Source: Verrucomicrobiota bacterium (lineage in GTDB: Bacteria > Verrucomicrobiota > Verrucomicrobiia > Limisphaerales > UBA9464). From it: a DNA stretch of 64,000 nt. Below the pieces are notes generated by a model that was given only the letters and a program-made list of their open reading frames with translations, had not been told where the DNA came from and made no database searches. The stretch covers positions 116,641 through 180,640 of the forward strand of contig JAFLEF010000009.1 of assembly GCA_017309115.1 (NCBI GenBank). The letters run 5' to 3'. Positions 1 to 64,000 of this stretch are shown in pieces. Numbering within the stretch: the stretch's first letter is position 1; the number at the start of each line of letters is the position of its first letter. The position numbers and the translations under genes were made by a program.

Positions 1-631
1 GCGGTGGCGCGACGGAGGCCACTACTGGTGGGGAGGGGGTGAGATCGCGTCCCACCAACTCGGCATCGAACACCAAGTCGCTGCTGGCCAGGGACACATT
101 CAGGACGGCAATGGCCAGCACGTTCTCGCCCGCCACCAAGAGCGAGGCGGCCGAGGGAAGGGGATAGTCTTGGAAACCGACGGGCTCGGGAGCGTTGACC
201 GTGGCGAAGGAATTGAAGGCCGGATCGGTCCCGCCAAAACTGTAGGTCGCCACCCGCTGGCCATTTAGGTAGGCCACGAATCCGTCGTCACAGATCACCC
301 GCAGTTCCAGGTCCGAAACCTTGGTCGGGTCCGTGATTTGGAAACGCCGGCGGAGAAAGAGGGTCGAGTAGTTCCCGGACATGTCGGTGAGCTCGGTTCC
401 CGACAATCCCGCCTCGCCGTAGTAGAAGGTGGCCGGTTCCTCCGGCCAGGCGGCGTCCACGAAGTCGCGTCGTGTCCACCCCGCGCTGGTCCCTGGCGAT
501 GGATCCTGTCGGCCCCGGAAAACTCTCCAGTCCGCTCCGGACGGCACAAAGGCCACTTCCTGAGCGGTCAGAAAGCTGCTGGTCTGCCAAATCAACGCCA
601 GCGCAGCCAGAATACGGCAAGGGGTTAACAC
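1..631 (-). CDS. N-terminal part of a large secreted protein (runs off left edge)
   Basis: The reverse-strand frame is open from about 631 to the window edge and gives about 210 residues, but it has no ATG. A GTG at 629-631 begins a signal-peptide-like segment (LAALALIWQTSSFLTAQE), followed by a module with FVPSGADWRVFRG, DFVDAAWP, LFLRRRF and DDGFVAYLNGQRVA. This is the exported 'YLNGQ' beta-sandwich that in this phylum often accompanies CotH-kinase, lamin-tail or LamG domains in very large secreted proteins. The C-terminal remainder lies outside the window, so overall function is unknown. The GTG start is inferred; an upstream TTG is also in frame. The gene diverges from the decarboxylase at 725 over a 93-base gap that should hold both promoters. 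Confidence 0.7.
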   Translation of the reverse strand, partial: MLTPCRILAALALIWQTSSFLTAQEVAFVPSGADWRVFRGRQDPSPGTSAGWTRRDFVDAAWPEEPATFYYGEAGLSGTELTDMSGNYSTLFLRRRFQITDPTKVSDLELRVICDDGFVAYLNGQRVATYSFGGTDPAFNSFATVNAPEPVGFQDYPLPSAASLLVAGENVLAIAVLNVSLASSDLVFDAELVGRDLTPSPPVVASVAPP

Positions 632-724
632 AGTCGTAAAGTCTGCCCATTTGGTCGCGCAGGTCAAAACCGGACGCGTCCCGGACCTGACAACGGGGCG
701 AATCGAACCCACGCTGGGTGGAAC

Positions 725-1990
725 GTGTCGGTCTTCAAACATCGATTGGGTCATCCTCCCGAGGTGGTGCGTTCCTGGCGGACGCGGGCGCGGGCGGCGC
801 TGCGTGCTGGCGCGCACTCCCCGTTTTATGTGTTCGCGGCGAATCCGCTGGTCCAGCGATTGGCCGACTTCGAGGGGTTGCCCCAGCACTGTCCGTGGCG
901 CTGGTGGCTGTCGGCCAAAACCCAGCCGCTTCCGGCGCTGTGGCGGTGGTGGCGGTCCCGCGGTGGTATTGAAGTGGTCAGCGAGTTCGAGTTTCGGGGT
1001 GCCGTTGCGGCCGGTTATGGGGCGGATCAGATCCTGGTGAATGGTCCGGCCAAGCAGCGTTGGCTGCCGGCCTTCGATCTCCCGAATGGCCGGGTCAATT
1101 TCGATTCGCCCCGGGAAATGGCCGCCCTTTTGACCCAAGCCCGGCAACAACGATGGCGGGTGGGCTTGCGAGTGCGGACTCCCGGCGAGGTGGATGCCGA
1201 ACATCCGGAGTGGTCCAATCAGTTCGGATTCGAACCCGACGAGATCGCTCCGGCCCTGCGCCAGCTGGCCCGTCAGGGACTGGTCGCCGAGACCGTGCAC
1301 TTCCACCTGCGGACGAATCTTCCGGATGCTCAAATCCTCGAGAGCGCCCTGAATTCCGTGGTGGTGTTGTGCCGGCAGACCGGTTGGGCTCCCCGCTACC
1401 TCGACGTCGGCGGCGGCCTGCCTCCGGCCCATACGGCCGACCACGGCGGAAACCGCTTCGACCGCAGGTTCTCGCGGGCCGCCTATGCCCGGGCCCTGAA
1501 CCGAGCCGCCCGGGCTTTGCCGTCGGTCGAGGAAGTCTGGCTGGAACACGGCCGGTCCGTGAGCGCCGGGGCGGGGGTGCTGGTGGTCCAGGTCTTGGAC
1601 GTCAAGGAGCGCCAGGGCCGGCGGTTGCTGATCTGCGATGGGGGCCGGACCCTCAACGCGTTGGTGTCCGTTTGGGAGGAGCATGAGTTGCTGGTGTTGG
1701 AGCCCCGCCGGGGACGTCGGGTGCCGACGGCTGTTCATGGACCCACGTGCATGGCGTTCGATTGCCTGGGTCGACGGTTGCTTCCCGCCTCGGTTCGTCC
1801 GGGTGACCATCTGCTCTGGTTTGAAGCCGGGGCGTATCATCTGCCGTGGGAAACCCGTTTTTCCCACGGATTGGCGGAGGTCTGGTGGGACGACGAGTCT
1901 GGACTCCAGCGGGTCCGGGCAGCGGAAACCTTCGAACGGTTTGCCTCGGCCTGGGAGGATCCCGGACCGAAGGCGGAAAGGAAACGGTGA
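725..1990 (+). CDS. PLP-dependent fold-III decarboxylase (diaminopimelate/ornithine decarboxylase family)
   Basis: This 421-aa protein matches the alanine-racemase-fold (fold III) PLP decarboxylases that act on diaminopimelate, ornithine or related amino acids. The Schiff-base lysine is probably K65 in SAKTQPLP. Further family motifs follow in order: HFHLRTN near 192-198, DVGGGLP near 227-233 (phosphate-binding glycine loop), EHGRSVSAGAG near 274, CDGGRT near 304, HGPTCMAFD at 338-346 with C342 and D346 in the position of the catalytic Cys-x-Ser-x-Asp segment, and FEAGAYHL near 367. The N-terminus and the SAK motif differ from standard LysA (usually YAxKAN), so this may be a carboxynorspermidine- or nonribosomal-type branch; substrate is not assignable. 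The start is GTG at 725. It is followed after 45 bases by the GreA-like gene. Confidence 0.8.
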   Translation: MSVFKHRLGHPPEVVRSWRTRARAALRAGAHSPFYVFAANPLVQRLADFEGLPQHCPWRWWLSAKTQPLPALWRWWRSRGGIEVVSEFEFRGAVAAGYGADQILVNGPAKQRWLPAFDLPNGRVNFDSPREMAALLTQARQQRWRVGLRVRTPGEVDAEHPEWSNQFGFEPDEIAPALRQLARQGLVAETVHFHLRTNLPDAQILESALNSVVVLCRQTGWAPRYLDVGGGLPPAHTADHGGNRFDRRFSRAAYARALNRAARALPSVEEVWLEHGRSVSAGAGVLVVQVLDVKERQGRRLLICDGGRTLNALVSVWEEHELLVLEPRRGRRVPTAVHGPTCMAFDCLGRRLLPASVRPGDHLLWFEAGAYHLPWETRFSHGLAEVWWDDESGLQRVRAAETFERFASAWEDPGPKAERKR

Positions 1991-2035
1991 ATCCGGTTTG
2001 AACTCCCCGCGCCTTTTGTCCGAGCGTCTGCGCCC

Positions 2036-2512
2036 GTGAGCTTGGCAAAATCAGCAGTGGTGGCGGCGATCCTGGATCAGTTGACCGCGGAAGCGGAGTT
2101 GTACGACCGGGCGGCCCGGGCGGCGCATGCCGAGGCCACCGACGAACAAAGCAAGGCGGAGAACAAATACGACACCCGGGGTCTGGAGGCGTCGTATCTG
2201 GCCCGGGGCCAGTCGCGTCAGGCGGCGGAAGTGGGTCAGGCTCTGGTCCAGTTCCGGGCGTTGCCGCTGGGGGAGTCCGCTTCCGTGGAGGTGGGGGCGT
2301 TGGTGCAGTTGACCGCGGGCCGGGACGTGACGTGGTACTTTCTGGGGCCTCGGGCCGGCGGGCTCGAAGTTACGGTCGAGGGTCAGGAAATCACTGTGAT
2401 CACTCCGCAATCACCCTTAGGAAGTCAGTTGCTGGGACGTCGGGAAGGAGATCGGATTTCGCTGAATTTGGGAGGTAAGAAGCGGGAGTGTCGGATTGCT
2501 AAAGTCTGCTAG
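2036..2512 (+). CDS. GreA/GreB C-terminal domain protein
   Basis: This 158-aa protein starts at GTG 2036. The N-terminal half is a charged, alanine/glutamate-rich helical region (about 1-75), and the C-terminal half carries the GreA/GreB FKBP-like signature ITPQSPLGSQLLGRREGDRI. In the Gre family the coiled coil enters the RNA polymerase secondary channel and the C-terminal domain docks on the enzyme. Here the N-terminal region is about as long as that of GreA, but I do not see the paired acidic tip residues clearly. It may be a Gre-like modulator rather than a cleavage factor. It could be co-transcribed with the decarboxylase and is convergent with the 58-aa gene at 2518. Confidence 0.65.
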   Translation: MSLAKSAVVAAILDQLTAEAELYDRAARAAHAEATDEQSKAENKYDTRGLEASYLARGQSRQAAEVGQALVQFRALPLGESASVEVGALVQLTAGRDVTWYFLGPRAGGLEVTVEGQEITVITPQSPLGSQLLGRREGDRISLNLGGKKRECRIAKVC

Positions 2513-2517
2513 CCCAA

Positions 2518-2694
2518 TCAGGGCTTTGCCGCGACCGGCTTCGATGGTCGGGTCACTTTCTTGGTGGGAGGTGCCGAAGGTGAGTCCTGCCATGGTTGCC
2601 AAGCAACTCGGCTACCCACCGTGCAGGTATATTTTGCTTCGAGTTCCAGGAGGTCCTGGAACGTGAGCGGCTTTCGGCGACGACGAGCCTTCAT
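2518..2694 (-). CDS. 58-aa basic hypothetical protein coupled to the GNAT-like gene
   Basis: The ATG at 2694 overlaps the stop codon of the upstream GNAT-like gene by four bases (ATGA, 2691-2694), a typical translational-coupling junction. The product is 58 aa, begins with a basic stretch (MKARRRRK), then LTFQDLLELEAKYT, and ends in a Pro/Lys-rich tail. I do not recognise a family. The coupling and the compositional change at the overlap support it as a real gene rather than read-through of a longer frame that starts at 2895. Confidence 0.5.
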   Translation of the reverse strand: MKARRRRKPLTFQDLLELEAKYTCTVGSRVAWQPWQDSPSAPPTKKVTRPSKPVAAKP

Positions 2695-3371
2695 TCCGAG
2701 CGGAGTTTGGACTGTTGGGGTTGCGTCGGCAACACCTGTTCCAGCTTCTGCGTCAGTTTTGAAAGTTGTTTCGTCGATACGTCTGTTCGGAACGAACTGA
2801 AACGGCTTTTGGGAAGAAAAAATCGATCCCCGAACCGATCCCGACCGAAAGCCTTCTCGTAAAATCGCACTGAGTTTTTCGTGGTTTCTCCCCAAACAGA
2901 ACTAGCCTTGATCGCAGTTGCGACTCCGACGATGAAGTCGAGGAGAGCGATGCCAATCCCCGAGATCTTCCCTTGTACTGCTGGGTGTGTCGCCAGGAAA
3001 TCGACAACGAGGCTATTGGCCCAAGTACGTCGAAAAAACGCGATCCCGAGGATCTTTGTGGGTGAGTCCCAGTCGGGCTGGATCTGGCACATCATTCCGA
3101 CTTCGACCCTGGGATCTTGGCGGATTCGAGCTAGGAGATCAGGCGTGGATTCGACTACCAGCGACTGGTCCCGATAGTACTTCCATCTCTTGTGGGCCAA
3201 GTGGCCAAACTCAGCCGAATCCGCAGACTGAGTTGGCCCCAACGAATCTTGTTTCCAATCCTCAAACGACAAGTCGTCGTTTTTGCCGACAAACTGACAC
3301 TTCCCCTTAAGGAAAGTGCCAGCCTGTTCGAGCAAGACTGACTTTGGAGGATTGGAAGGGGCTAGACGCAA
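2691..3371 (-). CDS. GNAT-like acyltransferase-fold protein
   Basis: This frame gives 226 aa. The middle region reads like the GNAT core: a strand with KILGIAFFRR and NSLVVDFLATHP, a helix with GIGIALLDFIVGVA, then VWGETTKNSVRFYEKAFG, the conserved 'Asn-Ser-x-x-Phe-Tyr-Glu-Lys' acetyl-CoA end motif. The canonical Q/RxxGxG/A loop is weak (GKISGIG). The track-style start is TTG at 3371; an internal start is possible because the first 40 residues look poorly conserved. The gene lies 3 bases after the oxidoreductase at 3375 and is coupled to a 58-aa gene. Base composition (about half GC) is lower than in neighbours, which suggests acquisition. Substrate is unknown. Confidence 0.55.
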   Translation of the reverse strand: MRLAPSNPPKSVLLEQAGTFLKGKCQFVGKNDDLSFEDWKQDSLGPTQSADSAEFGHLAHKRWKYYRDQSLVVESTPDLLARIRQDPRVEVGMMCQIQPDWDSPTKILGIAFFRRTWANSLVVDFLATHPAVQGKISGIGIALLDFIVGVATAIKASSVWGETTKNSVRFYEKAFGRDRFGDRFFLPKSRFSSFRTDVSTKQLSKLTQKLEQVLPTQPQQSKLRSE

Positions 3372-3374
3372 TCG

Positions 3375-4538
3375 TCACGCCTCCAACTTGGTCCAAGCGG
3401 CATTGGCCTTGGAAGAAGCCACCACGGCCTCAATGAAGGCCATGCCTCGCACGCCGTCGCTGATCTTCGGGAAGTCCAGCGCCAGATCGTCCTTGGCCAG
3501 CTTGCGACCTTCCAGACGGGCGCGAACGGCCGAGGCGAAGTTGCGGTAGATGTTCGCAAACGCCTCCAAATAGCCCTCCGGATGGGCCGGCGGCGTCCGG
3601 CCGGCAGCCTTGGCGGCGGCGCCGAGGTATCCGTTGGCAGTGCGGTAAACCTGCATCGGCTGATCCGGCCATTTGAGCAGCAGCGTGTTGGGTTCGCGCT
3701 GATGCCATTCCAGGCCGCCCAATTCACCGTACACCCGGAGGTTCAGATTGTTTTCCTCGCCCACGGAGATTTGCGAGGCATGGAGAACACCTTTGGCGCC
3801 GCCCTTGAAGCGGAGCAGGACGTTGCCGTCGTCATCCAGTTTGCGGCCTTTCACGAACGCGGTCAGGTCGGCAGCGAGTTCGCTGATTTGCAGGCCGGTG
3901 ACGTATTCCGCGAGGTTTTCGGCGTGAGTGCCGATGTCACCGATGCAGCCGGCGGCGCCGCTGCGCTTGGGATCGGTCCGCCAGGCGGCTTGTTTTTGTC
4001 CCGACGCTTCAATTCGGGTGGCGAGCCAGCCCTGGGGATACTCCACGACCACCTTGCGGATCTTGCCCAGCTTGCCGCTGTGGACGAGGTCCCGGGCTTC
4101 CTTGATCAGCGGATAACCGGTGTAGTTGTGGGTCAGGCCGTAGAGCAGACCCGACTTCTTGACCAGAGCCTGAAGTTCCTTGGCTTCGGCGAGATCGAAG
4201 GTGGCGGGTTTGTCGCTCAGCACATGGAAGCCGGACTCCAGGGCGAGCTTGGCCGGCGGGAAATGCATGTGGTTGGGCGTAACGATGGCGATGAAGTCCA
4301 TCCGGTCCCCTTCGGGCAGGGCGGCTTCGGAGCGAATCATTTCCTCGTAGCTGCCGTAGCAGCGGCCCGGGGGAAGGTAGAGGTCGCCGCCGGAGGCTTT
4401 GGATTTCTCGGGGTCTGAAGAGAACGCGCCGCAGACGAGTTCGATCTGCCCGTCCATGTTGGCGGCGATGCGGTGAACGGCGCCGATGAAGGCTCCGCGT
4501 CCGCCGCCGACCATGCCGTAACGAATTTTTCTGCTCAT
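3375..4538 (-). CDS. Gfo/Idh/MocA family oxidoreductase
   Basis: This 387-aa protein has an N-terminal Rossmann fold with the NAD(P)-binding glycine motif ([10 protein letters not shown], residues 8-17), the segment [19 protein letters not shown], and the family DKP motif ([10 protein letters not shown]) in place of EKP. The C-terminal alpha/beta domain carries [13 protein letters not shown], which holds the catalytic-site His/Asp residues of the family. Such enzymes oxidise or reduce sugars, inositols or glycosides, often at C3. No signal peptide is visible, so it is probably cytoplasmic. It starts at ATG 4538 and diverges from panD over about 144 bases. The exact substrate cannot be told. 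Confidence 0.85.
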
Positions 4539-4682
4539 GATATGCGTGAAGTGGTTTGAAACCGGGTGTTGAGTGCGGTGACCTGCGGCTTATAGTGGAG
4601 GGGCAATTTACGGGTCAACGAACGACTTGATCGCTGCGGTGGTTCCCACTGGCGAATCGGCGTCGCCCGTGAGCTGTTCTCC

Positions 4683-5045
4683 ATGCTGGTTCATCTCCTG
4701 AAATCGAAAATCCACCGTGCCACCGTCACTGCTGCCAGTGTCGATTACGAAGGCAGCCTGACCCTCGCCGAGGACCTCATCGAAGAGGCTCGGATGCACC
4801 CCTACGAGCGCATTTTGTGCAGCAACATGGCCAATGGCGCCCGCTGGGAAACGTACGTCATCAAGGGTCCGCGCGGCTCCGGGGCGGTCGAATTGAACGG
4901 GGCGGTGGCTCATTTGGGTAAGCCGGGCGACCGGGTCACCATCATGTCGTTCACGGAGGTGGACTCGGCCCAGGCGGCGGATCACCATCCCACGGTCATC
5001 GTCCTGGGAGCCGGTAATCAGATCGTCAATCGGCGCGGCCTCTGA
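4683..5045 (+). CDS. panD: Aspartate 1-decarboxylase (pyruvoyl-dependent)
   Basis: This 120-aa protein decarboxylates L-aspartate to beta-alanine for pantothenate and coenzyme A synthesis. The self-processing site is intact: Y22-E23-G24-S25, with cleavage between G24 and S25 producing the pyruvoyl group. The N-terminal KSKIHRATVT with K9, and R/K residues plus the GAVAHLGKPGD and IMSF segments, fit the double-psi barrel. Length is normal for PanD (115-130 aa). No other pan genes are nearby. It is followed 71 bases later by lpxD in the same direction. Confidence 0.95.
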   Translation: MLVHLLKSKIHRATVTAASVDYEGSLTLAEDLIEEARMHPYERILCSNMANGARWETYVIKGPRGSGAVELNGAVAHLGKPGDRVTIMSFTEVDSAQAADHHPTVIVLGAGNQIVNRRGL

Positions 5046-5116
5046 CGTTCCCCATTTCGGAAGCTGGCATTTTCCAAAGGGCTTGCGAGGCTGCCGACCG
5101 TCAATCTGATAGTGCC

Positions 5117-6151
5117 ATGCCGACATTCACTGCCGCGCAACTCGCCGAAAAACTCGGAGGCCAGGTGGTGGGGGATCCCCACCTCGAGTTGTCCGGGTTC
5201 GCTCCGGCCGATTCCGCCAAATCCGGCGACCTGACGTTCGCCGAGAACGAAAGCTATTTCGCCCGGGCCGAAAACAGTGCCGCCTCGGCGGTGCTGGTGG
5301 CTGGCGACTATGGCTTGGCGACCCGTAAGACTCAGATTCGGGTGCCCAACGCCCGTACTGCGTTTGCCCAAGTGTTGCCGATGTTCTTTCCGGAACCGGC
5401 CTTTCCGCCCGGACAGCATCCCTCGGCCGTGATTGCGGCTTCGGCGATCGTGGATCCTTCCGCGCACATCGGTCCCGGGTGCGTCGTTGGCGAACGGGCT
5501 CGGTTGGGTCCTGGGGTGGTGTTGCAGGCGCAGGACTTCGTGGGAGATGATTGCGTGCTCGGGGAGAATGTCCGGTTGTTTCCCCAGGTCACCCTTTACC
5601 CGCGGTCCATCCTGGGTCGCCGGGTGCGGGTTCATTCCGGGACGGTGATTGGGGCGGACGGCTTCGGCTACGTCATGGACCAAGGACAGCACCGCAAGGT
5701 TCCCCAGGTCGGCCAGGTGATTTTGCACGACGACGTGGAGATCGGCGCCAATGTCACGGTGGATCGGGCGGCGCTCGGCGCTACCGTGATCGGCAAAGGC
5801 ACCAAAATCGACAACCTCGTCCAAATCGCCCACAACGTGAACATTGGGGAGCACTGCATTGTGGTCGCTCAAGTGGGCATCGCCGGCAGTACGAAGATCG
5901 GCAGTTACACCACCATCGCGGGTCAGGTCGGTATCGCCGGGCATCTGCGCATCGGGGATCGGGTAACCATTGCCGCCCAGTCCGGGGTGATGAATCACAT
6001 TCCTGAGGGACAGAAGTGGATGGGTACCCCGGCGCATCCGGATCGGGTGATGAAGCGTCAGTGGCTCGCGGCGGAACGGTTGCCGGAACTTCTGCGTCGG
6101 GTGGGCGAACTGGAGAAGCAACTTGCCGAGTTGAAGAATCCCGCCGCCTGA
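5117..6151 (+). CDS. lpxD: UDP-3-O-acylglucosamine N-acyltransferase
   Basis: This 344-aa enzyme transfers a 3-hydroxyacyl chain from acyl-ACP to UDP-3-O-acylglucosamine in lipid A synthesis. Residues 1-100 form the uridine-binding domain (GDLTFAENESYF), residues about 105-310 are left-handed beta-helix hexapeptide repeats, and a C-terminal helix follows. The catalytic histidine falls at H239 (QIAHN), the same number as in E. coli LpxD, and GADGFGY (179-185) is the conserved acyl/UDP-binding loop. Its presence shows that the host makes an LPS-type outer membrane. The usual skp/fabZ/lpxA neighbours are absent here. Confidence 0.95.
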   Translation: MPTFTAAQLAEKLGGQVVGDPHLELSGFAPADSAKSGDLTFAENESYFARAENSAASAVLVAGDYGLATRKTQIRVPNARTAFAQVLPMFFPEPAFPPGQHPSAVIAASAIVDPSAHIGPGCVVGERARLGPGVVLQAQDFVGDDCVLGENVRLFPQVTLYPRSILGRRVRVHSGTVIGADGFGYVMDQGQHRKVPQVGQVILHDDVEIGANVTVDRAALGATVIGKGTKIDNLVQIAHNVNIGEHCIVVAQVGIAGSTKIGSYTTIAGQVGIAGHLRIGDRVTIAAQSGVMNHIPEGQKWMGTPAHPDRVMKRQWLAAERLPELLRRVGELEKQLAELKNPAA

Positions 6152-6197
6152 GTTGGCTGTTGGTCCTGGTGTTTCGTCGTCTTCCTCCGCTACTCCC

Positions 6198-6743
6198 GTG
6201 CGCCCCCGCAACATCGTCTATTTTGATCTCGAGACCCAGAAGTCAGCCGATGAGGTGGGCGGCTGGGACCGCATTCGCGACATGCGGATGAGCGTGGGGG
6301 TGACCTACTCCACGGCTCGAGGCGGCTACCTGATCTATCCGGAATCGGCGGTGAGCGATCTCCTGCGGGAGTTGCAGCGCGCCGACCTGATCGTGGGGTT
6401 TAACCATCTGCGTTTCGACTACGAGGTGCTGCACGGCTACACGCCGTACGATCTGACCCAATTGCCGACCCTTGACATGATGGTGGATCTGCGAGAACGC
6501 CTGGGTCACCGCTTGGGATTGGATTCCATTGCCGAAGCCACCTTTGGTTTGAACAAGACGAGCGAAGGGCTTCAGGCCATCGACTGGTTTCGGGAGGGTA
6601 AGATGCTGGAGATTGCCGAGTACTGCTGCTTTGACGTGAAGCTGACCAAGCTCGTGCACGAATTTGGCGTCCAGCATCGGCAGCTGTTTTACAAGAACCG
6701 GTTCGGAGCGCTGCTGTCGGTCGGGGTGGATTGGAAGAGCTGA
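6198..6743 (+). CDS. DEDDy-type 3'-5' exonuclease / RNase H-like domain protein
   Basis: A GTG at 6198 gives 181 aa beginning MRPRNIVYFDLETQ; a longer frame opens at TTG 6153, but those first 15 residues are Ser-rich and non-conserved. The four acidic positions of DEDD exonucleases are visible: D10 and E12 (FDLET), D in GFNHLRFDYEVL, and the Y-x3-D pair in EYCCFDVKLTKL. A fifth segment, TLDMMVDL, fits the family with a stand-alone ribonuclease-H-like domain. It could act on DNA or RNA ends. It follows lpxD closely. Confidence 0.7.
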   Translation: MRPRNIVYFDLETQKSADEVGGWDRIRDMRMSVGVTYSTARGGYLIYPESAVSDLLRELQRADLIVGFNHLRFDYEVLHGYTPYDLTQLPTLDMMVDLRERLGHRLGLDSIAEATFGLNKTSEGLQAIDWFREGKMLEIAEYCCFDVKLTKLVHEFGVQHRQLFYKNRFGALLSVGVDWKS

Positions 6744-6766
6744 GTTGGGGATTGGGCGGAGGTGGG

Positions 6767-6798
6767 ACCGCGGATAACGCGGAATTACGGATACGGAG
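6767..6798. repeat. Short iterated intergenic motif (ACCGCGGATAACGCGGA type)
   Basis: Just after the exonuclease stop codon, a motif of about 9-10 bases recurs (CCGCGGATAA, CGCGGAATTA, CGGATACGGA). It resembles the left arm of the inverted-repeat elements found at 37423-37530, 38531-38562 and 60325-61005, but no matching right arm is seen here. Confidence 0.35.
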
Positions 6799-6834
6799 GG
6801 GACCCTTGGGGTAGTGTTGCTTGTCGACCTGCGG

Positions 6835-7539
6835 TTAGACCGAGCCCGCTTTATTGGCCTCTACCCAATGAACGGCTTGCGTCGTCAGGGCAGGGAAGTC
6901 GGGCAGTTTCAGCTTGGTGCACATGTTCTTGCGATGGGCCTCCACGGTCTGAAGTTGGATTCCCAGGTCGGATGCGATCGCCTTTGGTTTGAGGCCGCGG
7001 CCCAGCTTCTCAAAGATCACACACTCCCGATGCGATATTCCTGGAACCGGGCTGGGCGGGGGGATCTGCGGTGAAGGTTGGCCGGGACGGTTGGAGGTAG
7101 AGTAGATTCCCCCAGAAATCACCGTGTGCAGCGCCTCTAATAAATCCGCCGGGCCGGAATCCTTTCTCACGTAGCCTTCCGCACCGGCCCTCAAGCAAGC
7201 CAGCACATAGGTGCCTGTCGCGTGCATTGAGTGGACGACGAGGGGTGTTTGGAATTTGCCCAGTCGGAGCTTTAATAGCACTGCCCCCACTTCCCCTTCG
7301 GGTACGCCAGGGTCGGTGATGACCACGTCCGGCCGTTGCGTTCTGAGAAACCGCTGCGCTTCCTCAACGTCTTCCGCAAATCCCGCCACTTGGAAGTCGG
7401 GTTGACGACCAATCAAGAATGCAATGCCTTCCCTGCTCAAGGGGTGCGGGTCGACGATCAACACCGCGTGTTTTTGGGTCGGAGAATTTTTAGCGCGACG
7501 CGGGTGTTTGCGGGTTGATGTCACGGCGGGCGAGACCAA
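6835..7539 (-). CDS. NarL/FixJ-type response regulator with altered acidic pocket
   Basis: The frame gives 234 aa (TTG 7539; a GTG at 7524 would give 229). Residues about 24-145 form a receiver domain, with the phospho-acceptor Asp in VVITDPGVP, the Thr/Ser position in VVHSMHA and the invariant Lys in GYVRKDSG. The usual acidic pair near the N-terminus (VDDHP) reads VDPHP, so one magnesium-binding acid is lost. A LuxR-type HTH follows near 165-225 (GISHRECVIFEKLGRGLKPKAI split, then LQTVEAHRKNM). It lies 15 bases downstream of a close paralogue at 7555-8259, suggesting duplication; no histidine kinase is nearby. Confidence 0.85.
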   Translation of the reverse strand: MVSPAVTSTRKHPRRAKNSPTQKHAVLIVDPHPLSREGIAFLIGRQPDFQVAGFAEDVEEAQRFLRTQRPDVVITDPGVPEGEVGAVLLKLRLGKFQTPLVVHSMHATGTYVLACLRAGAEGYVRKDSGPADLLEALHTVISGGIYSTSNRPGQPSPQIPPPSPVPGISHRECVIFEKLGRGLKPKAIASDLGIQLQTVEAHRKNMCTKLKLPDFPALTTQAVHWVEANKAGSV

Positions 7540-7554
7540 AGAAATAGCGCTTGG

Positions 7555-8259
7555 TCAGACGGAGCGCTTCTTCTTCGATTCCACCCAACGAACGGCATGC
7601 ACGGTGAGCGCGGCGAAGTCAGGGAGCTTCAGTTTGGTTCGGATGTTGCTGCGGTGGGCGTCGACGGTTCGGTGATTGATGCCCAGTTTGGCCGCGATTT
7701 CCCGGGTTTTTAGGCCTTCGCCAATGGCCTCGTAGATGGTGAACTCCCGACTGGACAAGGGAGGCAACGGGGATGAGTTAGGCGGTCTGCCCGTGGACAT
7801 GATGTCGAGGAGTTGCTGCATAATGTCCGGGCTGGCATAGCGCTTGCCGGAGAGTACGAACCGGACCGCCTCGATCAGGACCTCGGCACCCTTTTCCTTC
7901 ATGACGTAGCCCTTGGCCTCTGCTTGCAGGCAACTCAAGGCATAAGAACTCTCGGGATGCATCGAGTGCACCAGGATCGGCAGGTCGGGAAGGATGGCGT
8001 GAATATCCAACAAGAAATCGGTGCCATCCCGACCGGACATGCTGAGATCCGTGACCAGTAGGTCCGGTGTTTTCTTTTCGAGCAGGGAGATGGCCTCCTT
8101 CGGACTGCTGGCCTGCCCCGTCACTTTGAGGTCCGGTTGCTGGTCAATCACCATCGCGATGCCCATGCGGGTCAGGGGATGGTCGTCGACCAGGAAGACA
8201 CTGTGTTTCGCGGCGGTTTTGGGAGCGGGACGGGAGGGGGTTTTTCCAGGTGGCTTCAT
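7555..8259 (-). CDS. NarL/FixJ-type response regulator
   Basis: This 234-aa protein starts at ATG 8259 (MKPPGKTPSRPAPK); the frame is open further upstream to 8442, but that part looks non-conserved. The receiver domain has the complete acidic pair (FLVDDHPLTRMG), phospho-acceptor Asp in LLVTDLSMSGRDG, VHSMHPE, and Lys in GYVMKEKG. The C-terminal LuxR HTH has LSSREFTIYEAIGEGL and NHRTVDAHRSNIRTKL. It is an orphan regulator adjacent to its paralogue at 6835-7539. Both C-terminal domains end with a similar KLPDF/Y-A-L-T motif. Targets are unknown; the type VII-like module is transcribed divergently on the other side. Confidence 0.88.
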   Translation of the reverse strand: MKPPGKTPSRPAPKTAAKHSVFLVDDHPLTRMGIAMVIDQQPDLKVTGQASSPKEAISLLEKKTPDLLVTDLSMSGRDGTDFLLDIHAILPDLPILVHSMHPESSYALSCLQAEAKGYVMKEKGAEVLIEAVRFVLSGKRYASPDIMQQLLDIMSTGRPPNSSPLPPLSSREFTIYEAIGEGLKTREIAAKLGINHRTVDAHRSNIRTKLKLPDFAALTVHAVRWVESKKKRSV

Positions 8260-8557
8260 CGAATATTTGGGTTTGGGTCGCCCGGGATACCAACCGCGAT
8301 GCCCGGCCGACTCTTTAGCACGCTCATTTTTCAGCGCCATTCGAGTCAAGCGGCAATCCTGCGCCTGGGATTGACGATGAGCCCCGTCTTGCCGTGGACT
8401 CGCACTCCCGGGACGTTCCGCAGCCAATTCCCGGAACACCAAGTTTGCTCCGACACCTAATCCACGATCAACTCACCCTTGTCCTTTCGGAGACATTGAT
8501 TAGTTTGCAATCGTAAACACCACCCAGCCCGTTTCGGCGGGCAGAAGAGGAGACCCC
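8260..8557. promoter_or_regulatory. Divergent intergenic region upstream of the WXG100 module
   Basis: About 300 bases separate the response regulator and the WXG100 gene. It holds a small hairpin (GCCCG/CGGGC, 8527-8531 and 8538-8542) followed by a good ribosome binding site (AGAGGAGA, about 8546-8553) ahead of the ATG at 8558. No clear sigma-70 boxes were found by eye. Confidence 0.4.
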
Positions 8558-8830
8558 ATGGCCCAAGCAATAATGGATCCCGAGCAGGTCCGGCGGTTCG
8601 CCGAGGAGCTGCAATCGTTTAATGCGGACCTGCAAAACCGTCTGGCGTCGTTGCAGGCGCGCTTCGCGGCGCTGGGAGAAACGTGGCAGGATCAGGAACA
8701 CGCCAAGTTCACCGAAGACTTCGCCGAAACTGTGAAGGCGCTCCGGAAGTTCATTGAGGTCTCCGGACGTCACACGCCTTACCTGCTGCGCAAGGCGCGC
8801 CGGATCGAAGAGTATCTCGGACAACGCTGA
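8558..8830 (+). CDS. WXG100-family protein (type VII secretion substrate-like)
   Basis: This 90-aa, all-helical protein has the size and layout of WXG100/ESAT-6-like proteins: a first helix (about 8-36), a turn holding LGETWQDQEHAKF (W near 43), and a second helix (50-88). The canonical WxG is W-Q-D here, as in several non-actinobacterial members. Such proteins form helical hairpin dimers and are exported by, or are structural parts of, FtsK-dependent type VII systems. It is the first gene of a tightly packed cluster leading to a membrane FtsK/SpoIIIE ATPase, which supports the assignment. It starts at ATG 8558 with a strong upstream AGAGGAGA. Confidence 0.82.
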   Translation: MAQAIMDPEQVRRFAEELQSFNADLQNRLASLQARFAALGETWQDQEHAKFTEDFAETVKALRKFIEVSGRHTPYLLRKARRIEEYLGQR

Positions 8831-8837
8831 TTTCCCT

Positions 8838-9368
8838 GTGTCCACTCAGGCTCATGTCAGTTCGTTGGAGGCGCTGGAATCCTTCCGGGCCAATCTGGTG
8901 ACCTATCTGGCGGCGGCCCGACCCACGGTGGACGACATGACGGCCGAGATTGCGGCGACCCGAATCTGGCTGGAGCAGGATCGGTTGCTGTATTGGGGGC
9001 GGGAACTCAAGCGACGGCAGCGAATTTTGGTGGATGCCGAGGCGTTGTTGTTTAGCGCGCGGATGGCGCACTTGACGAAGGACACCCAAGCCGAAATGAA
9101 TGCGGTTCGGCGCGCCAAGCAGGCCGTGGAAGAAGCCGAGGAACGTCTGCGTAAGATCAAGAAATGGCTGCGGGAGTTTGATTCCCGAATTTCACCCCTG
9201 GGCCGGCAACTCGACTCCTTGCGAAGCCTGCTGACGCTCGATATGTCCCGGGCGACTGCCGCGCTCGATCAGACCATCCAGTTTTTGGCGGACTACAGCG
9301 GAGTATCGTCCGCCCCGGCGACGTCCCGGTCCGGGGAAATGCCGCCCTCAGTGGAGAAACCAACATGA
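8838..9368 (+). CDS. Coiled-coil protein of the WXG100/FtsK cluster
   Basis: A GTG at 8838, seven bases after the WXG100 stop, gives 176 aa (VSTQAHVSSLEALESF...). A longer frame opens at 8754 inside the WXG100 gene but is unlikely. The protein is almost entirely helical with heptad patterns, Arg/Glu-rich (RELKRRQRILVDAEALLF, AVRRAKQAVEEAEERL), with LDSLRSLL and a flexible Ser/Pro tail. No enzymatic motif or membrane segment is visible. Position between the WXG100 gene and the ATPase suggests a structural or chaperone role in the same apparatus. I do not recognise a named family. Confidence 0.75.
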   Translation: MSTQAHVSSLEALESFRANLVTYLAAARPTVDDMTAEIAATRIWLEQDRLLYWGRELKRRQRILVDAEALLFSARMAHLTKDTQAEMNAVRRAKQAVEEAEERLRKIKKWLREFDSRISPLGRQLDSLRSLLTLDMSRATAALDQTIQFLADYSGVSSAPATSRSGEMPPSVEKPT

Positions 9369-9577
9369 GACTGACCGCGAATCGCATGCGGTTGACTGCC
9401 CTGACCAAGTCGCTCTTGGTGAAGTGGGCCGAAACCCGCGAAACCTGGAAAGACGACCGGGCTCAGCAGTTCGAACAGCTGTATCTGCGCGAATTGGAGG
9501 CGTCCGTGGACGCCTCGCTGGGCGTGGTCGAGGAACTCGACGAACTCATCAACCAACTTCGTACGGACTGTGAATAG
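9365..9577 (+). CDS. 70-aa WXG-like helical protein
   Basis: It overlaps the preceding stop by four bases (ATGA at 9365) and the following ATPase start by eight (GTG 9570), so all three are probably translationally coupled. The 70-aa product contains TRETWKDDRAQQFEQLYL, which shares W-x-D-x(2-3)-A-x-x-F with the WXG100 protein of the cluster (W-Q-D-Q-E-H-A-K-F). It lacks the long first helix of a full WXG100 hairpin. It may be a second, shortened substrate-like subunit or a heterodimer partner. Inference rests on this motif and the context. Confidence 0.65.
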   Translation: MRLTANRMRLTALTKSLLVKWAETRETWKDDRAQQFEQLYLRELEASVDASLGVVEELDELINQLRTDCE

Positions 9578-12500
9578 ACATTTGAACGTTCGGGAAGTGC
9601 AGGATCGCCTCGAGCAGGTGCGGTCTACGGTGGCGGAACTGTCCCTGCAGGCCCGGCAGGTGGAAACGGAGTTTCGCAATGGCCAGTCGTTGGAGAAGCG
9701 GCGTTTCGAGGCCCAACTGGCCGCCGAGAACGGTCGTTGGGAGGCCGAGTTGGCATTGTGGACCTCCCAGCGACAGCTGGAATTGGAGGCCCTAGACCGG
9801 TGGGTAGTGCAACGGCGACAGCGGTTAGGTAAGGCCCAGCGGGGAGCCCGGCGAGCGGCGTTGGAACGGATCGATTTGGAAGAGGGACGTCACAAGTATG
9901 CAGTGCAGAAAGGCACTCTCGAGGCTGAGCGCCGATTGAAGGAAGGCACGGAAGCCAACGAGTCCCGGTATCAGGAGTTCCTGACGCGCTCCGTTCCCCA
10001 GCAGGAACAATTGGCGCTGGTGGAACATCAGGCCGCGGCGGCCATGCGGGGGTTTTCCCGGTTCCGACGGGCTTTGGAAGTCACCCCGCAAGTCGATGCC
10101 GGGTCGGATCTGGATGAATCCGCGCTACTGAACCGGGTGGACGAGGAATTGGCGCGCGCCCGAACGAAACTTCAGGCGTTCCAGCGAAATCCGCTGCCCT
10201 GGTTGTTCCGCTTTCTGCCGCTCTGGCTCGCGTTGCTCCTGGCTGGAGTGGCGGCCGGGGCCATGGTGTTAGTTCCGCCCCTGCTCGGCCGGCCGGCCTG
10301 GGGGCAGACTCAAGCCGCGACGGCCTTTGGCATCGCCGCCGCCGTGTTGGTGGTCTGGTACGCCCTGGGTTGGTTGACCTCCGCCGGGGCGGCGAAACGA
10401 TTGGCCGAAGCAGTCGCCCGGGCTCGCGCCTGGCACGCGCACGCCGGGCAACGGTCCGTCACCCGACATCAGTCCGAAGCAGCACGTCTGACCGCCGAAA
10501 AGGAGGAGACCCAGCGGCAGTTGGAGGATCGCTGGCACCGGGCAATTGCCGAGGCACGGGCCAGTCGCGATCAGTGGCCCGTGACTGAGGCCGAACGCGT
10601 CTCCCGCCTTCAGGCCCGCTGGGAGACCTTGCAGACCTCGCGCCGGAACCAGCGGATTCAGGCTGGCGACGAACGGCGGGCCGCACTGCAAGCGGCAGCC
10701 GATCAGCGGTTGTTGCCGTTGCGGGAGGACTACGAACGGAAATCCGCGCAGTTCAGCCAGGAATGGAATGCCCGACGCGAGTCCATCGCGGCCGCCCGGC
10801 GGGACCGGGTCGAACCCGTATGGCGGGAATTGGAGGAGGCTCAACGAATCGCCTCGTCCGACTTCCCTGCTTGGTCGAATCCCGCATGGTCCGGATGGCG
10901 CCCTCCCGAACACTTCGGCAACGCCGCTCCCATCGGCTCTCTGCACCTGGATCCGGTCCGCTTCTGTGGCGATTTATCCCCGGATCAGCAGTGGATTCTG
11001 CCCGCCACCGAGCCCAGGTCATTTCCGCTGACTCTTACTTATCCGGAGTCCGGTTCCCTCCTGCTGGAGACGCATAAGCCTGGTGCCATCGTGGCCACCG
11101 AAGCCTTGAACCAGGCAGTCTTGCGGTTGTTGGCTAACACGCCGTCCGGGAAGACCAACTTCACCATCGTGGATCCCATCCGGCTGGGACAGAACTTCGC
11201 CGGGATCATGCATCTGGCGGACTTCGAGGAGAACCTCATCAACCGCCGCATCTGGACTCAGCCTTCGGAGATTGAGCAGCAACTGGCTGACCTGACCGCC
11301 CATATGGAGAAGGTTATCCAGATGTATCTGCGCAATGAGTACGCCACCATTGCCGAATACAATGCCCAGGCTGGGAACATTGCGGAGAAGTATCACTATC
11401 TCGTGGTGGCCGACTTCCCGGCCAACTTCAGCGACGTAGCCCTGCGGCGTCTGGTGAACATTGCCGCCAGCGGCGCCCGCTGCGGAGTGTTCACGCTCAT
11501 TCACTGGGATCGCCTGCAACCGACGCCTCCGGAGTTCGTCATGGAGACTCTGCGGCGCAACAGCGTGGTGCTGGTTCAAACTGCCCAGGGCATGGCCTTG
11601 ACCGAACCGCCGACGCCCGGAATTCGGGTGGAACTAATGCCGCCTCCTTTGCCGGACCGAACCACCGAGTTTCTCCACCGGGTGGGCGAGTTTGGCCGGG
11701 ATGCCGGGCGGGTTCGCGTGCCCTTCGACCAAGCCGCACCCGCGCCCGCCGACGTCTGGAGCCAATCGAGCACTGATGAATTGCGCGTGCCCATCGGCCG
11801 GACCGGAGCCACCAAGCTGCAGTATCTCGCCCTGGGCAAGGGAACCCGTCAGCACGTGCTAGTGGCGGGCAAAACCGGCTCCGGCAAATCCACCCTGTTC
11901 CATGTGGTCATCACCAACCTGGCGTTGTGGTGCAGTCCGGACCAGGTGGAGTTCTACCTCGTCGACTTCAAGAAGGGCGTGGAGTTCAAGTGCTACGCCG
12001 AGATGCGACTGCCGCATGCCCGCGTGGTGGCGATTGAGAGCGACCGGGAATTTGGACTCAGCGTTCTGGTGCGTTTGGATGAGGAACTCCGGCGACGGGG
12101 CGATCTGTTCCGCGAACTGGGCGTGCAGGATCTGGCGGGACATCGCCGCGTCACTGGCGGAAAACCGTTGCCGCGGGCGCTCCTGCTGATCGACGAGTTC
12201 CAGGAATTCTTTGTGGAGGATGACCGGATCTCCCAGACCGCGGCGGTGTTGCTCGACCGCATTGTGCGTCAGGGCCGGGCCTTCGGCATTCACGTCATCC
12301 TCGGGTCGCAGACGCTCGGCGGCGCTTACACGCTGGCGCGAACGACCCTGGGCCAGATGGTAGTGCGCATCGCGCTGCAGTGTAATGAGGCCGATGCCTT
12401 CCTGATCATGGATGATTCGAACCCCGCTCCACGTCTGCTGACGCGGCCGGGCGAAGGCATCTACAACGATATGGCCGGTATGCTGGAGGGGAATAGTCCG

Positions 12501-13472
12501 TTCCAGACGGTGTGGCTCGAGGAACAAGAGCGGGATGTACGCTTGGGCGAAGTGCGAGCCCGGGCAGATCAGGCGGGGCGTCAGGACTTGGTTCCATTTG
12601 TGTTCGAAGGCAACGCGCCGGCGGAAATCCGGGAGAATGGCGAGTTGTCCCGAATCCTGGCGCAGACCCCCACTCAAGCCCCGGCGGCCGGACGGGTCTG
12701 GCTGGGCGCGCCCAATGCCATCAAGGGTCCGACCCAAGTCGAGTTTTTGCCCCAGAGTGGTCAGCACCTGCTGCTGGTGGGTCAGCGCGAGGATGCCGAG
12801 TTGGCGATTCTGACGATCGCGCTGTTGGGCTTGGCGGCGCAGTATCCGGCGGGCAGCGCGCGCTTTGTGTGGTTCGACAGCTCCGTTCCGGGATCCAAGG
12901 CGCAGGAGTATCTGGCGGGCGTGTGGAGTGGGTTGAAACTGCCGCTGACCCTCGCGCGGGCCGGGGAATTGCCGGCGGTCTTGGCCTCGCTGGGTCAGGA
13001 GTTGCGACAACGGGCGGATCAACCGGATGCCGGCACGCATCCGATCTTCGTCATTTTGCCCGGACTCCAGCGGTTCAAGAAGCTGATGCCCGAGGACGAG
13101 TTCAGTTTTGGCGGTGGAGCTTCGGGGCCGGTGCCGTCCGACGACTTGAAAGCCCTGCTGTCCGGAGGTCCGGCGGCTGGGATTCATTTGCTCCTAACCT
13201 GCGACAACTACACCAATCTGAACCGCTATCTGGGCCGCAAGGCGCTGGCAGATTGTGGCCTTCGCGTGCTGTTCCAGATGAGTGCCAACGACTCGTCCAG
13301 CCTGATCGATTCACCCAAGGCCAATCTCCTCGGTCTCAATCGTGCGCTGCTCTTTCACGAAGCGGAAGGCTGGCTGGAAACGTTCCGGCCCTATTCGCTG
13401 CCGGATCGGTCCTGGCTGGACCAGGTGAAGACGGTCCTGTCGGCTCGTTCCGCCCCCGACGTGGGCGTCTGA
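9570..13472 (+). CDS. Membrane FtsK/SpoIIIE-type ATPase of a type VII-like system
   Basis: This 1300-aa protein starts at GTG 9570. Order of parts: a long charged coiled coil (about 1-205), two membrane helices (about 213-237 and 249-270), a second coiled coil (about 275-425), a linker domain, and an FtsK/SpoIIIE ATPase with Walker A G767-K-T-G-S-G-K773-S-T775 and Walker B LLLIDEF (D875, E876). A second, degenerate ATPase-like domain follows (from about 1060: HLLLVGQREDAEL at the Walker A place, PIFVILPGLQRF at the B place). EccC/EssC of known type VII systems also have serial ATPase domains, some inactive, but usually three domains, and no such flanking coiled coils. Together with the WXG100 genes it probably drives export. 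Chromosome-translocase function (FtsK itself) is unlikely given the lack of a gamma domain. Confidence 0.85.
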   Translation: MNRHLNVREVQDRLEQVRSTVAELSLQARQVETEFRNGQSLEKRRFEAQLAAENGRWEAELALWTSQRQLELEALDRWVVQRRQRLGKAQRGARRAALERIDLEEGRHKYAVQKGTLEAERRLKEGTEANESRYQEFLTRSVPQQEQLALVEHQAAAAMRGFSRFRRALEVTPQVDAGSDLDESALLNRVDEELARARTKLQAFQRNPLPWLFRFLPLWLALLLAGVAAGAMVLVPPLLGRPAWGQTQAATAFGIAAAVLVVWYALGWLTSAGAAKRLAEAVARARAWHAHAGQRSVTRHQSEAARLTAEKEETQRQLEDRWHRAIAEARASRDQWPVTEAERVSRLQARWETLQTSRRNQRIQAGDERRAALQAAADQRLLPLREDYERKSAQFSQEWNARRESIAAARRDRVEPVWRELEEAQRIASSDFPAWSNPAWSGWRPPEHFGNAAPIGSLHLDPVRFCGDLSPDQQWILPATEPRSFPLTLTYPESGSLLLETHKPGAIVATEALNQAVLRLLANTPSGKTNFTIVDPIRLGQNFAGIMHLADFEENLINRRIWTQPSEIEQQLADLTAHMEKVIQMYLRNEYATIAEYNAQAGNIAEKYHYLVVADFPANFSDVALRRLVNIAASGARCGVFTLIHWDRLQPTPPEFVMETLRRNSVVLVQTAQGMALTEPPTPGIRVELMPPPLPDRTTEFLHRVGEFGRDAGRVRVPFDQAAPAPADVWSQSSTDELRVPIGRTGATKLQYLALGKGTRQHVLVAGKTGSGKSTLFHVVITNLALWCSPDQVEFYLVDFKKGVEFKCYAEMRLPHARVVAIESDREFGLSVLVRLDEELRRRGDLFRELGVQDLAGHRRVTGGKPLPRALLLIDEFQEFFVEDDRISQTAAVLLDRIVRQGRAFGIHVILGSQTLGGAYTLARTTLGQMVVRIALQCNEADAFLIMDDSNPAPRLLTRPGEGIYNDMAGMLEGNSPFQTVWLEEQERDVRLGEVRARADQAGRQDLVPFVFEGNAPAEIRENGELSRILAQTPTQAPAAGRVWLGAPNAIKGPTQVEFLPQSGQHLLLVGQREDAELAILTIALLGLAAQYPAGSARFVWFDSSVPGSKAQEYLAGVWSGLKLPLTLARAGELPAVLASLGQELRQRADQPDAGTHPIFVILPGLQRFKKLMPEDEFSFGGGASGPVPSDDLKALLSGGPAAGIHLLLTCDNYTNLNRYLGRKALADCGLRVLFQMSANDSSSLIDSPKANLLGLNRALLFHEAEGWLETFRPYSLPDRSWLDQVKTVLSARSAPDVGV

Positions 13473-13732
13473 GTGGAGCCGTTCAGTCCGACCGCGAAGC
13501 AACATGAACGAACGCCTCATGGGAATTGGTAGAAGCGGTGTAAACGAGTGGATTGAAGCACTGCCGGGCGTGGGCCTGGCCGACTCTCTGAATCCAGGTT
13601 GATTCACGCCTCGCTCCCATTGAGTGCATCGGAGGTTCCCACTGCCCCCTCCGTCGAGCGAGGCGGCTTGGGTTGGGTGGGTTTCGGCACTCGCGAAAGG
13701 TGCGGTTCCTCGCTACGGTTTGCGTCGTTGCC
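13473..13732. other. Intergenic region, no gene seen
   Basis: About 260 bases between the ATPase and the next exported protein. Short frames cross it on both strands, but none has a good start or protein-like composition. No obvious terminator was found. Confidence 0.4.
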
Positions 13733-16033
13733 ATGCCTCGAACTCTCGTCCAACTGATCCTTCTGGGATGGCTTGCGGGCGTTCTTCTGAGCTCCGGCCG
13801 TGCCCAAGGGGTGGCGACTAACGTGACCGTTCGACCGGCCGTGCAGGATGCCGCCACGATTCGCATGGCGCAGCGCTTGCGGGCCTTGGCGGATCGATCG
13901 GATCCGTCCCGCAATCGGTTCCTCAGTCAGGAACGCGTTCGCGGACTCGGTCGAATGCTAAATGCGAACTCCACCAACTACGCGATGATCGCCGAGTTGG
14001 GCCCGCTGTTCGCCAGCGAACTGCTGCAGGCCGGCAAGAGCGAAGCTGCCCAACGTCAGTACCGGTTGCTCGAGGACTTCTTTACCACGGTTCCCGGCTT
14101 TACCAATGCCGGCCTCGCCACCGGCATGCGCCTGGGCCAGTCCCTGGCGGCGTTTCGTTTGGGCGAACAGGAGAACTGTCTGGCGAATCACAACGCCGAA
14201 TCCTGCCTCTTCCCGCTCGAACCAGCCGCCTACCATCGGCTGCCCCGGGGTTCGCTCACCGCGTTGACCGGGTTGACCAACCTGCTGGCGGAAGCTCCCG
14301 ACGATCTGCGCGCCCGTTGGCTGGCCAATCTCGCTTACATGACCTTGGGAAAATGGCCGGCGGAAGTTCCGCGGGCGATCCTGATTCCGCCCTCGGTCTT
14401 TGCCTCGGAAACGAACTTTCCCCGGTTTCCCGACATCGCTGGGATGCTGGGGTTGGATGTCAATGACCTCGGGGGTGGGTCCATCATTGAGGACTTTGAC
14501 AACGATGGATTGCTCGATGTCCTGGTTTCCGACTGGGGACTTCGATCCCCGCTGAAACTCTTTCGCAACGACGGAGTCGGAGGCTTTGTGGAGCGGTCTT
14601 CCGCCGCCGGTTTGGATGGCTTGTGGGGTGGGCTCAATCTGGTCACGACCGACTACAACAATGACGGCTTCGTCGATGTCTTCGTCCTACGCGGCGCGTG
14701 GCTGGGCGCGGAAGGCAAGCTGCCCAACAGCCTGTTGCGCAACAATGGCGACGGAACGTTTTCCGATGTGACGGAGGCCGCCGGTCTTCTGAGTTTTCAT
14801 CCCACCCAGACCGCCGCTTGGTTCGACTTCGACGGAGACGGCTGGCTGGACGTGTATATCGGCAACGAGTCGCAGGCGCAGATTCCCGGGGACATCAACC
14901 CGTGTGAACTTTATCGGAATAATCGGGACGGCACGTTTACGGAGTGCGCCCGTGCCAATGGGGTGGCGGTGGTGGGTTGGGTGAAGGCGGTGGCGGCGGG
15001 TGACTTCAACAACGACGGTCGACCGGATCTGTACCTCTCGCTGCGGGACGGGGAGAATTTGCTCTTTCGCAATGACGGTCCCGACCAACCCGGGGCGAAT
15101 CCGGGCACTGTTTGGAAGTTTACCGAGGTGGCCATTCCAGCGGGAGTGGCCCAACCGAAGTTCAGCTTCCCAGCGTGGTTCTTCGATTACGACCAGGATG
15201 GTTGGCAGGACTTGTTTGTGGCCGGCTACCGCATCGACCACGTCGGCGACGTCGTGGCGGATTACTTGGGATTACCCTCCAACGGCGAACGCGCCCGGCT
15301 CTATCGCAACAATCGGAATGGAACCTTCGCCGATGAGTCCAAGGCTTCGGGGTTGGGTCGGGTGTTGCACGCCATGGGCAGTAACTTCGGAGATCTAAAC
15401 AACGATGGGTTCCCGGACCTGTATTTGGGGACTGGCGATCCGGACGTGCTCACGATCATTCCCAATCGTCTCTTCCTCAACGCTGACGGGAAACGCTTCC
15501 TGGACGTCACCACGGCTGCCCGCATGGGGCACTTGCAGAAGGGCCATGGCTGTGTGTTTGCGGATCTGGACAACGACGGCGACCAGGACGTCTTCATGAA
15601 CATGGGCGGCGCGTATTCGGGCGATGTGTATCGGGACGCGCTGTTTGAGAATCCGGGATTTGGGAACCGCTGGCTGGGACTCAAGCTAGAGGGGAAGGTC
15701 TCCAACCGGGCGGCAATCGGCGCGCGTCTGCGGATCAACGTGAAGGAGCCGTCCGGGCCCCGCTCCATTTATCGTTGGATCAACACTGGCGGCAGCTTCG
15801 GGGCGAATCCGTTGCGGGCCGAGATTGGCTTAGGTCAGGCGACCGAAATTGTTTCGGCGGAAGTCTGGTGGCCGACCACCGGGAAGACCCAGCCGATCAC
15901 CGGGTTGGTGCCCGATCAGTTTTATCGGGTAGTGGAGGGTGAATCCGCAGCGACTCCCTGGCCGCTCGCGCGACTGAAGTGGGATCCGAAACGAGCCCCG
16001 AAGCATCAGCATGCGGAGCGGATGGAGATGTGA
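13733..16033 (+). CDS. Secreted FG-GAP repeat / ASPIC-UnbV protein
   Basis: The ATG at 13733 gives 766 aa with a signal peptide (MPRTLVQLILLGWLAGVLLS, then SGRAQ); the frame is open to 13673, but the earlier residues do not fit an export signal. An N-terminal helical region (about 40-215) precedes at least six FG-GAP/VCBS-like repeats with the calcium-binding pattern D-F-D-x-D-G-x-x-D (for example DFDNDGLLDVLV, DYNNDGFVDVFV, DFDGDGWLDVYI, DLDNDGDQDVFM). The C-terminus is an ASPIC/UnbV-like domain (IGARLRINV, GSFGANPLRAEIGLG). It is probably a beta-propeller exported or surface protein; ligand unknown. Confidence 0.85.
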   Translation: MPRTLVQLILLGWLAGVLLSSGRAQGVATNVTVRPAVQDAATIRMAQRLRALADRSDPSRNRFLSQERVRGLGRMLNANSTNYAMIAELGPLFASELLQAGKSEAAQRQYRLLEDFFTTVPGFTNAGLATGMRLGQSLAAFRLGEQENCLANHNAESCLFPLEPAAYHRLPRGSLTALTGLTNLLAEAPDDLRARWLANLAYMTLGKWPAEVPRAILIPPSVFASETNFPRFPDIAGMLGLDVNDLGGGSIIEDFDNDGLLDVLVSDWGLRSPLKLFRNDGVGGFVERSSAAGLDGLWGGLNLVTTDYNNDGFVDVFVLRGAWLGAEGKLPNSLLRNNGDGTFSDVTEAAGLLSFHPTQTAAWFDFDGDGWLDVYIGNESQAQIPGDINPCELYRNNRDGTFTECARANGVAVVGWVKAVAAGDFNNDGRPDLYLSLRDGENLLFRNDGPDQPGANPGTVWKFTEVAIPAGVAQPKFSFPAWFFDYDQDGWQDLFVAGYRIDHVGDVVADYLGLPSNGERARLYRNNRNGTFADESKASGLGRVLHAMGSNFGDLNNDGFPDLYLGTGDPDVLTIIPNRLFLNADGKRFLDVTTAARMGHLQKGHGCVFADLDNDGDQDVFMNMGGAYSGDVYRDALFENPGFGNRWLGLKLEGKVSNRAAIGARLRINVKEPSGPRSIYRWINTGGSFGANPLRAEIGLGQATEIVSAEVWWPTTGKTQPITGLVPDQFYRVVEGESAATPWPLARLKWDPKRAPKHQHAERMEM

Positions 16034-16491
16034 AGGGAACCCCAGCAAGTGGAACCACGAACGAACGCGAAACGGGAATGGGGAGACGAATAGGAATTAA
16101 CGAATAGGAATTTGTTTTTTGGCTTCGCGGAAGAGGCGAGCGTTTCATTGACGGTGACTCAGCGGCCGTTTCATGGGATTGGGGCCGTGCCGCCGTGATG
16201 TTCATGGCAGTCCACTTCGCTCGGTGCCGGCTGCCGGAGGCGGTGCGGGAGATCCCCGGGGCCCACTATGGGGCGGCCGCCCGGTCGGGTACAACGCGTT
16301 GCGAGGAGCTGGAGACCGATCCCGACAAATCCCATAGATACGCCCCCATTGACTTCCTCTTTTGGTGGCGAGGGCGGAGGCGTTTGTAGCGAAGGTCGGT
16401 TCGGGAGAGACGTAGACGCAGAGGCTCTTGGTTCTTGTAGAAAGAATCCGATTTCGCATAGAGAAGCCGCACTCAAGAAAGGTCTTCACTC
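16034..16491. other. Intergenic region with a short direct repeat
   Basis: About 458 bases. A 14-base direct repeat (ACGAATAGGAATTA/T) lies at 16086-16099 and 16100-16113, just after an iterated AACGAACGCGAA-like stretch near 16053. The rest, up to the PIN gene, shows only short frames in several phases. A purine-rich AAGAAAGG about 10 bases before 16492 is the likely ribosome binding site. Confidence 0.4.
16086..16113. repeat. Tandem 14-bp direct repeat
   Basis: Two adjacent copies of ACGAATAGGAATTA and ACGAATAGGAATTT (13 of 14 identical), followed by a T-rich run. Confidence 0.6.
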
Positions 16492-17607
16492 ATGATTCAC
16501 GTGTTTATCGACACGAACGTGTTCCTAGATTTCTACTCAACCTCTACAGAAAGCCTGACGGAGTTACGTCGACTCGCGGATATGGCGGAGGGGAGAGTTG
16601 TGAAGCTCTGGATGCCTGATCAGGTAAAGCGAGAATTCTGGAAGAACCGTTCAGAAAAGATCGAGACCATCCTTTCTGCCTATGAAAGGGAGAAGATTTC
16701 GGGATCGGTGCCGGTGTTGATACGAGAGGATACCGAATTTCAGGACATAAAAAATCTGCTTAGAGATTTAGAGAAGCGAAAAGCATTAATCTGCAAAAGG
16801 GTCCGTCAGCAAATTTTGGAGGAAAAGACCGTCGCCGATGCGGTGATTCGAAAACTGTTCGAAGCGGCAGAGAATCTAGATACGTCGGGAAATGTATTCG
16901 ATAGGGCCTTTCAACGCGCTGCGCGACATACACCTCCTGGGAAAAATGAAGACATTGGGGACCGAATCAACTGGCTGATATTACTGGAGAATCTGCCTAA
17001 GCCCTGCGATTTGCACGTCGTGTCGTTGGACGAAGATTTCGAGGCGTTCAAAGATTCTGAAACAATAAGTCCATATCTCGCTTACGAATGGCGGGCAAAA
17101 AATGGAGGTTCAGTAGCCCTATGGAAACGTATCTCCAAGTTCTTGAGCAAGGTGACTTTTACCACCAGGCCTGCTGCGCCTGCTCCAACTGCTGCTACCT
17201 CCGTCGAAGTGCCTGCCGTCGATGTTCAGCCACCAACTGTCGAAGCGATCATTCAGGATTTGGACGGCTCAACGGAGCAGGTCGAAGTCGATCCGTCTGT
17301 ATTCACCGTCGCTGTAAACGCGGAGTTGGAGCTGGCTATCTCTAACCTTGCCGCCAGCAGCAGTTTTGCTGCGACGCATAGGATTTTGGCAGGTTTTCCG
17401 AAATTGGATTCAATAAACCATTCCCAAGCAAATCATTTGGCCGATGCGATACTAACCAATGATCAAGTTTTTTGTATTGCAGAAGATTCTGATGTGGCTG
17501 CCTTCATTGCCAAAGTTGTGCAATACTGTGGTCCTTATTTGCCGTCAGAAATATTGGATGCGTTGAAAGCCCTCATTTCGCCACCGCCTGCGGATTCTAG
17601 TTCCTGA
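16492..17607 (+). CDS. PIN-like domain protein (DUF4935-type), low GC
   Basis: This 371-aa protein begins MIHVFIDTNVFLDF, the first PIN-domain motif with D7, and continues with MPDQVKREFWK, a charged helical insert, NEDIGDRINWLILL and DLHVVSLDEDFEAF, which supply further acidic residues. This layout matches the PIN-like (DUF4935) group of predicted RNases. After about residue 215 comes a Pro/Ala/Thr linker and a C-terminal helical domain without recognised motifs. The gene is clearly AT-richer than its neighbours and stands alone, so it was probably acquired horizontally. No antitoxin is adjacent; defence or RNA degradation is a guess. Confidence 0.75.
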   Translation: MIHVFIDTNVFLDFYSTSTESLTELRRLADMAEGRVVKLWMPDQVKREFWKNRSEKIETILSAYEREKISGSVPVLIREDTEFQDIKNLLRDLEKRKALICKRVRQQILEEKTVADAVIRKLFEAAENLDTSGNVFDRAFQRAARHTPPGKNEDIGDRINWLILLENLPKPCDLHVVSLDEDFEAFKDSETISPYLAYEWRAKNGGSVALWKRISKFLSKVTFTTRPAAPAPTAATSVEVPAVDVQPPTVEAIIQDLDGSTEQVEVDPSVFTVAVNAELELAISNLAASSSFAATHRILAGFPKLDSINHSQANHLADAILTNDQVFCIAEDSDVAAFIAKVVQYCGPYLPSEILDALKALISPPPADSSS

Positions 17608-17738
17608 AGCGAACTTTCTGCCGCTTAGGCCGCGTTAACCGCAGAGCCGGACGACACGCCCACAGGAGCCCAGCGAGCAGGGCGCTCTGTGAGCGGGCAT
17701 TCGGTAAAACAAAAGGCCAGGAGATGCGACAACCAGCA

Positions 17739-19718
17739 TCAGGGTAGGTTCGGGGATAGGCGAAAATACTCGGTCCCTAACCTAACCGGAAGGCGCACAG
17801 AGTTTCCAGGGGCGGGGACGGGCTTCCAAGAATTGGATTGAAAAATGTCAGCCTGTTGAAGCGACCATCCAGCGACGTGCTCAGCCCACGACACAAATAC
17901 CTGTCCGTCGGCGGTTTGCCTAATGTTAAGCTCCGGTTGAGGGGTAAGGCGAAGATACCCCGAGAGGATCGTCCCGGCATTGCCTGCCACCAAAACCGAA
18001 TCGTTCGCTGCCGTGACTCCATAAACGGGCCAAGCCGAAGGGAAGTCGGAGGATGTCCAGATTTCTCCGTCCGTTGATACGATGCATGTTTGCTCATAAG
18101 AGTCGGCACCGAAGGATATAAATCGTCCACCAGCCCAGGAAACGCAAAGTAATGCCTTCGAAGTGCCAGACCTACGAGTGATCCAATCTTGTCCATCGCT
18201 TGAAGTCAGGATTCGTCCTGCCGAACCGACCGCTACGAGAATGCCATTCCCAAACGCCACTTCGTAAAGTGTCTCCGAGACACCCGAAGCCCGTGGTGTC
18301 CATACAACGCCATCAGGAGAGGTTAGTATAGTTCCCGAGGCGCCGACCGCCACAAACACGCCCTTCGCATAAACAATTCCCAAGAGGCTTTTGCCAGTCG
18401 TTGAATATGTTTCGGTCCAGGTAGTTGCGTCGTAAGATGTGTAAATTGAATTTTTCCCACCGGTACCGTTGCCAACCGTGACAATGGCCTCATTGCCAAA
18501 AGCAATGTCTCTTTGATTTTGGCCGACCGTCCTTCGTGACCACGCGATGCCGTCTATAGAAAACAGGAGTACCCCGCCATCACCAACGATCCAGAACCTG
18601 GAATCGAAGAACCGGACTCTGTTCAGAGTGCTTGAGACGCCAGAGTTAATGGCCGACCAATTGACTCCGTCTCTTGTCCTAAGAATCGTTCCCCGAGCAC
18701 CGACGACCAATCCGGTTTGGTTGGCGAAGACTGCCCCTTGCAAATCAGCCGTGGTTACGACCGACCCTATAGAAGTCCAAACGGAACCGCTTGTTGAGCC
18801 GAGCATAAGGCCTTTTTCTCCAACGACCAAAAAGCGCCCCGCGCCGAACGCCAAGCCAGCGAGGCCTTCGCTTGTACCCGAGTTCCTTTTGACCCATGAA
18901 ACACCGTTCTGAGATGTAAAAATGCCTCCGTCTCGTCCAGTTGCTATAAACTGCCCACCTAAAAACGCGCATTCATTGATTTGTTCGGTGCCGAAAACAA
19001 CTGGATTGTCCCTTTGTACCCAAAGTGAACCATTCGTGGACGTAAGAACCCTTCCGTTGCTCCCCATAGCGACAAAGGTATCTGCGCCGAACGCGACGCA
19101 CCAAAGGGACGACGAAACGCCGGAAAGGCGCGTTGACCAAACAACCCCATCCGTGGAGGTCAAAACAGCCCCATTCCAACCGACGGCCACATACCTTCCG
19201 TTGCCGTACGTGATGTCCACCAAGTTAGCGGATCCCGAATTGCGCTGCTCCCACTCCAAGCCATCCGGCGACGTCCCCACGGCTCCCGCCCCCCCAACTG
19301 CCCAGAACTTCCCGTTAAGGAATCGAATCTGGTTGAGGCCTGGCAAAGTGCCGTAGCTGCCCAAAGACCAAGTTACACCATCTGCCGAAAGCCACGTTCT
19401 ATGGAGTCCACCAAGCGCGACGAATTTATCTTTCCCATATGCCACAGAAACCAATTCATCAGTGGCGCCAACGGTACCAGTTGACCAATTGGTGCCGTCT
19501 GGCGAGACGAGGGTTGTTCCGAGACGCCCCACCACGACGAACCGCCCGCTTCCATAGCATGAGGAATTGAGATTGTTTCCCTGCGGAGTGGGATTGAGCC
19601 ATTGCCACCGGTAAAGCTCATTTGGTTGACCGGAGGCGTTACTAAAGGCGCCTAGGAGACTCAATACGACCAGGAGCGGCCATCCAACCAAGGGGCTTGG
19701 AAATGCTTTTTGGCTCAT
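17739..19718 (-). CDS. Secreted repeat protein with BNR/propeller-like units
   Basis: The ATG at 19718 overlaps the upstream LamG gene stop by four bases (ATGA) and gives 659 aa with a signal peptide (MSQKAFPSP then LLVVLSLLGAFSNASG). The body is built of about a dozen units with the pattern G-x-F-V-A-V-G-x-x-G-T-I-L-T-S-x-D-G-x-x-W (for example YVAVGWNGAVLTSTDGVVW, FVAVGASGTILTSPDGVVW), the sialidase/BNR-like Asp-box form, predicting a beta-propeller. A C-terminal strand-rich tail ends in EYFRLS, common on exported proteins of this phylum. It is likely co-transcribed with the LamG protein. Composition is somewhat lower in GC than in flanking genes. Confidence 0.8.
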   Translation of the reverse strand: MSQKAFPSPLVGWPLLVVLSLLGAFSNASGQPNELYRWQWLNPTPQGNNLNSSCYGSGRFVVVGRLGTTLVSPDGTNWSTGTVGATDELVSVAYGKDKFVALGGLHRTWLSADGVTWSLGSYGTLPGLNQIRFLNGKFWAVGGAGAVGTSPDGLEWEQRNSGSANLVDITYGNGRYVAVGWNGAVLTSTDGVVWSTRLSGVSSSLWCVAFGADTFVAMGSNGRVLTSTNGSLWVQRDNPVVFGTEQINECAFLGGQFIATGRDGGIFTSQNGVSWVKRNSGTSEGLAGLAFGAGRFLVVGEKGLMLGSTSGSVWTSIGSVVTTADLQGAVFANQTGLVVGARGTILRTRDGVNWSAINSGVSSTLNRVRFFDSRFWIVGDGGVLLFSIDGIAWSRRTVGQNQRDIAFGNEAIVTVGNGTGGKNSIYTSYDATTWTETYSTTGKSLLGIVYAKGVFVAVGASGTILTSPDGVVWTPRASGVSETLYEVAFGNGILVAVGSAGRILTSSDGQDWITRRSGTSKALLCVSWAGGRFISFGADSYEQTCIVSTDGEIWTSSDFPSAWPVYGVTAANDSVLVAGNAGTILSGYLRLTPQPELNIRQTADGQVFVSWAEHVAGWSLQQADIFQSNSWKPVPAPGNSVRLPVRLGTEYFRLSPNLP

Positions 19719-20881
19719 TGTATCTGAGTGATCCTGAAATACTGGCCGGTTTCCGTAACGATGAAGTCCCGCGTGACGACATCCGCCTCTGGGACGAAAT
19801 CCAGTTGTTCCTTCCAAATGCCCAAGTCAGTTGAGCTTTCGACAAGGTACCGCTGGCCTTGCCACACATTGAACGTCAAGCGAACGGTTTGGACGGCGAT
19901 CGCCAGGGAAGGAGCCTTCGGAGGAGGGGCAATTCGGACGGTCACCGGGCCGGTGTAACCTATTCCGGCATTGGTCACTTGGAAGCCAGTCACCCTTCCG
20001 TTGGCCACCAAAGCGACGGCGGTCGCCCCGCTCCCGTCTCCGAGGATTTCCACGGCGGGGGGCGCGGAGTACCCATAGCCTCCGTCGGTCAGGAGGACTT
20101 CGACCACAAACCCTCCGTCAACCCGCGCCGTGGCCGTCGCACGTCGGACGGATGCGGATTCGAGTTGGTAAAGGGTGCGAATCTCCGATTCAGAGAGTGC
20201 CCGGTCATAAACGCGGACATCGTCGATCACTCCGTTGAAATTCCGGGGTCCGCCGATCGCGGGGAGCATCTCTCCAATAAACAGGCCTTGAGGAGAACTG
20301 CTGGGGGCCACGTTTCCGGTCCATTCCTTGGACGCGACTAAGGTGCCATCGATGTAGAGCCGGCCGGCGGTTCCATCGAACGTCGTCGCCACTTGATACC
20401 AACGCGCCGGAGTCAATTCCGGGCCAACCAACCCTTCCGCCGGAACTCCTCCCCCGTTTCCATAGTACCAACTGCGGGCTTTGTTTCCGCTGGCGAAAAT
20501 GCCCCAGCCATTCGCGGAAGCAGTCGGGTAGAGGGAGACAATCCCCAGGTCTGTTCCTGGATTCTGGTCGAACGCGACCCAAGCGGTCGTCGTTAAGGGA
20601 AGGAGGTTGAAATTGAAGGTGGCGGGAACCTTTACGCTAGAGGTCAGGCCATTGAAACGCCCCGCCGAACCCGGTGTTCCGAACCGATTGGTTTGGTAAG
20701 TGACGGCGGTGGCCACGCCATTCGCTAACCTCCCGCTCGAATCGTCGCCATTACCGTTCAACTCGTAGAAGGCCACGAGTCCATTGGTCACGAATGAGGG
20801 ACTTTGGGCGTTGGCCAATCCGAGTAGGCAGAAAAACGCGGGAACGAGTAGCCGGAGAAACTGAGAGAAGGTTGAGTTCAT
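19715..20881 (-). CDS. Secreted LamG (concanavalin A-like) domain protein
   Basis: The ATG at 20881 (MNSTFSQFLRLLVPAFF) starts a signal peptide ending at LANAQ and gives 388 aa; the longer upstream frame is not conserved-looking. Residues about 30-240 form a LamG/jelly-roll lectin-like domain (LVAFYELNGNGDDSSG, WYQVATTFDGTAGRLYIDG, and the end signature IDDVRVYDRALSESEI). Then a GGYGYSAPPAVEI and GIGYTGPVTVRI repeat appears, followed by a C-terminal module ending GQYFRITQ. It is translationally coupled to the propeller gene at 17739-19718, so the two may form one cell-surface unit. Confidence 0.85.
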   Translation of the reverse strand: MNSTFSQFLRLLVPAFFCLLGLANAQSPSFVTNGLVAFYELNGNGDDSSGRLANGVATAVTYQTNRFGTPGSAGRFNGLTSSVKVPATFNFNLLPLTTTAWVAFDQNPGTDLGIVSLYPTASANGWGIFASGNKARSWYYGNGGGVPAEGLVGPELTPARWYQVATTFDGTAGRLYIDGTLVASKEWTGNVAPSSSPQGLFIGEMLPAIGGPRNFNGVIDDVRVYDRALSESEIRTLYQLESASVRRATATARVDGGFVVEVLLTDGGYGYSAPPAVEILGDGSGATAVALVANGRVTGFQVTNAGIGYTGPVTVRIAPPPKAPSLAIAVQTVRLTFNVWQGQRYLVESSTDLGIWKEQLDFVPEADVVTRDFIVTETGQYFRITQIQ

Positions 20882-21286
20882 GGATCTGGATCGCGTCCAC
20901 CGAGACGCGGCTAACTGATCTAGATCCTTCTCACGTCGTTTCGCACGGAAAAATTCCCGACAACCGACCTTCCAAAGGTGCAACTGAAACCCATCACCAT
21001 GTCAGCCGTCGAATCTGCCGGTCCCTGAACTTCCCAACACGAACCCAAATACCAGCGACCTATTGCGGAAACTCCGTGGCCTGAAAATGGGCACGCTCGC
21101 TTGTCTGGAGGAGTACCCATTCAGCCAGTGGATGGCGTCGCTCAATCAAGTTCCGTCCTTTTGTTTATTATCTAGATACGACCCCATAGTCTTGCAGGTT
21201 CCCTGAAACCCGATTGAGAAACGCTGTCGCCTGCGGAGGCGGACCATGGCAGCTTCCGAGTTACGGTTGAGAATTGAAATCAGTCC
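20882..21286. other. Divergent intergenic region, no gene seen
   Basis: About 405 bases between the LamG gene (reverse) and the ABC-2 permease (forward). It should contain both promoters. I see no confident boxes; an AT-rich patch lies at about 21160-21180 (TTTGTTTATTATCTAGA). Confidence 0.4.
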
Positions 21287-22897
21287 ATGAACCCGGTCAT
21301 CCAGCGTGAACTCCGGGCGGAGGCTAGGCGGCCCGTCTCGTATTGGCTGCGAATGGGTACCGCGGCGGCGTTTTTTGTCCTGCTGGAACTGTCACTCCAT
21401 GGACTGGATCGCGTCGACGCCACCTGCCGCGTTCTGTTTCCGCTGCTCCACGGTCTCCTACTGATGGTTTCAACTTGCGTCGCCCCACTCCTGATCGTCG
21501 AGGCGTTGTCCCGCGAAAAGCGCGAGGGGACTTTCGAGTTGCTGCTCCTGACCCCGCTGACACTGGACGAGGTGCTGAGTGCCAAGACATTCGTGTTCGC
21601 GGTTCGAACTCTGGTGCTGGTCATCGGCGCCTTTCCGGTGATTACCTTCACCCTCTTATTCGGCGGCGTCGCCCTGGAGGAGGTCCTGCTTCTGGTACTG
21701 GTGCAGGCCAGCGCGGTAGTCCTCGCGCTTTCGGTCGGGCTGCTGGCTGCAGCCTGGGGACGCACCTGGATCCAATCCCTCGGCCGCGCCGGTATTCTGT
21801 TGGCGGTCGGTGGTGGCGGGATGTCCCTGCTTCTGTTCATCGCGTTTCAATACGTGATTGGGGACACGTTTGCGCGGGACCTCTGGCCGCATCCCCAACG
21901 CAGTGCGGATTGGGTTTCCGGGGCTGTGCGTCTGCTGATCAATCGGGACGGAATCTGGAGTGAAACCATCGGCACCATTCCCAAGACATTGACGCCCGCC
22001 TTGCTGTGGCTGTTCGGGTCCGCGTTTCTGGTTTCGGTTTTCCTGGCCGTCCTGCTTAGGGCCGCCGCCCGGGCGGTCGTTCGGAACGGGCTGGACCTGG
22101 AGCCGCAGTTGACCGCGCGCCGGGCCGGAGTCGATGCCGGACGATTCTGGGCGGTACCTTCGCATCGTCGGCGTCGATGGTTGAGGGGAAATCCCGTGCG
22201 CTGGCTGATGCGGTATCCGCGCGATGTGCGGTTGGTCCGATGGGCGGGCGCCGGGGTAGTTGCCGGTGTCCAGGGTGTGGTCTGGATCTTGGCGCCCAAG
22301 TCCGATGCGGGATTCCTGGTCCAAATCGGACTGGCCCTGGCCCTGGCCGTCCTGCTGGCCTTGGCCGCTGCGGGCAGTTATCGCAGGGAACGGGAAGATG
22401 GATCCCTGGAAATGCTGCTGGTTACGCCGCTGACGGCGAGCCAATTGCTCCGTGGCCGTGTGGCGGGCCTGTGGTGGCAATTTGGACCCGCATTCGCGGC
22501 CTGGGCGGGCGTCTTGTTCTGGAGGCTTCCTTATCGGGCACAGGATGACCGGGACTGGGCGCTGGCCTTTTGGATGTCCTCACTCTTCCTGGCAGTGCCG
22601 GTCATCGGCCTGGAGTCCGCCTTCCAGTTCCGCACCTTTTGGCGGGCGGGAGGAGCGGTACTCTTCGGTGGTGTTGGGATCACGGGACTCCTGCTCTGGA
22701 TGGGGTTCATGGAGGATCGCCCCGGATTCTTCTGCGGATTGGGCGTCGTCTTCCTGTTAGTGGCGGCAGCCCTTTGCGGGTCGGGGTTCATGTCCCGTCT
22801 CACACTTCGCCGAAATGGGGAGAATCTTCGGTCACATCGTCATCGCAGACGGAGACGCGTGCCCCATTCAGAACGTCAGCGGCGGGTGCCGGCGTGA
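21287..22897 (+). CDS. ABC-2 type transporter permease
   Basis: This 536-aa integral membrane protein has about twelve hydrophobic segments in two homologous halves. Each half carries the ABC-2 permease signature: REKREGTFELLLLTPLT near residue 79 and REREDGSLEMLLVTPLT near 365. This tandem arrangement suggests a fused dimer of two permease units. No ATPase gene is adjacent, so the partner is elsewhere. Substrate is unknown; relatives export polysaccharides, drugs or act in gliding systems. The tail after about 505 is Arg/His-rich. Confidence 0.8.
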   Translation: MNPVIQRELRAEARRPVSYWLRMGTAAAFFVLLELSLHGLDRVDATCRVLFPLLHGLLLMVSTCVAPLLIVEALSREKREGTFELLLLTPLTLDEVLSAKTFVFAVRTLVLVIGAFPVITFTLLFGGVALEEVLLLVLVQASAVVLALSVGLLAAAWGRTWIQSLGRAGILLAVGGGGMSLLLFIAFQYVIGDTFARDLWPHPQRSADWVSGAVRLLINRDGIWSETIGTIPKTLTPALLWLFGSAFLVSVFLAVLLRAAARAVVRNGLDLEPQLTARRAGVDAGRFWAVPSHRRRRWLRGNPVRWLMRYPRDVRLVRWAGAGVVAGVQGVVWILAPKSDAGFLVQIGLALALAVLLALAAAGSYRREREDGSLEMLLVTPLTASQLLRGRVAGLWWQFGPAFAAWAGVLFWRLPYRAQDDRDWALAFWMSSLFLAVPVIGLESAFQFRTFWRAGGAVLFGGVGITGLLLWMGFMEDRPGFFCGLGVVFLLVAAALCGSGFMSRLTLRRNGENLRSHRHRRRRRVPHSERQRRVPA

Positions 22898-23102
22898 CCT
22901 AGAGGAAGGGGGAGCGCACGGGAGCACAGCGGAAAGTTCCTCGTTGGGGCGCCTCCGCCGGCAGGCCAAGAGGGGAGCAAGGATCGAAATGCCTCAGTCG
23001 TGCCCCGAAAAACTTCCCCGAACGTAGTCGACACTGCCGGAGCTTGTCTTACTGGAGCCTGGAGACCTCGAAGTGGATTCGGTTGAACCCTTGAAACGAA
23101 GA

Positions 23103-23187
23103 TGGTGCGCGCGGCAGGACTTGAACCTGCACGATGTTACTCACTAGAACCTGAATCTAGCGCGTCTGCCAATTCCGCCACGCGCGC
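23103..23187 (-). tRNA. tRNA-Leu (CAG)
   Basis: The reverse strand folds as an 85-nt class II tRNA: acceptor GCGCGCG pairs with CGCGCGC, followed by discriminator A and encoded CCA. The anticodon stem CTAGA/TCTAG closes loop TTCAGGT with anticodon CAG. A long variable region follows and the T loop is TTCAAGT with stem CAGG/CCTG. Confidence 0.93.
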
Positions 23188-23513
23188 ACATCGGAAGAGC
23201 TAAATAAGTCGGTCCCGCGCTTCGGGACAAGACCTTTTTCCGGGAAAGACTGAATCTGGAGGAATTTGGGGACGCACTTCCGGCCGGTTCGCTCTGCCAT
23301 TCACCCCAAGGAGCGCATTTGGCCCCATTAGTCTGGGCGTCTAGCCACTTTTGGATTGCTTTCGCACCCTTAAATCGGGTACCTCGTTCAAATCCCTTTG
23401 TGAACTTCACCGCTGAGAAGCGACCCGTCGCGAATCTTCGTCTCCTGGTGTGGGCGTGTGCCCGCACGTCGCTCGGGAATTACTTCTCCGGAGGGGTTTG
23501 CTGAAGGAAACTT
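23188..23513. other. Intergenic region before the PA14 protein
   Basis: About 326 bases. A hairpin GTCCCG/CGGGAC (23212-23217 and 23223-23228) is followed a few bases later by TTTTT, a possible terminator in the forward direction. A GAAGGAAA ribosome binding site precedes the start at 23514. A reverse-strand frame through the region runs into the tRNA and is not convincing. Confidence 0.4.
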
Positions 23514-26500
23514 ATGCGTAGTTCCCTCAACTCTCCCCCGCTGACGGGTGGCAGACGGAGTCGACTAGCCCCCTTGATTTGGGGTGGTTTGGCGGCGGTC
23601 AGCTGGATGACCGCGATTCAGGCGGCCGATCAGTTTGTGGCCAACAAAGTTCGGTTCGAATTCTTCAACAACATTCCGGGTGGATCGGTGAATGACCTTC
23701 GGAATTCGCCCAAGTTTCCGGGTTCGCCTGATCTGGTGACGGCCGAGGACGCGGTGGCTTGGAATGGCCCCGGAGACAGCTACAACAACTATGGGTTGCG
23801 GGTCAGCGGGTATATCACTCCGGACGTTACCGGAAGCTATACGTTCGCCATCTCCAGCGATGACAACGGTGAGTTCTGGCTGAGCACGGACGAGAGTGCG
23901 GCCAACTTGAAACGCCTGGCGGTGGAACCCCAGTGGAATGGGTTCAAGCAGTTCGCTCAAGGCGAGTTCAACGCCGATCGAACTCCGAACACGGGACGTA
24001 ATGAGGCCGATCCCGAGAATATCTCCGATGCGGTCACGTTGCAGGCGAACACCAAGTACTACTTCGAAGCCCTGATGAAAGAGGGCGGCGGCGGTGACAA
24101 TTTGGCGGTCGCGTATCAGCCGGCGGGAACGGCGTTTTCCAACGGTCAGGAAGCCTTGGGCGAAGGCGGTGTGCTGAAGGTGGGAGCGAATCTGCCGACG
24201 GTTCCGACGGTCTTTGTCCAGCCGAAGAATGCCGCCAACTATTCCGGCCTCAGCGCCACCTTCAGCGTGGGGGCGTTTCTGCCGGAAGGCGGAACGATTC
24301 AGTGGTTGTTGGATGGGGCTCCGATTGCTGGAGCGACGGAATCCACTTACACCCGCACGTTGCTCCTCTCGGACAACGGCAAGAAGATCAAGGCGCGTCT
24401 GACCGGAGGTGGCACCACCGTTGATTCCGCCGAGGCCTCGGTCACGGTGGTCGAAACGAAACCGGAAGTCCCCAGCCCAGGCTTTGCCAAGATCGAATTC
24501 TTCACAGGGATCACGGGTACGGCGGTGTCGGCCCTCACGGACTCCGAGAAGTTCATCAACAATACGCCGGACGTCGTTTCCCTGATTCCGGGATTGGACA
24601 CTCCGAACGGTTGGGGAGACAACTATGGAGCCCGGGTCTCGGGTTGGATCACTCCGACCACGACCGGGAACTATACGTTCTTCATTCGATCAGATGACGC
24701 CTCGGAATTGTGGCTGAGCTCGGGAGCCGATCCTGCCAATGCGACACTGATCGCTGAGGAAACTGGCTGCTGCGACGCCTTCAAGGAACCGGGCGAGCCG
24801 GAAACGTCATCCGCGATCGCTCTGACGGCGGGAACGCGTTATGCGTTCTACGCGCTGCTCAAGGAAGGTGGCGGCGGGGACTATCTGCAAGTCGCCTGGC
24901 GGCTCGAGAATGACAATCCGACTCCGGTGGGCAGCCTGGTGCCGATCGCGGGATCCGTGTTGAGCACCACGGCGCAGCCGCTGGGACACACGCTGGACAT
25001 CGTTCAGCAGCCGGTGCCGGTGACCCAGCAGGAGAATCGCAGCGCGACCTTCACCGTGGGGGCGACGGCCACGTCGCTGCAAGTGCCGCCGAACACCATT
25101 GCCTATCAATGGCAGGTCAATGGAGTGGACATCCCGGGTGCCAACCGCGCCACTCTCTCCTTCTCGAAGTTGGCCTTGGCGGACAACGGCAAGAAGTACC
25201 GAGTGATTTGCACCACCGTGGCTGGCATCACCAAGACCAGCGATGAAGTGCTCCTGACCGTGGTTCCGGACACGTTTGCTCCGGTGCCGGCGGTGGGGGC
25301 GATCAACAAGGGAGCCACCCAGGAAATCGGCATCACGTTTGATGAAGAGGTCCAGTCGGCGACGGCCAGTCCGCAGGCGAACTACTCGCTCACCGGCGGC
25401 ACAGTCACCGGGTTCCGTTATTTGACCCGGCCGACGACCGGGTTTGCCACGGCGGTTCCGACCTACTCGGGCGTGGTGCTGACGGCCACCGGCCTGACTC
25501 CGGGCCAGACCTACACGGTCAACGTCAAGAACGTGACCGACCTGAAGGGTAATGCGATTCCCGCCGCCGGCGTGAACGTAAGCTTCAAGGCGGCGGCTGC
25601 CGGAATCACCTGGGGTGAGATTGGCGCCAATGAAGCGGGCGCTGGCTTCCCGGCGGATGCTGTGGCCGTGGGCGAGAACGGATTCGATGTGTTCTCCGGC
25701 GGCGTGGCCGACTGGAACACCTACAACGAAGGCACCTTTGTTTATGAGCCGGTCACCGGTGACTTCGACAAGAAGGTCCAAGTGATCTACCAGGATCCGA
25801 GCTCGAACTGGGCTCGTATCGGCATGAGCGCTCGTGAAGGATTGGATTTGGGTAAGGCCCGACCACCGAGCGAGCCTTCTGAGGCAGAGAAATTCGCCCG
25901 CCATCAGTCGGTGCACAATCCGAACCCGGTCCGCTTCGACGGAGCCGCTTCGAACAAAATCTTCGAGGCTAACCGTCGGTTGGTCCGCGGTGGCGCCACG
26001 GACAGCTTGCCGGGCGGCGGAACGCCGAACTTCCCGAACAACGTCTGGCTCCGCATTAAACGCGAGGGCAACGTGATTCGCGTCTTCAACAGTGAGGACG
26101 GTGTGGTCTGGAACGAGCAGGGTACGGGCACCGACTTTGGCGCCGCCCGCGACAATGACCTAAATCCCGACACCGAGAACGATTCGTTGCCGCTGCCGGC
26201 GACGATGTATGTCGGACCCTGGGTGGCTCCCGAATTGGGCAACAACGATGCCCAGGCCGGCATTGGTCACTCGATTCTGGCCCAATTCCGTAACTACGGA
26301 AACGTGGCCACGGTGCCGGTGGATCCGGGCACGGTCACAGTGACGCTGAACGCCAATGGCACAGTCACCCTGACCTGGGACGCAGCCAAGGGCGGCGTGC
26401 TGAACTCGGCGACCTCGCTCAACGGCGCGTTCGCGCCGGTGGCGGGAGCGACCGGTGGTTCGTACACCATTCCGGCGGGCAGCCTCGGTTCGGCCACGTT

Positions 26501-26519
26501 CTACGTGTTGAAGAACTGA
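23514..26519 (+). CDS. Secreted PA14 / Ig-like multidomain protein
   Basis: This 1001-aa protein has an N-terminal export signal (basic start, then LAPLIWGGLAAVSWMTAIQA). Two PA14 domains follow, at about 45-225 and 325-480, with the hallmark DVTGSYTFAISSDDNGEFWL and TTGNYTFFIRSDDASELWL and the EGGGGD segments. Ig-like regions precede and follow them (IQWLLDGAPIAGATESTYT, YQWQVNGVDIPGANRATLS). Next is a Big_5/SbsA-like Ig module (about 580-690, LTPGQTYTVNV) and a concanavalin-like C-terminal region (WARIGMSARE). The protein probably binds carbohydrate at the cell surface or in the outer milieu. A strong terminator follows at 26550-26583. Confidence 0.87.
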   Translation: MRSSLNSPPLTGGRRSRLAPLIWGGLAAVSWMTAIQAADQFVANKVRFEFFNNIPGGSVNDLRNSPKFPGSPDLVTAEDAVAWNGPGDSYNNYGLRVSGYITPDVTGSYTFAISSDDNGEFWLSTDESAANLKRLAVEPQWNGFKQFAQGEFNADRTPNTGRNEADPENISDAVTLQANTKYYFEALMKEGGGGDNLAVAYQPAGTAFSNGQEALGEGGVLKVGANLPTVPTVFVQPKNAANYSGLSATFSVGAFLPEGGTIQWLLDGAPIAGATESTYTRTLLLSDNGKKIKARLTGGGTTVDSAEASVTVVETKPEVPSPGFAKIEFFTGITGTAVSALTDSEKFINNTPDVVSLIPGLDTPNGWGDNYGARVSGWITPTTTGNYTFFIRSDDASELWLSSGADPANATLIAEETGCCDAFKEPGEPETSSAIALTAGTRYAFYALLKEGGGGDYLQVAWRLENDNPTPVGSLVPIAGSVLSTTAQPLGHTLDIVQQPVPVTQQENRSATFTVGATATSLQVPPNTIAYQWQVNGVDIPGANRATLSFSKLALADNGKKYRVICTTVAGITKTSDEVLLTVVPDTFAPVPAVGAINKGATQEIGITFDEEVQSATASPQANYSLTGGTVTGFRYLTRPTTGFATAVPTYSGVVLTATGLTPGQTYTVNVKNVTDLKGNAIPAAGVNVSFKAAAAGITWGEIGANEAGAGFPADAVAVGENGFDVFSGGVADWNTYNEGTFVYEPVTGDFDKKVQVIYQDPSSNWARIGMSAREGLDLGKARPPSEPSEAEKFARHQSVHNPNPVRFDGAASNKIFEANRRLVRGGATDSLPGGGTPNFPNNVWLRIKREGNVIRVFNSEDGVVWNEQGTGTDFGAARDNDLNPDTENDSLPLPATMYVGPWVAPELGNNDAQAGIGHSILAQFRNYGNVATVPVDPGTVTVTLNANGTVTLTWDAAKGGVLNSATSLNGAFAPVAGATGGSYTIPAGSLGSATFYVLKN

Positions 26520-26549
26520 GTTCGTTCGACCGACTGTTTCGATTCTCAC

Positions 26550-26583
26550 GGGGGCTCGGGCTTCAATCCGGGCCCCCTTTTTG
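26550..26583 (+). terminator. Rho-independent terminator after the PA14 gene
   Basis: Stem GGGGGCTCGG (26550-26559) pairs with CCGGGCCCCC (26568-26577) with one G-T type pair; loop GCTTCAAT; followed by a T run at 26578-26582. Confidence 0.9.
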
Positions 26584-26632
26584 TTGCCCAACCCCCTCGC
26601 GGCCGGGTCAACTGAACGGCGTCACGTTCCCC

Positions 26633-29600
26633 ATGGAGTCCTCGTTCCCAGGTTGCGAGTTGTTGTCCCGGTGGTGGCGTGGGAAGCCAGTGGCAAGGAG
26701 CCCCGCCCTGGGCCTCGCGATCGGCCTCCTCGTACTGCTGAGCCCAACTAAGGGAGCCGAGGCGGAACTCACCCCGCTGACAGTCAAGTCCTCGCCAGGA
26801 CGGGTCGTGGGATTCGAGTCCCTCGTTCCCTCCACCTTGGGAATCCAGTTCACGAACCACCTGTCCCTCGACCGCTCGATCACGAATCAGATTTATCTCA
26901 ATGGCTCTGGTGTCGCCTTGGGAGACGTCAATGGCGACGGACGCTGTGACATATTCCTGGCCGGATTGGATTCCCCCAACGCGCTTTATCTCAATCAGGG
27001 CGGCGGACGGTTCGAGGACGCGACGACCGCCGCCGGAGTGGGGTGTGGGGATCTGGCCTGTAGCGGGACCGCTTTGGTTGACCTGAATGGAGACGGGGCG
27101 CTCGACCTGCTCGTAAATGCCATCGGCGCGGGCACGCAGGTGTTCCTCAACCGGGGGAACGGCACGTTTCGCAACGTGACCGAAGCAGCCGGCACCCGGA
27201 CTTCAGCGGGGGCTATGTCCCTCGCGCTGGCCGACGTGGATGGCGACGGCGATTTGGATCTGTACGTGGTGAATTACCGTACCCGCACCCTGCGCGATGA
27301 GCCCAACACGCGCTTCTCGTACAAGATGATCAACGGCCAACCCGTGCTGATGACCGTCAACGGGGTTTCGGTGGATTCCCCGGAACTGAAGGGCCGGTTC
27401 TCCACCACGGTGCGTCCGGGAAATCGCGTCGGACAAAATGAGAACGGCGAGGAGGACGCCCTCTTTCTCAATGACGGACAGGCGCGGTTCACGCGGGTGC
27501 CGTTTACGGGCGGAGCGTTTCTGGACGAAGCGGGACAACCGCTTTCCGAGCCGCCCTACGACTGGGGGCTTTCGGCGATGTTCCAGGATTGGAATGGCGA
27601 TGGTCGACCCGACTTGTACGTCGCCAACGATTTCGAGTCTCCCGACCGGATGTGGGTGAATGAATCGCGGGATGGGACGGTGCGTTTCCGGGCGATTCCC
27701 AAGCTGGCGATTCGGCATACTAGTCACTTCTCGATGGGGGTCGACTTCGCGGATGTGAATCGCGACGGCTTCGTGGATTTCTTCGTCGCCGACATGCTGA
27801 ACCGAAGCCATTTCCGGCGCATGGTGGACCTCGGGATCAGCCGAACGCAGCCGCAGGACGTGTCGGCCATCGACAGTCGACCACAGGCGTTGCAGAACAC
27901 GCTGCAACTGGGTCGCGGCGATGGAACCTTTGCGGAAGTGGCTTGGTATGCCGGCGTGTCGGCGTCGGAGTGGTCGTGGACGCCGCTCTTTCTCGATGTC
28001 GATCTCGATGGTTTTGAAGACCTCTTGATCACCACTGGGCATGAACGTGACGCCCAGAATCTGGATGTCAGCGCCGCCGTTGCCGAGCAGGTCCGCCAGC
28101 GCCGGCCGTCGCCCACCGAACAGCTCCAACTGCGTCGGAGCATGCCGTCCCTACGTCTGCCCAACGTCGCCTTTCGCAATCGGGGCGACCTGACCTTCGA
28201 AGACGTTTCTGAGGCCTGGAATTTCAATTCCGTTGACGTTTCGCAGGGCATGGCTGGAGGCGATCTGGACGGGGACGGTGATGTTGACCTCGTGATCAAT
28301 CGACTGAACGAGTCACCGTTGATCCTGGAGAACCGGTCGCCGGCTCCCCGCATTGAGGTCCGCGTGGTTTCGGCCCGGCCTAACACCCGCGGCATCGGCG
28401 CCGAAATCACCGTCACGGGCGGTCCGGTTCGTCAGACGCAGCAGTTGATTGCCGGTGGCCGGTATTTGAGCAGCGACGATCCGGTTCGCACGTTTGCTGC
28501 GGGCTCGGCGTCGGCGCTGATGGTGGAGGTGCGTTTCCCTTCCGGAGTAGTGGCGCGTGCGGCTCAGGTGCCGCCCAACACTCGAGTGACGCTGCGTGAA
28601 CCGGCCGACGTCGCGCCGACGCCGCGGCCGGTCACTTCCGTCCCGCCCCTGTTCGAGGAAGTCGTTGTGGAGACTGTTCCCGTGCCGGGTGCGGTGGGCG
28701 CGGTGGAGTCGCCGGAGGGGATGGGGCTCCCGCGCCGATTAGATCCCTTCGGACCGGCGCTGGCGTGGTTCGATGCCGATGGGGATGGGTGGGACGACGT
28801 GTTCCTGAGCCGAAATGATTCCCTCCAGATGTGGCGTAACGAAGGTGGGCGAACCTGGCGACCCGGGGCCGGAGAGTGGGCGTCCCTGGGTTCGGCGGCT
28901 GCGGTGCTCGGGTTGCGGGAATCCTCCGACCGAGCGTGGCTGATGACCACCAGCCCGAAACCGCCGTTCCAGATTTCCCTGAAGCCGATTCCCTCCCCGT
29001 CCGCTCCGCTCGCGCTGCCGTTGCCTGGAAATCCTGGGCCCATGGTGTTGGGCGACTTCGATGGCGATGGCGATGTGGATCTGTTCATAGGTGGGCGGCA
29101 GACGTTGGACCGGTATCCGGAGTCTTCGCCGAGTCAGATTTTTTGGCGGGACGCGAACACGTGGCGCCCGGAAACGAATCAAGCTGCGCTGCTGGCGTCC
29201 CTGGGTTGGGTCAACGGAGCGTGTGCGGCGAATCTGGATGACGCCGCCGGAGCGGAGTTGATTCTGGCCACGGATTGGGGTCCGCCCCGAATTCTCCGAT
29301 GGCAGGCGGGACGGTTGCAGGACGTCACGGCCGAACTGGGACTGGCGGATGTGACCGGTTGGTGGAACGGAGTGGCGGCGGGGGATTTTGACGGCGACGG
29401 CCGTTTGGATTTGGTGTTGGGTAACTGGGGCTTGAATTCCGTGTACCGCGCTTCGGCGGAGCGACCCCAGCGGTTGCACTACGGACCGCCGCCGGGTGGT
29501 CAGTCGCGGATGTGGATTGAAGCGGAGCGGGAGCCGGTGAACGGAGGCGAGCGGCCACGTCTGCCTTTGGAACTGCTGGCGCGGTCCTGGCCGGGATTGC

Positions 29601-30349
29601 GGGAACGCTTCGCCACTCACGCAGATTATGCGGGAACTTCGCTGCCCGAGTTGTTGGGTGATTTGCGGTCGGGATTCCGGGTGTTGGAGGCGCGGGAACT
29701 GGCGAGTGTGGTCTTGCTGAATCGCGGGGGACGGTTTGAACGCCGCCTCCTGCCGTCCGAGGCGCAGTTCAGTCCGGCCTTCTCACCGGTGGTGGCCGAC
29801 TTCAACGGTGATGGGCGGGAAGATGTGGGGCTGAGTCAGAACTTCTTCGAGGTACGCGATCCGTTGGAACGTCAGGATGCCGGGCTGGGGCTGATTCTGT
29901 TGGGCGATGGACAGGGTGGGCTCCGGGCCCTTCCGGCGCGGGAGAGCGGTCTCGCAGTGTTCGGTCAGCAGCGGACGGCCGCGGTGGCAGACTTCAATGG
30001 GGATGGTCGGATGGATCTGGCGATCACCCAGGTGGACGGGCCCTGGCGGTTGTTTCGAAACGCGAACGCGACTCCGGGGGTAAGGGTTCGCCTGGAAGGC
30101 CCGCCGGGAAATCGAGCCGGGATTGGGTCGGAAGTCCGTTGGCGGTCGGGAGCCGCGGCCGGGCCAAGTCGGGTGATTTCGGCAGGCACCGGCTACGGAT
30201 CCCAGAACAGTGCCACGACCGTTTTGTCCGTTCCTGCGGAGGCGGGGTTGGAGGTGCGCTGGCCGGATGGCGTGCGAACCCGGCACGCCCTTACCGACCG
30301 CGAGGGAATCCGGGTGCTACGACGGGAGGGAGCGGCGGTGGTGCCATGA
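26633..30349 (+). CDS. Secreted FG-GAP/ASPIC protein, first of a tandem pair
   Basis: This 1238-aa protein starts at ATG 26633 with a signal peptide (hydrophobic ALGLAIGLLVLLSP, cleavage probably near GAEA). It contains two series of FG-GAP/VCBS repeats with D-x-D-G-D-G Ca-binding loops (for example LGDVNGDGRCDIFLAG, LADVDGDGDLDLYVVN, GDFDGDGDVDLFIGG), each series closed by a UnbV/ASPIC-like module with N-x-x-G-I-G-A (PNTRGIGAEITV; NRAGIGSEVRW). Its stop overlaps the start of a close paralogue at 30346. Likely a large exported propeller protein; ligand unknown. Confidence 0.87.
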   Translation: MESSFPGCELLSRWWRGKPVARSPALGLAIGLLVLLSPTKGAEAELTPLTVKSSPGRVVGFESLVPSTLGIQFTNHLSLDRSITNQIYLNGSGVALGDVNGDGRCDIFLAGLDSPNALYLNQGGGRFEDATTAAGVGCGDLACSGTALVDLNGDGALDLLVNAIGAGTQVFLNRGNGTFRNVTEAAGTRTSAGAMSLALADVDGDGDLDLYVVNYRTRTLRDEPNTRFSYKMINGQPVLMTVNGVSVDSPELKGRFSTTVRPGNRVGQNENGEEDALFLNDGQARFTRVPFTGGAFLDEAGQPLSEPPYDWGLSAMFQDWNGDGRPDLYVANDFESPDRMWVNESRDGTVRFRAIPKLAIRHTSHFSMGVDFADVNRDGFVDFFVADMLNRSHFRRMVDLGISRTQPQDVSAIDSRPQALQNTLQLGRGDGTFAEVAWYAGVSASEWSWTPLFLDVDLDGFEDLLITTGHERDAQNLDVSAAVAEQVRQRRPSPTEQLQLRRSMPSLRLPNVAFRNRGDLTFEDVSEAWNFNSVDVSQGMAGGDLDGDGDVDLVINRLNESPLILENRSPAPRIEVRVVSARPNTRGIGAEITVTGGPVRQTQQLIAGGRYLSSDDPVRTFAAGSASALMVEVRFPSGVVARAAQVPPNTRVTLREPADVAPTPRPVTSVPPLFEEVVVETVPVPGAVGAVESPEGMGLPRRLDPFGPALAWFDADGDGWDDVFLSRNDSLQMWRNEGGRTWRPGAGEWASLGSAAAVLGLRESSDRAWLMTTSPKPPFQISLKPIPSPSAPLALPLPGNPGPMVLGDFDGDGDVDLFIGGRQTLDRYPESSPSQIFWRDANTWRPETNQAALLASLGWVNGACAANLDDAAGAELILATDWGPPRILRWQAGRLQDVTAELGLADVTGWWNGVAAGDFDGDGRLDLVLGNWGLNSVYRASAERPQRLHYGPPPGGQSRMWIEAEREPVNGGERPRLPLELLARSWPGLRERFATHADYAGTSLPELLGDLRSGFRVLEARELASVVLLNRGGRFERRLLPSEAQFSPAFSPVVADFNGDGREDVGLSQNFFEVRDPLERQDAGLGLILLGDGQGGLRALPARESGLAVFGQQRTAAVADFNGDGRMDLAITQVDGPWRLFRNANATPGVRVRLEGPPGNRAGIGSEVRWRSGAAAGPSRVISAGTGYGSQNSATTVLSVPAEAGLEVRWPDGVRTRHALTDREGIRVLRREGAAVVP

Positions 30350-33300
30350 GCCGGGTGTGGTGGAGTTGGCTGAAGCGAGGTCTGCCGTGGATGGCTGCCG
30401 GATGGGTCGGCTCAGTGGGCGCGGCGGTGGTGGAGCCGCTGACGGTTCCCTCGGAGGGGCGCCCGGGGTTTCGTCTGCTGTCCGCGGCGGAGACGGGAAT
30501 TCAGTTCACCAATCGCTTGTCTGATCGGGGGGCGTCGGAGAATCAGGTTCGGCTGAATGGCTCGGGAGTGGCTCTGGGAGACGTCAACGGCGATGGCCGC
30601 TGTGACGTGTTCCTCGCGGGTTTGGAGTCGGACAATCAGCTGTGGCTGAATCGGGGTGGCGGTCGTTTTGAGGCCGACACCCGATCGCCCGCGGTGGCGT
30701 GTCCGGGAGACTGGTCCACGGGTGCCGTGCTGGTGGATGTGGACGGCGACGGGGACCTGGACCTGCTGGTGAGTGGGATCGGATCGGGCGTTCGACTGTT
30801 TCTGAATGACGGCACGGGCGGATTTACGGAAGCCGCCGACAGCGGGCTCTTTCGCAAGGGCGGATCCATGACGCTGGCTCTGGCCGATGTGGACGGCGAC
30901 GGGGATCTCGACCTGTACGTCACCAACTACCGAACGACGACGATTCGTTCCACGGGCGTTCTGCTGCTGAAGGTCAATGGACAGGTCCAGCCTCGTCCGG
31001 AGGACCGCAACGCCATTGAGGTTGGCCCTGAGGGACGGATTCTCGAACACGGCGAACCGGATATCCTGTATCTCAATTCCGGAAAGGGACGCTTCACGCC
31101 GGTGTTCTGGACGCGTGGGGCGTTTGTCGATGAAGCCGGTGTGACCCTGACCCGTAATCCGTTCGACTGGGGACTGACCGCGATGTTCCGGGATCTCAAT
31201 CGGGACGGCCGTCCGGACCTTTATGTGTGCAACGATTTTCATTCCCCGGACCGGGTGTGGCTGAACGAATCGACACCTGGTCAACTGCGGTTCCGTTCCG
31301 CCCCGACGGCGATGTTGCGGCACACACCGACGTTTTCCATGGCGGTGGACTTCGCCGATGTCGATCGGGACGGTCGGGATGATTTCCTGGTGGCGGACAT
31401 GCGGCCGCGGAATCACGCCGAACTGCTCAATCAACTCGCGGTGACGGATCCCTGGCCGTACGTGCCGGGGTTGTATCGGGACCGAGTGCAGATCGGCGCC
31501 AACACGCTGCAATGGGCGCGGGAGGACGGCACGTATGCAGATGTGGCGGCGCTGGCCGGAATTGAGGCGACCGATTGGACCTGGTCGGTGGCCTTTCTCG
31601 ATGTGGATTTGGACGGGTATGAGGACCTGCTGTGCACGACCGGTCATGGGTTCAACACGCAGGATCAGGATGCCGAGGCTGTGATTCAGTCCCGCGGTCC
31701 ATGGCCGCGCGAGAAGATCGCCGAAAAACTCCTGCTGTATCCGCGCCTGCCGCAACCCCGCGGTGCGTACCGCAATCGGGGCGATCTCACCTTCGAACTG
31801 GTTTCCCAAGCGTGGGGGTTCGATCAGGTGGGATACGCCCAGGGCCTGGCGTTGGCGGATCTGGATGACGATGGCGATCTCGATGCGGTAGTAAATGCGT
31901 TGAATGCGCCCGTGGCCATTTATCGGAACGAATCCCCGGCACCTCGTATCCAGGTGCGCTTGGAGGGCCGCGCCCCCAACACGAAGGGCATCGGAGCGCG
32001 GGTGACTCTTCGCGGCGGCCGAGTGGAGCAGAGTCAGGAATGGCTGGCGGGCGGACGGTACTTGAGCGGAGACGAGGCGGTCCGGACCTTTGCGGCTCCG
32101 GGAACCGGTCTGTTCACGGTGGAAGTGCGTTGGCCCGGGGGAGGACGTTCGGTGGTCGCTTCCATTCCCCCCAATTCGCGGGTGCGGATCTCGGCGCAGG
32201 GTGCGTCGGTTGACGCCACTTCGGAATCCACGCCGGTGACGAACCCGTGGTTCGAAGATCAAACGGCGCGATTGGGACAGACGAATCAGCAGGCGGCGTT
32301 TGAGGATTTCGCGCGTCAGCCGCTATTGCCCTATCGGCTGAGCACGCTCTCTCCGGGAGTCACGTGGTGGGATACGGAACAGGGTTGTGAGTTGGTGCTC
32401 TCCGCGGGAACGACGGGCGTGTTGGAGCGCTGGCGGCGGGTGCCTTCGGGACGGTGGGAACGGGTGGCTTCGTCGGAGCTAGGTCGGGAGGCGACGACGG
32501 CTTTGCCTTGGGGACGGGAACTCTTGGTCGGGCGTTCGAGTTATCGCGAGGGCACTTCCCGAGGTGCGACGGTGACCCGCTGGGATGGTTCGTCGGCGGG
32601 CATCGAATTGGATTCCAGTGGGGGTCCGCTGGCGCTGGCCGATGTGGATGCCGATGGCGATTTGGATTTGTTCGTCGGCGCTCGCGTTCGCCCGGGTCGG
32701 TGGCCGGAGGCGTCGGAATCCCGGATCTGGCGGCAGGAGTCGGGACGCTTCCAGGCGGACGCCACCGGGTTGGCGCTGGGGCAGGTGAGTGGTGCACTCT
32801 TCTCGGATTTGGACGACGACGGGGATGCCGATCTGATCACGGCGGCGGATTGGGGAGCGCTGCGAATCCTGCGCAATGAGCGCGGCCAATTTTCGCCGTG
32901 GGATCCGACTCTCACCGGAGCCAACGTTGCGGCAGGGACGCGACTCTCTGGTTGGGTGGGACCGTGGACCAGCGTAACGGCGGGAGATTTTGACGGGGAT
33001 GGCCGGATGGATCTGTTGGCGGGGAACTGGGGGGCCAACGTGCCGTTGGCGGGATCCGGACCGCGAATCTTCCACGGTGAGTTCGGCGTGAGTGATACGG
33101 GAGTTTTGCCGGCGGTATGGGATTTCGTGCTCTCGGCGGCGGTGCCTTCGCGACCGCTGAATGCCACGATGCAGATGTTGCCGGATTTGCGCGAACGCAT
33201 CCCGACGTTTGCGGCCTTTGGTCGCGCCACCGTGCCCGAAGTGCTGGGGCCGGCGGTGACGAAGGCTCAGGAGATCCGAAGCACGTGCTGGCGCTCGGTG

Positions 33301-33933
33301 CTGCTGTTGAATCGGGGAGAAGCCTGGGAGGCGCGCTGGCTGCCGGGTGAATCGCAGTTCGCGCCGGTGTTTGGAATCGCGGTGGCGGACTGGGATGGCG
33401 ATGGGCACGAAGACGCGTTTCTGGCGCAGAATCTTTTTGGTCTCGATCCCACGTCGTCGCGCCTCGACGCCGGCCGCGGCGTGATCCTGCGCGGAAACGG
33501 CCGGGGCGATCTCGCAGTGGTCCCGGCCGCGATCAGCGGAGTTCGCGTCGAGGGAGAGGGACGGGGATCGGCGGTGGCGGATTTCGATGCCGACGGTCGC
33601 GTCGATTTGGCGGTCGCCCAGCATGGCGCGGAGACCCGGCTGTTTCGCAATGCGCTGGCCCGTCCGGGAATTCGCGTTCGCTTGCGGGGACCGGAGGGAA
33701 ATCCACAGGCCGTCGGTGCCTCCGTGCGCGTGGTGAGTAGCGGCAACCTCGGTCCCCGACGGGAAGTCCGCGCGGGCTCCGGCTACTGGAGTTGTGACAG
33801 TGCGGTGCTCGTGCTGGCGCGTCCGTCGGGTCCGGGCCTGGTGGAGTTGGAGGTTCGCTGGCCGAATGGCCCGACCACGCGACATCCGGTGGGCGCGGAG
33901 CAGTTGGAGGTGTTGGTTCCTTTCCCGAAGTAG
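30346..33933 (+). CDS. Secreted FG-GAP/ASPIC protein, second of a tandem pair
   Basis: The ATG at 30346 overlaps the previous stop by four bases and gives 1195 aa (MSRVWWSWLKRGLPWMAAG...), with a hydrophobic export segment. The frame is open upstream to 30139 but that part lies inside the preceding gene. The domain order copies its neighbour: NQVRLNGSGVALGDVNGDG, repeats, NTKGIGARVTLRGG, a second repeat series, and a C-terminal PQAVGASVRVVSSG. This indicates duplication followed by divergence. The two are probably co-expressed and may work together. Confidence 0.87.
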   Translation: MSRVWWSWLKRGLPWMAAGWVGSVGAAVVEPLTVPSEGRPGFRLLSAAETGIQFTNRLSDRGASENQVRLNGSGVALGDVNGDGRCDVFLAGLESDNQLWLNRGGGRFEADTRSPAVACPGDWSTGAVLVDVDGDGDLDLLVSGIGSGVRLFLNDGTGGFTEAADSGLFRKGGSMTLALADVDGDGDLDLYVTNYRTTTIRSTGVLLLKVNGQVQPRPEDRNAIEVGPEGRILEHGEPDILYLNSGKGRFTPVFWTRGAFVDEAGVTLTRNPFDWGLTAMFRDLNRDGRPDLYVCNDFHSPDRVWLNESTPGQLRFRSAPTAMLRHTPTFSMAVDFADVDRDGRDDFLVADMRPRNHAELLNQLAVTDPWPYVPGLYRDRVQIGANTLQWAREDGTYADVAALAGIEATDWTWSVAFLDVDLDGYEDLLCTTGHGFNTQDQDAEAVIQSRGPWPREKIAEKLLLYPRLPQPRGAYRNRGDLTFELVSQAWGFDQVGYAQGLALADLDDDGDLDAVVNALNAPVAIYRNESPAPRIQVRLEGRAPNTKGIGARVTLRGGRVEQSQEWLAGGRYLSGDEAVRTFAAPGTGLFTVEVRWPGGGRSVVASIPPNSRVRISAQGASVDATSESTPVTNPWFEDQTARLGQTNQQAAFEDFARQPLLPYRLSTLSPGVTWWDTEQGCELVLSAGTTGVLERWRRVPSGRWERVASSELGREATTALPWGRELLVGRSSYREGTSRGATVTRWDGSSAGIELDSSGGPLALADVDADGDLDLFVGARVRPGRWPEASESRIWRQESGRFQADATGLALGQVSGALFSDLDDDGDADLITAADWGALRILRNERGQFSPWDPTLTGANVAAGTRLSGWVGPWTSVTAGDFDGDGRMDLLAGNWGANVPLAGSGPRIFHGEFGVSDTGVLPAVWDFVLSAAVPSRPLNATMQMLPDLRERIPTFAAFGRATVPEVLGPAVTKAQEIRSTCWRSVLLLNRGEAWEARWLPGESQFAPVFGIAVADWDGDGHEDAFLAQNLFGLDPTSSRLDAGRGVILRGNGRGDLAVVPAAISGVRVEGEGRGSAVADFDADGRVDLAVAQHGAETRLFRNALARPGIRVRLRGPEGNPQAVGASVRVVSSGNLGPRREVRAGSGYWSCDSAVLVLARPSGPGLVELEVRWPNGPTTRHPVGAEQLEVLVPFPK

Positions 33934-34054
33934 CGTGAGACATTGAATAAGAGGCTCTTCCGAAGCTCGAAACTCCGGAAAGGAGGTAACCCACCACTGT
34001 TCCTTACCCGATAAACGGCTTGAATAGATCTTTTGAAAAGGCTAGAAAGGCCTC

Positions 34055-34345
34055 GTGAAAGTCGCCAGTGTAACCGATTTGAAGAATGGTCTCTCCGCCT
34101 ACCTCAAGGAAGTGGTTTCCGGGGAGACCGTCCTCGTGATGGATCGGAAGAAGCCGGTCGCGGTTTTCCAACCCATCACCTCGGAGTACGGGGACGAGCG
34201 GCTCGCCGGTTTGGTCGCGTCAGGAATCGTGAGTGCACCGGCCGGGCGATTGGACCTGGAGGCCTTCTTCGCTGAGCCGAGAGGCTTGACGCCCAATCCT
34301 TCGGGACTCACCGGGGCGCTTCTGGAGGAACGGGAGGGGCGATGA
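34055..34345 (+). CDS. Phd/YefM-type antitoxin
   Basis: This 96-aa protein starts at GTG 34055 and reads MKVASVTDLKNGLSAYLKEV, then GETVLVMDRKKPVAVFQPI, the Phd/YefM N-terminal DNA-binding fold. The C-terminal part (after about 55) is variable, as usual for the toxin-binding tail. Its stop overlaps the toxin start by four bases (ATGA at 34342). It should repress its own promoter. Confidence 0.88.
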   Translation: MKVASVTDLKNGLSAYLKEVVSGETVLVMDRKKPVAVFQPITSEYGDERLAGLVASGIVSAPAGRLDLEAFFAEPRGLTPNPSGLTGALLEEREGR

Positions 34346-34761
34346 TCTTCTGGGATAGTTCCGCGTTAACTCCGCTCCTCATTACGGAGGCTGAATCGGA
34401 ACTACGTGAATCGCAGTTGAAGGCCGACCCGCGGATGCTCGTTTGGTATGGCACCCGCGCCGAGATCGAATCCGCTCTGGCCCGCAGAAAACGCGAAGGT
34501 TTCCTCGACCCGGGTGCTGAAAGCACCGCGCGAAAGCGACTTGCTTGGCTCGAAGAGGCGTGGGCGGAGGTGGCGCCGTCAAGGCAGGTTCGCGACCGTT
34601 CCCTCCGACTCCTCCGCATCCATCCACTCCGCGCTGCCGATGCGTTTCAGTTGGCGGCAGCTCTCGTGGCCTGCGGCGATAATCCGGACGGCTGGGACTT
34701 TCGCACCGCTGATCTCCGGCTGCGAACTGCCGCCGCACTGGAAGGCTTCAAGGCGACGTGA
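34342..34761 (+). CDS. VapC-type PIN-domain toxin
   Basis: This 139-aa PIN-domain protein is translationally coupled to the Phd-like antitoxin. Acidic residues of the PIN active site are visible: D5 in IFWDSSALTPL, E in TRAEIESALAR, D in LRAADAFQLAAAL and D in FRTADLRLRTAA. PIN toxins of this class cleave tRNA or rRNA when released from the antitoxin. The pairing with Phd rather than VapB-type antitoxin is common for this branch. Confidence 0.88.
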   Translation: MIFWDSSALTPLLITEAESELRESQLKADPRMLVWYGTRAEIESALARRKREGFLDPGAESTARKRLAWLEEAWAEVAPSRQVRDRSLRLLRIHPLRAADAFQLAAALVACGDNPDGWDFRTADLRLRTAAALEGFKAT

Positions 34762-35130
34762 ATCAAAGGGGACTCGTGAAGGACGCGTTGGTCGCCCGGG
34801 CGTGCTTCGTCGGACGCGAGTGAGTGGGGGGAGTCAAGCTCCGCTGGGGTGGCGGGGCGCGGATTCGCCCCGCCACCGGTGTTTGTAGGGGTTGGCAGAA
34901 GAAGGATTTAGCCGCCGGGTCCGAACGGGAAGGCCCCTTCCGGAGCACAGGCGGACGGGAACTCCAGCGGGGGACGAGTTGGGACGGTCGGGCGAAAGCG
35001 CGCCGGCCGACGTCGGGCAGGCTTGTAACTGCGGCGCAGCGGCAAATAGGCGCGAAACCGCAGGACGGGCTGGTTCATGGAATGTTCCTGGGATGAGCCC
35101 GTGAAGATCAACGGGCGGGGTGAAGAAATG
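34762..35130. other. Intergenic region with a perfect 12-bp hairpin
   Basis: About 369 bases between the toxin gene and the HNH gene (convergent). Apart from a GC-rich inverted repeat at 34848-34877 no feature stands out; short frames exist in all phases. Confidence 0.4.
34848..34877. repeat. Perfect 12-bp inverted repeat
   Basis: GGTGGCGGGGCG (34848-34859) pairs with CGCCCCGCCACC (34866-34877), with loop CGGATT. It lies between convergent genes but lacks a T run, so it may be a terminator-like or repeated palindromic element. Confidence 0.6.
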
Positions 35131-35712
35131 TTAGGTGGCGAGAAACAAGTCCCACGCGGGAACTTGATGCGGATTGCGAATCAAGACCGTTGCCGGCAAT
35201 TCCGGCGGCGGCTGCGGCGGACGCTTCAGCTGGAGACCCGCCTCGTGCGGCAGTCGGTTGCCCTTGCGGGTGTTCACGTCGCGGGCGGACCACACCAGGT
35301 TCTCCCAAGTGTTGGGACCGCCTCGGGAGCGCGGAATCACGTGATCCAGGCTGCCTTCCGCCGGGCCGAGCAGGCGACCGGTGTACTGGCAGCGAAATCC
35401 GTCGCGCTCTCGAATGGAACGCGCGTTGAGCGGGGGCCGCCGCTTCGGAACCCGACCGAAGTTCACGGCAATGACCACCGTGGGAACCCGGACGGGTCCA
35501 CGCACCGTCGCCACCGCACGGTCTTCCGGACGGATGGGCAGGTGCAGCCACTCGGACCAACGGACCGGCCGGAGTTGGCTGGGCGTGATGTCGAGGGCGG
35601 TGGCCGAACCCGCGGCCAGCTGACAAAAAGCTTCGGCGGGCGTGCGGGTGTCGATGGCTTGCCAGTGCCGGTTCAAGACCAGCACCACATTCAGATTCAG
35701 CAGGGAGTCCAT
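35131..35712 (-). CDS. HNH endonuclease domain protein
   Basis: The ATG at 35712 gives 193 aa; a longer frame opens to 36144 but runs through a tRNA and cannot be coding there. The N-terminal part (LNLNVVLVLNRHWQAIDT, PAEAFCQLAAG) is typical of a widespread bacterial HNH group, and the C-terminal HNH fold has RDGFRCQYTG, LDHVIPRSRGGPNTWENLV and CNTRKGN-like DVNTRKGNRLP. The catalytic D-H pair is present; the first CxxC cysteine pair is reduced (CQYT). It lies next to a tRNA and the retron-type RT, but on the opposite strand. Members are usually housekeeping-like and of unknown role; a defence partner role is speculative. Confidence 0.82.
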   Translation of the reverse strand: MDSLLNLNVVLVLNRHWQAIDTRTPAEAFCQLAAGSATALDITPSQLRPVRWSEWLHLPIRPEDRAVATVRGPVRVPTVVIAVNFGRVPKRRPPLNARSIRERDGFRCQYTGRLLGPAEGSLDHVIPRSRGGPNTWENLVWSARDVNTRKGNRLPHEAGLQLKRPPQPPPELPATVLIRNPHQVPAWDLFLAT

Positions 35713-35743
35713 GGTGGAGAGGAGGTCAGGGGTGGAGGTGAAG

Positions 35744-35817
35744 TGCCGTCGGGAGGATTCGAACCTCCAACCTTCCCGTTCTGAGCGGGACGCCTCTGCC
35801 AGTTGGGCTACGGCGGC
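35744..35817 (-). tRNA. Class I tRNA with anticodon CAG (identity uncertain)
   Basis: The reverse strand folds as a 74-nt cloverleaf: acceptor GCCGCCG/CGACGGC with one C-A mismatch, a short D stem (GCC/GGC), anticodon stem TCCCG/CGGGA with loop CTCAGAA (anticodon CAG), variable loop AGGTT, and T arm GGAGG-TTCGAAT-CCTCC. CCA is not encoded. CAG reads leucine CTG codons, yet bacterial tRNA-Leu normally has a long variable arm, as the one at 23103 does. Isoacceptor identity therefore remains open. Confidence 0.75.
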
Positions 35818-35882
35818 AAGAAATGGGTGAAACTGGATTTTGGCCTTTGCCCGGTCGGGAACTCCCGATAACGAAGGCCCGC

Positions 35883-36037
35883 GGGCGATGCTCCAAGCCG
35901 GCAATGCCGACCTGTTCGTCGTTGCCTCTCCGGGGTTACCCCGGGGGATCTCGTTAATGCCTCGTCCCAGCGCGCGAGCGTAATTCCGCTTCACGGAAAT
36001 CTGCTCCCGCCCGACTCGTCGCGTTGGAGCATCGTCC
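35883..36037 (+). ncRNA. Candidate retron msr-msd RNA
   Basis: A 14-bp inverted repeat bounds this segment: GGGCGATGCTCCAA (35883-35896) pairs with TTGGAGCATCGTCC (36024-36037), with one G-T wobble. This is the expected a1/a2 stem of a retron primer-template RNA. Inside are a CGGC-AAT-GCCG hairpin directly after a1 (35899-35909), a 9-bp hairpin around CCGGGG-TTA-CCCCGG (35927-35947) and a TTCCG/CGGAA hairpin (35984-35998). The base right after a1 is AGCC, similar to the AGC that holds the branching G in characterised retrons. The segment ends 14 bases before the reverse transcriptase start. The branch G and msd boundaries are inferred. Confidence 0.6.
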
Positions 36038-36051
36038 CGCTTCGGAATCAG

Positions 36052-37407
36052 ATGACACCCACGGAAGAGCGTTGGATTGCGAGTCTGGCGAAGATGGCGC
36101 TGGCCGGTGAATGGGAGGCGGCGGCGTTGCTCGAACGCGGCCAAGTCTGGCTTGGGTCACGGCCTCGTTGGTGGCTCCGTCTGGTGCATCGGTTGCTACG
36201 CCAGTTTGGCCCGGGAACTCGACCCCGGCTGAGCCGCGTGGAGTCGTTTCTTCGACGCGATCCCTGGCTGAGAAAAGTGCTCCTCAAGGGCGACTTGAAA
36301 GGGGACGCGAATCCACCCGAACCGGTCCAGTGCGCGGCCCGTGGACGGCCTGCCACGTGGAAGCTGCCCTCCTTCACGCGGCCGGTAGAACTCGCTTCCT
36401 GGCTGAGGGTGTCCGTGGGTGAGTTGGAATGGTTGGCCGATGCCCAGGGTTGGCGGAGCGGGGAGGCGTGCGAACGCCTGGGGCACTATCACTACCGCTG
36501 GCTCCGGAAGCGGGACGGATCGGCGCGCCTCATCGAATCGCCGAAGCAGCATCTCAAATTGATTCAGCGCGGCCTTCTCGACGCCGTGGTCTCGGCCATT
36601 CCGGCCCACGAAAGCGCCCATGGGTTTCAGCCGGGCCGTTCCACGCTGACGCACGTGGGTCCGCACATTGGCCGGGAGGTCGTACTGAAGTATGACCTGC
36701 GGGACTTCTTTACGCGGGTCACCCGGCCTCGCGTGCAAGCGGTGTTTCGCACGGCCGGATATCCTGAGGCGGTGGCGGCGCTCTTGGCGGCGTTGTGCAC
36801 GCATCGGACACCGGCTCGAATCTGGCGGCAGTTTCCGGGATTTGAAACGGATCCGCTGATTCGGGCGCGTGCCCGGAACTGGCAGTGCCCGCATCTGCCG
36901 CAAGGGGCGCCCACGTCGCCGGCTCTGGCGAACTTGGTGGCGTACCGACTGGACTGCCGCCTGGCGGGGTTGGCCAAGGCGGCGGGGGCGTCCTACACGC
37001 GGTATGCGGATGACTTGTTGTTCTCCGGCGGGTCCGAGTTGGCCCGGGGTGCCGAACGCTTCGGCATCATGGTGGGTGCCATTGCGCTGGAGGAAGGATT
37101 CGAACTCAACACCCGGAAGACCAGAGTCCTGCGCCGCGGCGTTGCCCAACGGGCGGTGGGCTTGGTGCTAAACGACCGGATCAACGTGCCGCGGGCGGAA
37201 TACGATCGGCTCAAGGCGATCCTGCATCACTGCGTCCGTCAGGGGCCGGCGGGTCAGAATCGGGAAGGCGTTCCCGATTTTGCCGCACACTTGGCCGGCC
37301 GGGTGGCGTACGTGACACAGACGAATCCCCAGCGAGGCGCTCGTTTGCAACAGTGGTTGGACCAGATCGACTGGTCGCGGTCGTCCGAGTCCGCGGCGGC
37401 GACCTGA
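36052..37407 (+). CDS. Retron-type reverse transcriptase
   Basis: This 451-aa protein has RT motifs in order: YHYRWLRKRDGSARLIESPK (near 144-163), SAHGFQPGRS, then HVGPH in the place of the retron NAxxH element, YDLRDFF with catalytic D215, LPQGAPTSPALAN from L282, and YADD at 318-321 with D320 and D321. The QRAVGLVLNDRINVPR segment near 365 corresponds to the retron VTG motif in altered form. An extra N-terminal helical region of about 110 aa is reminiscent of myxobacterial-type retron RTs. Start at ATG 36052 lies directly after the candidate msr-msd. No group II intron maturase or CRISPR context is present. An effector gene is not evident. Confidence 0.87.
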   Translation: MTPTEERWIASLAKMALAGEWEAAALLERGQVWLGSRPRWWLRLVHRLLRQFGPGTRPRLSRVESFLRRDPWLRKVLLKGDLKGDANPPEPVQCAARGRPATWKLPSFTRPVELASWLRVSVGELEWLADAQGWRSGEACERLGHYHYRWLRKRDGSARLIESPKQHLKLIQRGLLDAVVSAIPAHESAHGFQPGRSTLTHVGPHIGREVVLKYDLRDFFTRVTRPRVQAVFRTAGYPEAVAALLAALCTHRTPARIWRQFPGFETDPLIRARARNWQCPHLPQGAPTSPALANLVAYRLDCRLAGLAKAAGASYTRYADDLLFSGGSELARGAERFGIMVGAIALEEGFELNTRKTRVLRRGVAQRAVGLVLNDRINVPRAEYDRLKAILHHCVRQGPAGQNREGVPDFAAHLAGRVAYVTQTNPQRGARLQQWLDQIDWSRSSESAAAT

Positions 37408-37573
37408 ACCAGAACCACTCCTACCGCGAATGGACGCAAATGGACGCCAATAGAAGAGGCAGTGGGGGCCACCGATGAATGAGAGACCACAGTCCTTGGC
37501 TATTCGCGTGAACTCGCGTCTATTCGCGGTTCCCGTTGCCTGACGGGAGCGCAGCGTACGCTGGGTCTAAAGG
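37408..37573. other. Intergenic region after the RT, holding an inverted-repeat element
   Basis: After the RT stop, a 108-bp inverted-repeat element (listed separately) occupies most of the region up to the first tRNA-like gene. Confidence 0.5.
37423..37530. repeat. Long inverted-repeat element (ACCGCGAATGGACGC type)
   Basis: Left arm 37423-37453 (ACCGCGAATGGACGCAAATG...) and right arm 37500-37530 are 31 bases each and pair with about six mismatches; the 46-base centre is unpaired. Each arm itself is built of about three 10-base units of the form ACGC-AATGG. A left arm alone recurs at 38531. Confidence 0.7.
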
Positions 37574-37646
37574 TGGTGGCGGGAGGTGGAATCGAACCAC
37601 CGGGACCTGGCTTATGAGGCCTGGTTTGGAACCGTCCATTCCCGCA
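37574..37646 (-). tRNA. Compact tRNA-like gene, anticodon CAT (Met-like)
   Basis: 73 nt on the reverse strand: acceptor TGCGGGA/TCCCGCC with a mismatch at position 1-72 (as in initiator tRNAs), encoded ACCA, small D arm (TGGA-CGGT-TCCA), anticodon loop CTCATAA on a CAGGC/GCCAG stem with one mismatch, and normal T arm GGTGG-TTCGATT-CCACC. Loop CTCATAA and the 1-72 mismatch resemble initiator tRNA, but the D loop is too small for a standard one. It could be a pseudo- or phage-type tRNA. Confidence 0.6.
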
Positions 37647-37653
37647 GTGAACG

Positions 37654-37728
37654 TGGGTTGGCCAATGGGACTTGCACCCATACTGCCGCGTCCACAACGC
37701 GGAGTGCTGCTCTTACACTATGGTCAAC
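37654..37728 (-). tRNA. tRNA-His (GTG), unusual T loop
   Basis: 75 nt on the reverse strand, seven bases upstream of the CAT gene in transcription. Extra G at -1 pairs with C73, the hallmark of tRNA-His, and CCA is encoded. Acceptor TTGACCA/TGGCCAA has one A-C mismatch. D arm GTG/CAC, anticodon stem CCGCG/CGCGG with loop TTGTGGA (GTG), T stem ATGGG/CCCAT. The T loop is TGCAAGT instead of TTCAAxT and the D loop lacks the GG pair, so the usual D-T loop contact is absent or altered. Confidence 0.75.
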
Positions 37729-37813
37729 AATCCGGAAAACTGTTCCCGGGGCGACCTCCTGCGCCGAGGAGCGGAGCCGGAACCTTGGGTTCAGGGCTTC
37801 GCCACCGGCTCCC

Positions 37814-37851
37814 GACCGCGGTCTGGACGGACCAGCGCGGTCGACATTTTT
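37814..37851 (+). terminator. Possible forward-strand terminator
   Basis: Stem GACCGCG/CGCGGTC (37814-37820 and 37836-37842) with an inner CTGG/CCAG, followed by GACATTTTT ending at 37851. It would end transcripts coming from the RT side. Confidence 0.5.
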
Positions 37852-37894
37852 CAGGGGTGCCACGGGAGTTCCACAACCGTGGAAAATCGAAGGA

Positions 37895-37941
37895 AGGAAA
37901 CGAAAAGGAGAAGGGCCAGGAACGTCACGCGCTCCTGGCCC
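37895..37941 (-). terminator. Reverse-strand terminator
   Basis: Nine-base stem GGGCCAGGA (37913-37921) and TCCTGGCCC (37933-37941); on the reverse strand it is followed by a pyrimidine stretch with TTTT and repeated TTCC (37912 down to 37895). Confidence 0.55.
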
Positions 37942-38194
37942 ATGGGGGAAAAGAACAAACACCGTCGCAGGTCGTTATCGCTGCGGCCACAGGTCTTTCG
38001 CGGTGGACGTTTCGGTGTTTGGGGCACACCTCCTCCGAAGCCCTTCGTCTGTAAAAACGGGGAATACTGCTCTCGGCCCAAAAGCCGAGTTAAGCGTCGG
38101 TAACAGCCGTCTCATACGGCGTCGCCGAAATATTTCATGGATGCTCTGATATCGTTTCTTCCGTTACTGCCGTCGTGATGGATTCAAAAACTGC

Positions 38195-38433
38195 CAACAA
38201 AAAACCCTGTCTGCACCGGGCAGACAGGGTTTTCAGGATCGTTGGAACGATTCTTTTACCTGTGTGCCTCCTGCGAGTTATCGAGCATTTCTGCCCGAAT
38301 TGAGCGAGGGACTCCGGAACATTCGGTCCGGGGTGTGCCTTGATGGACCGGTTTCCCACTCCACGGCGATCCCACCCGCTGGTCAGCGGGCGACAGGCCG
38401 TAAACTATGTGAGAGATAAGGTTCATCGAATGC
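38195..38433 (-). ncRNA. Candidate small RNA with own promoter and terminator
   Basis: On the reverse strand a sigma-70-like promoter (38440-38468) is followed by about 240 bases that end at the perfect terminator at 38199-38233. The interval folds well: CCCGCT-GGTC-AGCGGG near 38377-38392, CGGTCC/GGACCG, CCGGA/TCCGG near 38314-38331 and a small stem just before the terminator. Frames inside are short and not protein-like. Family unknown; it does not match SRP, tmRNA or RNase P by motif. Confidence 0.55.
38199..38233. terminator. Strong bidirectional rho-independent terminator
   Basis: A perfect 13-bp stem, AAAACCCTGTCTG (38201-38213) with CAGACAGGGTTTT (38221-38233), loop CACCGGG. The reverse strand ends with six T (38204-38199). 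It ends the candidate small RNA on that strand and could also stop forward transcripts. Confidence 0.92.
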
Positions 38434-38439
38434 GCTGTG

Positions 38440-38468
38440 TTTATATGAAGAGCAGATGAGTCGGGCAA
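38440..38468 (-). promoter_or_regulatory. Sigma-70-like promoter of the candidate small RNA
   Basis: TTGCCC (38468-38463) as -35 and TATAAA (38445-38440) as -10, separated by exactly 17 bases. Predicted start of transcription is about 38433. Confidence 0.65.
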
Positions 38469-38530
38469 TGGATTTCTTTAAAAATGTTTGGGAGACCCGA
38501 GGGGAGCTCGTCCAAGGGCCGTGCAGACTG

Positions 38531-38562
38531 ACCGCGAATGGACGCGAATGAACGCCAATGGA
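38531..38562. repeat. Left arm of the ACCGCGAATGGACGC element
   Basis: A 32-base stretch nearly identical to the left arm of the element at 37423, made of three ACGC-AATG units. It sits just after the dnaE2 stop codon; no right arm is visible. Confidence 0.55.
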
Positions 38563-38574
38563 AGAAGCGATGGA

Positions 38575-41500
38575 TCAGCCGAAGTCGTGGGAGGCCGATG
38601 CCGCCAGAGGTCCGTAGTCGAGGCGTTCGATGCGCCGGGCTTTCACGTGAATCGTGCCCTCGCGATTCTGCACGTCGCCCTCAATCATCAGGAATGGTTC
38701 CTGGGTGATGGTCAGTCGCTCTTGTTCGAACAAGTCCGAGGAAACGATCGCGTTGGTAATGCCGGTTTCGTCTTCCAGACTCACGAAGCAGATGCCCTTG
38801 GCGGTGCCGGGACGCTGACGGCAGATGACTTGGCCGCCCACTCGCACGCACTCGCGATCCCGGGCTAAGGTCAGATCGGTGGCCCGCCACAAATCAGGGA
38901 ATCGATCCCGGACCAAGGCCATCGGATGCGGCCCGGTGGAGAGTCGCAAGCTGCCGTAGTCGGCGTTGAGCCGCTCGAACGGCGACATCGGCGCGAGTGG
39001 GGCGGGGGCCGTCGTCGTGGTGGTCGGTGCGGAATCGAGCAGATCGTCGAAGTGGCGTCGTTCCGCTTCCCAGAGCGCGGCGCGACGATGCGGACTAAAG
39101 GCGCGGAAGGCTCCAATCGACGCCAGACGACGCAGTTCTTCCTGACGTAGTCGGGTGCGGCGTTTGAAATCCTCCAGCGAGCGAAACGGGGCTCGCTCCC
39201 GCTCGGAAATCAGTTGGGCCACGGCTTCGCGGCGCAGGCCTTCGACCTGACGGAAGCCAAGGCGCAAAGAGCTGTCGGCTTCGAGCTGGCAGTCCCAATC
39301 CGATTGGACGGCGCAGACGGGACGCACCGGGACGCCGTGGGCTTTGGCGTCTCGGATCAACGTGGCGGGCGAATAGAAGCCCATCGGCTGATTGTTCAGC
39401 AGGGCGCAGAAAAACTCCGGAGCGCGATGGGCTTTGAGATACGAGCTGGCGTAGGCGAGGTGGGCGAAGCTGATCGCATGGGATTCGGGAAATCCATACA
39501 GCGCGAACGATCCCACCGCGCCCACGATCTGTTCCGCCACGGCGTCGGAGACACCGCTGCGGGCCATGGCGGCGCGGAGCTTGGCGGTGGCGCGGGCCAT
39601 CTTTTCGTCGGACCGATGAAAGCTGAGGGCCCGGCGCAGTTCCTCGGCTTCGGAACCGCTGAAGTTCGCCATGACCATCGCCATCGCGAGCATCTGTTCC
39701 TGAAACAGCGGAACCCCCAGCGTGCGTTCTAAAATCGGTTTGAGTCGCTCTTCGCCGCCGAAGTAGGTGACCGGTTCCTCGCCATTGCGCCGAGCGAGGA
39801 ACGGGTGTGCCAGTCCGCCTTGAATGGGTCCCGGTCGGATGATCGCCACTTCAATCACCAGATCGTAGAACTTGGCCGGCTTCATTCGCGGCAGGGTGGC
39901 CATCTGCGCCCGGCTCTCGATCTGGAACACGCCGATGGTGTCGGCGCGGCGAATCATCTCGTACGTTTGCGGATCGTTCTCCGGAAGATTCGCGAGGTCC
40001 ACCGGGCGTTGGCGCAACTCACAGAGGCGGACCATTTCCTGCAAGGCGGCCATCATGCCGAGGCCGAGCAGATCAATCTTGATGATGCCCAGGTCTTCGC
40101 AGTCGTCCTTGTCCCATTGGGCGACGACCCGACCCGGCATGGCGGCGTTCTCGAGCGGCACGAAGCGGTGCAGTTGATCCTGACAAATGATCATGCCGCC
40201 GGAGTGCTGACCCAAGTGACGGGGCAATCCGCTGATCTGCTGGTACAGCGACACGAAGGCGGGAGCTCGTGGATGCGCTGCGGGAAGTCCGGAACGTTCC
40301 AGCTGGCCTATGAGTTCCAGCGTGTGCGGGAAGTCTCCACTGGCGAAGAGCGCGCTGAAGCGGTCCAGCAAATCGACGGGCAACCCCAGCACCTTGCCGA
40401 TCTCCCGGGCGGTACTGCGGCCGCGGTACGTGCTGACGGCCCCGGTCATCGCCGCGCCGTGCGGGCCGTAACGCCGGTACACTTCCTGAATGACTTGTTC
40501 CCGGCGATCACCGCTGGGCAGGTCGATGTCGATGTCCGGCCAACCCTTGCGGGATTCGCTGAGAAAACGTTCGAACAACACTTCGAAGCGGACGGGATCG
40601 ACGGCGGTGATCCCGAGGCAAAAGCAGACCGCGCTGTTCGCCGCGCTGCCGCGTCCCTGGGCCAGGATGTCGTGTTCGCGGCAGTACCGGACCAGGTCCG
40701 CGACGATCAGGAAATAGCCGGCGAACCCCAGCTTCTGGATCAGCGCCAGTTCCTTGACCAGCAGGCGGGAAACTTTGTCCGGAATCTTCGGTCCGTAGCG
40801 TTGGTGGGCGCCGCGGTAGGTCCATTCCTTCAGCACCCCTTCCATGGTTTCGCCTGGGCCGACGGGAAATTTGGGAAACTCGTAGCCGAGGTCACTGAGT
40901 TCGAAACGCAGACGCTCGGACAGTCGGACCGTGTGCCGCAGCGCTTCGGGGAGATCGGCGAAGAGCGCGGTCATTTGGGCCGGCGACTTCAGGTGGCGCT
41001 CGGCGTTAACACTGAGCAACCGGCCGGCACCATCCAGCGTGGTGTGGTGGCGCAGACACGTGAACACGTCGCTGACCTGACGTCCCTCCGGAGCGGCGTA
41101 GCTGACGCCGTTGGTGGCGAGAAGGGGCAGTCGGCGGGATTGCGCGAGGTCTGTCAGAGCCTGGTTGATCCGCTCTTCGCCGCGCTGATGATGCCGCTGA
41201 AGCTCCACGAACACCTGTTCCGCTCCGAACGTTTGTTGCAGCCGATCCAACGTGGAGGCGGCCTGTTCGCGGCCGGCGGGGGCGGTTCGGGCTCCGAGCA
41301 GGCTGCGGCGCAAGGGGCCTTCTTCGTCACCGGTCAGCGCGATCAGGCCGGCGGAGAATTCCGGCAACTCCTCCCAACGCACCACGCCTTCGCCCTTGGG
41401 AGCGCGCAGATGCGCCCGGGTGAGCAGGCGGCAGAGGTTTTGGTAACCGGTGCGATTCTCGACCAGGACAGGCAGTACGCCGCCGTCGTCCAGGACCAGT

Positions 41501-41751
41501 TCCGCGCCGAAGATCGGATGGAGCCCGGCATCCCGCGCGGCGCTGGAGAAGCGGGGCGCGCCGTACACGCCCATTCGATCCAGCAGGGCGAGCGCGGGAA
41601 GTTCCAGCGAAGTCGCGCGTTCCGCCAGCGTGCTCGGCTGGGAACCTCCGCGCAAGAAGCTGAACGCACTGCGGGCGTGAAGTTCGACGTAGGAGGACAC
41701 GGGGCGGGATCCGGCGCGACGGGTCAATCCCCGAGACCTTCGAGCGTCCAC
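38575..41751 (-). CDS. dnaE2: Error-prone DNA polymerase III alpha-like subunit (DnaE2/ImuC)
   Basis: The frame starts at GTG 41751 (1058 aa), overlapping imuB by 28 bases; a second GTG at 41700 (SSYVELHARSAFSFL) would give 1041 aa and fits the conserved start better. It has an N-terminal PHP domain (YVELHARSAFSFLRGGS, ALLDRMGVYGAPRF), the polymerase palm with PDIDIDLPSGDR, and the C-terminal helix-hairpin and OB-fold region (VRVGGQVICRQRPGTAKG). DnaE2 does mutagenic translesion synthesis with ImuA and ImuB after DNA damage. It is the last gene of the imuA-imuB-dnaE2 operon. Confidence 0.92.
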   Translation of the reverse strand: MDARRSRGLTRRAGSRPVSSYVELHARSAFSFLRGGSQPSTLAERATSLELPALALLDRMGVYGAPRFSSAARDAGLHPIFGAELVLDDGGVLPVLVENRTGYQNLCRLLTRAHLRAPKGEGVVRWEELPEFSAGLIALTGDEEGPLRRSLLGARTAPAGREQAASTLDRLQQTFGAEQVFVELQRHHQRGEERINQALTDLAQSRRLPLLATNGVSYAAPEGRQVSDVFTCLRHHTTLDGAGRLLSVNAERHLKSPAQMTALFADLPEALRHTVRLSERLRFELSDLGYEFPKFPVGPGETMEGVLKEWTYRGAHQRYGPKIPDKVSRLLVKELALIQKLGFAGYFLIVADLVRYCREHDILAQGRGSAANSAVCFCLGITAVDPVRFEVLFERFLSESRKGWPDIDIDLPSGDRREQVIQEVYRRYGPHGAAMTGAVSTYRGRSTAREIGKVLGLPVDLLDRFSALFASGDFPHTLELIGQLERSGLPAAHPRAPAFVSLYQQISGLPRHLGQHSGGMIICQDQLHRFVPLENAAMPGRVVAQWDKDDCEDLGIIKIDLLGLGMMAALQEMVRLCELRQRPVDLANLPENDPQTYEMIRRADTIGVFQIESRAQMATLPRMKPAKFYDLVIEVAIIRPGPIQGGLAHPFLARRNGEEPVTYFGGEERLKPILERTLGVPLFQEQMLAMAMVMANFSGSEAEELRRALSFHRSDEKMARATAKLRAAMARSGVSDAVAEQIVGAVGSFALYGFPESHAISFAHLAYASSYLKAHRAPEFFCALLNNQPMGFYSPATLIRDAKAHGVPVRPVCAVQSDWDCQLEADSSLRLGFRQVEGLRREAVAQLISERERAPFRSLEDFKRRTRLRQEELRRLASIGAFRAFSPHRRAALWEAERRHFDDLLDSAPTTTTTAPAPLAPMSPFERLNADYGSLRLSTGPHPMALVRDRFPDLWRATDLTLARDRECVRVGGQVICRQRPGTAKGICFVSLEDETGITNAIVSSDLFEQERLTITQEPFLMIEGDVQNREGTIHVKARRIERLDYGPLAASASHDFG

Positions 41752-43376
41752 TGCTGGGCTCGTTTAACCAGGCGGACCACGTCACCCCGTTCGGTTTCCA
41801 CGTCCCATTCTTCGGCGGACCAACCGGACTCCCACCAGCCACCCGAGGCTCGAAGCGGACCCACGGCCCGGCGGATTCGGCCGGAGATACCGGCACTGGA
41901 GAGAGATACGGGTTGCTCAGTGGCCGGAGTATTCACAGGAGGGAGAGCGGCGGGCGGCGGAGGCGGAACCGGCGCAGGAGTTTCCTTTTGGAACACGGGT
42001 GAGAGCATGGCGGCGATCTGCTCCGAACTCAGCTGCGGCGTGGGTCGGTGGGTTCCGAAAAGAGCCGAGGCAGCGGACGGTGCGGTGGGGTGGGGGGACG
42101 TCAGCCGCACTTCGACGCGCACGGCGCGGGCAGGCCGCAGACGCCGCAGCGGGGTGACGGAGTGCAGCCACGCGCCGGCTTCGGGAGCGGGGACGGGCGC
42201 GTTCTCGAAATCGGGCGGAACCATCCGGAAGGCATCGGGTCGGTGGGAATTTTCCCGGAGTGGCGAGCCGACGCGGTCGGATCCGACCAAGGCGCTGAGT
42301 CGAGCCAAGGTTTCCTGGAACTGATGCGGATCCCGCACCGCGGCTTCGAACAGGCTGAACTGACGCTGCCGAGGCCGGGTGGGTTCGGCGGACAATCCCA
42401 CGCCCACCACCGGAGCATCGGTGCGAACCGATTCCAGATGCGTTTGCAGCGTGCGGAAGAGCGCCTCGGGTTGGCGGGTGGGCTCGGGCAACCGCAAGCG
42501 GTGCTCCTTGGCTTCCCCGGATTCCAGCCGTAGCCGCAGCGTGAGATGTTCCGCTGCGAGTCCCAGGGCTTCGAGGCGCTGGCCGAAGGAATCCACGAAG
42601 CGCCGAAGGAGAAACAGCAGTGGTTCCAGGGTCTCCACGTCATGTTCGAAATCCCAAGATTCCTCGAAGCGTTCGGCCGGCCGGATCAGGTGCAGCGGGC
42701 GCAGGGCGGTGGTGGACGCCGCGGCGAACAGGGCCAGCGCTTCCAGCCCGAGCCGATCGGACAGCTCGGCCTGACCCAACGCCAGGAATTCCCCCACCGT
42801 GCGAACGCCCCACTGCTGAAGAATTGTCGCGACGTGCGGAGTGGGCTCCAGAGCGGCCACCGGCAGACTCGCGACAAACTCCCCGGCGTGGCCCACCACA
42901 TGCACATCGCCCGACCACAAGGCGGCATGCCGGGCCAGATTGGGAGTGGCGCCGATGCCCACCTGCACGCGCAGTCCCAGGGTTTGTACCGCCTGTTGCA
43001 GACGTTTTCCCCAATTCGGCAGAGCGGAGGTGTGGGCGGCTTCGACGAGTCCGCGCAAATCAAGGGTGATCAGTCCCGGGCCGGTGGTTTCCAGATTGGG
43101 GGAGAATCCAAAGGCCACCTGGACCACGGCGTCGGTGGCGGCGGCTTCCTGCGCTGGCGACCGATGACGCAGGGCCACCTCGCGACATCGGGCTAGTGCC
43201 TGCGGAGGATTCAGGCCGTCCACCACCCCGGCGGTCCGAGCGGCCGGCGTGGCGGTGAGGACCCGCGGAACGTTGGCGGAGGGATCGACCAAGGCGATCG
43301 GCCGCGACCACGCGTCGGGTTCGTGGCGCAGGGCGGCCTGCAGCAGGAAATCCGGGAGATACAGAACGGCGAACAT
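41724..43376 (-). CDS. imuB: ImuB, inactive Y-family polymerase-like protein
   Basis: The ATG at 43376 (MFAVLYLPDFLLQAAL) gives 550 aa. The N-terminal Y-family fold is present, but the catalytic acidic residues are replaced: the first motif reads LYLPDFLLQA where active polymerases carry D-x-D-x-F-F. This is typical of ImuB, which serves as a hub between the beta clamp, ImuA and DnaE2. The little-finger region has LRPLHLIRPAERFEESWDFE. A C-terminal Pro-rich stretch (about 450-490) precedes a conserved tail (SGRIRRAVGPLRASGGWW, SAEEWDVE). The gene sits seven bases after imuA. Confidence 0.9.
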   Translation of the reverse strand: MFAVLYLPDFLLQAALRHEPDAWSRPIALVDPSANVPRVLTATPAARTAGVVDGLNPPQALARCREVALRHRSPAQEAAATDAVVQVAFGFSPNLETTGPGLITLDLRGLVEAAHTSALPNWGKRLQQAVQTLGLRVQVGIGATPNLARHAALWSGDVHVVGHAGEFVASLPVAALEPTPHVATILQQWGVRTVGEFLALGQAELSDRLGLEALALFAAASTTALRPLHLIRPAERFEESWDFEHDVETLEPLLFLLRRFVDSFGQRLEALGLAAEHLTLRLRLESGEAKEHRLRLPEPTRQPEALFRTLQTHLESVRTDAPVVGVGLSAEPTRPRQRQFSLFEAAVRDPHQFQETLARLSALVGSDRVGSPLRENSHRPDAFRMVPPDFENAPVPAPEAGAWLHSVTPLRRLRPARAVRVEVRLTSPHPTAPSAASALFGTHRPTPQLSSEQIAAMLSPVFQKETPAPVPPPPPAALPPVNTPATEQPVSLSSAGISGRIRRAVGPLRASGGWWESGWSAEEWDVETERGDVVRLVKRAQQWTLEGLGD

Positions 43377-43383
43377 GGTGGTG

Positions 43384-44058
43384 TTACCCCACGGCTTCCT
43401 GCGCGGCCCCTCCGGCGGCGGCGGTCGAGCGCAACAGTTCAAACGACAGGGTCTGGGCCGTGACGTCCGGTCCGGCCTGGAGCGTCGCCAGATTCAACCG
43501 ATTGGCCATCCGGACCCGGCAGGCGGCCCCGGAGACCAGGGGCAGCGGCGTGAGGACCAGGGCGGTGGTGCCCTGATGTTCCGTGAGCCGATGGAACCGG
43601 TGCCAGAGACTGGAGGAAATGCGGCGTAATTCGGCGACGGGACACAGCTTCAGGTCGATGACCACCCGGGACAGATTGCGGTCGCGCAGGAGAATGTCGG
43701 CGGCCTTCAGCGCTTCGTCGGCACTGCGGCTGCGGACCCAGAGCAAGCGGGCCAATACCGCGGGTTCGAGGGCGTCCACGTCCAGGCTGTCGGCACCATC
43801 GGCGAGGGCGAGGAACTGGCCTTCCTGAGCGGTCTGACGAATCCAGGCATGGAGGACCTGGGCGCTACCGGACCCGGGTCCGTCGCCGACCAGTTCCGAG
43901 ACTTCCCCGCGGGGCCAGCCGCCGCCGAGTTGGGAATCCAGAGCGGGCAAGCCGGTGGCCAGCACGTCCCGTTGGGGCGTGGCGCGGGGTCGGACTGCCG
44001 CTCCAAACCGTTCAGCCAGGAGGCGGCGCAGATCCACGATGTTGCTGGCGTCGGGCAT
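43384..44058 (-). CDS. imuA: ImuA, RecA-like mutasome accessory protein
   Basis: This 224-aa protein has the layout of ImuA, a RecA-like protein that works with ImuB and DnaE2. GLPALDSQLGGGWPRGEVSE recalls the start of the RecA core; the Walker A equivalent reads GDGPGSGSAQVL and lacks a standard Lys-Ser/Thr. VVIDLKLC and TALVLTPLPLVSG fit later core strands. It is the first gene of the reverse-strand imuA-imuB-dnaE2 operon. I did not find a clear LexA or other SOS box upstream. Confidence 0.82.
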   Translation of the reverse strand: MPDASNIVDLRRLLAERFGAAVRPRATPQRDVLATGLPALDSQLGGGWPRGEVSELVGDGPGSGSAQVLHAWIRQTAQEGQFLALADGADSLDVDALEPAVLARLLWVRSRSADEALKAADILLRDRNLSRVVIDLKLCPVAELRRISSSLWHRFHRLTEHQGTTALVLTPLPLVSGAACRVRMANRLNLATLQAGPDVTAQTLSFELLRSTAAAGGAAQEAVG

Positions 44059-44461
44059 GGCAGGAGCAGACCGGGGGATCAGCGTATGCCTCTCCCGTCC
44101 GGAGGAAACCGGAAAGTCAGGCGCACGCTACGGGCAGGGGTGGGACAAGGGCGGTCTGGGTTGGTCTGAGTTGAGAGTTGAAAGTTGAAAGTTGAGAGAC
44201 CGGAAAGCGGGAAGGACGTCGCGAAGCGTTTGGAGTGCGGCAGCCCTCTAGCCCTCTGCCGCTTTGGAGCGGGTAGGGCGACGCTCTGCGGAGCCGTTCG
44301 TGTGTGGAGTAGTGACGCGTGATTCGCCGAACGACCAGGAAGTCGCGCGTCGAGGGCGGGTGGAGGTTGGAATTACCTCTGCACTCGGCAGGGTCGCCCC
44401 GATTTCACCCATTGGCCACTGCGGGCGCAGAACCTGCTTGGTGAGGCAGTCGAAACCGCGA
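44059..44461. other. Divergent intergenic region with a heptamer repeat
   Basis: About 400 bases between imuA and the pseudopilin gene. Four tandem heptamers lie at 44170-44197. The forward frame open from 44264 runs into the pseudopilin, but its first 66 residues look non-coding. Confidence 0.4.
44170..44197. repeat. Four tandem heptamers
   Basis: GTTGAGA, GTTGAAA, GTTGAAA and GTTGAGA follow each other without gaps. Confidence 0.8.
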
Positions 44462-45223
44462 ATGAAAGCCAATTCACGCGCAGGGAGGGAATCCCCGGCC
44501 ATCACGACGGCGTGGAGCAACGCTGGGGTGCAACCTAAATTTCGCACTCTTCAGGCCTGGACCCGTTGGGAAGTCTTGGCCATCGGGGCCGGGATGGCGG
44601 TGTTGGCGGCGATGATCCTGCCCCGTCTGGCCCGCACCAAACAGGGAGTTGAAGGGTCAGAATGCCGCAACAACCTAAAGAATGTTGGGCTGGCCCATCA
44701 GATTTTTGCCTTCGATAACGCCCGCCATTTTCCGATGTCATTGCCCGTGGCAGAGGGAGGCTCCCGGGACTGGCTGGTCCAGGACGTGCCCCAACTCTGG
44801 CGACATTTCCTGGTGTTGAGCAATGAGCTGAGCACCCCACGGATTCTGCATTGTCCCCAAGATCGTCAACATCAGACGGCCGCGCGGTTTACCGTCGCTC
44901 CGCAGGCTCCAACCGAACCGATCTTCGCCGGAGATTCGTTCCTCAGTTACTTCCTCGCTCTCGAAGCCCGACCGGGCGACCCCGCCTCAGTCTTGTCCGG
45001 CGATCGCAATGTGTCCTTGTTGGGATTTGGACTGGGTTCCGGACGGAATCGGCTCCCGGCCCAGGCCCAACCCGGTTTCACTCTGGAACTTCATCAGGGC
45101 CTCGGAAATCGGGTGTTCGGTGACCATCACGTGGAACGGGCGGTCCTCCCCAAAGGCCAGAGCGGTTCGGGTCCCACCGGGCCGGTACTTTCTTCGGGAA
45201 CTCACGTGTGGATTTTACCGTGA
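44462..45223 (+). CDS. Type II-like pseudopilin (DUF1559-related)
   Basis: The ATG at 44462 gives 253 aa; the frame is open to 44264, but the earlier part is not protein-like. One N-terminal hydrophobic helix, WEVLAIGAGMAVLAAMILPRL, then ARTKQGVEGSECRNNLKNVGLA, is the pseudopilin pattern usually seen as FTLIELLVVIAIIAIL. The glutamate is kept but the Phe at +1 and Gly at -1 are not recognisable, so processing by prepilin peptidase is unsure. A compact C-terminal domain (HCPQDRQHQTA, LSYFLAL) follows. Many such genes occur in this phylum, singly. Role in secretion or surface structure is inferred. Confidence 0.7.
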   Translation: MKANSRAGRESPAITTAWSNAGVQPKFRTLQAWTRWEVLAIGAGMAVLAAMILPRLARTKQGVEGSECRNNLKNVGLAHQIFAFDNARHFPMSLPVAEGGSRDWLVQDVPQLWRHFLVLSNELSTPRILHCPQDRQHQTAARFTVAPQAPTEPIFAGDSFLSYFLALEARPGDPASVLSGDRNVSLLGFGLGSGRNRLPAQAQPGFTLELHQGLGNRVFGDHHVERAVLPKGQSGSGPTGPVLSSGTHVWILP

Positions 45224-45326
45224 GGACTGAATTGGTAGCGGGAGTCCGGTGGCTGCTCAGTTTGGATCCCGCGCCGACGGTAACGACGTCATGCGGCTGT
45301 CTCGACGTGCAATTATAGCGTCCGAC

Positions 45327-46262
45327 CTAGTGGCGGCCGGGGTGGAGCCGGTGATTCAGGGCGGAGTAGGCGGCGCCGATCAGGCCGGCATCGAGTCCGG
45401 TTTCGGCGCGGAGAATCGGCAGGTCGCGGTGGACGTCGGACCAGATGTGCCGGCGGGTGGCCTCCAGAAATTCGGTCCAGTAGGGGCCTTGGGATAATCC
45501 TAAGCCGCCGCCCACAATCACCGCTTCGGGATCCAGGACGTTGACCAGCAGCGCGACGGACGCGTGCAGGGCTTCGCCAGCGGATTTCACCACGGCCTGC
45601 GCTGCGACATCCCCGGCCGCGGCGGCGGACAGGACGTCCTGTCCCGAGGTGGCGCCGCCGGGCCGGTGCTGATTGTACCGAGCCACCAACGCCGGACCGG
45701 ACGCCAGTTCCTCCAGGGTTCGTCGGGTGGTTTGGCCGCAGTGTTCGCAGGGGACGCTGAGCGGACTGCTGGCCATGGTGCCGGTGGCGCCCCGGGCGCC
45801 AACGTAGGGTTGTCCCTCAAGCACCAGACACGACGCAATGCCGGTCCCCACCGTGACGTACAGGAACGAGCGGAAGGGTCGGCCGGCACCAAAGCACGCT
45901 TCGGCCCGGGCGGCGGCGCGGACGTCGGCCTCCACGGTGACGGAGCCGAGAAAGCCCAGGGCGGTCTGGACGTCGTGCTGCTTCCAGGGGAGGCAATTCG
46001 CGCTGAGAATCTCGCCGGAGGGAGCGACCAGTTCGCACAGGCCCAGACCGGTTCCCGCCAGGGCCGACGCCGGGATCCCGGCTTCGCGAAGGAGCTCCTG
46101 ACTTAGTTGCGCCAGTTCGGTCAGAACGGCGGCTCCGCCGCGGCCGGGGTGGGTGGGGATCTGACGCCGCAACTCGACTCGGGCGGAAGGAAAGTGGACG
46201 AGGCCGGCGGCAATCTTGGTGCCGCCGACATCCAATCCCAGGGTGAGCAAGCCGTCGGACAC
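45327..46262 (-). CDS. ROK-family sugar kinase
   Basis: This 311-aa protein has the ROK kinase features: LGLDVGGTKIAAGLV for phosphate/ATP binding, VTVEADVRAAARAE around the catalytic Asp, TVGTGIASCLVLEG, and the zinc motif CEHCGQTT (first Cys pair kept). ROK kinases phosphorylate glucose, N-acetylmannosamine, N-acetylglucosamine, allose or fructose. It lies 16 bases after nagB in the same reverse-strand operon, so an amino-sugar or glucose role is plausible. Exact substrate is unknown. Confidence 0.87.
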   Translation of the reverse strand: MSDGLLTLGLDVGGTKIAAGLVHFPSARVELRRQIPTHPGRGGAAVLTELAQLSQELLREAGIPASALAGTGLGLCELVAPSGEILSANCLPWKQHDVQTALGFLGSVTVEADVRAAARAEACFGAGRPFRSFLYVTVGTGIASCLVLEGQPYVGARGATGTMASSPLSVPCEHCGQTTRRTLEELASGPALVARYNQHRPGGATSGQDVLSAAAAGDVAAQAVVKSAGEALHASVALLVNVLDPEAVIVGGGLGLSQGPYWTEFLEATRRHIWSDVHRDLPILRAETGLDAGLIGAAYSALNHRLHPGRH

Positions 46263-46278
46263 GGGAAGGCGGGGAGGG

Positions 46279-46986
46279 TTACGATCCGGCGGCGGCGCGG
46301 TCGAGGAAGAGGTGAACCTCCGGATGAGACTGGAGGAAGGACGCCGGGCAGGCGGAGGAAATCGGTCCCCGGGTCATCGCGCGAACCGCCGCCGTTTTGT
46401 GCGATCCGTAGGCCAGGATGATGACCCGCCGGGCTGCGAGCACGGTCTTCAAGCCCACGGTGACGCCTTGGTTCGGAGCATAGTGTCCGCCGAACCAAAG
46501 TCGGTTGGCTTCCACCGAGATGGATTCCAGGTCGAGCACCCGACCCACGGAATCCGGTGCGCTGCCCGGCTCGTTGAAGCCCAGATGCCCGTTTTGGCCC
46601 AGGCCCAGCACGATCGCATCGAGGCCGCCGGCGGCTTCAATCCGGCGTTCCTGCGCCTGCACGCTGGCGAGGGCGTCCTCGGGAAGGGAACTGATGGTGA
46701 AGAATTGATCCGGCTGGAGATTCCAGGCCTCGGCCACCGTTCGCCGCAGCAGATTGGCGCAGTTGCGGGGTTCTTCGAGAGGAACCCCGACGTACTCATC
46801 GAGCGCGAAGACCCGGAGCTGCGGCAGCGCCAGCTTGCGCAGGGCGATGCGCTGATAGAGATCGAGCGGACTGTTGCCGGCGGCCACCATCAGCGTGCGG
46901 ACCCGACCCGAGGACAGCCAGCCAGCCAGCAGGCTCTCGGCGGCCTCGTTGGCGGGATCGGCGGTGGCGTGGAGAGAGAGGTTCAT
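46279..46986 (-). CDS. nagB: NagB-like glucosamine-6-phosphate deaminase
   Basis: This 235-aa protein has the NagB signatures FALDEYVG, GLGQNGHLGFNEPGS and VTVGLKTVL, which bind sugar phosphate and contain the catalytic Asp/Glu/His residues. It probably converts glucosamine-6-phosphate to fructose-6-phosphate and ammonia; related 6-phosphogluconolactonases lack the FNEPGS form. Its ATG at 46986 overlaps the stop of the homocysteine methyltransferase gene by four bases. ROK kinase and NagB together point to amino-sugar use. Confidence 0.87.
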   Translation of the reverse strand: MNLSLHATADPANEAAESLLAGWLSSGRVRTLMVAAGNSPLDLYQRIALRKLALPQLRVFALDEYVGVPLEEPRNCANLLRRTVAEAWNLQPDQFFTISSLPEDALASVQAQERRIEAAGGLDAIVLGLGQNGHLGFNEPGSAPDSVGRVLDLESISVEANRLWFGGHYAPNQGVTVGLKTVLAARRVIILAYGSHKTAAVRAMTRGPISSACPASFLQSHPEVHLFLDRAAAGS

Positions 46987-47924
46987 GGAGTGGCGAGCCC
47001 GTCGGCGAGGGCGCGAATGTAGGCGGCATTACAACCACAGCAGCCGCCGAGGTAACCGATTCCCTCGGCCCGGGCAACGCGACCGAATTCGAGGAACTCC
47101 TTGCGGGAAACTTGAATCGTTTCCAGGTCATCCGGGAACGCGGGCTGACGCGTGAAGCAATGGCAGGTGTCGGTGGTGCGAAACGCGGCGGGTTGGGCGG
47201 CGAGGGGGACGGGCGAAGCGGCGCGCATTTCCCGGAGCAACGGCAGCATGCGGGAGGGTTCCTGTTCGCAGTTGGCCCCCACGGCCAGGGCGCCTTCGTC
47301 GGCCATGACCCGGGCGCATTCGGCGGGAGTGAAGCCATCCGTGCACTGCGTGATCAGCGGTCGGAAACTCATGGTGGCAATCGCCGGCAGTCCGGCTTCG
47401 GCGGCGCACTTCAGGGCCACCTTCATTTCGGCCAGATGAAAGAAGGTTTCGAGCAACAGAAAATCGACTCCGGCGTCTTTGAGCAGACGAATCTGTTCCG
47501 CCAGGTGATCCCGGGAACGGTCCAGTGAAGCCATGCCTTCGCGTTCGGTCAGTTGGGTGCGAGAAACGCTGCCAGCCACCAGGGCCCGATCCCCGGCGAC
47601 GTCCCGGGCGAGGCGGACGGCGGCGGCGTTGATACGTTCGGTTTCGGTGCCGTAGCCGGCCCGGTTGAGCTTTTCCCGAGTGCCGAAAAAGGTCAGGGCC
47701 TGCAGCACCTGGGAGCCGGCTCCGAGGAACTCGCGGTGAAGTTCCCGCAGGGCTTCAGGTTGCTCGATCGCGACCTCGGGGGTGAACTGACCGCTGCCGC
47801 GGCCGGTGCCGACTTTTTCCCGGCGCGATCCGCTGTCCACGTAGCCGCGCCGTTCGAGTTCAATCAGGTAGCCGCCGTCTCCCAGGAGGACGCCGTCTTT
47901 CAGGAGTTGTTGAATGGAGTTCAT
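46983..47924 (-). CDS. Homocysteine S-methyltransferase family protein
   Basis: The ATG at 47924 gives 313 aa (MNSIQQLLKDGVLLGDGG). The zinc-binding cysteines of the family are present: C in VGANCEQEPSRM and the pair in YLGGCCGCNAAYIR. GDGGYLIELERRGY resembles betaine-homocysteine methyltransferases. The substrate methyl donor (betaine, S-methylmethionine or other) is not determinable. Being coupled to nagB and ROK genes is unusual for a methionine-cycle enzyme. Confidence 0.85.
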   Translation of the reverse strand: MNSIQQLLKDGVLLGDGGYLIELERRGYVDSGSRREKVGTGRGSGQFTPEVAIEQPEALRELHREFLGAGSQVLQALTFFGTREKLNRAGYGTETERINAAAVRLARDVAGDRALVAGSVSRTQLTEREGMASLDRSRDHLAEQIRLLKDAGVDFLLLETFFHLAEMKVALKCAAEAGLPAIATMSFRPLITQCTDGFTPAECARVMADEGALAVGANCEQEPSRMLPLLREMRAASPVPLAAQPAAFRTTDTCHCFTRQPAFPDDLETIQVSRKEFLEFGRVARAEGIGYLGGCCGCNAAYIRALADGLATP

Positions 47925-47939
47925 AACCAAGGGGGAAAA

Positions 47940-48830
47940 TCAGGAAGTGGAGGTCGGGGTGGGGGTCGGAGAGGTCGGAGATTCGAGCGCCAGGGCCGCG
48001 ACGGCCAGCAGGGCCAAGGTGAGTCCGCCGAGTTCGCGGGGTCCGGGCCGTTCGTTAAAGGCCAGGTAGGCGATGGGCAGACTGATGAGCGGGTAGAGTC
48101 CGGCGAGCGGGGCGATGACCGAGGCTTTGCCGTTGCGGGCGAACGCGAACAGGAGCGCGAAGTTGCCGAGCGCAAAGGCAAAGCCGAGCAGGAGAACCAG
48201 CAGCCAGGTCTGCGCGCTTTTGCCGGTGGGCCAGGGATCCTGGAAAACGAGCACGCCGGCCACCGGGACGAAGGACAGCAGGAACCAAAGCGTCGCCTCC
48301 TCGCCGGAGATGTTCTGGGTCGACAGCTTCTGCAAGAGCGCGGCCACGCCCCACAGGCCGATCGGGACCAGGGCCAGCAACAACCAGGGGGACAGGTAGC
48401 CCTCCTGGGACGGGACATTGAAGAGGTAGATGGCGGCCAACGAAAGAGCGACGCCGGTTTGTTGGATGCGATTGAGGCGTTCGCGCAGAAACACCACAGC
48501 CAGCAGCACCGTCACCAGGGGATACAACGCCGTGAGCGGGACCACCGTGGCGGCGCGGGCGCCGCGGCTGAGGGCGTCGTAATAGGCCAGATTTCCCAGG
48601 CTGGTGAGAACTCCGGCGGCCAGGGCCCAGAGAATTCCCCGGGAGCGGCGGCCGGTGACCGTCCAATTGCGGGAGACCGCGAGCATTCCGATCACCGGGA
48701 TTAGACCCAGGGTGGAAAATGCCTGCTGCTGGGAGGCCGTGAGGGCTTCGCCAATCAGGCGGGCGAGGATGGCCCAGACTCCCCAGCAGAGAATCGCGAC
48801 CCAGGTCCAGATGAGCCACGGTTGCATCAT
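47940..48830 (-). CDS. EamA/DMT-family transporter
   Basis: The ATG at 48830 (MMQPWLIWTWVAILCWGVWAIL) gives 296 aa with ten hydrophobic segments in two EamA repeats, typical of drug/metabolite transporters. A segment ALSRGARAATVVPLTALYPLVTVL and the second-repeat FARNGKASVIAPLAGLYPLISL mark the two halves. It is 15 bases upstream of the methyltransferase, so the locus may move a metabolite. The C-terminal tail is Thr/Pro-Ser-rich. Confidence 0.85.
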   Translation of the reverse strand: MMQPWLIWTWVAILCWGVWAILARLIGEALTASQQQAFSTLGLIPVIGMLAVSRNWTVTGRRSRGILWALAAGVLTSLGNLAYYDALSRGARAATVVPLTALYPLVTVLLAVVFLRERLNRIQQTGVALSLAAIYLFNVPSQEGYLSPWLLLALVPIGLWGVAALLQKLSTQNISGEEATLWFLLSFVPVAGVLVFQDPWPTGKSAQTWLLVLLLGFAFALGNFALLFAFARNGKASVIAPLAGLYPLISLPIAYLAFNERPGPRELGGLTLALLAVAALALESPTSPTPTPTSTS

Positions 48831-49006
48831 GCGAGCGGGAGGCAGGCGTGCGCCCGTCGGGAAAAAGGAAAGCCTGCGCAAGACGTGTCGTCAGGGGTGG
48901 GGACCTCGAATCGACACATCCAAGCACCCGTGGGAGAGAGCGGGTGTGCGCAGGCAAAAGGGGAACGGCGAAGACGGAGCGGCTGTGAAGAGCGGGTGGA
49001 CATGGC

Positions 49007-50113
49007 TCAGTGTTCGCGGGTGCGGTCGTGTTGACGATGCGCCGCTTCGAGTTGGGGCGCCGAAAAGGACAGCGGATGAAAACTGCTTTGGAGCGCGAGC
49101 GTTCGACCTTCCTGCACTGATTGCCGGGCACGTTCGATCAACTCGAGCACGTGCAGGGCGTGCTCCGGGGGCAGGGCGGGAGAACGACCCGACATCAGGG
49201 CCTCCACCAAATCCCGCAGTCCATCGGTCCAGGGCCAGTCGGGATGCGTCTCGCCGAACACCTGCCAGCATCCGGCGGAGTTTTGCCACAGTTCATAGCC
49301 CTGCGGATCCCAATCATCGCCGAGCATCTGGAGCGTTCCCTCCGTTCCGTAAAGCTCCACCGCCGGGCCGCGGGATTGTTGCAGCGTGAACCCGGTGGTG
49401 ACGGTGGCGAGGGTTCCGTTGGCGAACTCCACCAGGACCTGGGCGTTGTCCTCGGCTTCGACCCGAATCGTGCGTCCCTGAATCTCCCGTTCCGGAATCG
49501 CCACCCCCGCCAGCGCGGTGACCCGGCGCGCCGGGCCAAGCAATCCGGTGAGGGTGGTGAAGCAGTAGATGCCCAGGTCGAGCAGACACCCGCCGCCGGG
49601 CTGATAAAACCACTCGTTCCACCATGGACCCGACCAGCCGTAGCGGGCGCGGGCGAGACACGGTCGGCCAATGTCGCCCCGGGCCAGTCGGGCGCCCAAG
49701 ATTTGGAAGGTGGGGCTCAGCGGGGTGAACGGGGCGGCGACCAGGTGCCGTCCGCGTTGCCGCGCCAGGTCCTGTAGGGCGCAGGCTTCCGACCAGTCGG
49801 TGGCCAGGGGTTTCTCCACCAGCACATGCTTGCCGGCTTCCAGCGCCGCCCGAACGAGTGGTCCGTGCGAAGGCATGGACGTCAGCACCACCACCAGTTC
49901 GGAGTCGCCGGCCAGAAGCGTCGTCGCGTCGGTCGTGAAGGGAACTTCGCCGAACAGATTGCGGACCGAATCCCGCTGATGTTCCCGCGCGCAGATGCCC
50001 TGGACCGTAAGCAATCCGCGCTGCTCCAGACGGGAGATCAGGGGATGATACGCCCCCAGCACATTGCCCCCGCCGATGAGGCCGAGGCGCACGGGTGTGG
50101 AGCGGGACGTCAT
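49007..50113 (-). CDS. Gfo/Idh/MocA family oxidoreductase
   Basis: This 368-aa enzyme has the N-terminal glycine motif LGLIGGGNVLGAY, the EKP motif (HVLVEKPLATDW) and the C-terminal domain with GGGCLLDLGIYCFTTL, which carries the family active-site Asp and aromatic residues. It lies three bases downstream of a DUF1080 lipoprotein gene. Oxidation of a sugar at C3 followed by hydrolysis by DUF1080 proteins is a known pathway in related bacteria, so it may create or use 3-keto sugars here. Confidence 0.85.
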   Translation of the reverse strand: MTSRSTPVRLGLIGGGNVLGAYHPLISRLEQRGLLTVQGICAREHQRDSVRNLFGEVPFTTDATTLLAGDSELVVVLTSMPSHGPLVRAALEAGKHVLVEKPLATDWSEACALQDLARQRGRHLVAAPFTPLSPTFQILGARLARGDIGRPCLARARYGWSGPWWNEWFYQPGGGCLLDLGIYCFTTLTGLLGPARRVTALAGVAIPEREIQGRTIRVEAEDNAQVLVEFANGTLATVTTGFTLQQSRGPAVELYGTEGTLQMLGDDWDPQGYELWQNSAGCWQVFGETHPDWPWTDGLRDLVEALMSGRSPALPPEHALHVLELIERARQSVQEGRTLALQSSFHPLSFSAPQLEAAHRQHDRTREH

Positions 50114-50116
50114 GGA

Positions 50117-51010
50117 TCAGAGTCCGTCGGTGAGTCCAGCGGCGGCGAGCACGTGCGGGGGAATCTCCGGAAGAGAGCGCACGCGCAGGCGTCGGAAGTA
50201 GGTTTCGGCGCCTTCGCTCTGGAGTTGCAGGAGTCCGCGAGTGACCGGTTCCTCACGTCCGTCCACCCGACGCCGGGCGTGGGTGAGGGCGAGGTTGACC
50301 TGACCGTTGAGGAAGTGGACGGCGGTCTGGCCGACGCACATCAGTTCCACCGTGTTCCATTGGCCGCGGGGGAACTCGCGATCGGCGGAGTTGAGAATGC
50401 CCGCTGAGACGCCCCGGTACCAGCGGCCCTGAGGATCGAAGCGGATGGCCTGGTCGGCATAGCGGCGCTGAGGTACCGGAATGTCCTGACCCCGAATGTC
50501 CACCACGATGCGTTGTCCGTGGATCCCGGGAACGCTCCAAAAATCACCGGTCTCGCCGCCTTCGAGCAGGCCGAGTTCCAGCGACTCGATCCAGCCGGTC
50601 TCGGGATTCGGATCCGGCAGGCCATGATAGAGGAGTCCGCTGTCGCGGGGTTCGGTCAGGCGGGGAGGAAAGCGGAGTTCGCCCCACTTGAACTGGAGTT
50701 CCAGATGATAGTTCCCGAACTCCTCGGTCGTGCGCAGACCGCCCAGACCTTCCCCGGACACGCGAATGGCAGCCTCGCCGTCGGTCTCAACCACCTGGAA
50801 GACACTTCGGGGATCGCGGGTGTCGGCCTGTCCGGGAGGATGGCCGAGGTCAATGACCCAACCGGAGAGGTCGCGTCGATTGAACAGGCTTCGCCAGGGG
50901 CCGGGTCGGGTGGAGGTCGTCTGGCATCCGGCGAGCAGTGGCAGCGTGGCGAGGGCGCCCAGGAAGTGCCGACGCGAAGGGAGGAACGGAGACGTCGGAG
51001 GGCGGGTCAT
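50117..51010 (-). CDS. DUF1080 (3-keto-disaccharide hydrolase-like) lipoprotein
   Basis: The ATG at 51010 gives 297 aa. The N-terminus SRRHFLGALATLPLLAGCQTT combines a twin-arginine-like signal with a lipobox (LAGC), so the protein is probably a lipoprotein. The body is a concanavalin-like DUF1080 domain (RSLFNRRDLSGWVID, NYHLELQFKWGE, WNTVELMCVGQTAVHFLNG, GLLQLQSEGAETYFRRLRVR). DUF1080 proteins include 3-keto-disaccharide hydrolases. It overlaps the preceding DUF1080 gene by four bases. Confidence 0.87.
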   Translation of the reverse strand: MTRPPTSPFLPSRRHFLGALATLPLLAGCQTTSTRPGPWRSLFNRRDLSGWVIDLGHPPGQADTRDPRSVFQVVETDGEAAIRVSGEGLGGLRTTEEFGNYHLELQFKWGELRFPPRLTEPRDSGLLYHGLPDPNPETGWIESLELGLLEGGETGDFWSVPGIHGQRIVVDIRGQDIPVPQRRYADQAIRFDPQGRWYRGVSAGILNSADREFPRGQWNTVELMCVGQTAVHFLNGQVNLALTHARRRVDGREEPVTRGLLQLQSEGAETYFRRLRVRSLPEIPPHVLAAAGLTDGL

Positions 51011-51666
51011 GGCGGGAGATCCTTGAGTCGGAGTTGGCGAAAGCGAACGGTTTTCCCGTCGTCGTAGTTTTGCAGACCGATGAATCCCGCGGCGCTGCGT
51101 TGGTCGGGATCGGTCCAGGTGGTGACCACTTCGCCATTGATGCGAACGGTGTAGTGGTGTCCGACGGCGACGATCTCGAGGGTGTTCCATTCGCCAGCCG
51201 GTTTGGTGTTGGCTCGCAGCGAGGCTTGGAACGGATAAATCGAGCCGGTCCGCCAGGTGGGATTCTCGGGAGCGGGTTCCGGATCCCCGATTTCCACTTC
51301 GTGACCCTGCTTCACCGCATTCCACGGATCGTTGCCGGGATCGGGAAAGCGCAGGAAGACCCCGGTGTCGGCGCCGGTTTGTTCCTGCACGAACTCGGCG
51401 CGCAGAATGAAGTTGGTGAACATTCGTCCGGAGAACCACCAGAGACCCATGCCGCCCTGCGGGGTGGCGACGCCCTGGGAGACGGTGAAGCTTCCGGGAC
51501 CACATTGTTTCCAACCCGGCAGTTCCAGCAGCGATATGAAATGGGATTCCTCGGCCGAACTGGACGGGGCGGAAGGGAGTGCACCGCGGGATCCGGATGA
51601 CGATCCGCACCCTGGGAACAGCAGGGTTCCGAATCCCAACAGGATCCATGGCAGAAGAAAACGCAT
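51007..51666 (-). CDS. DUF1080 domain lipoprotein
   Basis: The ATG at 51666 (MRFLLPWILLGFGTLLFPGC) gives 219 aa with a lipobox at C20. The DUF1080 jelly roll follows (FTNFILRAEFVQEQTGADTG split by loops, GEWNTLEIVAVGHHYTVRING, GFIGLQNYDDGKTVRFRQLRLK). It is the first gene of a reverse-strand operon with a second DUF1080 protein and an oxidoreductase. The regulator at 51833 is divergent. Confidence 0.85.
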   Translation of the reverse strand: MRFLLPWILLGFGTLLFPGCGSSSGSRGALPSAPSSSAEESHFISLLELPGWKQCGPGSFTVSQGVATPQGGMGLWWFSGRMFTNFILRAEFVQEQTGADTGVFLRFPDPGNDPWNAVKQGHEVEIGDPEPAPENPTWRTGSIYPFQASLRANTKPAGEWNTLEIVAVGHHYTVRINGEVVTTWTDPDQRSAAGFIGLQNYDDGKTVRFRQLRLKDLPP

Positions 51667-51832
51667 GGCTTCGGGGCTCCTTGTAGGGAGTCGTCGTCGG
51701 GTTCGCAATGGAACCGCGTCCATTAAAAACTGAGATTTCGTCCGGGGACCGCGATGGGTGATTCCCGCGGGGAGAGTCCGCTTGAGGGATTGCCGAGCGC
51801 TCACCAAGCGAGGAGGGTGGCGGACAAATTCC

Positions 51833-53005
51833 ATGCCCCGAGCGAAGACCTCACGAACATGTCCCCGGGTGGCGGTGTGTGTGGACAAGACCAGCACCTA
51901 CGGCCGGGGTGTGCTGCGCGGCATTGCGGAGTATGTCGAGGTCCATGGTCCGTGGTCGCTGTGCCTGGATCATCATGCCTCCGGGCATTACACCGGTGAC
52001 TGGTTGCGGCACTGGACGGGTGATGGCGTGTTGGCCTACGTGGACACGCCCCGATTGGCGGAGCAATTGCGGCGATCCGGGATTCCCGCGGTGGAATTAT
52101 TCGGAACCCGACTGGATCTGGAACTGCCCCAGGTGGCCAACGACGAAGTGGCGTTCGGACGCCTGGCCGCGGAACATCTGCTGCAGCGACGCTTTCAGCA
52201 CTTTGGCTTCAGTGGCTATCGGCAGGCCCAGTGGTCGGATCGTCGTTTGTTCGGCTTTCGCGAGCGCTTGGCCGAGGCGGGTTTTGCCACGGCCTCCCTG
52301 TTGAGCAGTCAGGTCAGCGGATCCCTGGCTGATTGGGAACGGGCGCAGGAAGAGATTGTCCGCTGGTTGGAACCGTTGCCCAAGCCGCTGGGCGTGATGG
52401 CCTGCAGCGATCGCCATGCTCTGCGGGTGCTGGATGCCTGCCGGCGGGCGGGTTTTGCGGTGCCGGAGGAAGTGGCCGTGCTCGGGGTCGACAACGATGA
52501 GGAAACGTGCCGCCTCGCCGACCCACCGCTGACCAGTGTGATCGATCAGGCCCCGCGCATTGGTTATGAAGCCGCGCGCTGGCTGGATCTCTTGATGCAG
52601 GGCCGTCCGTTGGAGGAACCGGGGCGTCGTCTTCTCATTCCCCCCGCGGGTGTGGCCACCCGGCGCTCAACGGAAACCACGGCAATCTCGGATCCCCTGG
52701 TGGCCCGAGCGGCGCGCCAGATTCGCGAGCGGGCCTGCGACGGCCTGACCGTGCCGGAATTGCTGAAGGAACTGCGCATTTCCCGTACGTCTTTTTACGA
52801 CCGCTTCCACGAGGAATTGGGCCGCTCACCGCATCAGGAAATCTTGCGGGTCAAGTTGGACCGGGTGCGTCAGCTGCTCACGCAGACCACGCAATCGCTG
52901 GAACAGATCGCCGCGACGGCTGGCTTCAAACACGCCGAGTATTTGCAGGTGGCCTTCAAGCGGGAGGTCGGCATGACCCCGGGCACCTACCGACGTTCGC
53001 ACTGA
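51833..53005 (+). CDS. XylR-like transcriptional regulator (LacI-type sensor + AraC HTH)
   Basis: The ATG at 51833 gives 390 aa. Residues about 10-275 form a periplasmic-binding-protein-like sensor (RVAVCVDKTSTYGRGVLRGI, GVMACSDRHALRVLDACR, VLGVDNDEETCRLADPPLTSV split) and residues about 285-390 an AraC-type pair of HTH motifs (LTVPELLKELRISRTSFYDR, LEQIAATAGFKHAEYLQVAF). This hybrid is common in the phylum and senses sugars. It diverges from the DUF1080 operon over about 165 bases and probably controls it. Confidence 0.88.
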   Translation: MPRAKTSRTCPRVAVCVDKTSTYGRGVLRGIAEYVEVHGPWSLCLDHHASGHYTGDWLRHWTGDGVLAYVDTPRLAEQLRRSGIPAVELFGTRLDLELPQVANDEVAFGRLAAEHLLQRRFQHFGFSGYRQAQWSDRRLFGFRERLAEAGFATASLLSSQVSGSLADWERAQEEIVRWLEPLPKPLGVMACSDRHALRVLDACRRAGFAVPEEVAVLGVDNDEETCRLADPPLTSVIDQAPRIGYEAARWLDLLMQGRPLEEPGRRLLIPPAGVATRRSTETTAISDPLVARAARQIRERACDGLTVPELLKELRISRTSFYDRFHEELGRSPHQEILRVKLDRVRQLLTQTTQSLEQIAATAGFKHAEYLQVAFKREVGMTPGTYRRSH

Positions 53006-53017
53006 CGCGGTCGGGTT

Positions 53018-53920
53018 CTACTGGGCTCCCTTCACCCGCAGCCGAGCGCCGTAGATGGACTTGCCGGCGGTAATGAACAGAAGGTCGCGCTGGGTGCCGC
53101 CAAAGGTGACGTTGGCCGTCCAGCCTTCGGGAATGTCGAAGTGTTCGATCTTCTGTCCCGCCGGGTTGAACACCGTCACGCCTTTGCCGGTGAGATACAC
53201 ATTGCCCTCGGAATCCAGCGTCATGCCGTCGGAACCCAGTTCACAGAACAGCCGCTTGCCGGTAAGGGAACCGTCGGGCTGGATGGTGTAGGCGTACGTT
53301 TTGCCCGCGCCGATGTCGGCCACATAGAGCGTCTTGCCATCGGGGGTGCCAATGATGCCGTTGGGCTGCTTCAAGTCCGTGGCGACGGCCTGGGGCTGGG
53401 AACTTCCAGCGGGCAGGAAATAAACGTGCTGTCCGGTGAGCTGCGAGGTGCGGTCGCGCTTCCAATACGGACGGGCGTACAACGGATCGGTGAAGTACAG
53501 GGCGCCGTCGGGTCGAATCCAGAGATCGTTGGGGCCGTTGAGGAGCTTTCCGTTGAGATCCTTGATCAGCACCTTGACCTGTTTGTCGGGTGTGATGAGC
53601 CACAGCTCGTTCTTTTCGTCGGCGCAGGCGAGTAGGTTGCCAGCCCGGTCGAAGTAGGTTCCGTTGGCGCGGCCGGCGGGCTTGAGCCAGTCGGAAAAGG
53701 TGCCGCTGACGGCGTCCCAACGGACAATCCGGTCGTTGGGTTGATCGGTGAAGAACACATTGCCGGCGCGATCGGCGGCAGGACCTTCGGTGAACTCGTA
53801 GCCGCCCTGGAGTTTTTCAACCTTCGCGCCGGGCGCCAGCAGGGTGCCGTCGGCAGCGTGGAGCAGGGGGAGCAGCGTGCACGCCGAAACGAGGACGCCG
53901 GAAAGACGACAGAAGTTCAT
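53018..53920 (-). CDS. SMP-30/gluconolactonase-like exported protein
   Basis: This 300-aa protein has a signal peptide (MNFCRLSGVLVSACTLLPLL then HAA) and a six-blade propeller with the family residues FTEGPAADRAG, NGTYFDRAGNLLACADE, LNGPNDLWIRPDG, PNGIIGTPDGKTLYVAD and GSDGMTLDSEGNVYLTG. Such enzymes hydrolyse sugar lactones with a bound divalent metal. It is convergent with the XylR-like regulator and could complete a sugar oxidation pathway in the periplasm. Confidence 0.87.
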   Translation of the reverse strand: MNFCRLSGVLVSACTLLPLLHAADGTLLAPGAKVEKLQGGYEFTEGPAADRAGNVFFTDQPNDRIVRWDAVSGTFSDWLKPAGRANGTYFDRAGNLLACADEKNELWLITPDKQVKVLIKDLNGKLLNGPNDLWIRPDGALYFTDPLYARPYWKRDRTSQLTGQHVYFLPAGSSQPQAVATDLKQPNGIIGTPDGKTLYVADIGAGKTYAYTIQPDGSLTGKRLFCELGSDGMTLDSEGNVYLTGKGVTVFNPAGQKIEHFDIPEGWTANVTFGGTQRDLLFITAGKSIYGARLRVKGAQ

Positions 53921-53998
53921 GGTGTGGCCTTCAACTGGAGAACCGGGCCGGTTGGGTCAAGCCGGATTCTCCACCGCGAAGCTGCCCCGAGGTGAGGA

Positions 53999-54385
53999 TC
54001 ACTCCGGGCCAATCATCTTCTGGTGGCGGATGTGGAGCAGTTTGAGCACGTCCTCCAGGTCGATGCCCAGTTGCTGAGACTCGGTCAACAGGGCGTCGAT
54101 CCGATCCGCGAGGATTTTGTGCCGGTGGTTCCGGTTGATCCCCGGGGATTGGCGCGAGACGTAGGTGCCGGCCCCCTGCCGGATCATCACCAGGCGCAGC
54201 TTGGCCAGTTCTTCGTAGGCGCGCGCCACGGTGTTGGGATTGACCTCCAGGGCTTCGGCCAGTCGTCGGATCGCCGGTAACTCCTCGCCGGGATCCAGGA
54301 AACCGGAAGCGATCAGGTATTTCACCTGATTGACAATCTGTAGATAGATGGGGACGCGCGAAGCGGGGTCGATCTGAATCTGCAT
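53999..54385 (-). CDS. YtrA-type GntR family regulator
   Basis: This 128-aa protein has an N-terminal winged helix (VPIYLQIVNQVKYLIASGFL, LPAIRRLAEALEVNPNTVAR, GAGTYVS) followed by a short helical tail of about 45 aa. The small effector part is typical of the YtrA subfamily, which often controls ABC transporter operons. None is adjacent, so its targets are unclear. Confidence 0.87.
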   Translation of the reverse strand: MQIQIDPASRVPIYLQIVNQVKYLIASGFLDPGEELPAIRRLAEALEVNPNTVARAYEELAKLRLVMIRQGAGTYVSRQSPGINRNHRHKILADRIDALLTESQQLGIDLEDVLKLLHIRHQKMIGPE

Positions 54386-54491
54386 GGCCTGACTCGCGGC
54401 ACTATTCCCATGTCACCTAGGTTCGTCCAGAACGAGCCGTTGCAGATTTCAAGGGAGCCCCTGGGAATGGAGCGAACGGCAGGTGACGACC

Positions 54492-55406
54492 CTATTTGAG
54501 CGGTTGGCCGGGTTCGGGTCGGCCGTTGGTGGTCAGGATTTGGAAGTGATGAACGCCGGCGGCGGCGGGATGATCGCTGGTCCAGACCATTTGGTGGTCG
54601 GGGGTGAGTTCGACCATGGAGATGCCTTTGTTGGCGGCGTGGCTGCCGACCACGGTGTTGCCGTTGGCCAGGCGCTGGGAGCCGCACGGATCCTGGAACA
54701 ACCCCTTTACCTGGTCGTTGGTTGCCTTCCACACCACGGTTCCGGTCGGGCTGAACTCCACGACCTTGTTGCCGTGGGTGAGGGAGACCAGGGTGTTGCC
54801 ATTGTCCAAGCGAATGGCGGTGAACGGCCAGTTCTCCGCCGCTCGGCCACCGAGTTCCGGGAGGTCGGTCCGGAGCGTCTGCACCACCCGGCCGTCCGGG
54901 GTGTACTCCTTGACGGCGAAGGCGAGCAGATGCGGCACCAGATAGTTGCCATTCTTGAGCTGCCGGGCCATGCGGGTCTGCATGTGGGTGTTGTCGGTCT
55001 CGGGCTGAAGCGGGGTCTCGCGGACGATCTGACCCTGGGGATTGACCTCGAGCAACCGGGGCTTGCGGCCCAGTTCCGTCACCAGGGTGTTGCCGTTGTA
55101 GAGTCGTTGAGCGGTGCTCAGTTCGCCGTTCTCCGGACTGCGCGTGTAACTGAAGACCACCTGCTTGGCCGGAGTCACTTCCTCAACCTTGTCGGCCCAG
55201 GCGATCAGGACGTTGCCGTTGGGCAGCACGAAGCCATCCCGGGAACCCCCGCGATATTCCCACTGGATCTGCCCATCTTCACCGATGATGGCCGTCTTGC
55301 CGCCCAGCAAGAGGTAGGAGTGACGAATGGCTTCGGCTCCGTGGGTCAGGAGCAGACTGGCCAGGAGGGCGAAGGCGCCGAGGACGAGTCGGAGAAGGAG
55401 GGACAT
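54492..55406 (-). CDS. Exported beta-propeller protein (ASST/PQQ-like repeats)
   Basis: The ATG at 55406 gives 304 aa with a signal peptide (MSLLLRLVLGAFALLASLLL then THGAEA). Repeats with NGNVLIAW, YNGNTLVTELG, KNGNYLVPHLL, DNGNTLVSLTHG and ANGNTVVGSHAA indicate a propeller with a DNGNTL-type loop in each blade. Such proteins resemble the arylsulfotransferase/PQQ-like superfamily; catalytic residues were not identified. The gene diverges from the PSCyt1 gene. Confidence 0.75.
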   Translation of the reverse strand: MSLLLRLVLGAFALLASLLLTHGAEAIRHSYLLLGGKTAIIGEDGQIQWEYRGGSRDGFVLPNGNVLIAWADKVEEVTPAKQVVFSYTRSPENGELSTAQRLYNGNTLVTELGRKPRLLEVNPQGQIVRETPLQPETDNTHMQTRMARQLKNGNYLVPHLLAFAVKEYTPDGRVVQTLRTDLPELGGRAAENWPFTAIRLDNGNTLVSLTHGNKVVEFSPTGTVVWKATNDQVKGLFQDPCGSQRLANGNTVVGSHAANKGISMVELTPDHQMVWTSDHPAAAGVHHFQILTTNGRPEPGQPLK

Positions 55407-55557
55407 GATGGCGTGAAAGTGTTCACAGGGGAGCCGGTCGCCCAAGTCAAAACCAACCGGCGCTGGCGGCTCGGTTCGGGTTCGGCAGATTCTGAAGTCG
55501 GACTGAAGGGAAATGGTTCCCCGAACGTCCCTCTGCGGTCTAAATTCCGCCGTCGGC

Positions 55558-58500
55558 ATGAAATTCTCCCCCTCCTTGAACGTGACGTGCCTGCTGGGCC
55601 TGTGGCTGGGGCTCACCACGGGGTTCGCGGCGACCCCGGAGGCTGAGTTTTTTGAGCGACGGATCCGTCCGGTTCTGGCGGAGCAGTGTTTCGAGTGCCA
55701 TTCCGCCGAGAGCAAGGCGGTGAAGGGCGGGTTGCGTCTGGATGGCCGGGCCGCGTTGCTGGCCGGAGGCGACACGGGCCCGGCGATTGTCCCCGGGAAG
55801 CCCGGGGAAAGTCTGTTGCTCAAGGCCCTATCCCATGCGGATCCCGATCTGGCCATGCCGCCGAAGAAGCCCAAGCTGGCGGAGGCGGTGCAGGAGGATT
55901 TTGCCCGCTGGATTGCCGACGGCGCGCCCTGGCCCCAGGACAACGCCGCGCCGGTCTCCAAGAAGTTCGATCTCGAGGCCCGGAAACGGGATCAGGCGTG
56001 GTTGTGGCAGTCCCCGCAGCGGCAGAGCTTGCCGGCGGTCACGAACACCGCTTGGCCGCAGAGTCCGGTCGATCAGTTCATCCTGGCCCGCTTGGAGCAG
56101 AACGGATTGCGGCCGGCCGCCCCAGTGGACGCCGGAACGTGGCTGCGCCGGGTCACGTTTGGGCTGACCGGACTGCCGCCGACCCGAGGGGAACTCCAAG
56201 AGTTTCTGGCCGACCGCAGTCCTGAAGCCCGGGAGCGGGTGGTGGACCGGTTGTTGGCGTCGCCCCATTTCGGCGAGCGCTGGGCCCGGCATTGGATGGA
56301 CCTGATGCGGTACGCCGAGACCCGGGGTCATGAAAGCGACTTCCACATCGCCAACGCCTGGCAGTATCGGGACTACCTGATTCGCGCCTTCAACGCCGAC
56401 GTTCCCTATCCGCAATTCCTGCTCGAGCATCTGGCTGGCGACACCCTGCCCGAGCCGCGGTTGCGTCCGGGCACCGAACTGAACGAGTCCGTCTTGGCGA
56501 CGGGTTGGGCCTTTTTGGGCGAGGAGAATCATTCCCCGGTGGATATTCGTCAGGACGAATGCGAGCGCATCGACAACAAGGTGGACGTGTTCACCAAGTC
56601 GTTCCTCGGCCTGACCGTGGCGTGCGCGCGCTGTCACGATCACAAGTTCGATCCGATCTCGACCCAGGATTACTACGCGCTAACCGGGTTCCTGCTGAGT
56701 TCCAGCTATCGGCAGGTGCGCTTCGAAACGATGGAGAACAACCGGCGCATGGCGGGCGAACTCGCGAAGCTCCGGGAACAGTCCTGGCCGGTGCTGGCCA
56801 CGGAGGTGGGACGTCAGGTGCGGAGTCAGGCGGCGACGCTGGCTCGGGCGGCCGAAGTGGCGGTCGGGTTGGCGGAGGACACCTCGGCCGATTCGGGAGC
56901 GATGACACCCCTCGTGGAGTTTTGGCGCGAACAGTTTCGCGGAGCGGCCGTGGATCCGGCCCATGCGCTGCATCCGTGGCTGGTCCGGGCGGTCCAAGAG
57001 CGGAAGGAAGTTTCGGCCCTGGCGCCGGTGGAACGGACCCGTCCGGAGGCCCTGCCGGCGGAGACCCGGGTGATTGCGGATTTCACGCGGCCGGCCCAGC
57101 AGCCTTGGAAAGCCGATGGCGAGGCGTTTGGCCCGGGACCCGTGACTCCGGGGGCGGCGGTGGCGGTGACGAATTCGTTTCCGTTCGGGCTCCAGCAATA
57201 CGGGGCGGCGCGGCGGGATCCGTTCTGGAACCGGCTGGCGCTGGCCGCCGGCAACGAATCGGATTCCGGAGAACTCGCCGCCACCAGCCGGGCGGGTCAG
57301 ATGATCCGGACGCCGACGGTGACCCTGGGCAGCGGTAAGCTGCACTACCTCGTTCGGGGACGGACCCGGGTGTACGTGGGTGTGGATTCTCATCTGATGG
57401 TGGCCGGCCCGCTGCACCGGCAACTGGTTCGAAGATTCGACACGGGAACGTCCCTCGAACCGCAGTGGGTCACTCATGACCTGAGCCTTTACGCCGGCCA
57501 TCGGGCGCACGTGGAGTTTGGTCCGGACGGCGAGGCGCCGCTGGAGATTCTGATGGTGGTGGAGGCCCCGGAAATGCCGCGGGCCAAGCCCGGCGTGCCG
57601 CCCATCCCGACGACTTTGCCGGCCACCGGGACCGCTTGGGCGGCGGGCTTGGAGTCGGCCCTGACCGCTGCGAGCACCTGGCTGGAACGAGGCGCCGCTC
57701 TCTCGGCCGAGGCGTTGCCGCTGGCGGATCTTCTGGCGCGGCAGGCCGTGAATTGGGCGGGTCCGTCGGAAGGCGTTCGCCGGTTTGAGCAGGATCAGAA
57801 AGCCCTGGCGGATCAAGTTCAGTGGGTTTCCCGCACCGCCGTGGCGTGGTTCGATGGAACCGGGGTGGACGAGTTCGTGCTGGTTCGGGGCAAGCCCTTC
57901 AAGACTGGCCCGCTGGCTCCCCGTTCGTTGCCGGCGGCTTTCGGGTCCTCCGCTCCGCTCACCAATACCGCTTCGAGCGGGCGCTACGAACTGGGCGTTC
58001 AGCTGATGGATCCGGCCAATCCGCTGGTGTCGCGAACCCTGGTGAACCGGGTGTGGCATCATCTGTTCGGCCGGGGATTGGTGCCGACCGTGGACAACTT
58101 TGGAACCTTGGGCGAACCCCCGACGCATCCGGAATTGCTCGACCATTTGGCGTGGCAGTTCCGCGCGGAAGATCAGGGCTCGGTGAAACGGTTGATCAAG
58201 CGGCTGGTGCTGACCCAGACCTACGCCATGAGCCATCGGGCGGCGGATCCGCAGGCCGAAGCGTTGGATCCGGCCAATCGATTGTGGCATCGGATTCCGG
58301 TTCGCCGTCTGGAAGCCGAGGCGATTCGGGACGCCACGCTGGTGATTTCGGGTCGGTTTGATCCGGCCGTGGGTGGACCGCCGGTTCCGGTGCATCTGAC
58401 GGAGTTTGTCGTGGGCCGCGGACGGCCGGAGAAGAGTGGACCGCTGGATGGTCAGGGTCGGCGCACGCTTTATCTGGAGGTTCGTCGCAACTTCCTGCCC

Positions 58501-58857
58501 ACCACGCTGCTGACCTTTGATGCGCCCACGCCGTTCAGCACGGTGGGCCGGCGCAATGTCACCAACGTCCCGGCGCAGGCGTTGGCGTTGATGAATGATC
58601 CGTTCTTCCACGAACAGGCGGCGGTGTGGGCTGGGCGCTTGGTTCGGGAGGTGCCGGCGGCGGACGCCGAGGCCCGTATCCGGTGGCTCTACGAAACGGC
58701 CTTTGCGCGTCTGCCTTCGGCTTCGGAATTGGCGGCCTGTCAGGATTCGCTTCGGGAGTTCCGGGAATTGCAGGGCACGCCGGATAATTCGCCGCAGGTC
58801 TGGACCGATCTGTGCCATGCCCTCATGAGCGCCAACGATTTCATTTACCTCCTGTGA
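55558..58857 (+). CDS. PSCyt1/DUF1549/DUF1553 planctomycete-type cytochrome protein
   Basis: The ATG at 55558 gives 1099 aa with a signal peptide (MKFSPSLNVTCLLGLWLGL then TTGFAA). Order: a cytochrome-c-like PSCyt1 domain with heme-binding CFECH near 46-50, a DUF1549 domain (ARHWMDLMRYAETRGHE) with a second heme-type motif CARCH, a long middle insert with jelly-roll features, and a DUF1553 domain (RTLVNRVWHHLFGRGLVPT, NFGTLGEPPTHPELLDHLAW). It is coupled by a GTGA overlap to a DUF1501 gene. These pairs are abundant in PVC bacteria; an electron-transfer step in polysaccharide breakdown has been suggested. Confidence 0.9.
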   Translation: MKFSPSLNVTCLLGLWLGLTTGFAATPEAEFFERRIRPVLAEQCFECHSAESKAVKGGLRLDGRAALLAGGDTGPAIVPGKPGESLLLKALSHADPDLAMPPKKPKLAEAVQEDFARWIADGAPWPQDNAAPVSKKFDLEARKRDQAWLWQSPQRQSLPAVTNTAWPQSPVDQFILARLEQNGLRPAAPVDAGTWLRRVTFGLTGLPPTRGELQEFLADRSPEARERVVDRLLASPHFGERWARHWMDLMRYAETRGHESDFHIANAWQYRDYLIRAFNADVPYPQFLLEHLAGDTLPEPRLRPGTELNESVLATGWAFLGEENHSPVDIRQDECERIDNKVDVFTKSFLGLTVACARCHDHKFDPISTQDYYALTGFLLSSSYRQVRFETMENNRRMAGELAKLREQSWPVLATEVGRQVRSQAATLARAAEVAVGLAEDTSADSGAMTPLVEFWREQFRGAAVDPAHALHPWLVRAVQERKEVSALAPVERTRPEALPAETRVIADFTRPAQQPWKADGEAFGPGPVTPGAAVAVTNSFPFGLQQYGAARRDPFWNRLALAAGNESDSGELAATSRAGQMIRTPTVTLGSGKLHYLVRGRTRVYVGVDSHLMVAGPLHRQLVRRFDTGTSLEPQWVTHDLSLYAGHRAHVEFGPDGEAPLEILMVVEAPEMPRAKPGVPPIPTTLPATGTAWAAGLESALTAASTWLERGAALSAEALPLADLLARQAVNWAGPSEGVRRFEQDQKALADQVQWVSRTAVAWFDGTGVDEFVLVRGKPFKTGPLAPRSLPAAFGSSAPLTNTASSGRYELGVQLMDPANPLVSRTLVNRVWHHLFGRGLVPTVDNFGTLGEPPTHPELLDHLAWQFRAEDQGSVKRLIKRLVLTQTYAMSHRAADPQAEALDPANRLWHRIPVRRLEAEAIRDATLVISGRFDPAVGGPPVPVHLTEFVVGRGRPEKSGPLDGQGRRTLYLEVRRNFLPTTLLTFDAPTPFSTVGRRNVTNVPAQALALMNDPFFHEQAAVWAGRLVREVPAADAEARIRWLYETAFARLPSASELAACQDSLREFRELQGTPDNSPQVWTDLCHALMSANDFIYLL

Positions 58858-60299
58858 ACACCTCCGGCTTGTTTCTCGATCCGCGCCTCAGTCGCCGGGC
58901 CCTGTTGCGCCGGGCGTCCAACGGGTTTGGCGCCGTGGCGATGAGCGCCCTGCTGGGGCAGTCGGGAGCCTTCGCCCGGACGGCTTCCTCTGGGGCTACT
59001 CAAGGTCCAGGCGTGCCGCATTTCCGGCCGCGGGCGCGTTCGGTGATCTTCCTGTTCATGGAGGGCGCGGTGTCACAGGTGGACAGCTTTGACTACAAGC
59101 CGCTGCTGGCGAAGCACCACGGGGAAGATCCGCGGAAGGCCATTGGTCGGTTGGAGAAAACCCAGTTCGAGGAAGTCGGCAAGGTGCTGAAGTCCCCCTG
59201 GGAATTCCGGCAGTATGGGGAATGCGGACTGTGGGTCAGCGATCTGTTTCCTCACGTGGCCCGGCAGGCGGATGACCTGTGCGTGATCCGTTCGATGACC
59301 TCCAATTTTCCGGAGCACACGAGCGCGAATTATTTTCTGCACAGCGGCCTGGGATTGCAGGGCCGGCCCAGCATGGGGGCGTGGGTGACGTATGGTCTCG
59401 GCAGTCTGAACCAGAATCTCCCGGGCTACGTGGTGCTCAATGGCGGGCAGATTCCTTCGGGTGGTCTCGACAACTTCGGCAGCGGATTTCTGCCGGCGAC
59501 GTATCAGGGGTCCCTGCTGCATGCGCGGGGAACGCCGCTCGCCAACGTGATTCCGCAGGAGAAAACGGCGCAGTTGCAGGAATCGAAACAACGACTGATC
59601 CACCGCCTGAATCAGCAGCGTCTCGAGGAGGCGGGAAGCACGGACGCTTTGGAGTCCGCCATCGCCAATCACGAATTGGCGGCGCGCATGCAGGTAGCGA
59701 TTCCCGATCTGATGGAGCTGAAGGGCGAATCCGAAGCGACGCGAAAGCTCTACGGCTTGGACGCGCCCTTCGAGCATACCCGGACGTATGCACGTCAGTG
59801 CATCCTGGCGCGCCGCATGGTCGAACGCGGCGTGCGCTTTGTGGAACTGACGATTCCGATGGTGGACGGCTACTCCCGCTGGGATGCGCACGGCGGTCTG
59901 GTCAAAAATCACGGGGACAACGCGCGCGCCATCGACCAGCCCATTGCGGGGTTGATTCAGGATCTCAAGCAACGCGGGTTGTTGGAGGACACGTTGATTG
60001 TCTGGGCGGGTGAATTTGGACGGACGCCGTTTGCCCAAGGCAACGATGGTCGCGATCACAACGAATTTGGGTTCTCGGTTTGGTTGGCCGGCGGCGGAGT
60101 GCGACCGGGCATCGCATACGGCGAGACGGACGAGTGGGGCTACAAGTCCGTGGTGAACAAGCTGGAGATGCATGACCTGCACGCCACGGTTCTGCACTTG
60201 CTCGGACTGGATCATGAACGGCTCACGTACCGGTTTGGCGGACGCGATATCCGGCTGACGGATGTCCGGGGCGAAGTGGTGCACGACATTTTGGCCTGA
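58854..60299 (+). CDS. DUF1501 family protein
   Basis: A GTG at 58854 overlaps the preceding stop by four bases and gives 481 aa; a longer frame from 58812 lies inside the previous gene. The N-terminus SRRALLRRASNGFGAVAMSA resembles a twin-arginine signal. DUF1501 motifs follow: ARSVIFLFMEGAVSQVDSFD, RSMTSNFPEHTSANYFLHSG, WDAHGGLVKNHG, TLIVWAGEFGRTPFAQG and DHNEFGFSVWLAGGGVRPG. The fold is alkaline-phosphatase/sulfatase-like. The partner at 55558 is a PSCyt1 protein. Substrate is unknown. Confidence 0.9.
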   Translation: MNTSGLFLDPRLSRRALLRRASNGFGAVAMSALLGQSGAFARTASSGATQGPGVPHFRPRARSVIFLFMEGAVSQVDSFDYKPLLAKHHGEDPRKAIGRLEKTQFEEVGKVLKSPWEFRQYGECGLWVSDLFPHVARQADDLCVIRSMTSNFPEHTSANYFLHSGLGLQGRPSMGAWVTYGLGSLNQNLPGYVVLNGGQIPSGGLDNFGSGFLPATYQGSLLHARGTPLANVIPQEKTAQLQESKQRLIHRLNQQRLEEAGSTDALESAIANHELAARMQVAIPDLMELKGESEATRKLYGLDAPFEHTRTYARQCILARRMVERGVRFVELTIPMVDGYSRWDAHGGLVKNHGDNARAIDQPIAGLIQDLKQRGLLEDTLIVWAGEFGRTPFAQGNDGRDHNEFGFSVWLAGGGVRPGIAYGETDEWGYKSVVNKLEMHDLHATVLHLLGLDHERLTYRFGGRDIRLTDVRGEVVHDILA

Positions 60300-61075
60300 T
60301 GCGCGGGTCTCCGTCTCTGGGATTTCCGGGCGCCGGGGGCTTCCTGAGGGGAGGTTTTTAACCGCAGATTAAGCACAGATTGACGCAGATTTTTGGGGAA
60401 GGAATTGGGGTTGGGGTTTTGGAGTTTGGATCGGGTGGAAGTTGGTAACGTCTCAGGGATTGAGCGTTGACCTGGCCGGCTCGTTCCTCTTCCCGGCTTT
60501 GAAAAGAATCTGCGTGAATCTGCGCTTAATCTGCGGTTCCACTTCTTCGGGGTTCCTGGGCGCGAGGGTTTCCACAGAGGGGAGGTTTTTAACCGCAGAT
60601 TAAGCACAGATTGACGCAGATTTTTTGGGGAGGAATTGGGGTTGGGGTTTCGGAGTTTGGAACGCGTGGAGGTTGGCGACGTCCCAGGGATTGAGCGTTT
60701 TCCTGGCCGGCTCATTCCTCTTCTCCGGCTTTGAAAAGAATCTGCGTGAATCTGCGCTTAATCTGCGGTTCCACTTCTTCGGGGCGCCGGGGGCTTCCTG
60801 AGGGGAGGATTTTAACCGCAGATTAAGCACAGATTGACGCAGATTCTTGGGGAAGGAATTGGGGTTGGGGTTTTGGAGTTTGGATCGGGTGGAAGTTGGT
60901 AACGTCTCAGGGATTGAGCGTTGACCTGGCCGGCTCGTTCCTCTTCCCCGGCTTTGAAAAGAATCTGCGATAATCTGCGCCTAATCTGCGGTTCCACTTC
61001 TTCGAGGTTCCGGGGCGGGTTTCCACCATCTCTCCCTCGCCTCGCCCGCCCGCCTTCGGTAGTCTCCGCCCCTTC
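60300..61075. other. Intergenic region filled by three tandem inverted-repeat elements
   Basis: About 776 bases without a real gene. Reverse-strand frames here are translations of the repeats (recurring NPNS and LNLRLK peptides). Confidence 0.6.
60325..61005. repeat. Three tandem copies of an inverted-repeat element (AACCGCAGATTAAG type)
   Basis: Units start with AACCGCAGATTAAGCACAGA at about 60360, 60591 and 60814, spaced about 231 and 223 bases. Each has a 32-base left arm, a 110-120 base centre that is over 90% the same among copies (GGAATTGGGGTTGGGG..., CTGGCCGGCTC...), and a right arm AATCTGCGTGAATCTGCGCT..., the reverse complement of the left arm with about two mismatches (four in the third copy). 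Arms are themselves built of about three 11-base AGATT units. Confidence 0.9.
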
Positions 61076-61852
61076 ATGAAGGTTGTCATTCTGTGCGGTG
61101 GACTCGGCACCCGGTTGCGCGAGGAGACCGAGTATCGCCCCAAGCCTATGGTGCCCATCGGCGGCCGACCCGTCCTCTGGCATATCATGAAGCTGTACGC
61201 CGCGGCTGGGCACACCGACTTCATTCTGTGCCTGGGCTACAAGGGCGAAGTGATTCGCGACTACTTCCGCAACTACCTGTGGAACACCTCCGACGTCACG
61301 CTGAAGCTGGGGCGCAATCCGCAGATCACCTACCACACCAGCCACGCCGAGGAGGATTGGACGGTCACCCTGCTGGAAACGGGCCAGGAAACTCAGACCG
61401 GTGGACGTCTGCGCCGGGCCCTGCCGTACGTGGGCAATGAGACCTTTCTGTTCACTTACGGCGACGGCGTGACGGATGCCGACCTCAACGCCGGAATCCG
61501 CTTCCATCAGGAACACGGCGCCATCGCCACTATCACCGCGGTGAAACCCACCGGTCGCTTCGGTGAGTTAGCCATGGACGGCAAGACCATCACGGCCTTT
61601 CGGGAAAAACCGGAGCAGGAGAGCGCGTACATTAGCGGCGGCTTCATGGTGCTGGAACCGAAGATCGCCGACTACCTGGACGGTGGCGACGCCTGTGTGT
61701 TCGAGCGAGGCCCGCTGGAACGACTCGCGCAGGAAGGTCAGCTCAAGGCGCACACGCACGACGGCTTCTGGCAGTGCATGGACACCTACCGCGAACAGCA
61801 GTTGCTCGAGAAGCTCTGGACCAGCGGCCAGGCGCCGTGGAAAAAATGGTGA
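61076..61852 (+). CDS. rfbF: Glucose-1-phosphate cytidylyltransferase
   Basis: This 258-aa enzyme makes CDP-glucose from CTP and glucose-1-phosphate for CDP-deoxysugar (O-antigen) synthesis. It has the nucleotidyltransferase signature VVILCGGLGTRLREETEYRP with K near 23 (KPMVPIGGRPVLWHIM), TYGDGV with the metal Asp, AVKPTGRFGEL, FREKPE and SGGFMVLEP. Length is right for RfbF (255-260 aa). The downstream rfbG/rfbH genes are absent from the window. Confidence 0.93.
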   Translation: MKVVILCGGLGTRLREETEYRPKPMVPIGGRPVLWHIMKLYAAAGHTDFILCLGYKGEVIRDYFRNYLWNTSDVTLKLGRNPQITYHTSHAEEDWTVTLLETGQETQTGGRLRRALPYVGNETFLFTYGDGVTDADLNAGIRFHQEHGAIATITAVKPTGRFGELAMDGKTITAFREKPEQESAYISGGFMVLEPKIADYLDGGDACVFERGPLERLAQEGQLKAHTHDGFWQCMDTYREQQLLEKLWTSGQAPWKKW

Positions 61853-61897
61853 GCCGACCCGCTCGCAACTCCCGCACCTGACTTCGTCCCTGCTGAC

Positions 61898-63109
61898 ATG
61901 GCCACCCCCACCGACTTCCTGGTTCTCGGCGGCGGGATCATCGGCCTCGCCGTTGCCCGGGAACTCCGCCGCCGGCATCCGGATCAACAGGTCACCCTGG
62001 TCGAGAAAGAATCATCCGTGGGCCAGCACGCCAGCGGACGCAACAGCGGCGTGCTCCACGCTGGATTCTACTACTCGGCCGACTCCCTCAAGGCGCGCTT
62101 CTGCCGCGACGGCAACAAAGCGCTCCGCGAATACATCCTCTCCCGGAAGCTCTCCCTGAATCCCTGCGGCAAACTGGTCGTCGCCCGCTCCGCCGCCGAT
62201 CTCCCCCAACTCGACGAACTGCAACGGCGCGCTATCCGCAATGGCGTTGCCCTGGAGTCGGTCACCGCCGCCGAGGCCCGAACCATCGAACCCCGGGTCA
62301 AAACCTTCGAACGGGCGTTGTGGTCCCCCAACACCGCCACGGCGGATCCCGCTCAGGTCATCGCCGCCTTCCGCGAAGACGCCGAGCGCGAGGGAATCCA
62401 AGTCAGGACCGGTTCGCCCTATCTGGGCCGCACCCAGGGTCAGCCGGGGGTGGTTCGGACCGGTGCCGGCGAGTTCGCTCCCGGCTATGTGGTGAACTGC
62501 GCCGGCCTTTACGCCGATCGCGTGGCCCTCGATTTCGGGTTCTCCCAGAACTACCGGATCCTCCCGTTCAAGGGCCTGTATCTCTACAGCGACGAACCTG
62601 CCGGCGCCTTTCGCACCAACATCTATCCCGTGCCGGACCTCCGGAATCCGTTCCTGGGCGTGCACTTCACCGTCACCGTGGATGGCCACGCCAAGATCGG
62701 TCCCACGGCCATCCCAGCCTTCTGGCGCGAGCAATACACCGGATTCGACCGGTTCCAGGCCGCCGAGTTTGCGGAGATCGTCTGGCGAGATCTGGGTCTG
62801 TTCGTTTCGGCCGGCTTCGACTTTCGCCGACTCGCCGTGGAGGAACTGCGCAAGTACTCCCGCGCCCACCTCGTGAAACTCGCCGGCGAACTCGCCACGA
62901 ACGTGGACCTCGCCCACTACCATCACTGGGGCAAGCCGGGCATTCGCGCGCAACTGATGCAGATCCACACGCGCAAGCTGGAGATGGACTTCGTGCTCGA
63001 AGGCGATGCGAAGTCTCTGCACGTACTGAACGCCGTTAGCCCCGCCTGGACCTGTTCACTGCCCTTCGCCGCCCATGTCTGCGACCGGATTGCCGAGCTC
63101 ACGGCCTGA
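61898..63109 (+). CDS. lhgO: L-2-hydroxyglutarate oxidase (LhgO-like FAD enzyme)
   Basis: This 403-aa FAD oxidoreductase oxidises L-2-hydroxyglutarate to 2-oxoglutarate in the family. The FAD motif FLVLGGGIIGLAVARELRRR, GQHASGRNSGVLHAGFYY with the flavin-site residues, VNCAGLYADRVA and NAVSPAWTCSLPFA near the C-terminus are present. Activity on another 2-hydroxy acid cannot be excluded. It is followed, with a 35-base overlap, by a phosphoesterase gene. Confidence 0.88.
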   Translation: MATPTDFLVLGGGIIGLAVARELRRRHPDQQVTLVEKESSVGQHASGRNSGVLHAGFYYSADSLKARFCRDGNKALREYILSRKLSLNPCGKLVVARSAADLPQLDELQRRAIRNGVALESVTAAEARTIEPRVKTFERALWSPNTATADPAQVIAAFREDAEREGIQVRTGSPYLGRTQGQPGVVRTGAGEFAPGYVVNCAGLYADRVALDFGFSQNYRILPFKGLYLYSDEPAGAFRTNIYPVPDLRNPFLGVHFTVTVDGHAKIGPTAIPAFWREQYTGFDRFQAAEFAEIVWRDLGLFVSAGFDFRRLAVEELRKYSRAHLVKLAGELATNVDLAHYHHWGKPGIRAQLMQIHTRKLEMDFVLEGDAKSLHVLNAVSPAWTCSLPFAAHVCDRIAELTA

Positions 63110-63878
63110 GCGTTCCGGTCAACTCCGGGTGCGGTTGGGAACGGGACCGGAAGCGATCCTGGATTCCCGCCGCGCCCTCTTTCTTCCGGACGCTGGCATC
63201 CTCGTCTTGGCCGATCTGCATCTGGGCTACACGTGGGTCCAGCGACGGCGCGGGGCGCTGCTCCCGGTCAACACTCCGGACACCGCCGGCGCCCGGTTCG
63301 AATCACTCATTCAATCCTACCAGCCGAAATCCTGTGTCCTGGTCGGCGATGTCGTGCATCAAGCGGTCGCCTTACCCGCGATTCAGGAGGAACTGCAAAC
63401 CCTCGCCCGCCGACTTCCCGTCACCACCGAATGGATCATTTGTCCGGGCAACCACGATCAGCAACTGCCCGCTCTCCTCACGCGGCTGGGTCTGCGTGCC
63501 GAGGTGACCTCGGTCTGGACGTCCGGCCGCTATCGCTTCCATCACGGCGACCGCGTGGTCGTCGGGACGCCGAACGCCGCGGGATTCGCACTCCAAGCTG
63601 ATTCGGAGTTCCACATCATTGGGCACGAGCATCCGGCGCTGCGTCTGGGCGACGGCGTGGCCACCTCGGCCAAGGTTCCGTGTTTCCTGCTCGGGGCCAA
63701 CGCGCTGGTGTTGCCGGCCTTCTCCGACTGGGCCTCCGGCTGTGAAGTCGGCCGCGCCCCGTTTCTGGGCCCGCTCGCCCAAACCACTCGCTTCGAATCC
63801 GCCGTCGCCTGCCTGGGTCCCCGCCTGCTCCGAATCCCCCTGCGCTCCCCAGATTCCCCAAAAACGAATCTGCGTTAA
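63075..63878 (+). CDS. PdeM-like metallophosphoesterase
   Basis: This 267-aa protein has the calcineurin-like phosphoesterase motifs LADLHLGY (two metal ligands), VLVGDVVH, CPGNHDQ and IIGHEHPALR. It resembles PdeM, the ligase-associated DNA damage response endonuclease, but the partner genes (exonuclease, helicase, ligase) are not in this window. It starts at ATG 63075 inside lhgO. A frame-internal later start is possible. Confidence 0.8.
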   Translation: MSATGLPSSRPERSGQLRVRLGTGPEAILDSRRALFLPDAGILVLADLHLGYTWVQRRRGALLPVNTPDTAGARFESLIQSYQPKSCVLVGDVVHQAVALPAIQEELQTLARRLPVTTEWIICPGNHDQQLPALLTRLGLRAEVTSVWTSGRYRFHHGDRVVVGTPNAAGFALQADSEFHIIGHEHPALRLGDGVATSAKVPCFLLGANALVLPAFSDWASGCEVGRAPFLGPLAQTTRFESAVACLGPRLLRIPLRSPDSPKTNLR

Positions 63879-64000
63879 CCCGACTTCCGCTACTGGGGGT
63901 AGTTGAAGAATGAGAGGGGTGGTTTTGTGGGGGTTTGGAAGGGTGGCGGGCCCAAAGTCGCCACTACAATGGCTGGATTGGGCGAGGGTGATCAGTTCGG
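63879..64000. other. Right-end intergenic stretch, no gene seen
   Basis: About 122 bases after the phosphoesterase stop. G-rich, with no recognisable gene or signal. Confidence 0.4.

What the first reader, a model, noticed from the sequence alone, without database searches (positions are those of the whole stretch)
35883..37407. Candidate retron: inverted-repeat-bounded RNA directly upstream of a retron-type RT
A 14-bp a1/a2-like stem (35883-35896 and 36024-36037) encloses 127 bases with three hairpins and an AGC right after a1, 14 bases before an RT with YADD and retron-type motifs. Retrons make msDNA and act in phage defence; few have been described in this phylum. The RT NAxxH and VTG elements are variant (HVGPH, AVGL), and the N-terminal extension is myxobacterial-like.
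Basis: partly seen in the sequence, partly recalled or inferred. Interest (0 to 1): 0.85.

Follow-up and report, generated by a model that had tools for sequence, protein, structure and literature searches.

The report
Solitary retron with conserved structured RNA
A bacterial genome carries what looks like a genuine retron, a reverse transcriptase next to the folded RNA it should copy into DNA, and its family appears to have no linked partner toxin gene, unlike the retrons known to fight phages.

Summary
The inverted repeat (35883-35896 / 36024-36037, one G-U pair) is real: 0 of 400 shuffles matched it, and the RNA folds at z = -5.0. Across 15 homologous loci it is kept by compensatory changes: 12 of 14 a1/a2 pairs, 24 of 36 pairs overall. 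A covariance model from these finds the RNA beside family RTs left out of it, including actinobacterial ones. In 321 genomes of the order, 10 of 11 matches lie directly upstream of an RT of this family; the eleventh is weak, without such an RT. The RT is a retron RT: best PADLOC models RT_other and RT_outgroup, one 100/100 clade among retron RTs. So it is a retron, msDNA synthesis being inferred. No convincing effector lies beside it; in 19 loci the most shared neighbour is an ABC-type ATPase in 5. The RT has an N-terminal extension, as published for myxobacterial retron RTs. The ncRNA matched no Rfam 15 family at gathering score. Distribution is patchy, with broken copies. Function remains open.

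The parts
   Evidence: changes on both sides in 12 of 14 pairs
35897..35897 (+). candidate branching guanosine (AAGC context) whose 2'-OH would prime cDNA
   Evidence: G invariant in 15 of 15 aligned ncRNAs; role inferred from retron biochemistry as reviewed in PMC6868368 (passages)
35900..35926 (+). msr stem-loop 1 (variable loop)
   Evidence: MFE fold; 5 of 5 consensus pairs with changes on both sides, 78.7% of cells paired
35928..35946 (+). msr stem-loop 2, CTCCGGGG-TTA-CCCCGGGG, the most conserved element
   Evidence: 100% of cells paired, 6 of 8 pairs never vary
35972..36010 (+). msd hairpin, template of the predicted cDNA
   Evidence: helices 4 and 5
35950..36023 (+). predicted reverse-transcribed stretch (about 70 nt; both ends approximate)
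   Evidence: inference from retron anatomy; no msDNA data
36052..37407 (+). retron reverse transcriptase, 451 aa
36052..36351 (+). N-terminal extension of the RT (about 100 aa), weakly conserved within the family
   Evidence: no Pfam match there
36652..36666 (+). region X variant HVGPH (NAxxH site); last two residues PH in 17 of 17
37003..37014 (+). YADD catalytic box
37153..37164 (+). region Y start, AVGL at the VTG site

Best explanation
This is a two-component retron. One transcript would carry the structured RNA (about 35881-36040) and then the RT. The a1/a2 stem pairs; the RT binds the msr hairpins through its C-terminal region, primes from the 2'-OH of G35897 and copies the msd hairpin backwards from about 36023, stopping near 35950. 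The product would be a roughly 70-nt hairpin cDNA on a branched RNA (msDNA). Shown: the conserved, covarying RNA, its coupling to this RT clade, and the place of the RT among retron RTs. Inferred from known retrons: co-transcription, priming, cDNA ends, msDNA production. Function: most likely phage defence or a related stress response, because the system is patchy and several copies are broken, as is usual for defence genes (pattern, not proof). The effector, if any, was not found next to it and must act in trans or be the RT complex itself. Retron identity: about 0.95. Defence role: about 0.5.
For: Inverted repeat above chance and fold z -5.0. Covariation on 15 of the 19 ncRNAs found: 93.1% of cells paired against 77.2% shuffled, 24 of 36 pairs with changes on both sides, 0 of 500 shuffles as high, all slid registers far lower; a1/a2 alone 12 of 14 pairs. 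Model R1 found family members not used to build it: L039, L021, L022, L029, L028 at E 1e-5 or better and one in G903. R1 gave nothing above 20 bits in the non-family RT loci, and nothing above 16 bits in 80 viral RT loci. In 51 family genomes R1 hits the 6 that carry a full or contig-cut family RT and no other genome. RT: RT_other 6e-150, RT_outgroup 7e-142, the same two models best in 5 of 5 relatives tested; clade 100/100 among retron RTs. No linked effector.
Against: No transcript or msDNA data. A consensus scan found no sigma-70 promoter in 35700-37700, although TTGAC-like boxes sit just upstream of the RNA in several relatives (seen by eye). Curated NCBIfam retron models match below their cut-offs (173.5 bits against 235 for St85). 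N of NAxxH and V of VTG are replaced in 17 of 17 aligned RTs. AGC after a1 is kept in 13 of 15 ncRNAs of A2 (L015 has AGG, L023 AGT); of the 4 others, by eye, L021 has AGC, L028 AGG, L022 and L029 AGA. Pairing is not perfect: msr stem 1 pairs are broken in 1 to 5 of 15 sequences, two of three pairs of the inner msd helix in 4, and the outermost a1/a2 pairs in 1 to 4. My repeat finder listed the arms in 12 of 18 relatives; in L022, L025, L026, L027 and L029 it did not, and L042 was not run: there I read the arms by eye.
Confidence: 0.9

Rival explanations
1. A retron with an ordinary defence effector encoded elsewhere in the genome (in trans).
For: Retrons with known function are described as RNA-RT-effector systems (PMC12262390, passages). 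A second retron in the same genome, type XIII with a SWIM protein, shows the host carries such systems.
Against: No gene recurs next to the family in 19 loci beyond an ABC-type ATPase in 5. A trans partner was not searched for genome-wide.
Confidence: 0.3
2. The RT-msDNA complex is itself the effector, perhaps through the N-terminal extension, with no third component.
For: RT and RNA are the only parts found conserved in 19 loci, over Pseudomonadota, Actinomycetota and the window's own phylum; 17 of 17 aligned members carry 91 or more residues ahead of the position of residue 100.
Against: The extension is poorly conserved and has no Pfam match; its structure prediction did not return. Nothing shows toxicity.
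Confidence: 0.3
3. A neutral or decaying retroelement without present function.
For: Not found in the other 4 genomes of the genus, which are 70 to 93% complete. RT tails remain in G005 and G016, G504 has an RT that lacks an inner part, and G747 a TGA-split RT.
Against: The window copy is open throughout, and RNA pairing and RT motifs are conserved over long divergence.
Confidence: 0.15
4. Group II intron, DGR or Abi/DRT reverse transcriptase with an unrelated inverted repeat.
For: Shared RT fold only: TIGR04416 42.6 bits, Drt2 30.9 bits.
Against: Retron models reach 498.6 bits; tree 100/100; covarying RNA next to the RT.
Confidence: 0.01

Closest known systems
PADLOC retron RT groups RT_other (PDLC02949) and RT_outgroup (PDLC03740)
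   Same: Near full-length matches at 498.6 and 471.4 bits; best two models for 6 of 6 family RTs tested
   Different: Only the RT models were available; what their authors say of RNA and effectors could not be read
Myxobacterial retrons Mx162, Sa163, Mx65, Ne144
   Same: Extended RT N-terminus; priming G in an AGC context; N replaced at NAxxH in Mx65 (PMC6868368, passages read)
   Different: msd of Mx162 is 162 nt, here predicted about 70; Mx162 and Sa163 are described as likely vertically inherited, while this family is patchy; no sequence compared. That they lack a linked effector is recalled, not read
Retron type XIII (RT_XIII plus SWIM protein)
   Same: Next best model (312.7 bits)
   Different: Separate clade and own RNA; a SWIM_XIII gene lies upstream of the type XIII-like RT elsewhere in this genome, none beside this one
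Retron Ec86 (Eco1)
   Same: Closest solved structures by sequence, E 4e-30 to 6e-30
   Different: Eco1 has an accessory protein (PMC8989520, passages); none found here

Membership tests
Retron | RT belongs to the retron lineage | tested here: met
Retron | Adjacent msr-msd RNA closed by an a1/a2 inverted repeat | tested here: met
Retron | Priming G right after a1, usually in AGC | tested here: met
   G invariant in 15 of 15; AGC in 13 of 15 of A2. Presence of the G is tested, its priming is not
Retron | Region X NAxxH | tested here: inconclusive
   H kept in 17 of 17, A in 8 of 17, N in 0 of 17; the window has HVGPH. A survey reports one residue of the motif at 100%, A at 87% and N at 62% in retron-lineage RTs (PMC4244168, passages)
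Retron | Region Y VTG | tested here: inconclusive
   G kept in 17 of 17, V in 0 of 17: AAG 6, AVG 5, LAG 5, LTG 1; VTG in 47% of retron-lineage sequences (PMC4244168, passages)
Retron | Produces msDNA with a 2'-5' branch | not testable with these tools
   needs nucleic acid from cells
Tripartite defence retron | Associated effector gene or fused domain | tested here: not met
   No linked effector in 19 loci, some cut by contig ends; no Pfam domain besides RVT_1. A trans effector is not excluded
Retron type XIII | RT_XIII clade with SWIM protein | tested here: not met
   no SWIM match among the 9 neighbouring ORFs scanned
Myxobacterial retron group | RT clusters with Mx162, Mx65, Sa163, Ne144 | not tested
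Group II intron RT | TIGR04416 above cut-off and intron RNA | tested here: not met
   42.6 bits against 300; no Rfam intron hit in the window

The most novel reading that the evidence does not exclude
A widespread class of autonomous retrons made of RNA plus RT only, in which the RT-msDNA particle itself senses and acts, perhaps through its N-terminal extension, without any third component.
Probability: 0.25. Interest if true: 0.7.

Novelty: new member of a known kind. Interest (0 to 1): 0.45.

Why it matters
It adds a well-supported retron RNA family that matched no Rfam 15 family in the window or in 10 relatives' loci, with a compact RNA of about 160 nt that spans several phyla. Because RNA and RT are the only parts found conserved, it makes testable whether a retron can work without a linked effector, a question that, as far as I recall, the myxobacterial retrons also pose. 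The compact RNA could also serve as a new template for making single-stranded DNA in cells.

Tried and rejected
Rfam at relaxed threshold on 35840-36080 gave only ncS16 (14.9 bits, gathering 48, E 1.3): a shared GC-rich hairpin, rejected. The weak R1 match G026:C123 (30.2 bits, E 1e-3) lies between ORFs that I read by eye as RNase HIII-like and MutY-like; no family RT was found in its 3.1-kb locus; treated as chance. A tRNA-linked island was considered because tRNA-Leu and tRNA-His flank the retron, but no empty site was found: the left flank matches 18 relatives only in short pieces or not at all. The nearby HNH gene as effector was set aside: opposite strand, PtuB match only E 0.002, not shared by the other loci. 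Phage carriage: close relatives were not found in viral contigs; the best 80 of 165 distant ones are 36% identical or less and carry no R1 RNA; in phage records the listed matches are 32.2% or less.

Not obtained: the AlphaFold job (ticket) was still unfinished, so the fold of the N-terminal extension and any fold search are missing. The main classification paper (Mestre et al. 2020) and a review are not held, so what PADLOC's 'outgroup' stands for was not learned.

Limits: in the tree, 2 of 25 chosen retron-like rows and 9 of 18 chosen RVT_1 rows fell out because my motif pattern did not match, so DGR or Abi RTs may be unrepresented. Family members L005, L027, L039 and L061 were not in the tree; of other retron-like loci I did not choose L011, L047 and L049. 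L021, L022, L028 and L029 were left out of A2 because their arms differ in length or MAFFT misplaced them (one search holds all 19); with R1 L021 scores 104.9 bits, within the range of the training set, the other three 58.2, 33.1 and 47.2. Loci L051, L052, L053 and L054 end near the RT, so one flank is unseen there.

Full report
What is there. The window holds a 160-nt RNA region (35881-36040) followed after 11 bases by a 451-codon RT gene (36052-37407). The RNA folds far better than its shuffles (z -5.0, 0 of 200), and 0 of 400 shuffles of the region gave an inverted repeat as good. By my scan (at least 12 Watson-Crick pairs, at most one G-U) the 64-kb window holds 11 such repeats, 8 of them in one cluster, so conservation and not the repeat alone carries the case.

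Conservation. Searches with the RT and with PADLOC models gave homologs of this family in the same family, order and class, in the gammaproteobacterium Imhoffiella (for its class), in Burkholderia, Tsukamurella and Dietzia plasmid records, and in one further genome of Imhoffiella's phylum. A more distant RT from the same phylum (L024, 36%) has no such RNA. Upstream of 18 relatives an RNA with arms and the conserved hairpin was located, 19 with the window's; the repeat finder listed the arms in 12 of the 18, it did not in 5, and one was not run: the last six were read by eye. On 15 of these 19 (A2), 93.1% of cells of the 36-pair structure pair, 24 pairs show changes on both sides, and no shuffle of 500 reached these values; sliding the partners by 1-3 columns drops pairing to 42-49%. 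The a1/a2 stem alone has 12 of 14 pairs with changes on both sides. The inner helices have 12 of 22; there 7 of 500 shuffles reached that count and none the covariation score.

Coupling of RNA and RT. A covariance model R1 recovers members that did not train it: L039, L021, L022, L029 and L028. In that call no locus with a non-family RT scored above 20 bits; the best was a type XIII-like locus at 19.2 (L012). In 51 genomes of the family R1 hits 6, the same 6 that carry a full or contig-cut family RT, with one weak extra place in one of them; G005 and G016, which keep only RT tails, give none. In 321 genomes of the order it hits 10, each time beside a family RT, that of G504 lacking an inner part. 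In the window's own genome there is a single match. No Rfam 15 family reached its gathering score over the RNA in the window or in 10 relatives' loci.

The RT. PADLOC's best models are RT_other and RT_outgroup for the window RT and for 5 of 5 relatives tested. NCBIfam retron models match below cut-off but far above group II intron and Drt models. The nearest solved structures by sequence are Ec86 RT chains. In a tree of 48 RT cores the 16 family rows form one clade (100/100) within a retron side (100/100) apart from 9 other RVT_1 proteins of related genomes. YADD is intact in the window; the two actinobacterial members have YGDD. At NAxxH, H is kept in 17 of 17, A in 8, N in none; at VTG, G is kept in 17 and V in none. 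A survey of retron-lineage RTs reports VTG in 47%, and A and N of region X in 87% and 62% (PMC4244168, passages), so these variants weaken the motif argument without speaking against a retron.

No effector found. In 19 neighbourhoods of 5 to 20 kb, leaving aside the RT and ORFs that overlap it, the most shared gene is an ABC-type ATPase in 5 of 19 (ORFs of 70 aa or more, E 1e-8). Flanking genes differ from locus to locus; the two downstream neighbours of relatives that I scanned are a sigma factor and an FG-GAP protein. In the window the neighbours are an HNH gene and tRNA-Leu on one side, tRNA-His and a DnaE-type polymerase on the other; five small ORFs downstream match nothing in Pfam or PADLOC, while the HNH gene has a weak PtuB match (E 0.002). 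The RT itself has no Pfam domain besides RVT_1. Retrons without an apparent effector are not unheard of: Retron-Bth1 was so described (PMC12548924, passages).

How it probably works. By analogy with retron biochemistry as reviewed in PMC6868368 (passages), the RT would prime from G35897 and copy the msd hairpin into a cDNA of about 70 nt. This, the cDNA ends, and RNase H processing are inferences. The distribution (6 of 51 family genomes, 1 of 5 in the genus, some incomplete) and broken copies in G005, G016, G504 and G747 look like the turnover of defence genes, but that is an argument from pattern. I put defence or stress response at about one half and leave the acting part open between a trans effector and the RT complex itself.

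Novelty. It is a retron by anatomy and descent; its RT group is already modelled in PADLOC, so it is a new member of a known kind. Ten searches of the paper library listed no paper whose title or shown abstract describes this RNA family; only asked for Verrucomicrobia or Verrucomicrobiota, the phylum I guessed. I saw listings of these, and passages of seven papers. Subscription papers and the main classification paper are not held, so this is weak evidence of newness. The window's phylum was not told to me and I did not establish it.

Noticed in passing
G000:C35:174016-175017 (L013 1495-2784 and 2977-3789, - strand): The same genome holds a second retron: type XIII RT (RT_XIII 7e-129) behind a SWIM_XIII protein (2e-47), with its own inverted repeat of 22 bases (20 Watson-Crick pairs) that overlaps the end of the SWIM ORF.
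   Followed up: partly
L006 1504-1833 and 1953-2393 (G005): A retron RT tail (residues 367-443) is fused to a copy of an early stretch of an adjacent toxin-like (PIN by eye) gene; in G019 of the same genus the retron lies beside what look like remains of that gene (by eye), so the retron may have been lost by recombination in G005.
   Followed up: partly
L008 65-1279 and 1495-1725 (G016): A transposase-like ORF (by eye) directly precedes an RT tail of this family, apparently a retron broken by an insertion.
   Followed up: partly
window 37423-37530: A 15-base inverted repeat with arm ACCGCGAATGGACGC begins 16 bases after the RT stop; part of its word recurs at 38534, and a different repeat cluster sits at 60360-60993. 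They look like dispersed REP- or MITE-like repeats.
   Followed up: no
window 38575-43442, - strand: DnaE-type polymerase and an IMS-family (ImuB-like) protein, a possible mutagenic repair pair near the retron.
   Followed up: no
window 34055-34761: A Phd/YefM-type antitoxin with a PIN-like ORF (PIN below its cut-off), about 1.1 kb upstream of the retron.
   Followed up: no
L030, L043, L044, L045: Retron-like RTs that fall with L024 in one clade (95/90); upstream of these four lies a hairpin of the form GGYGNTTCGCC, like that upstream of the type XIII-like RTs (by eye); no R1 match.
   Followed up: no
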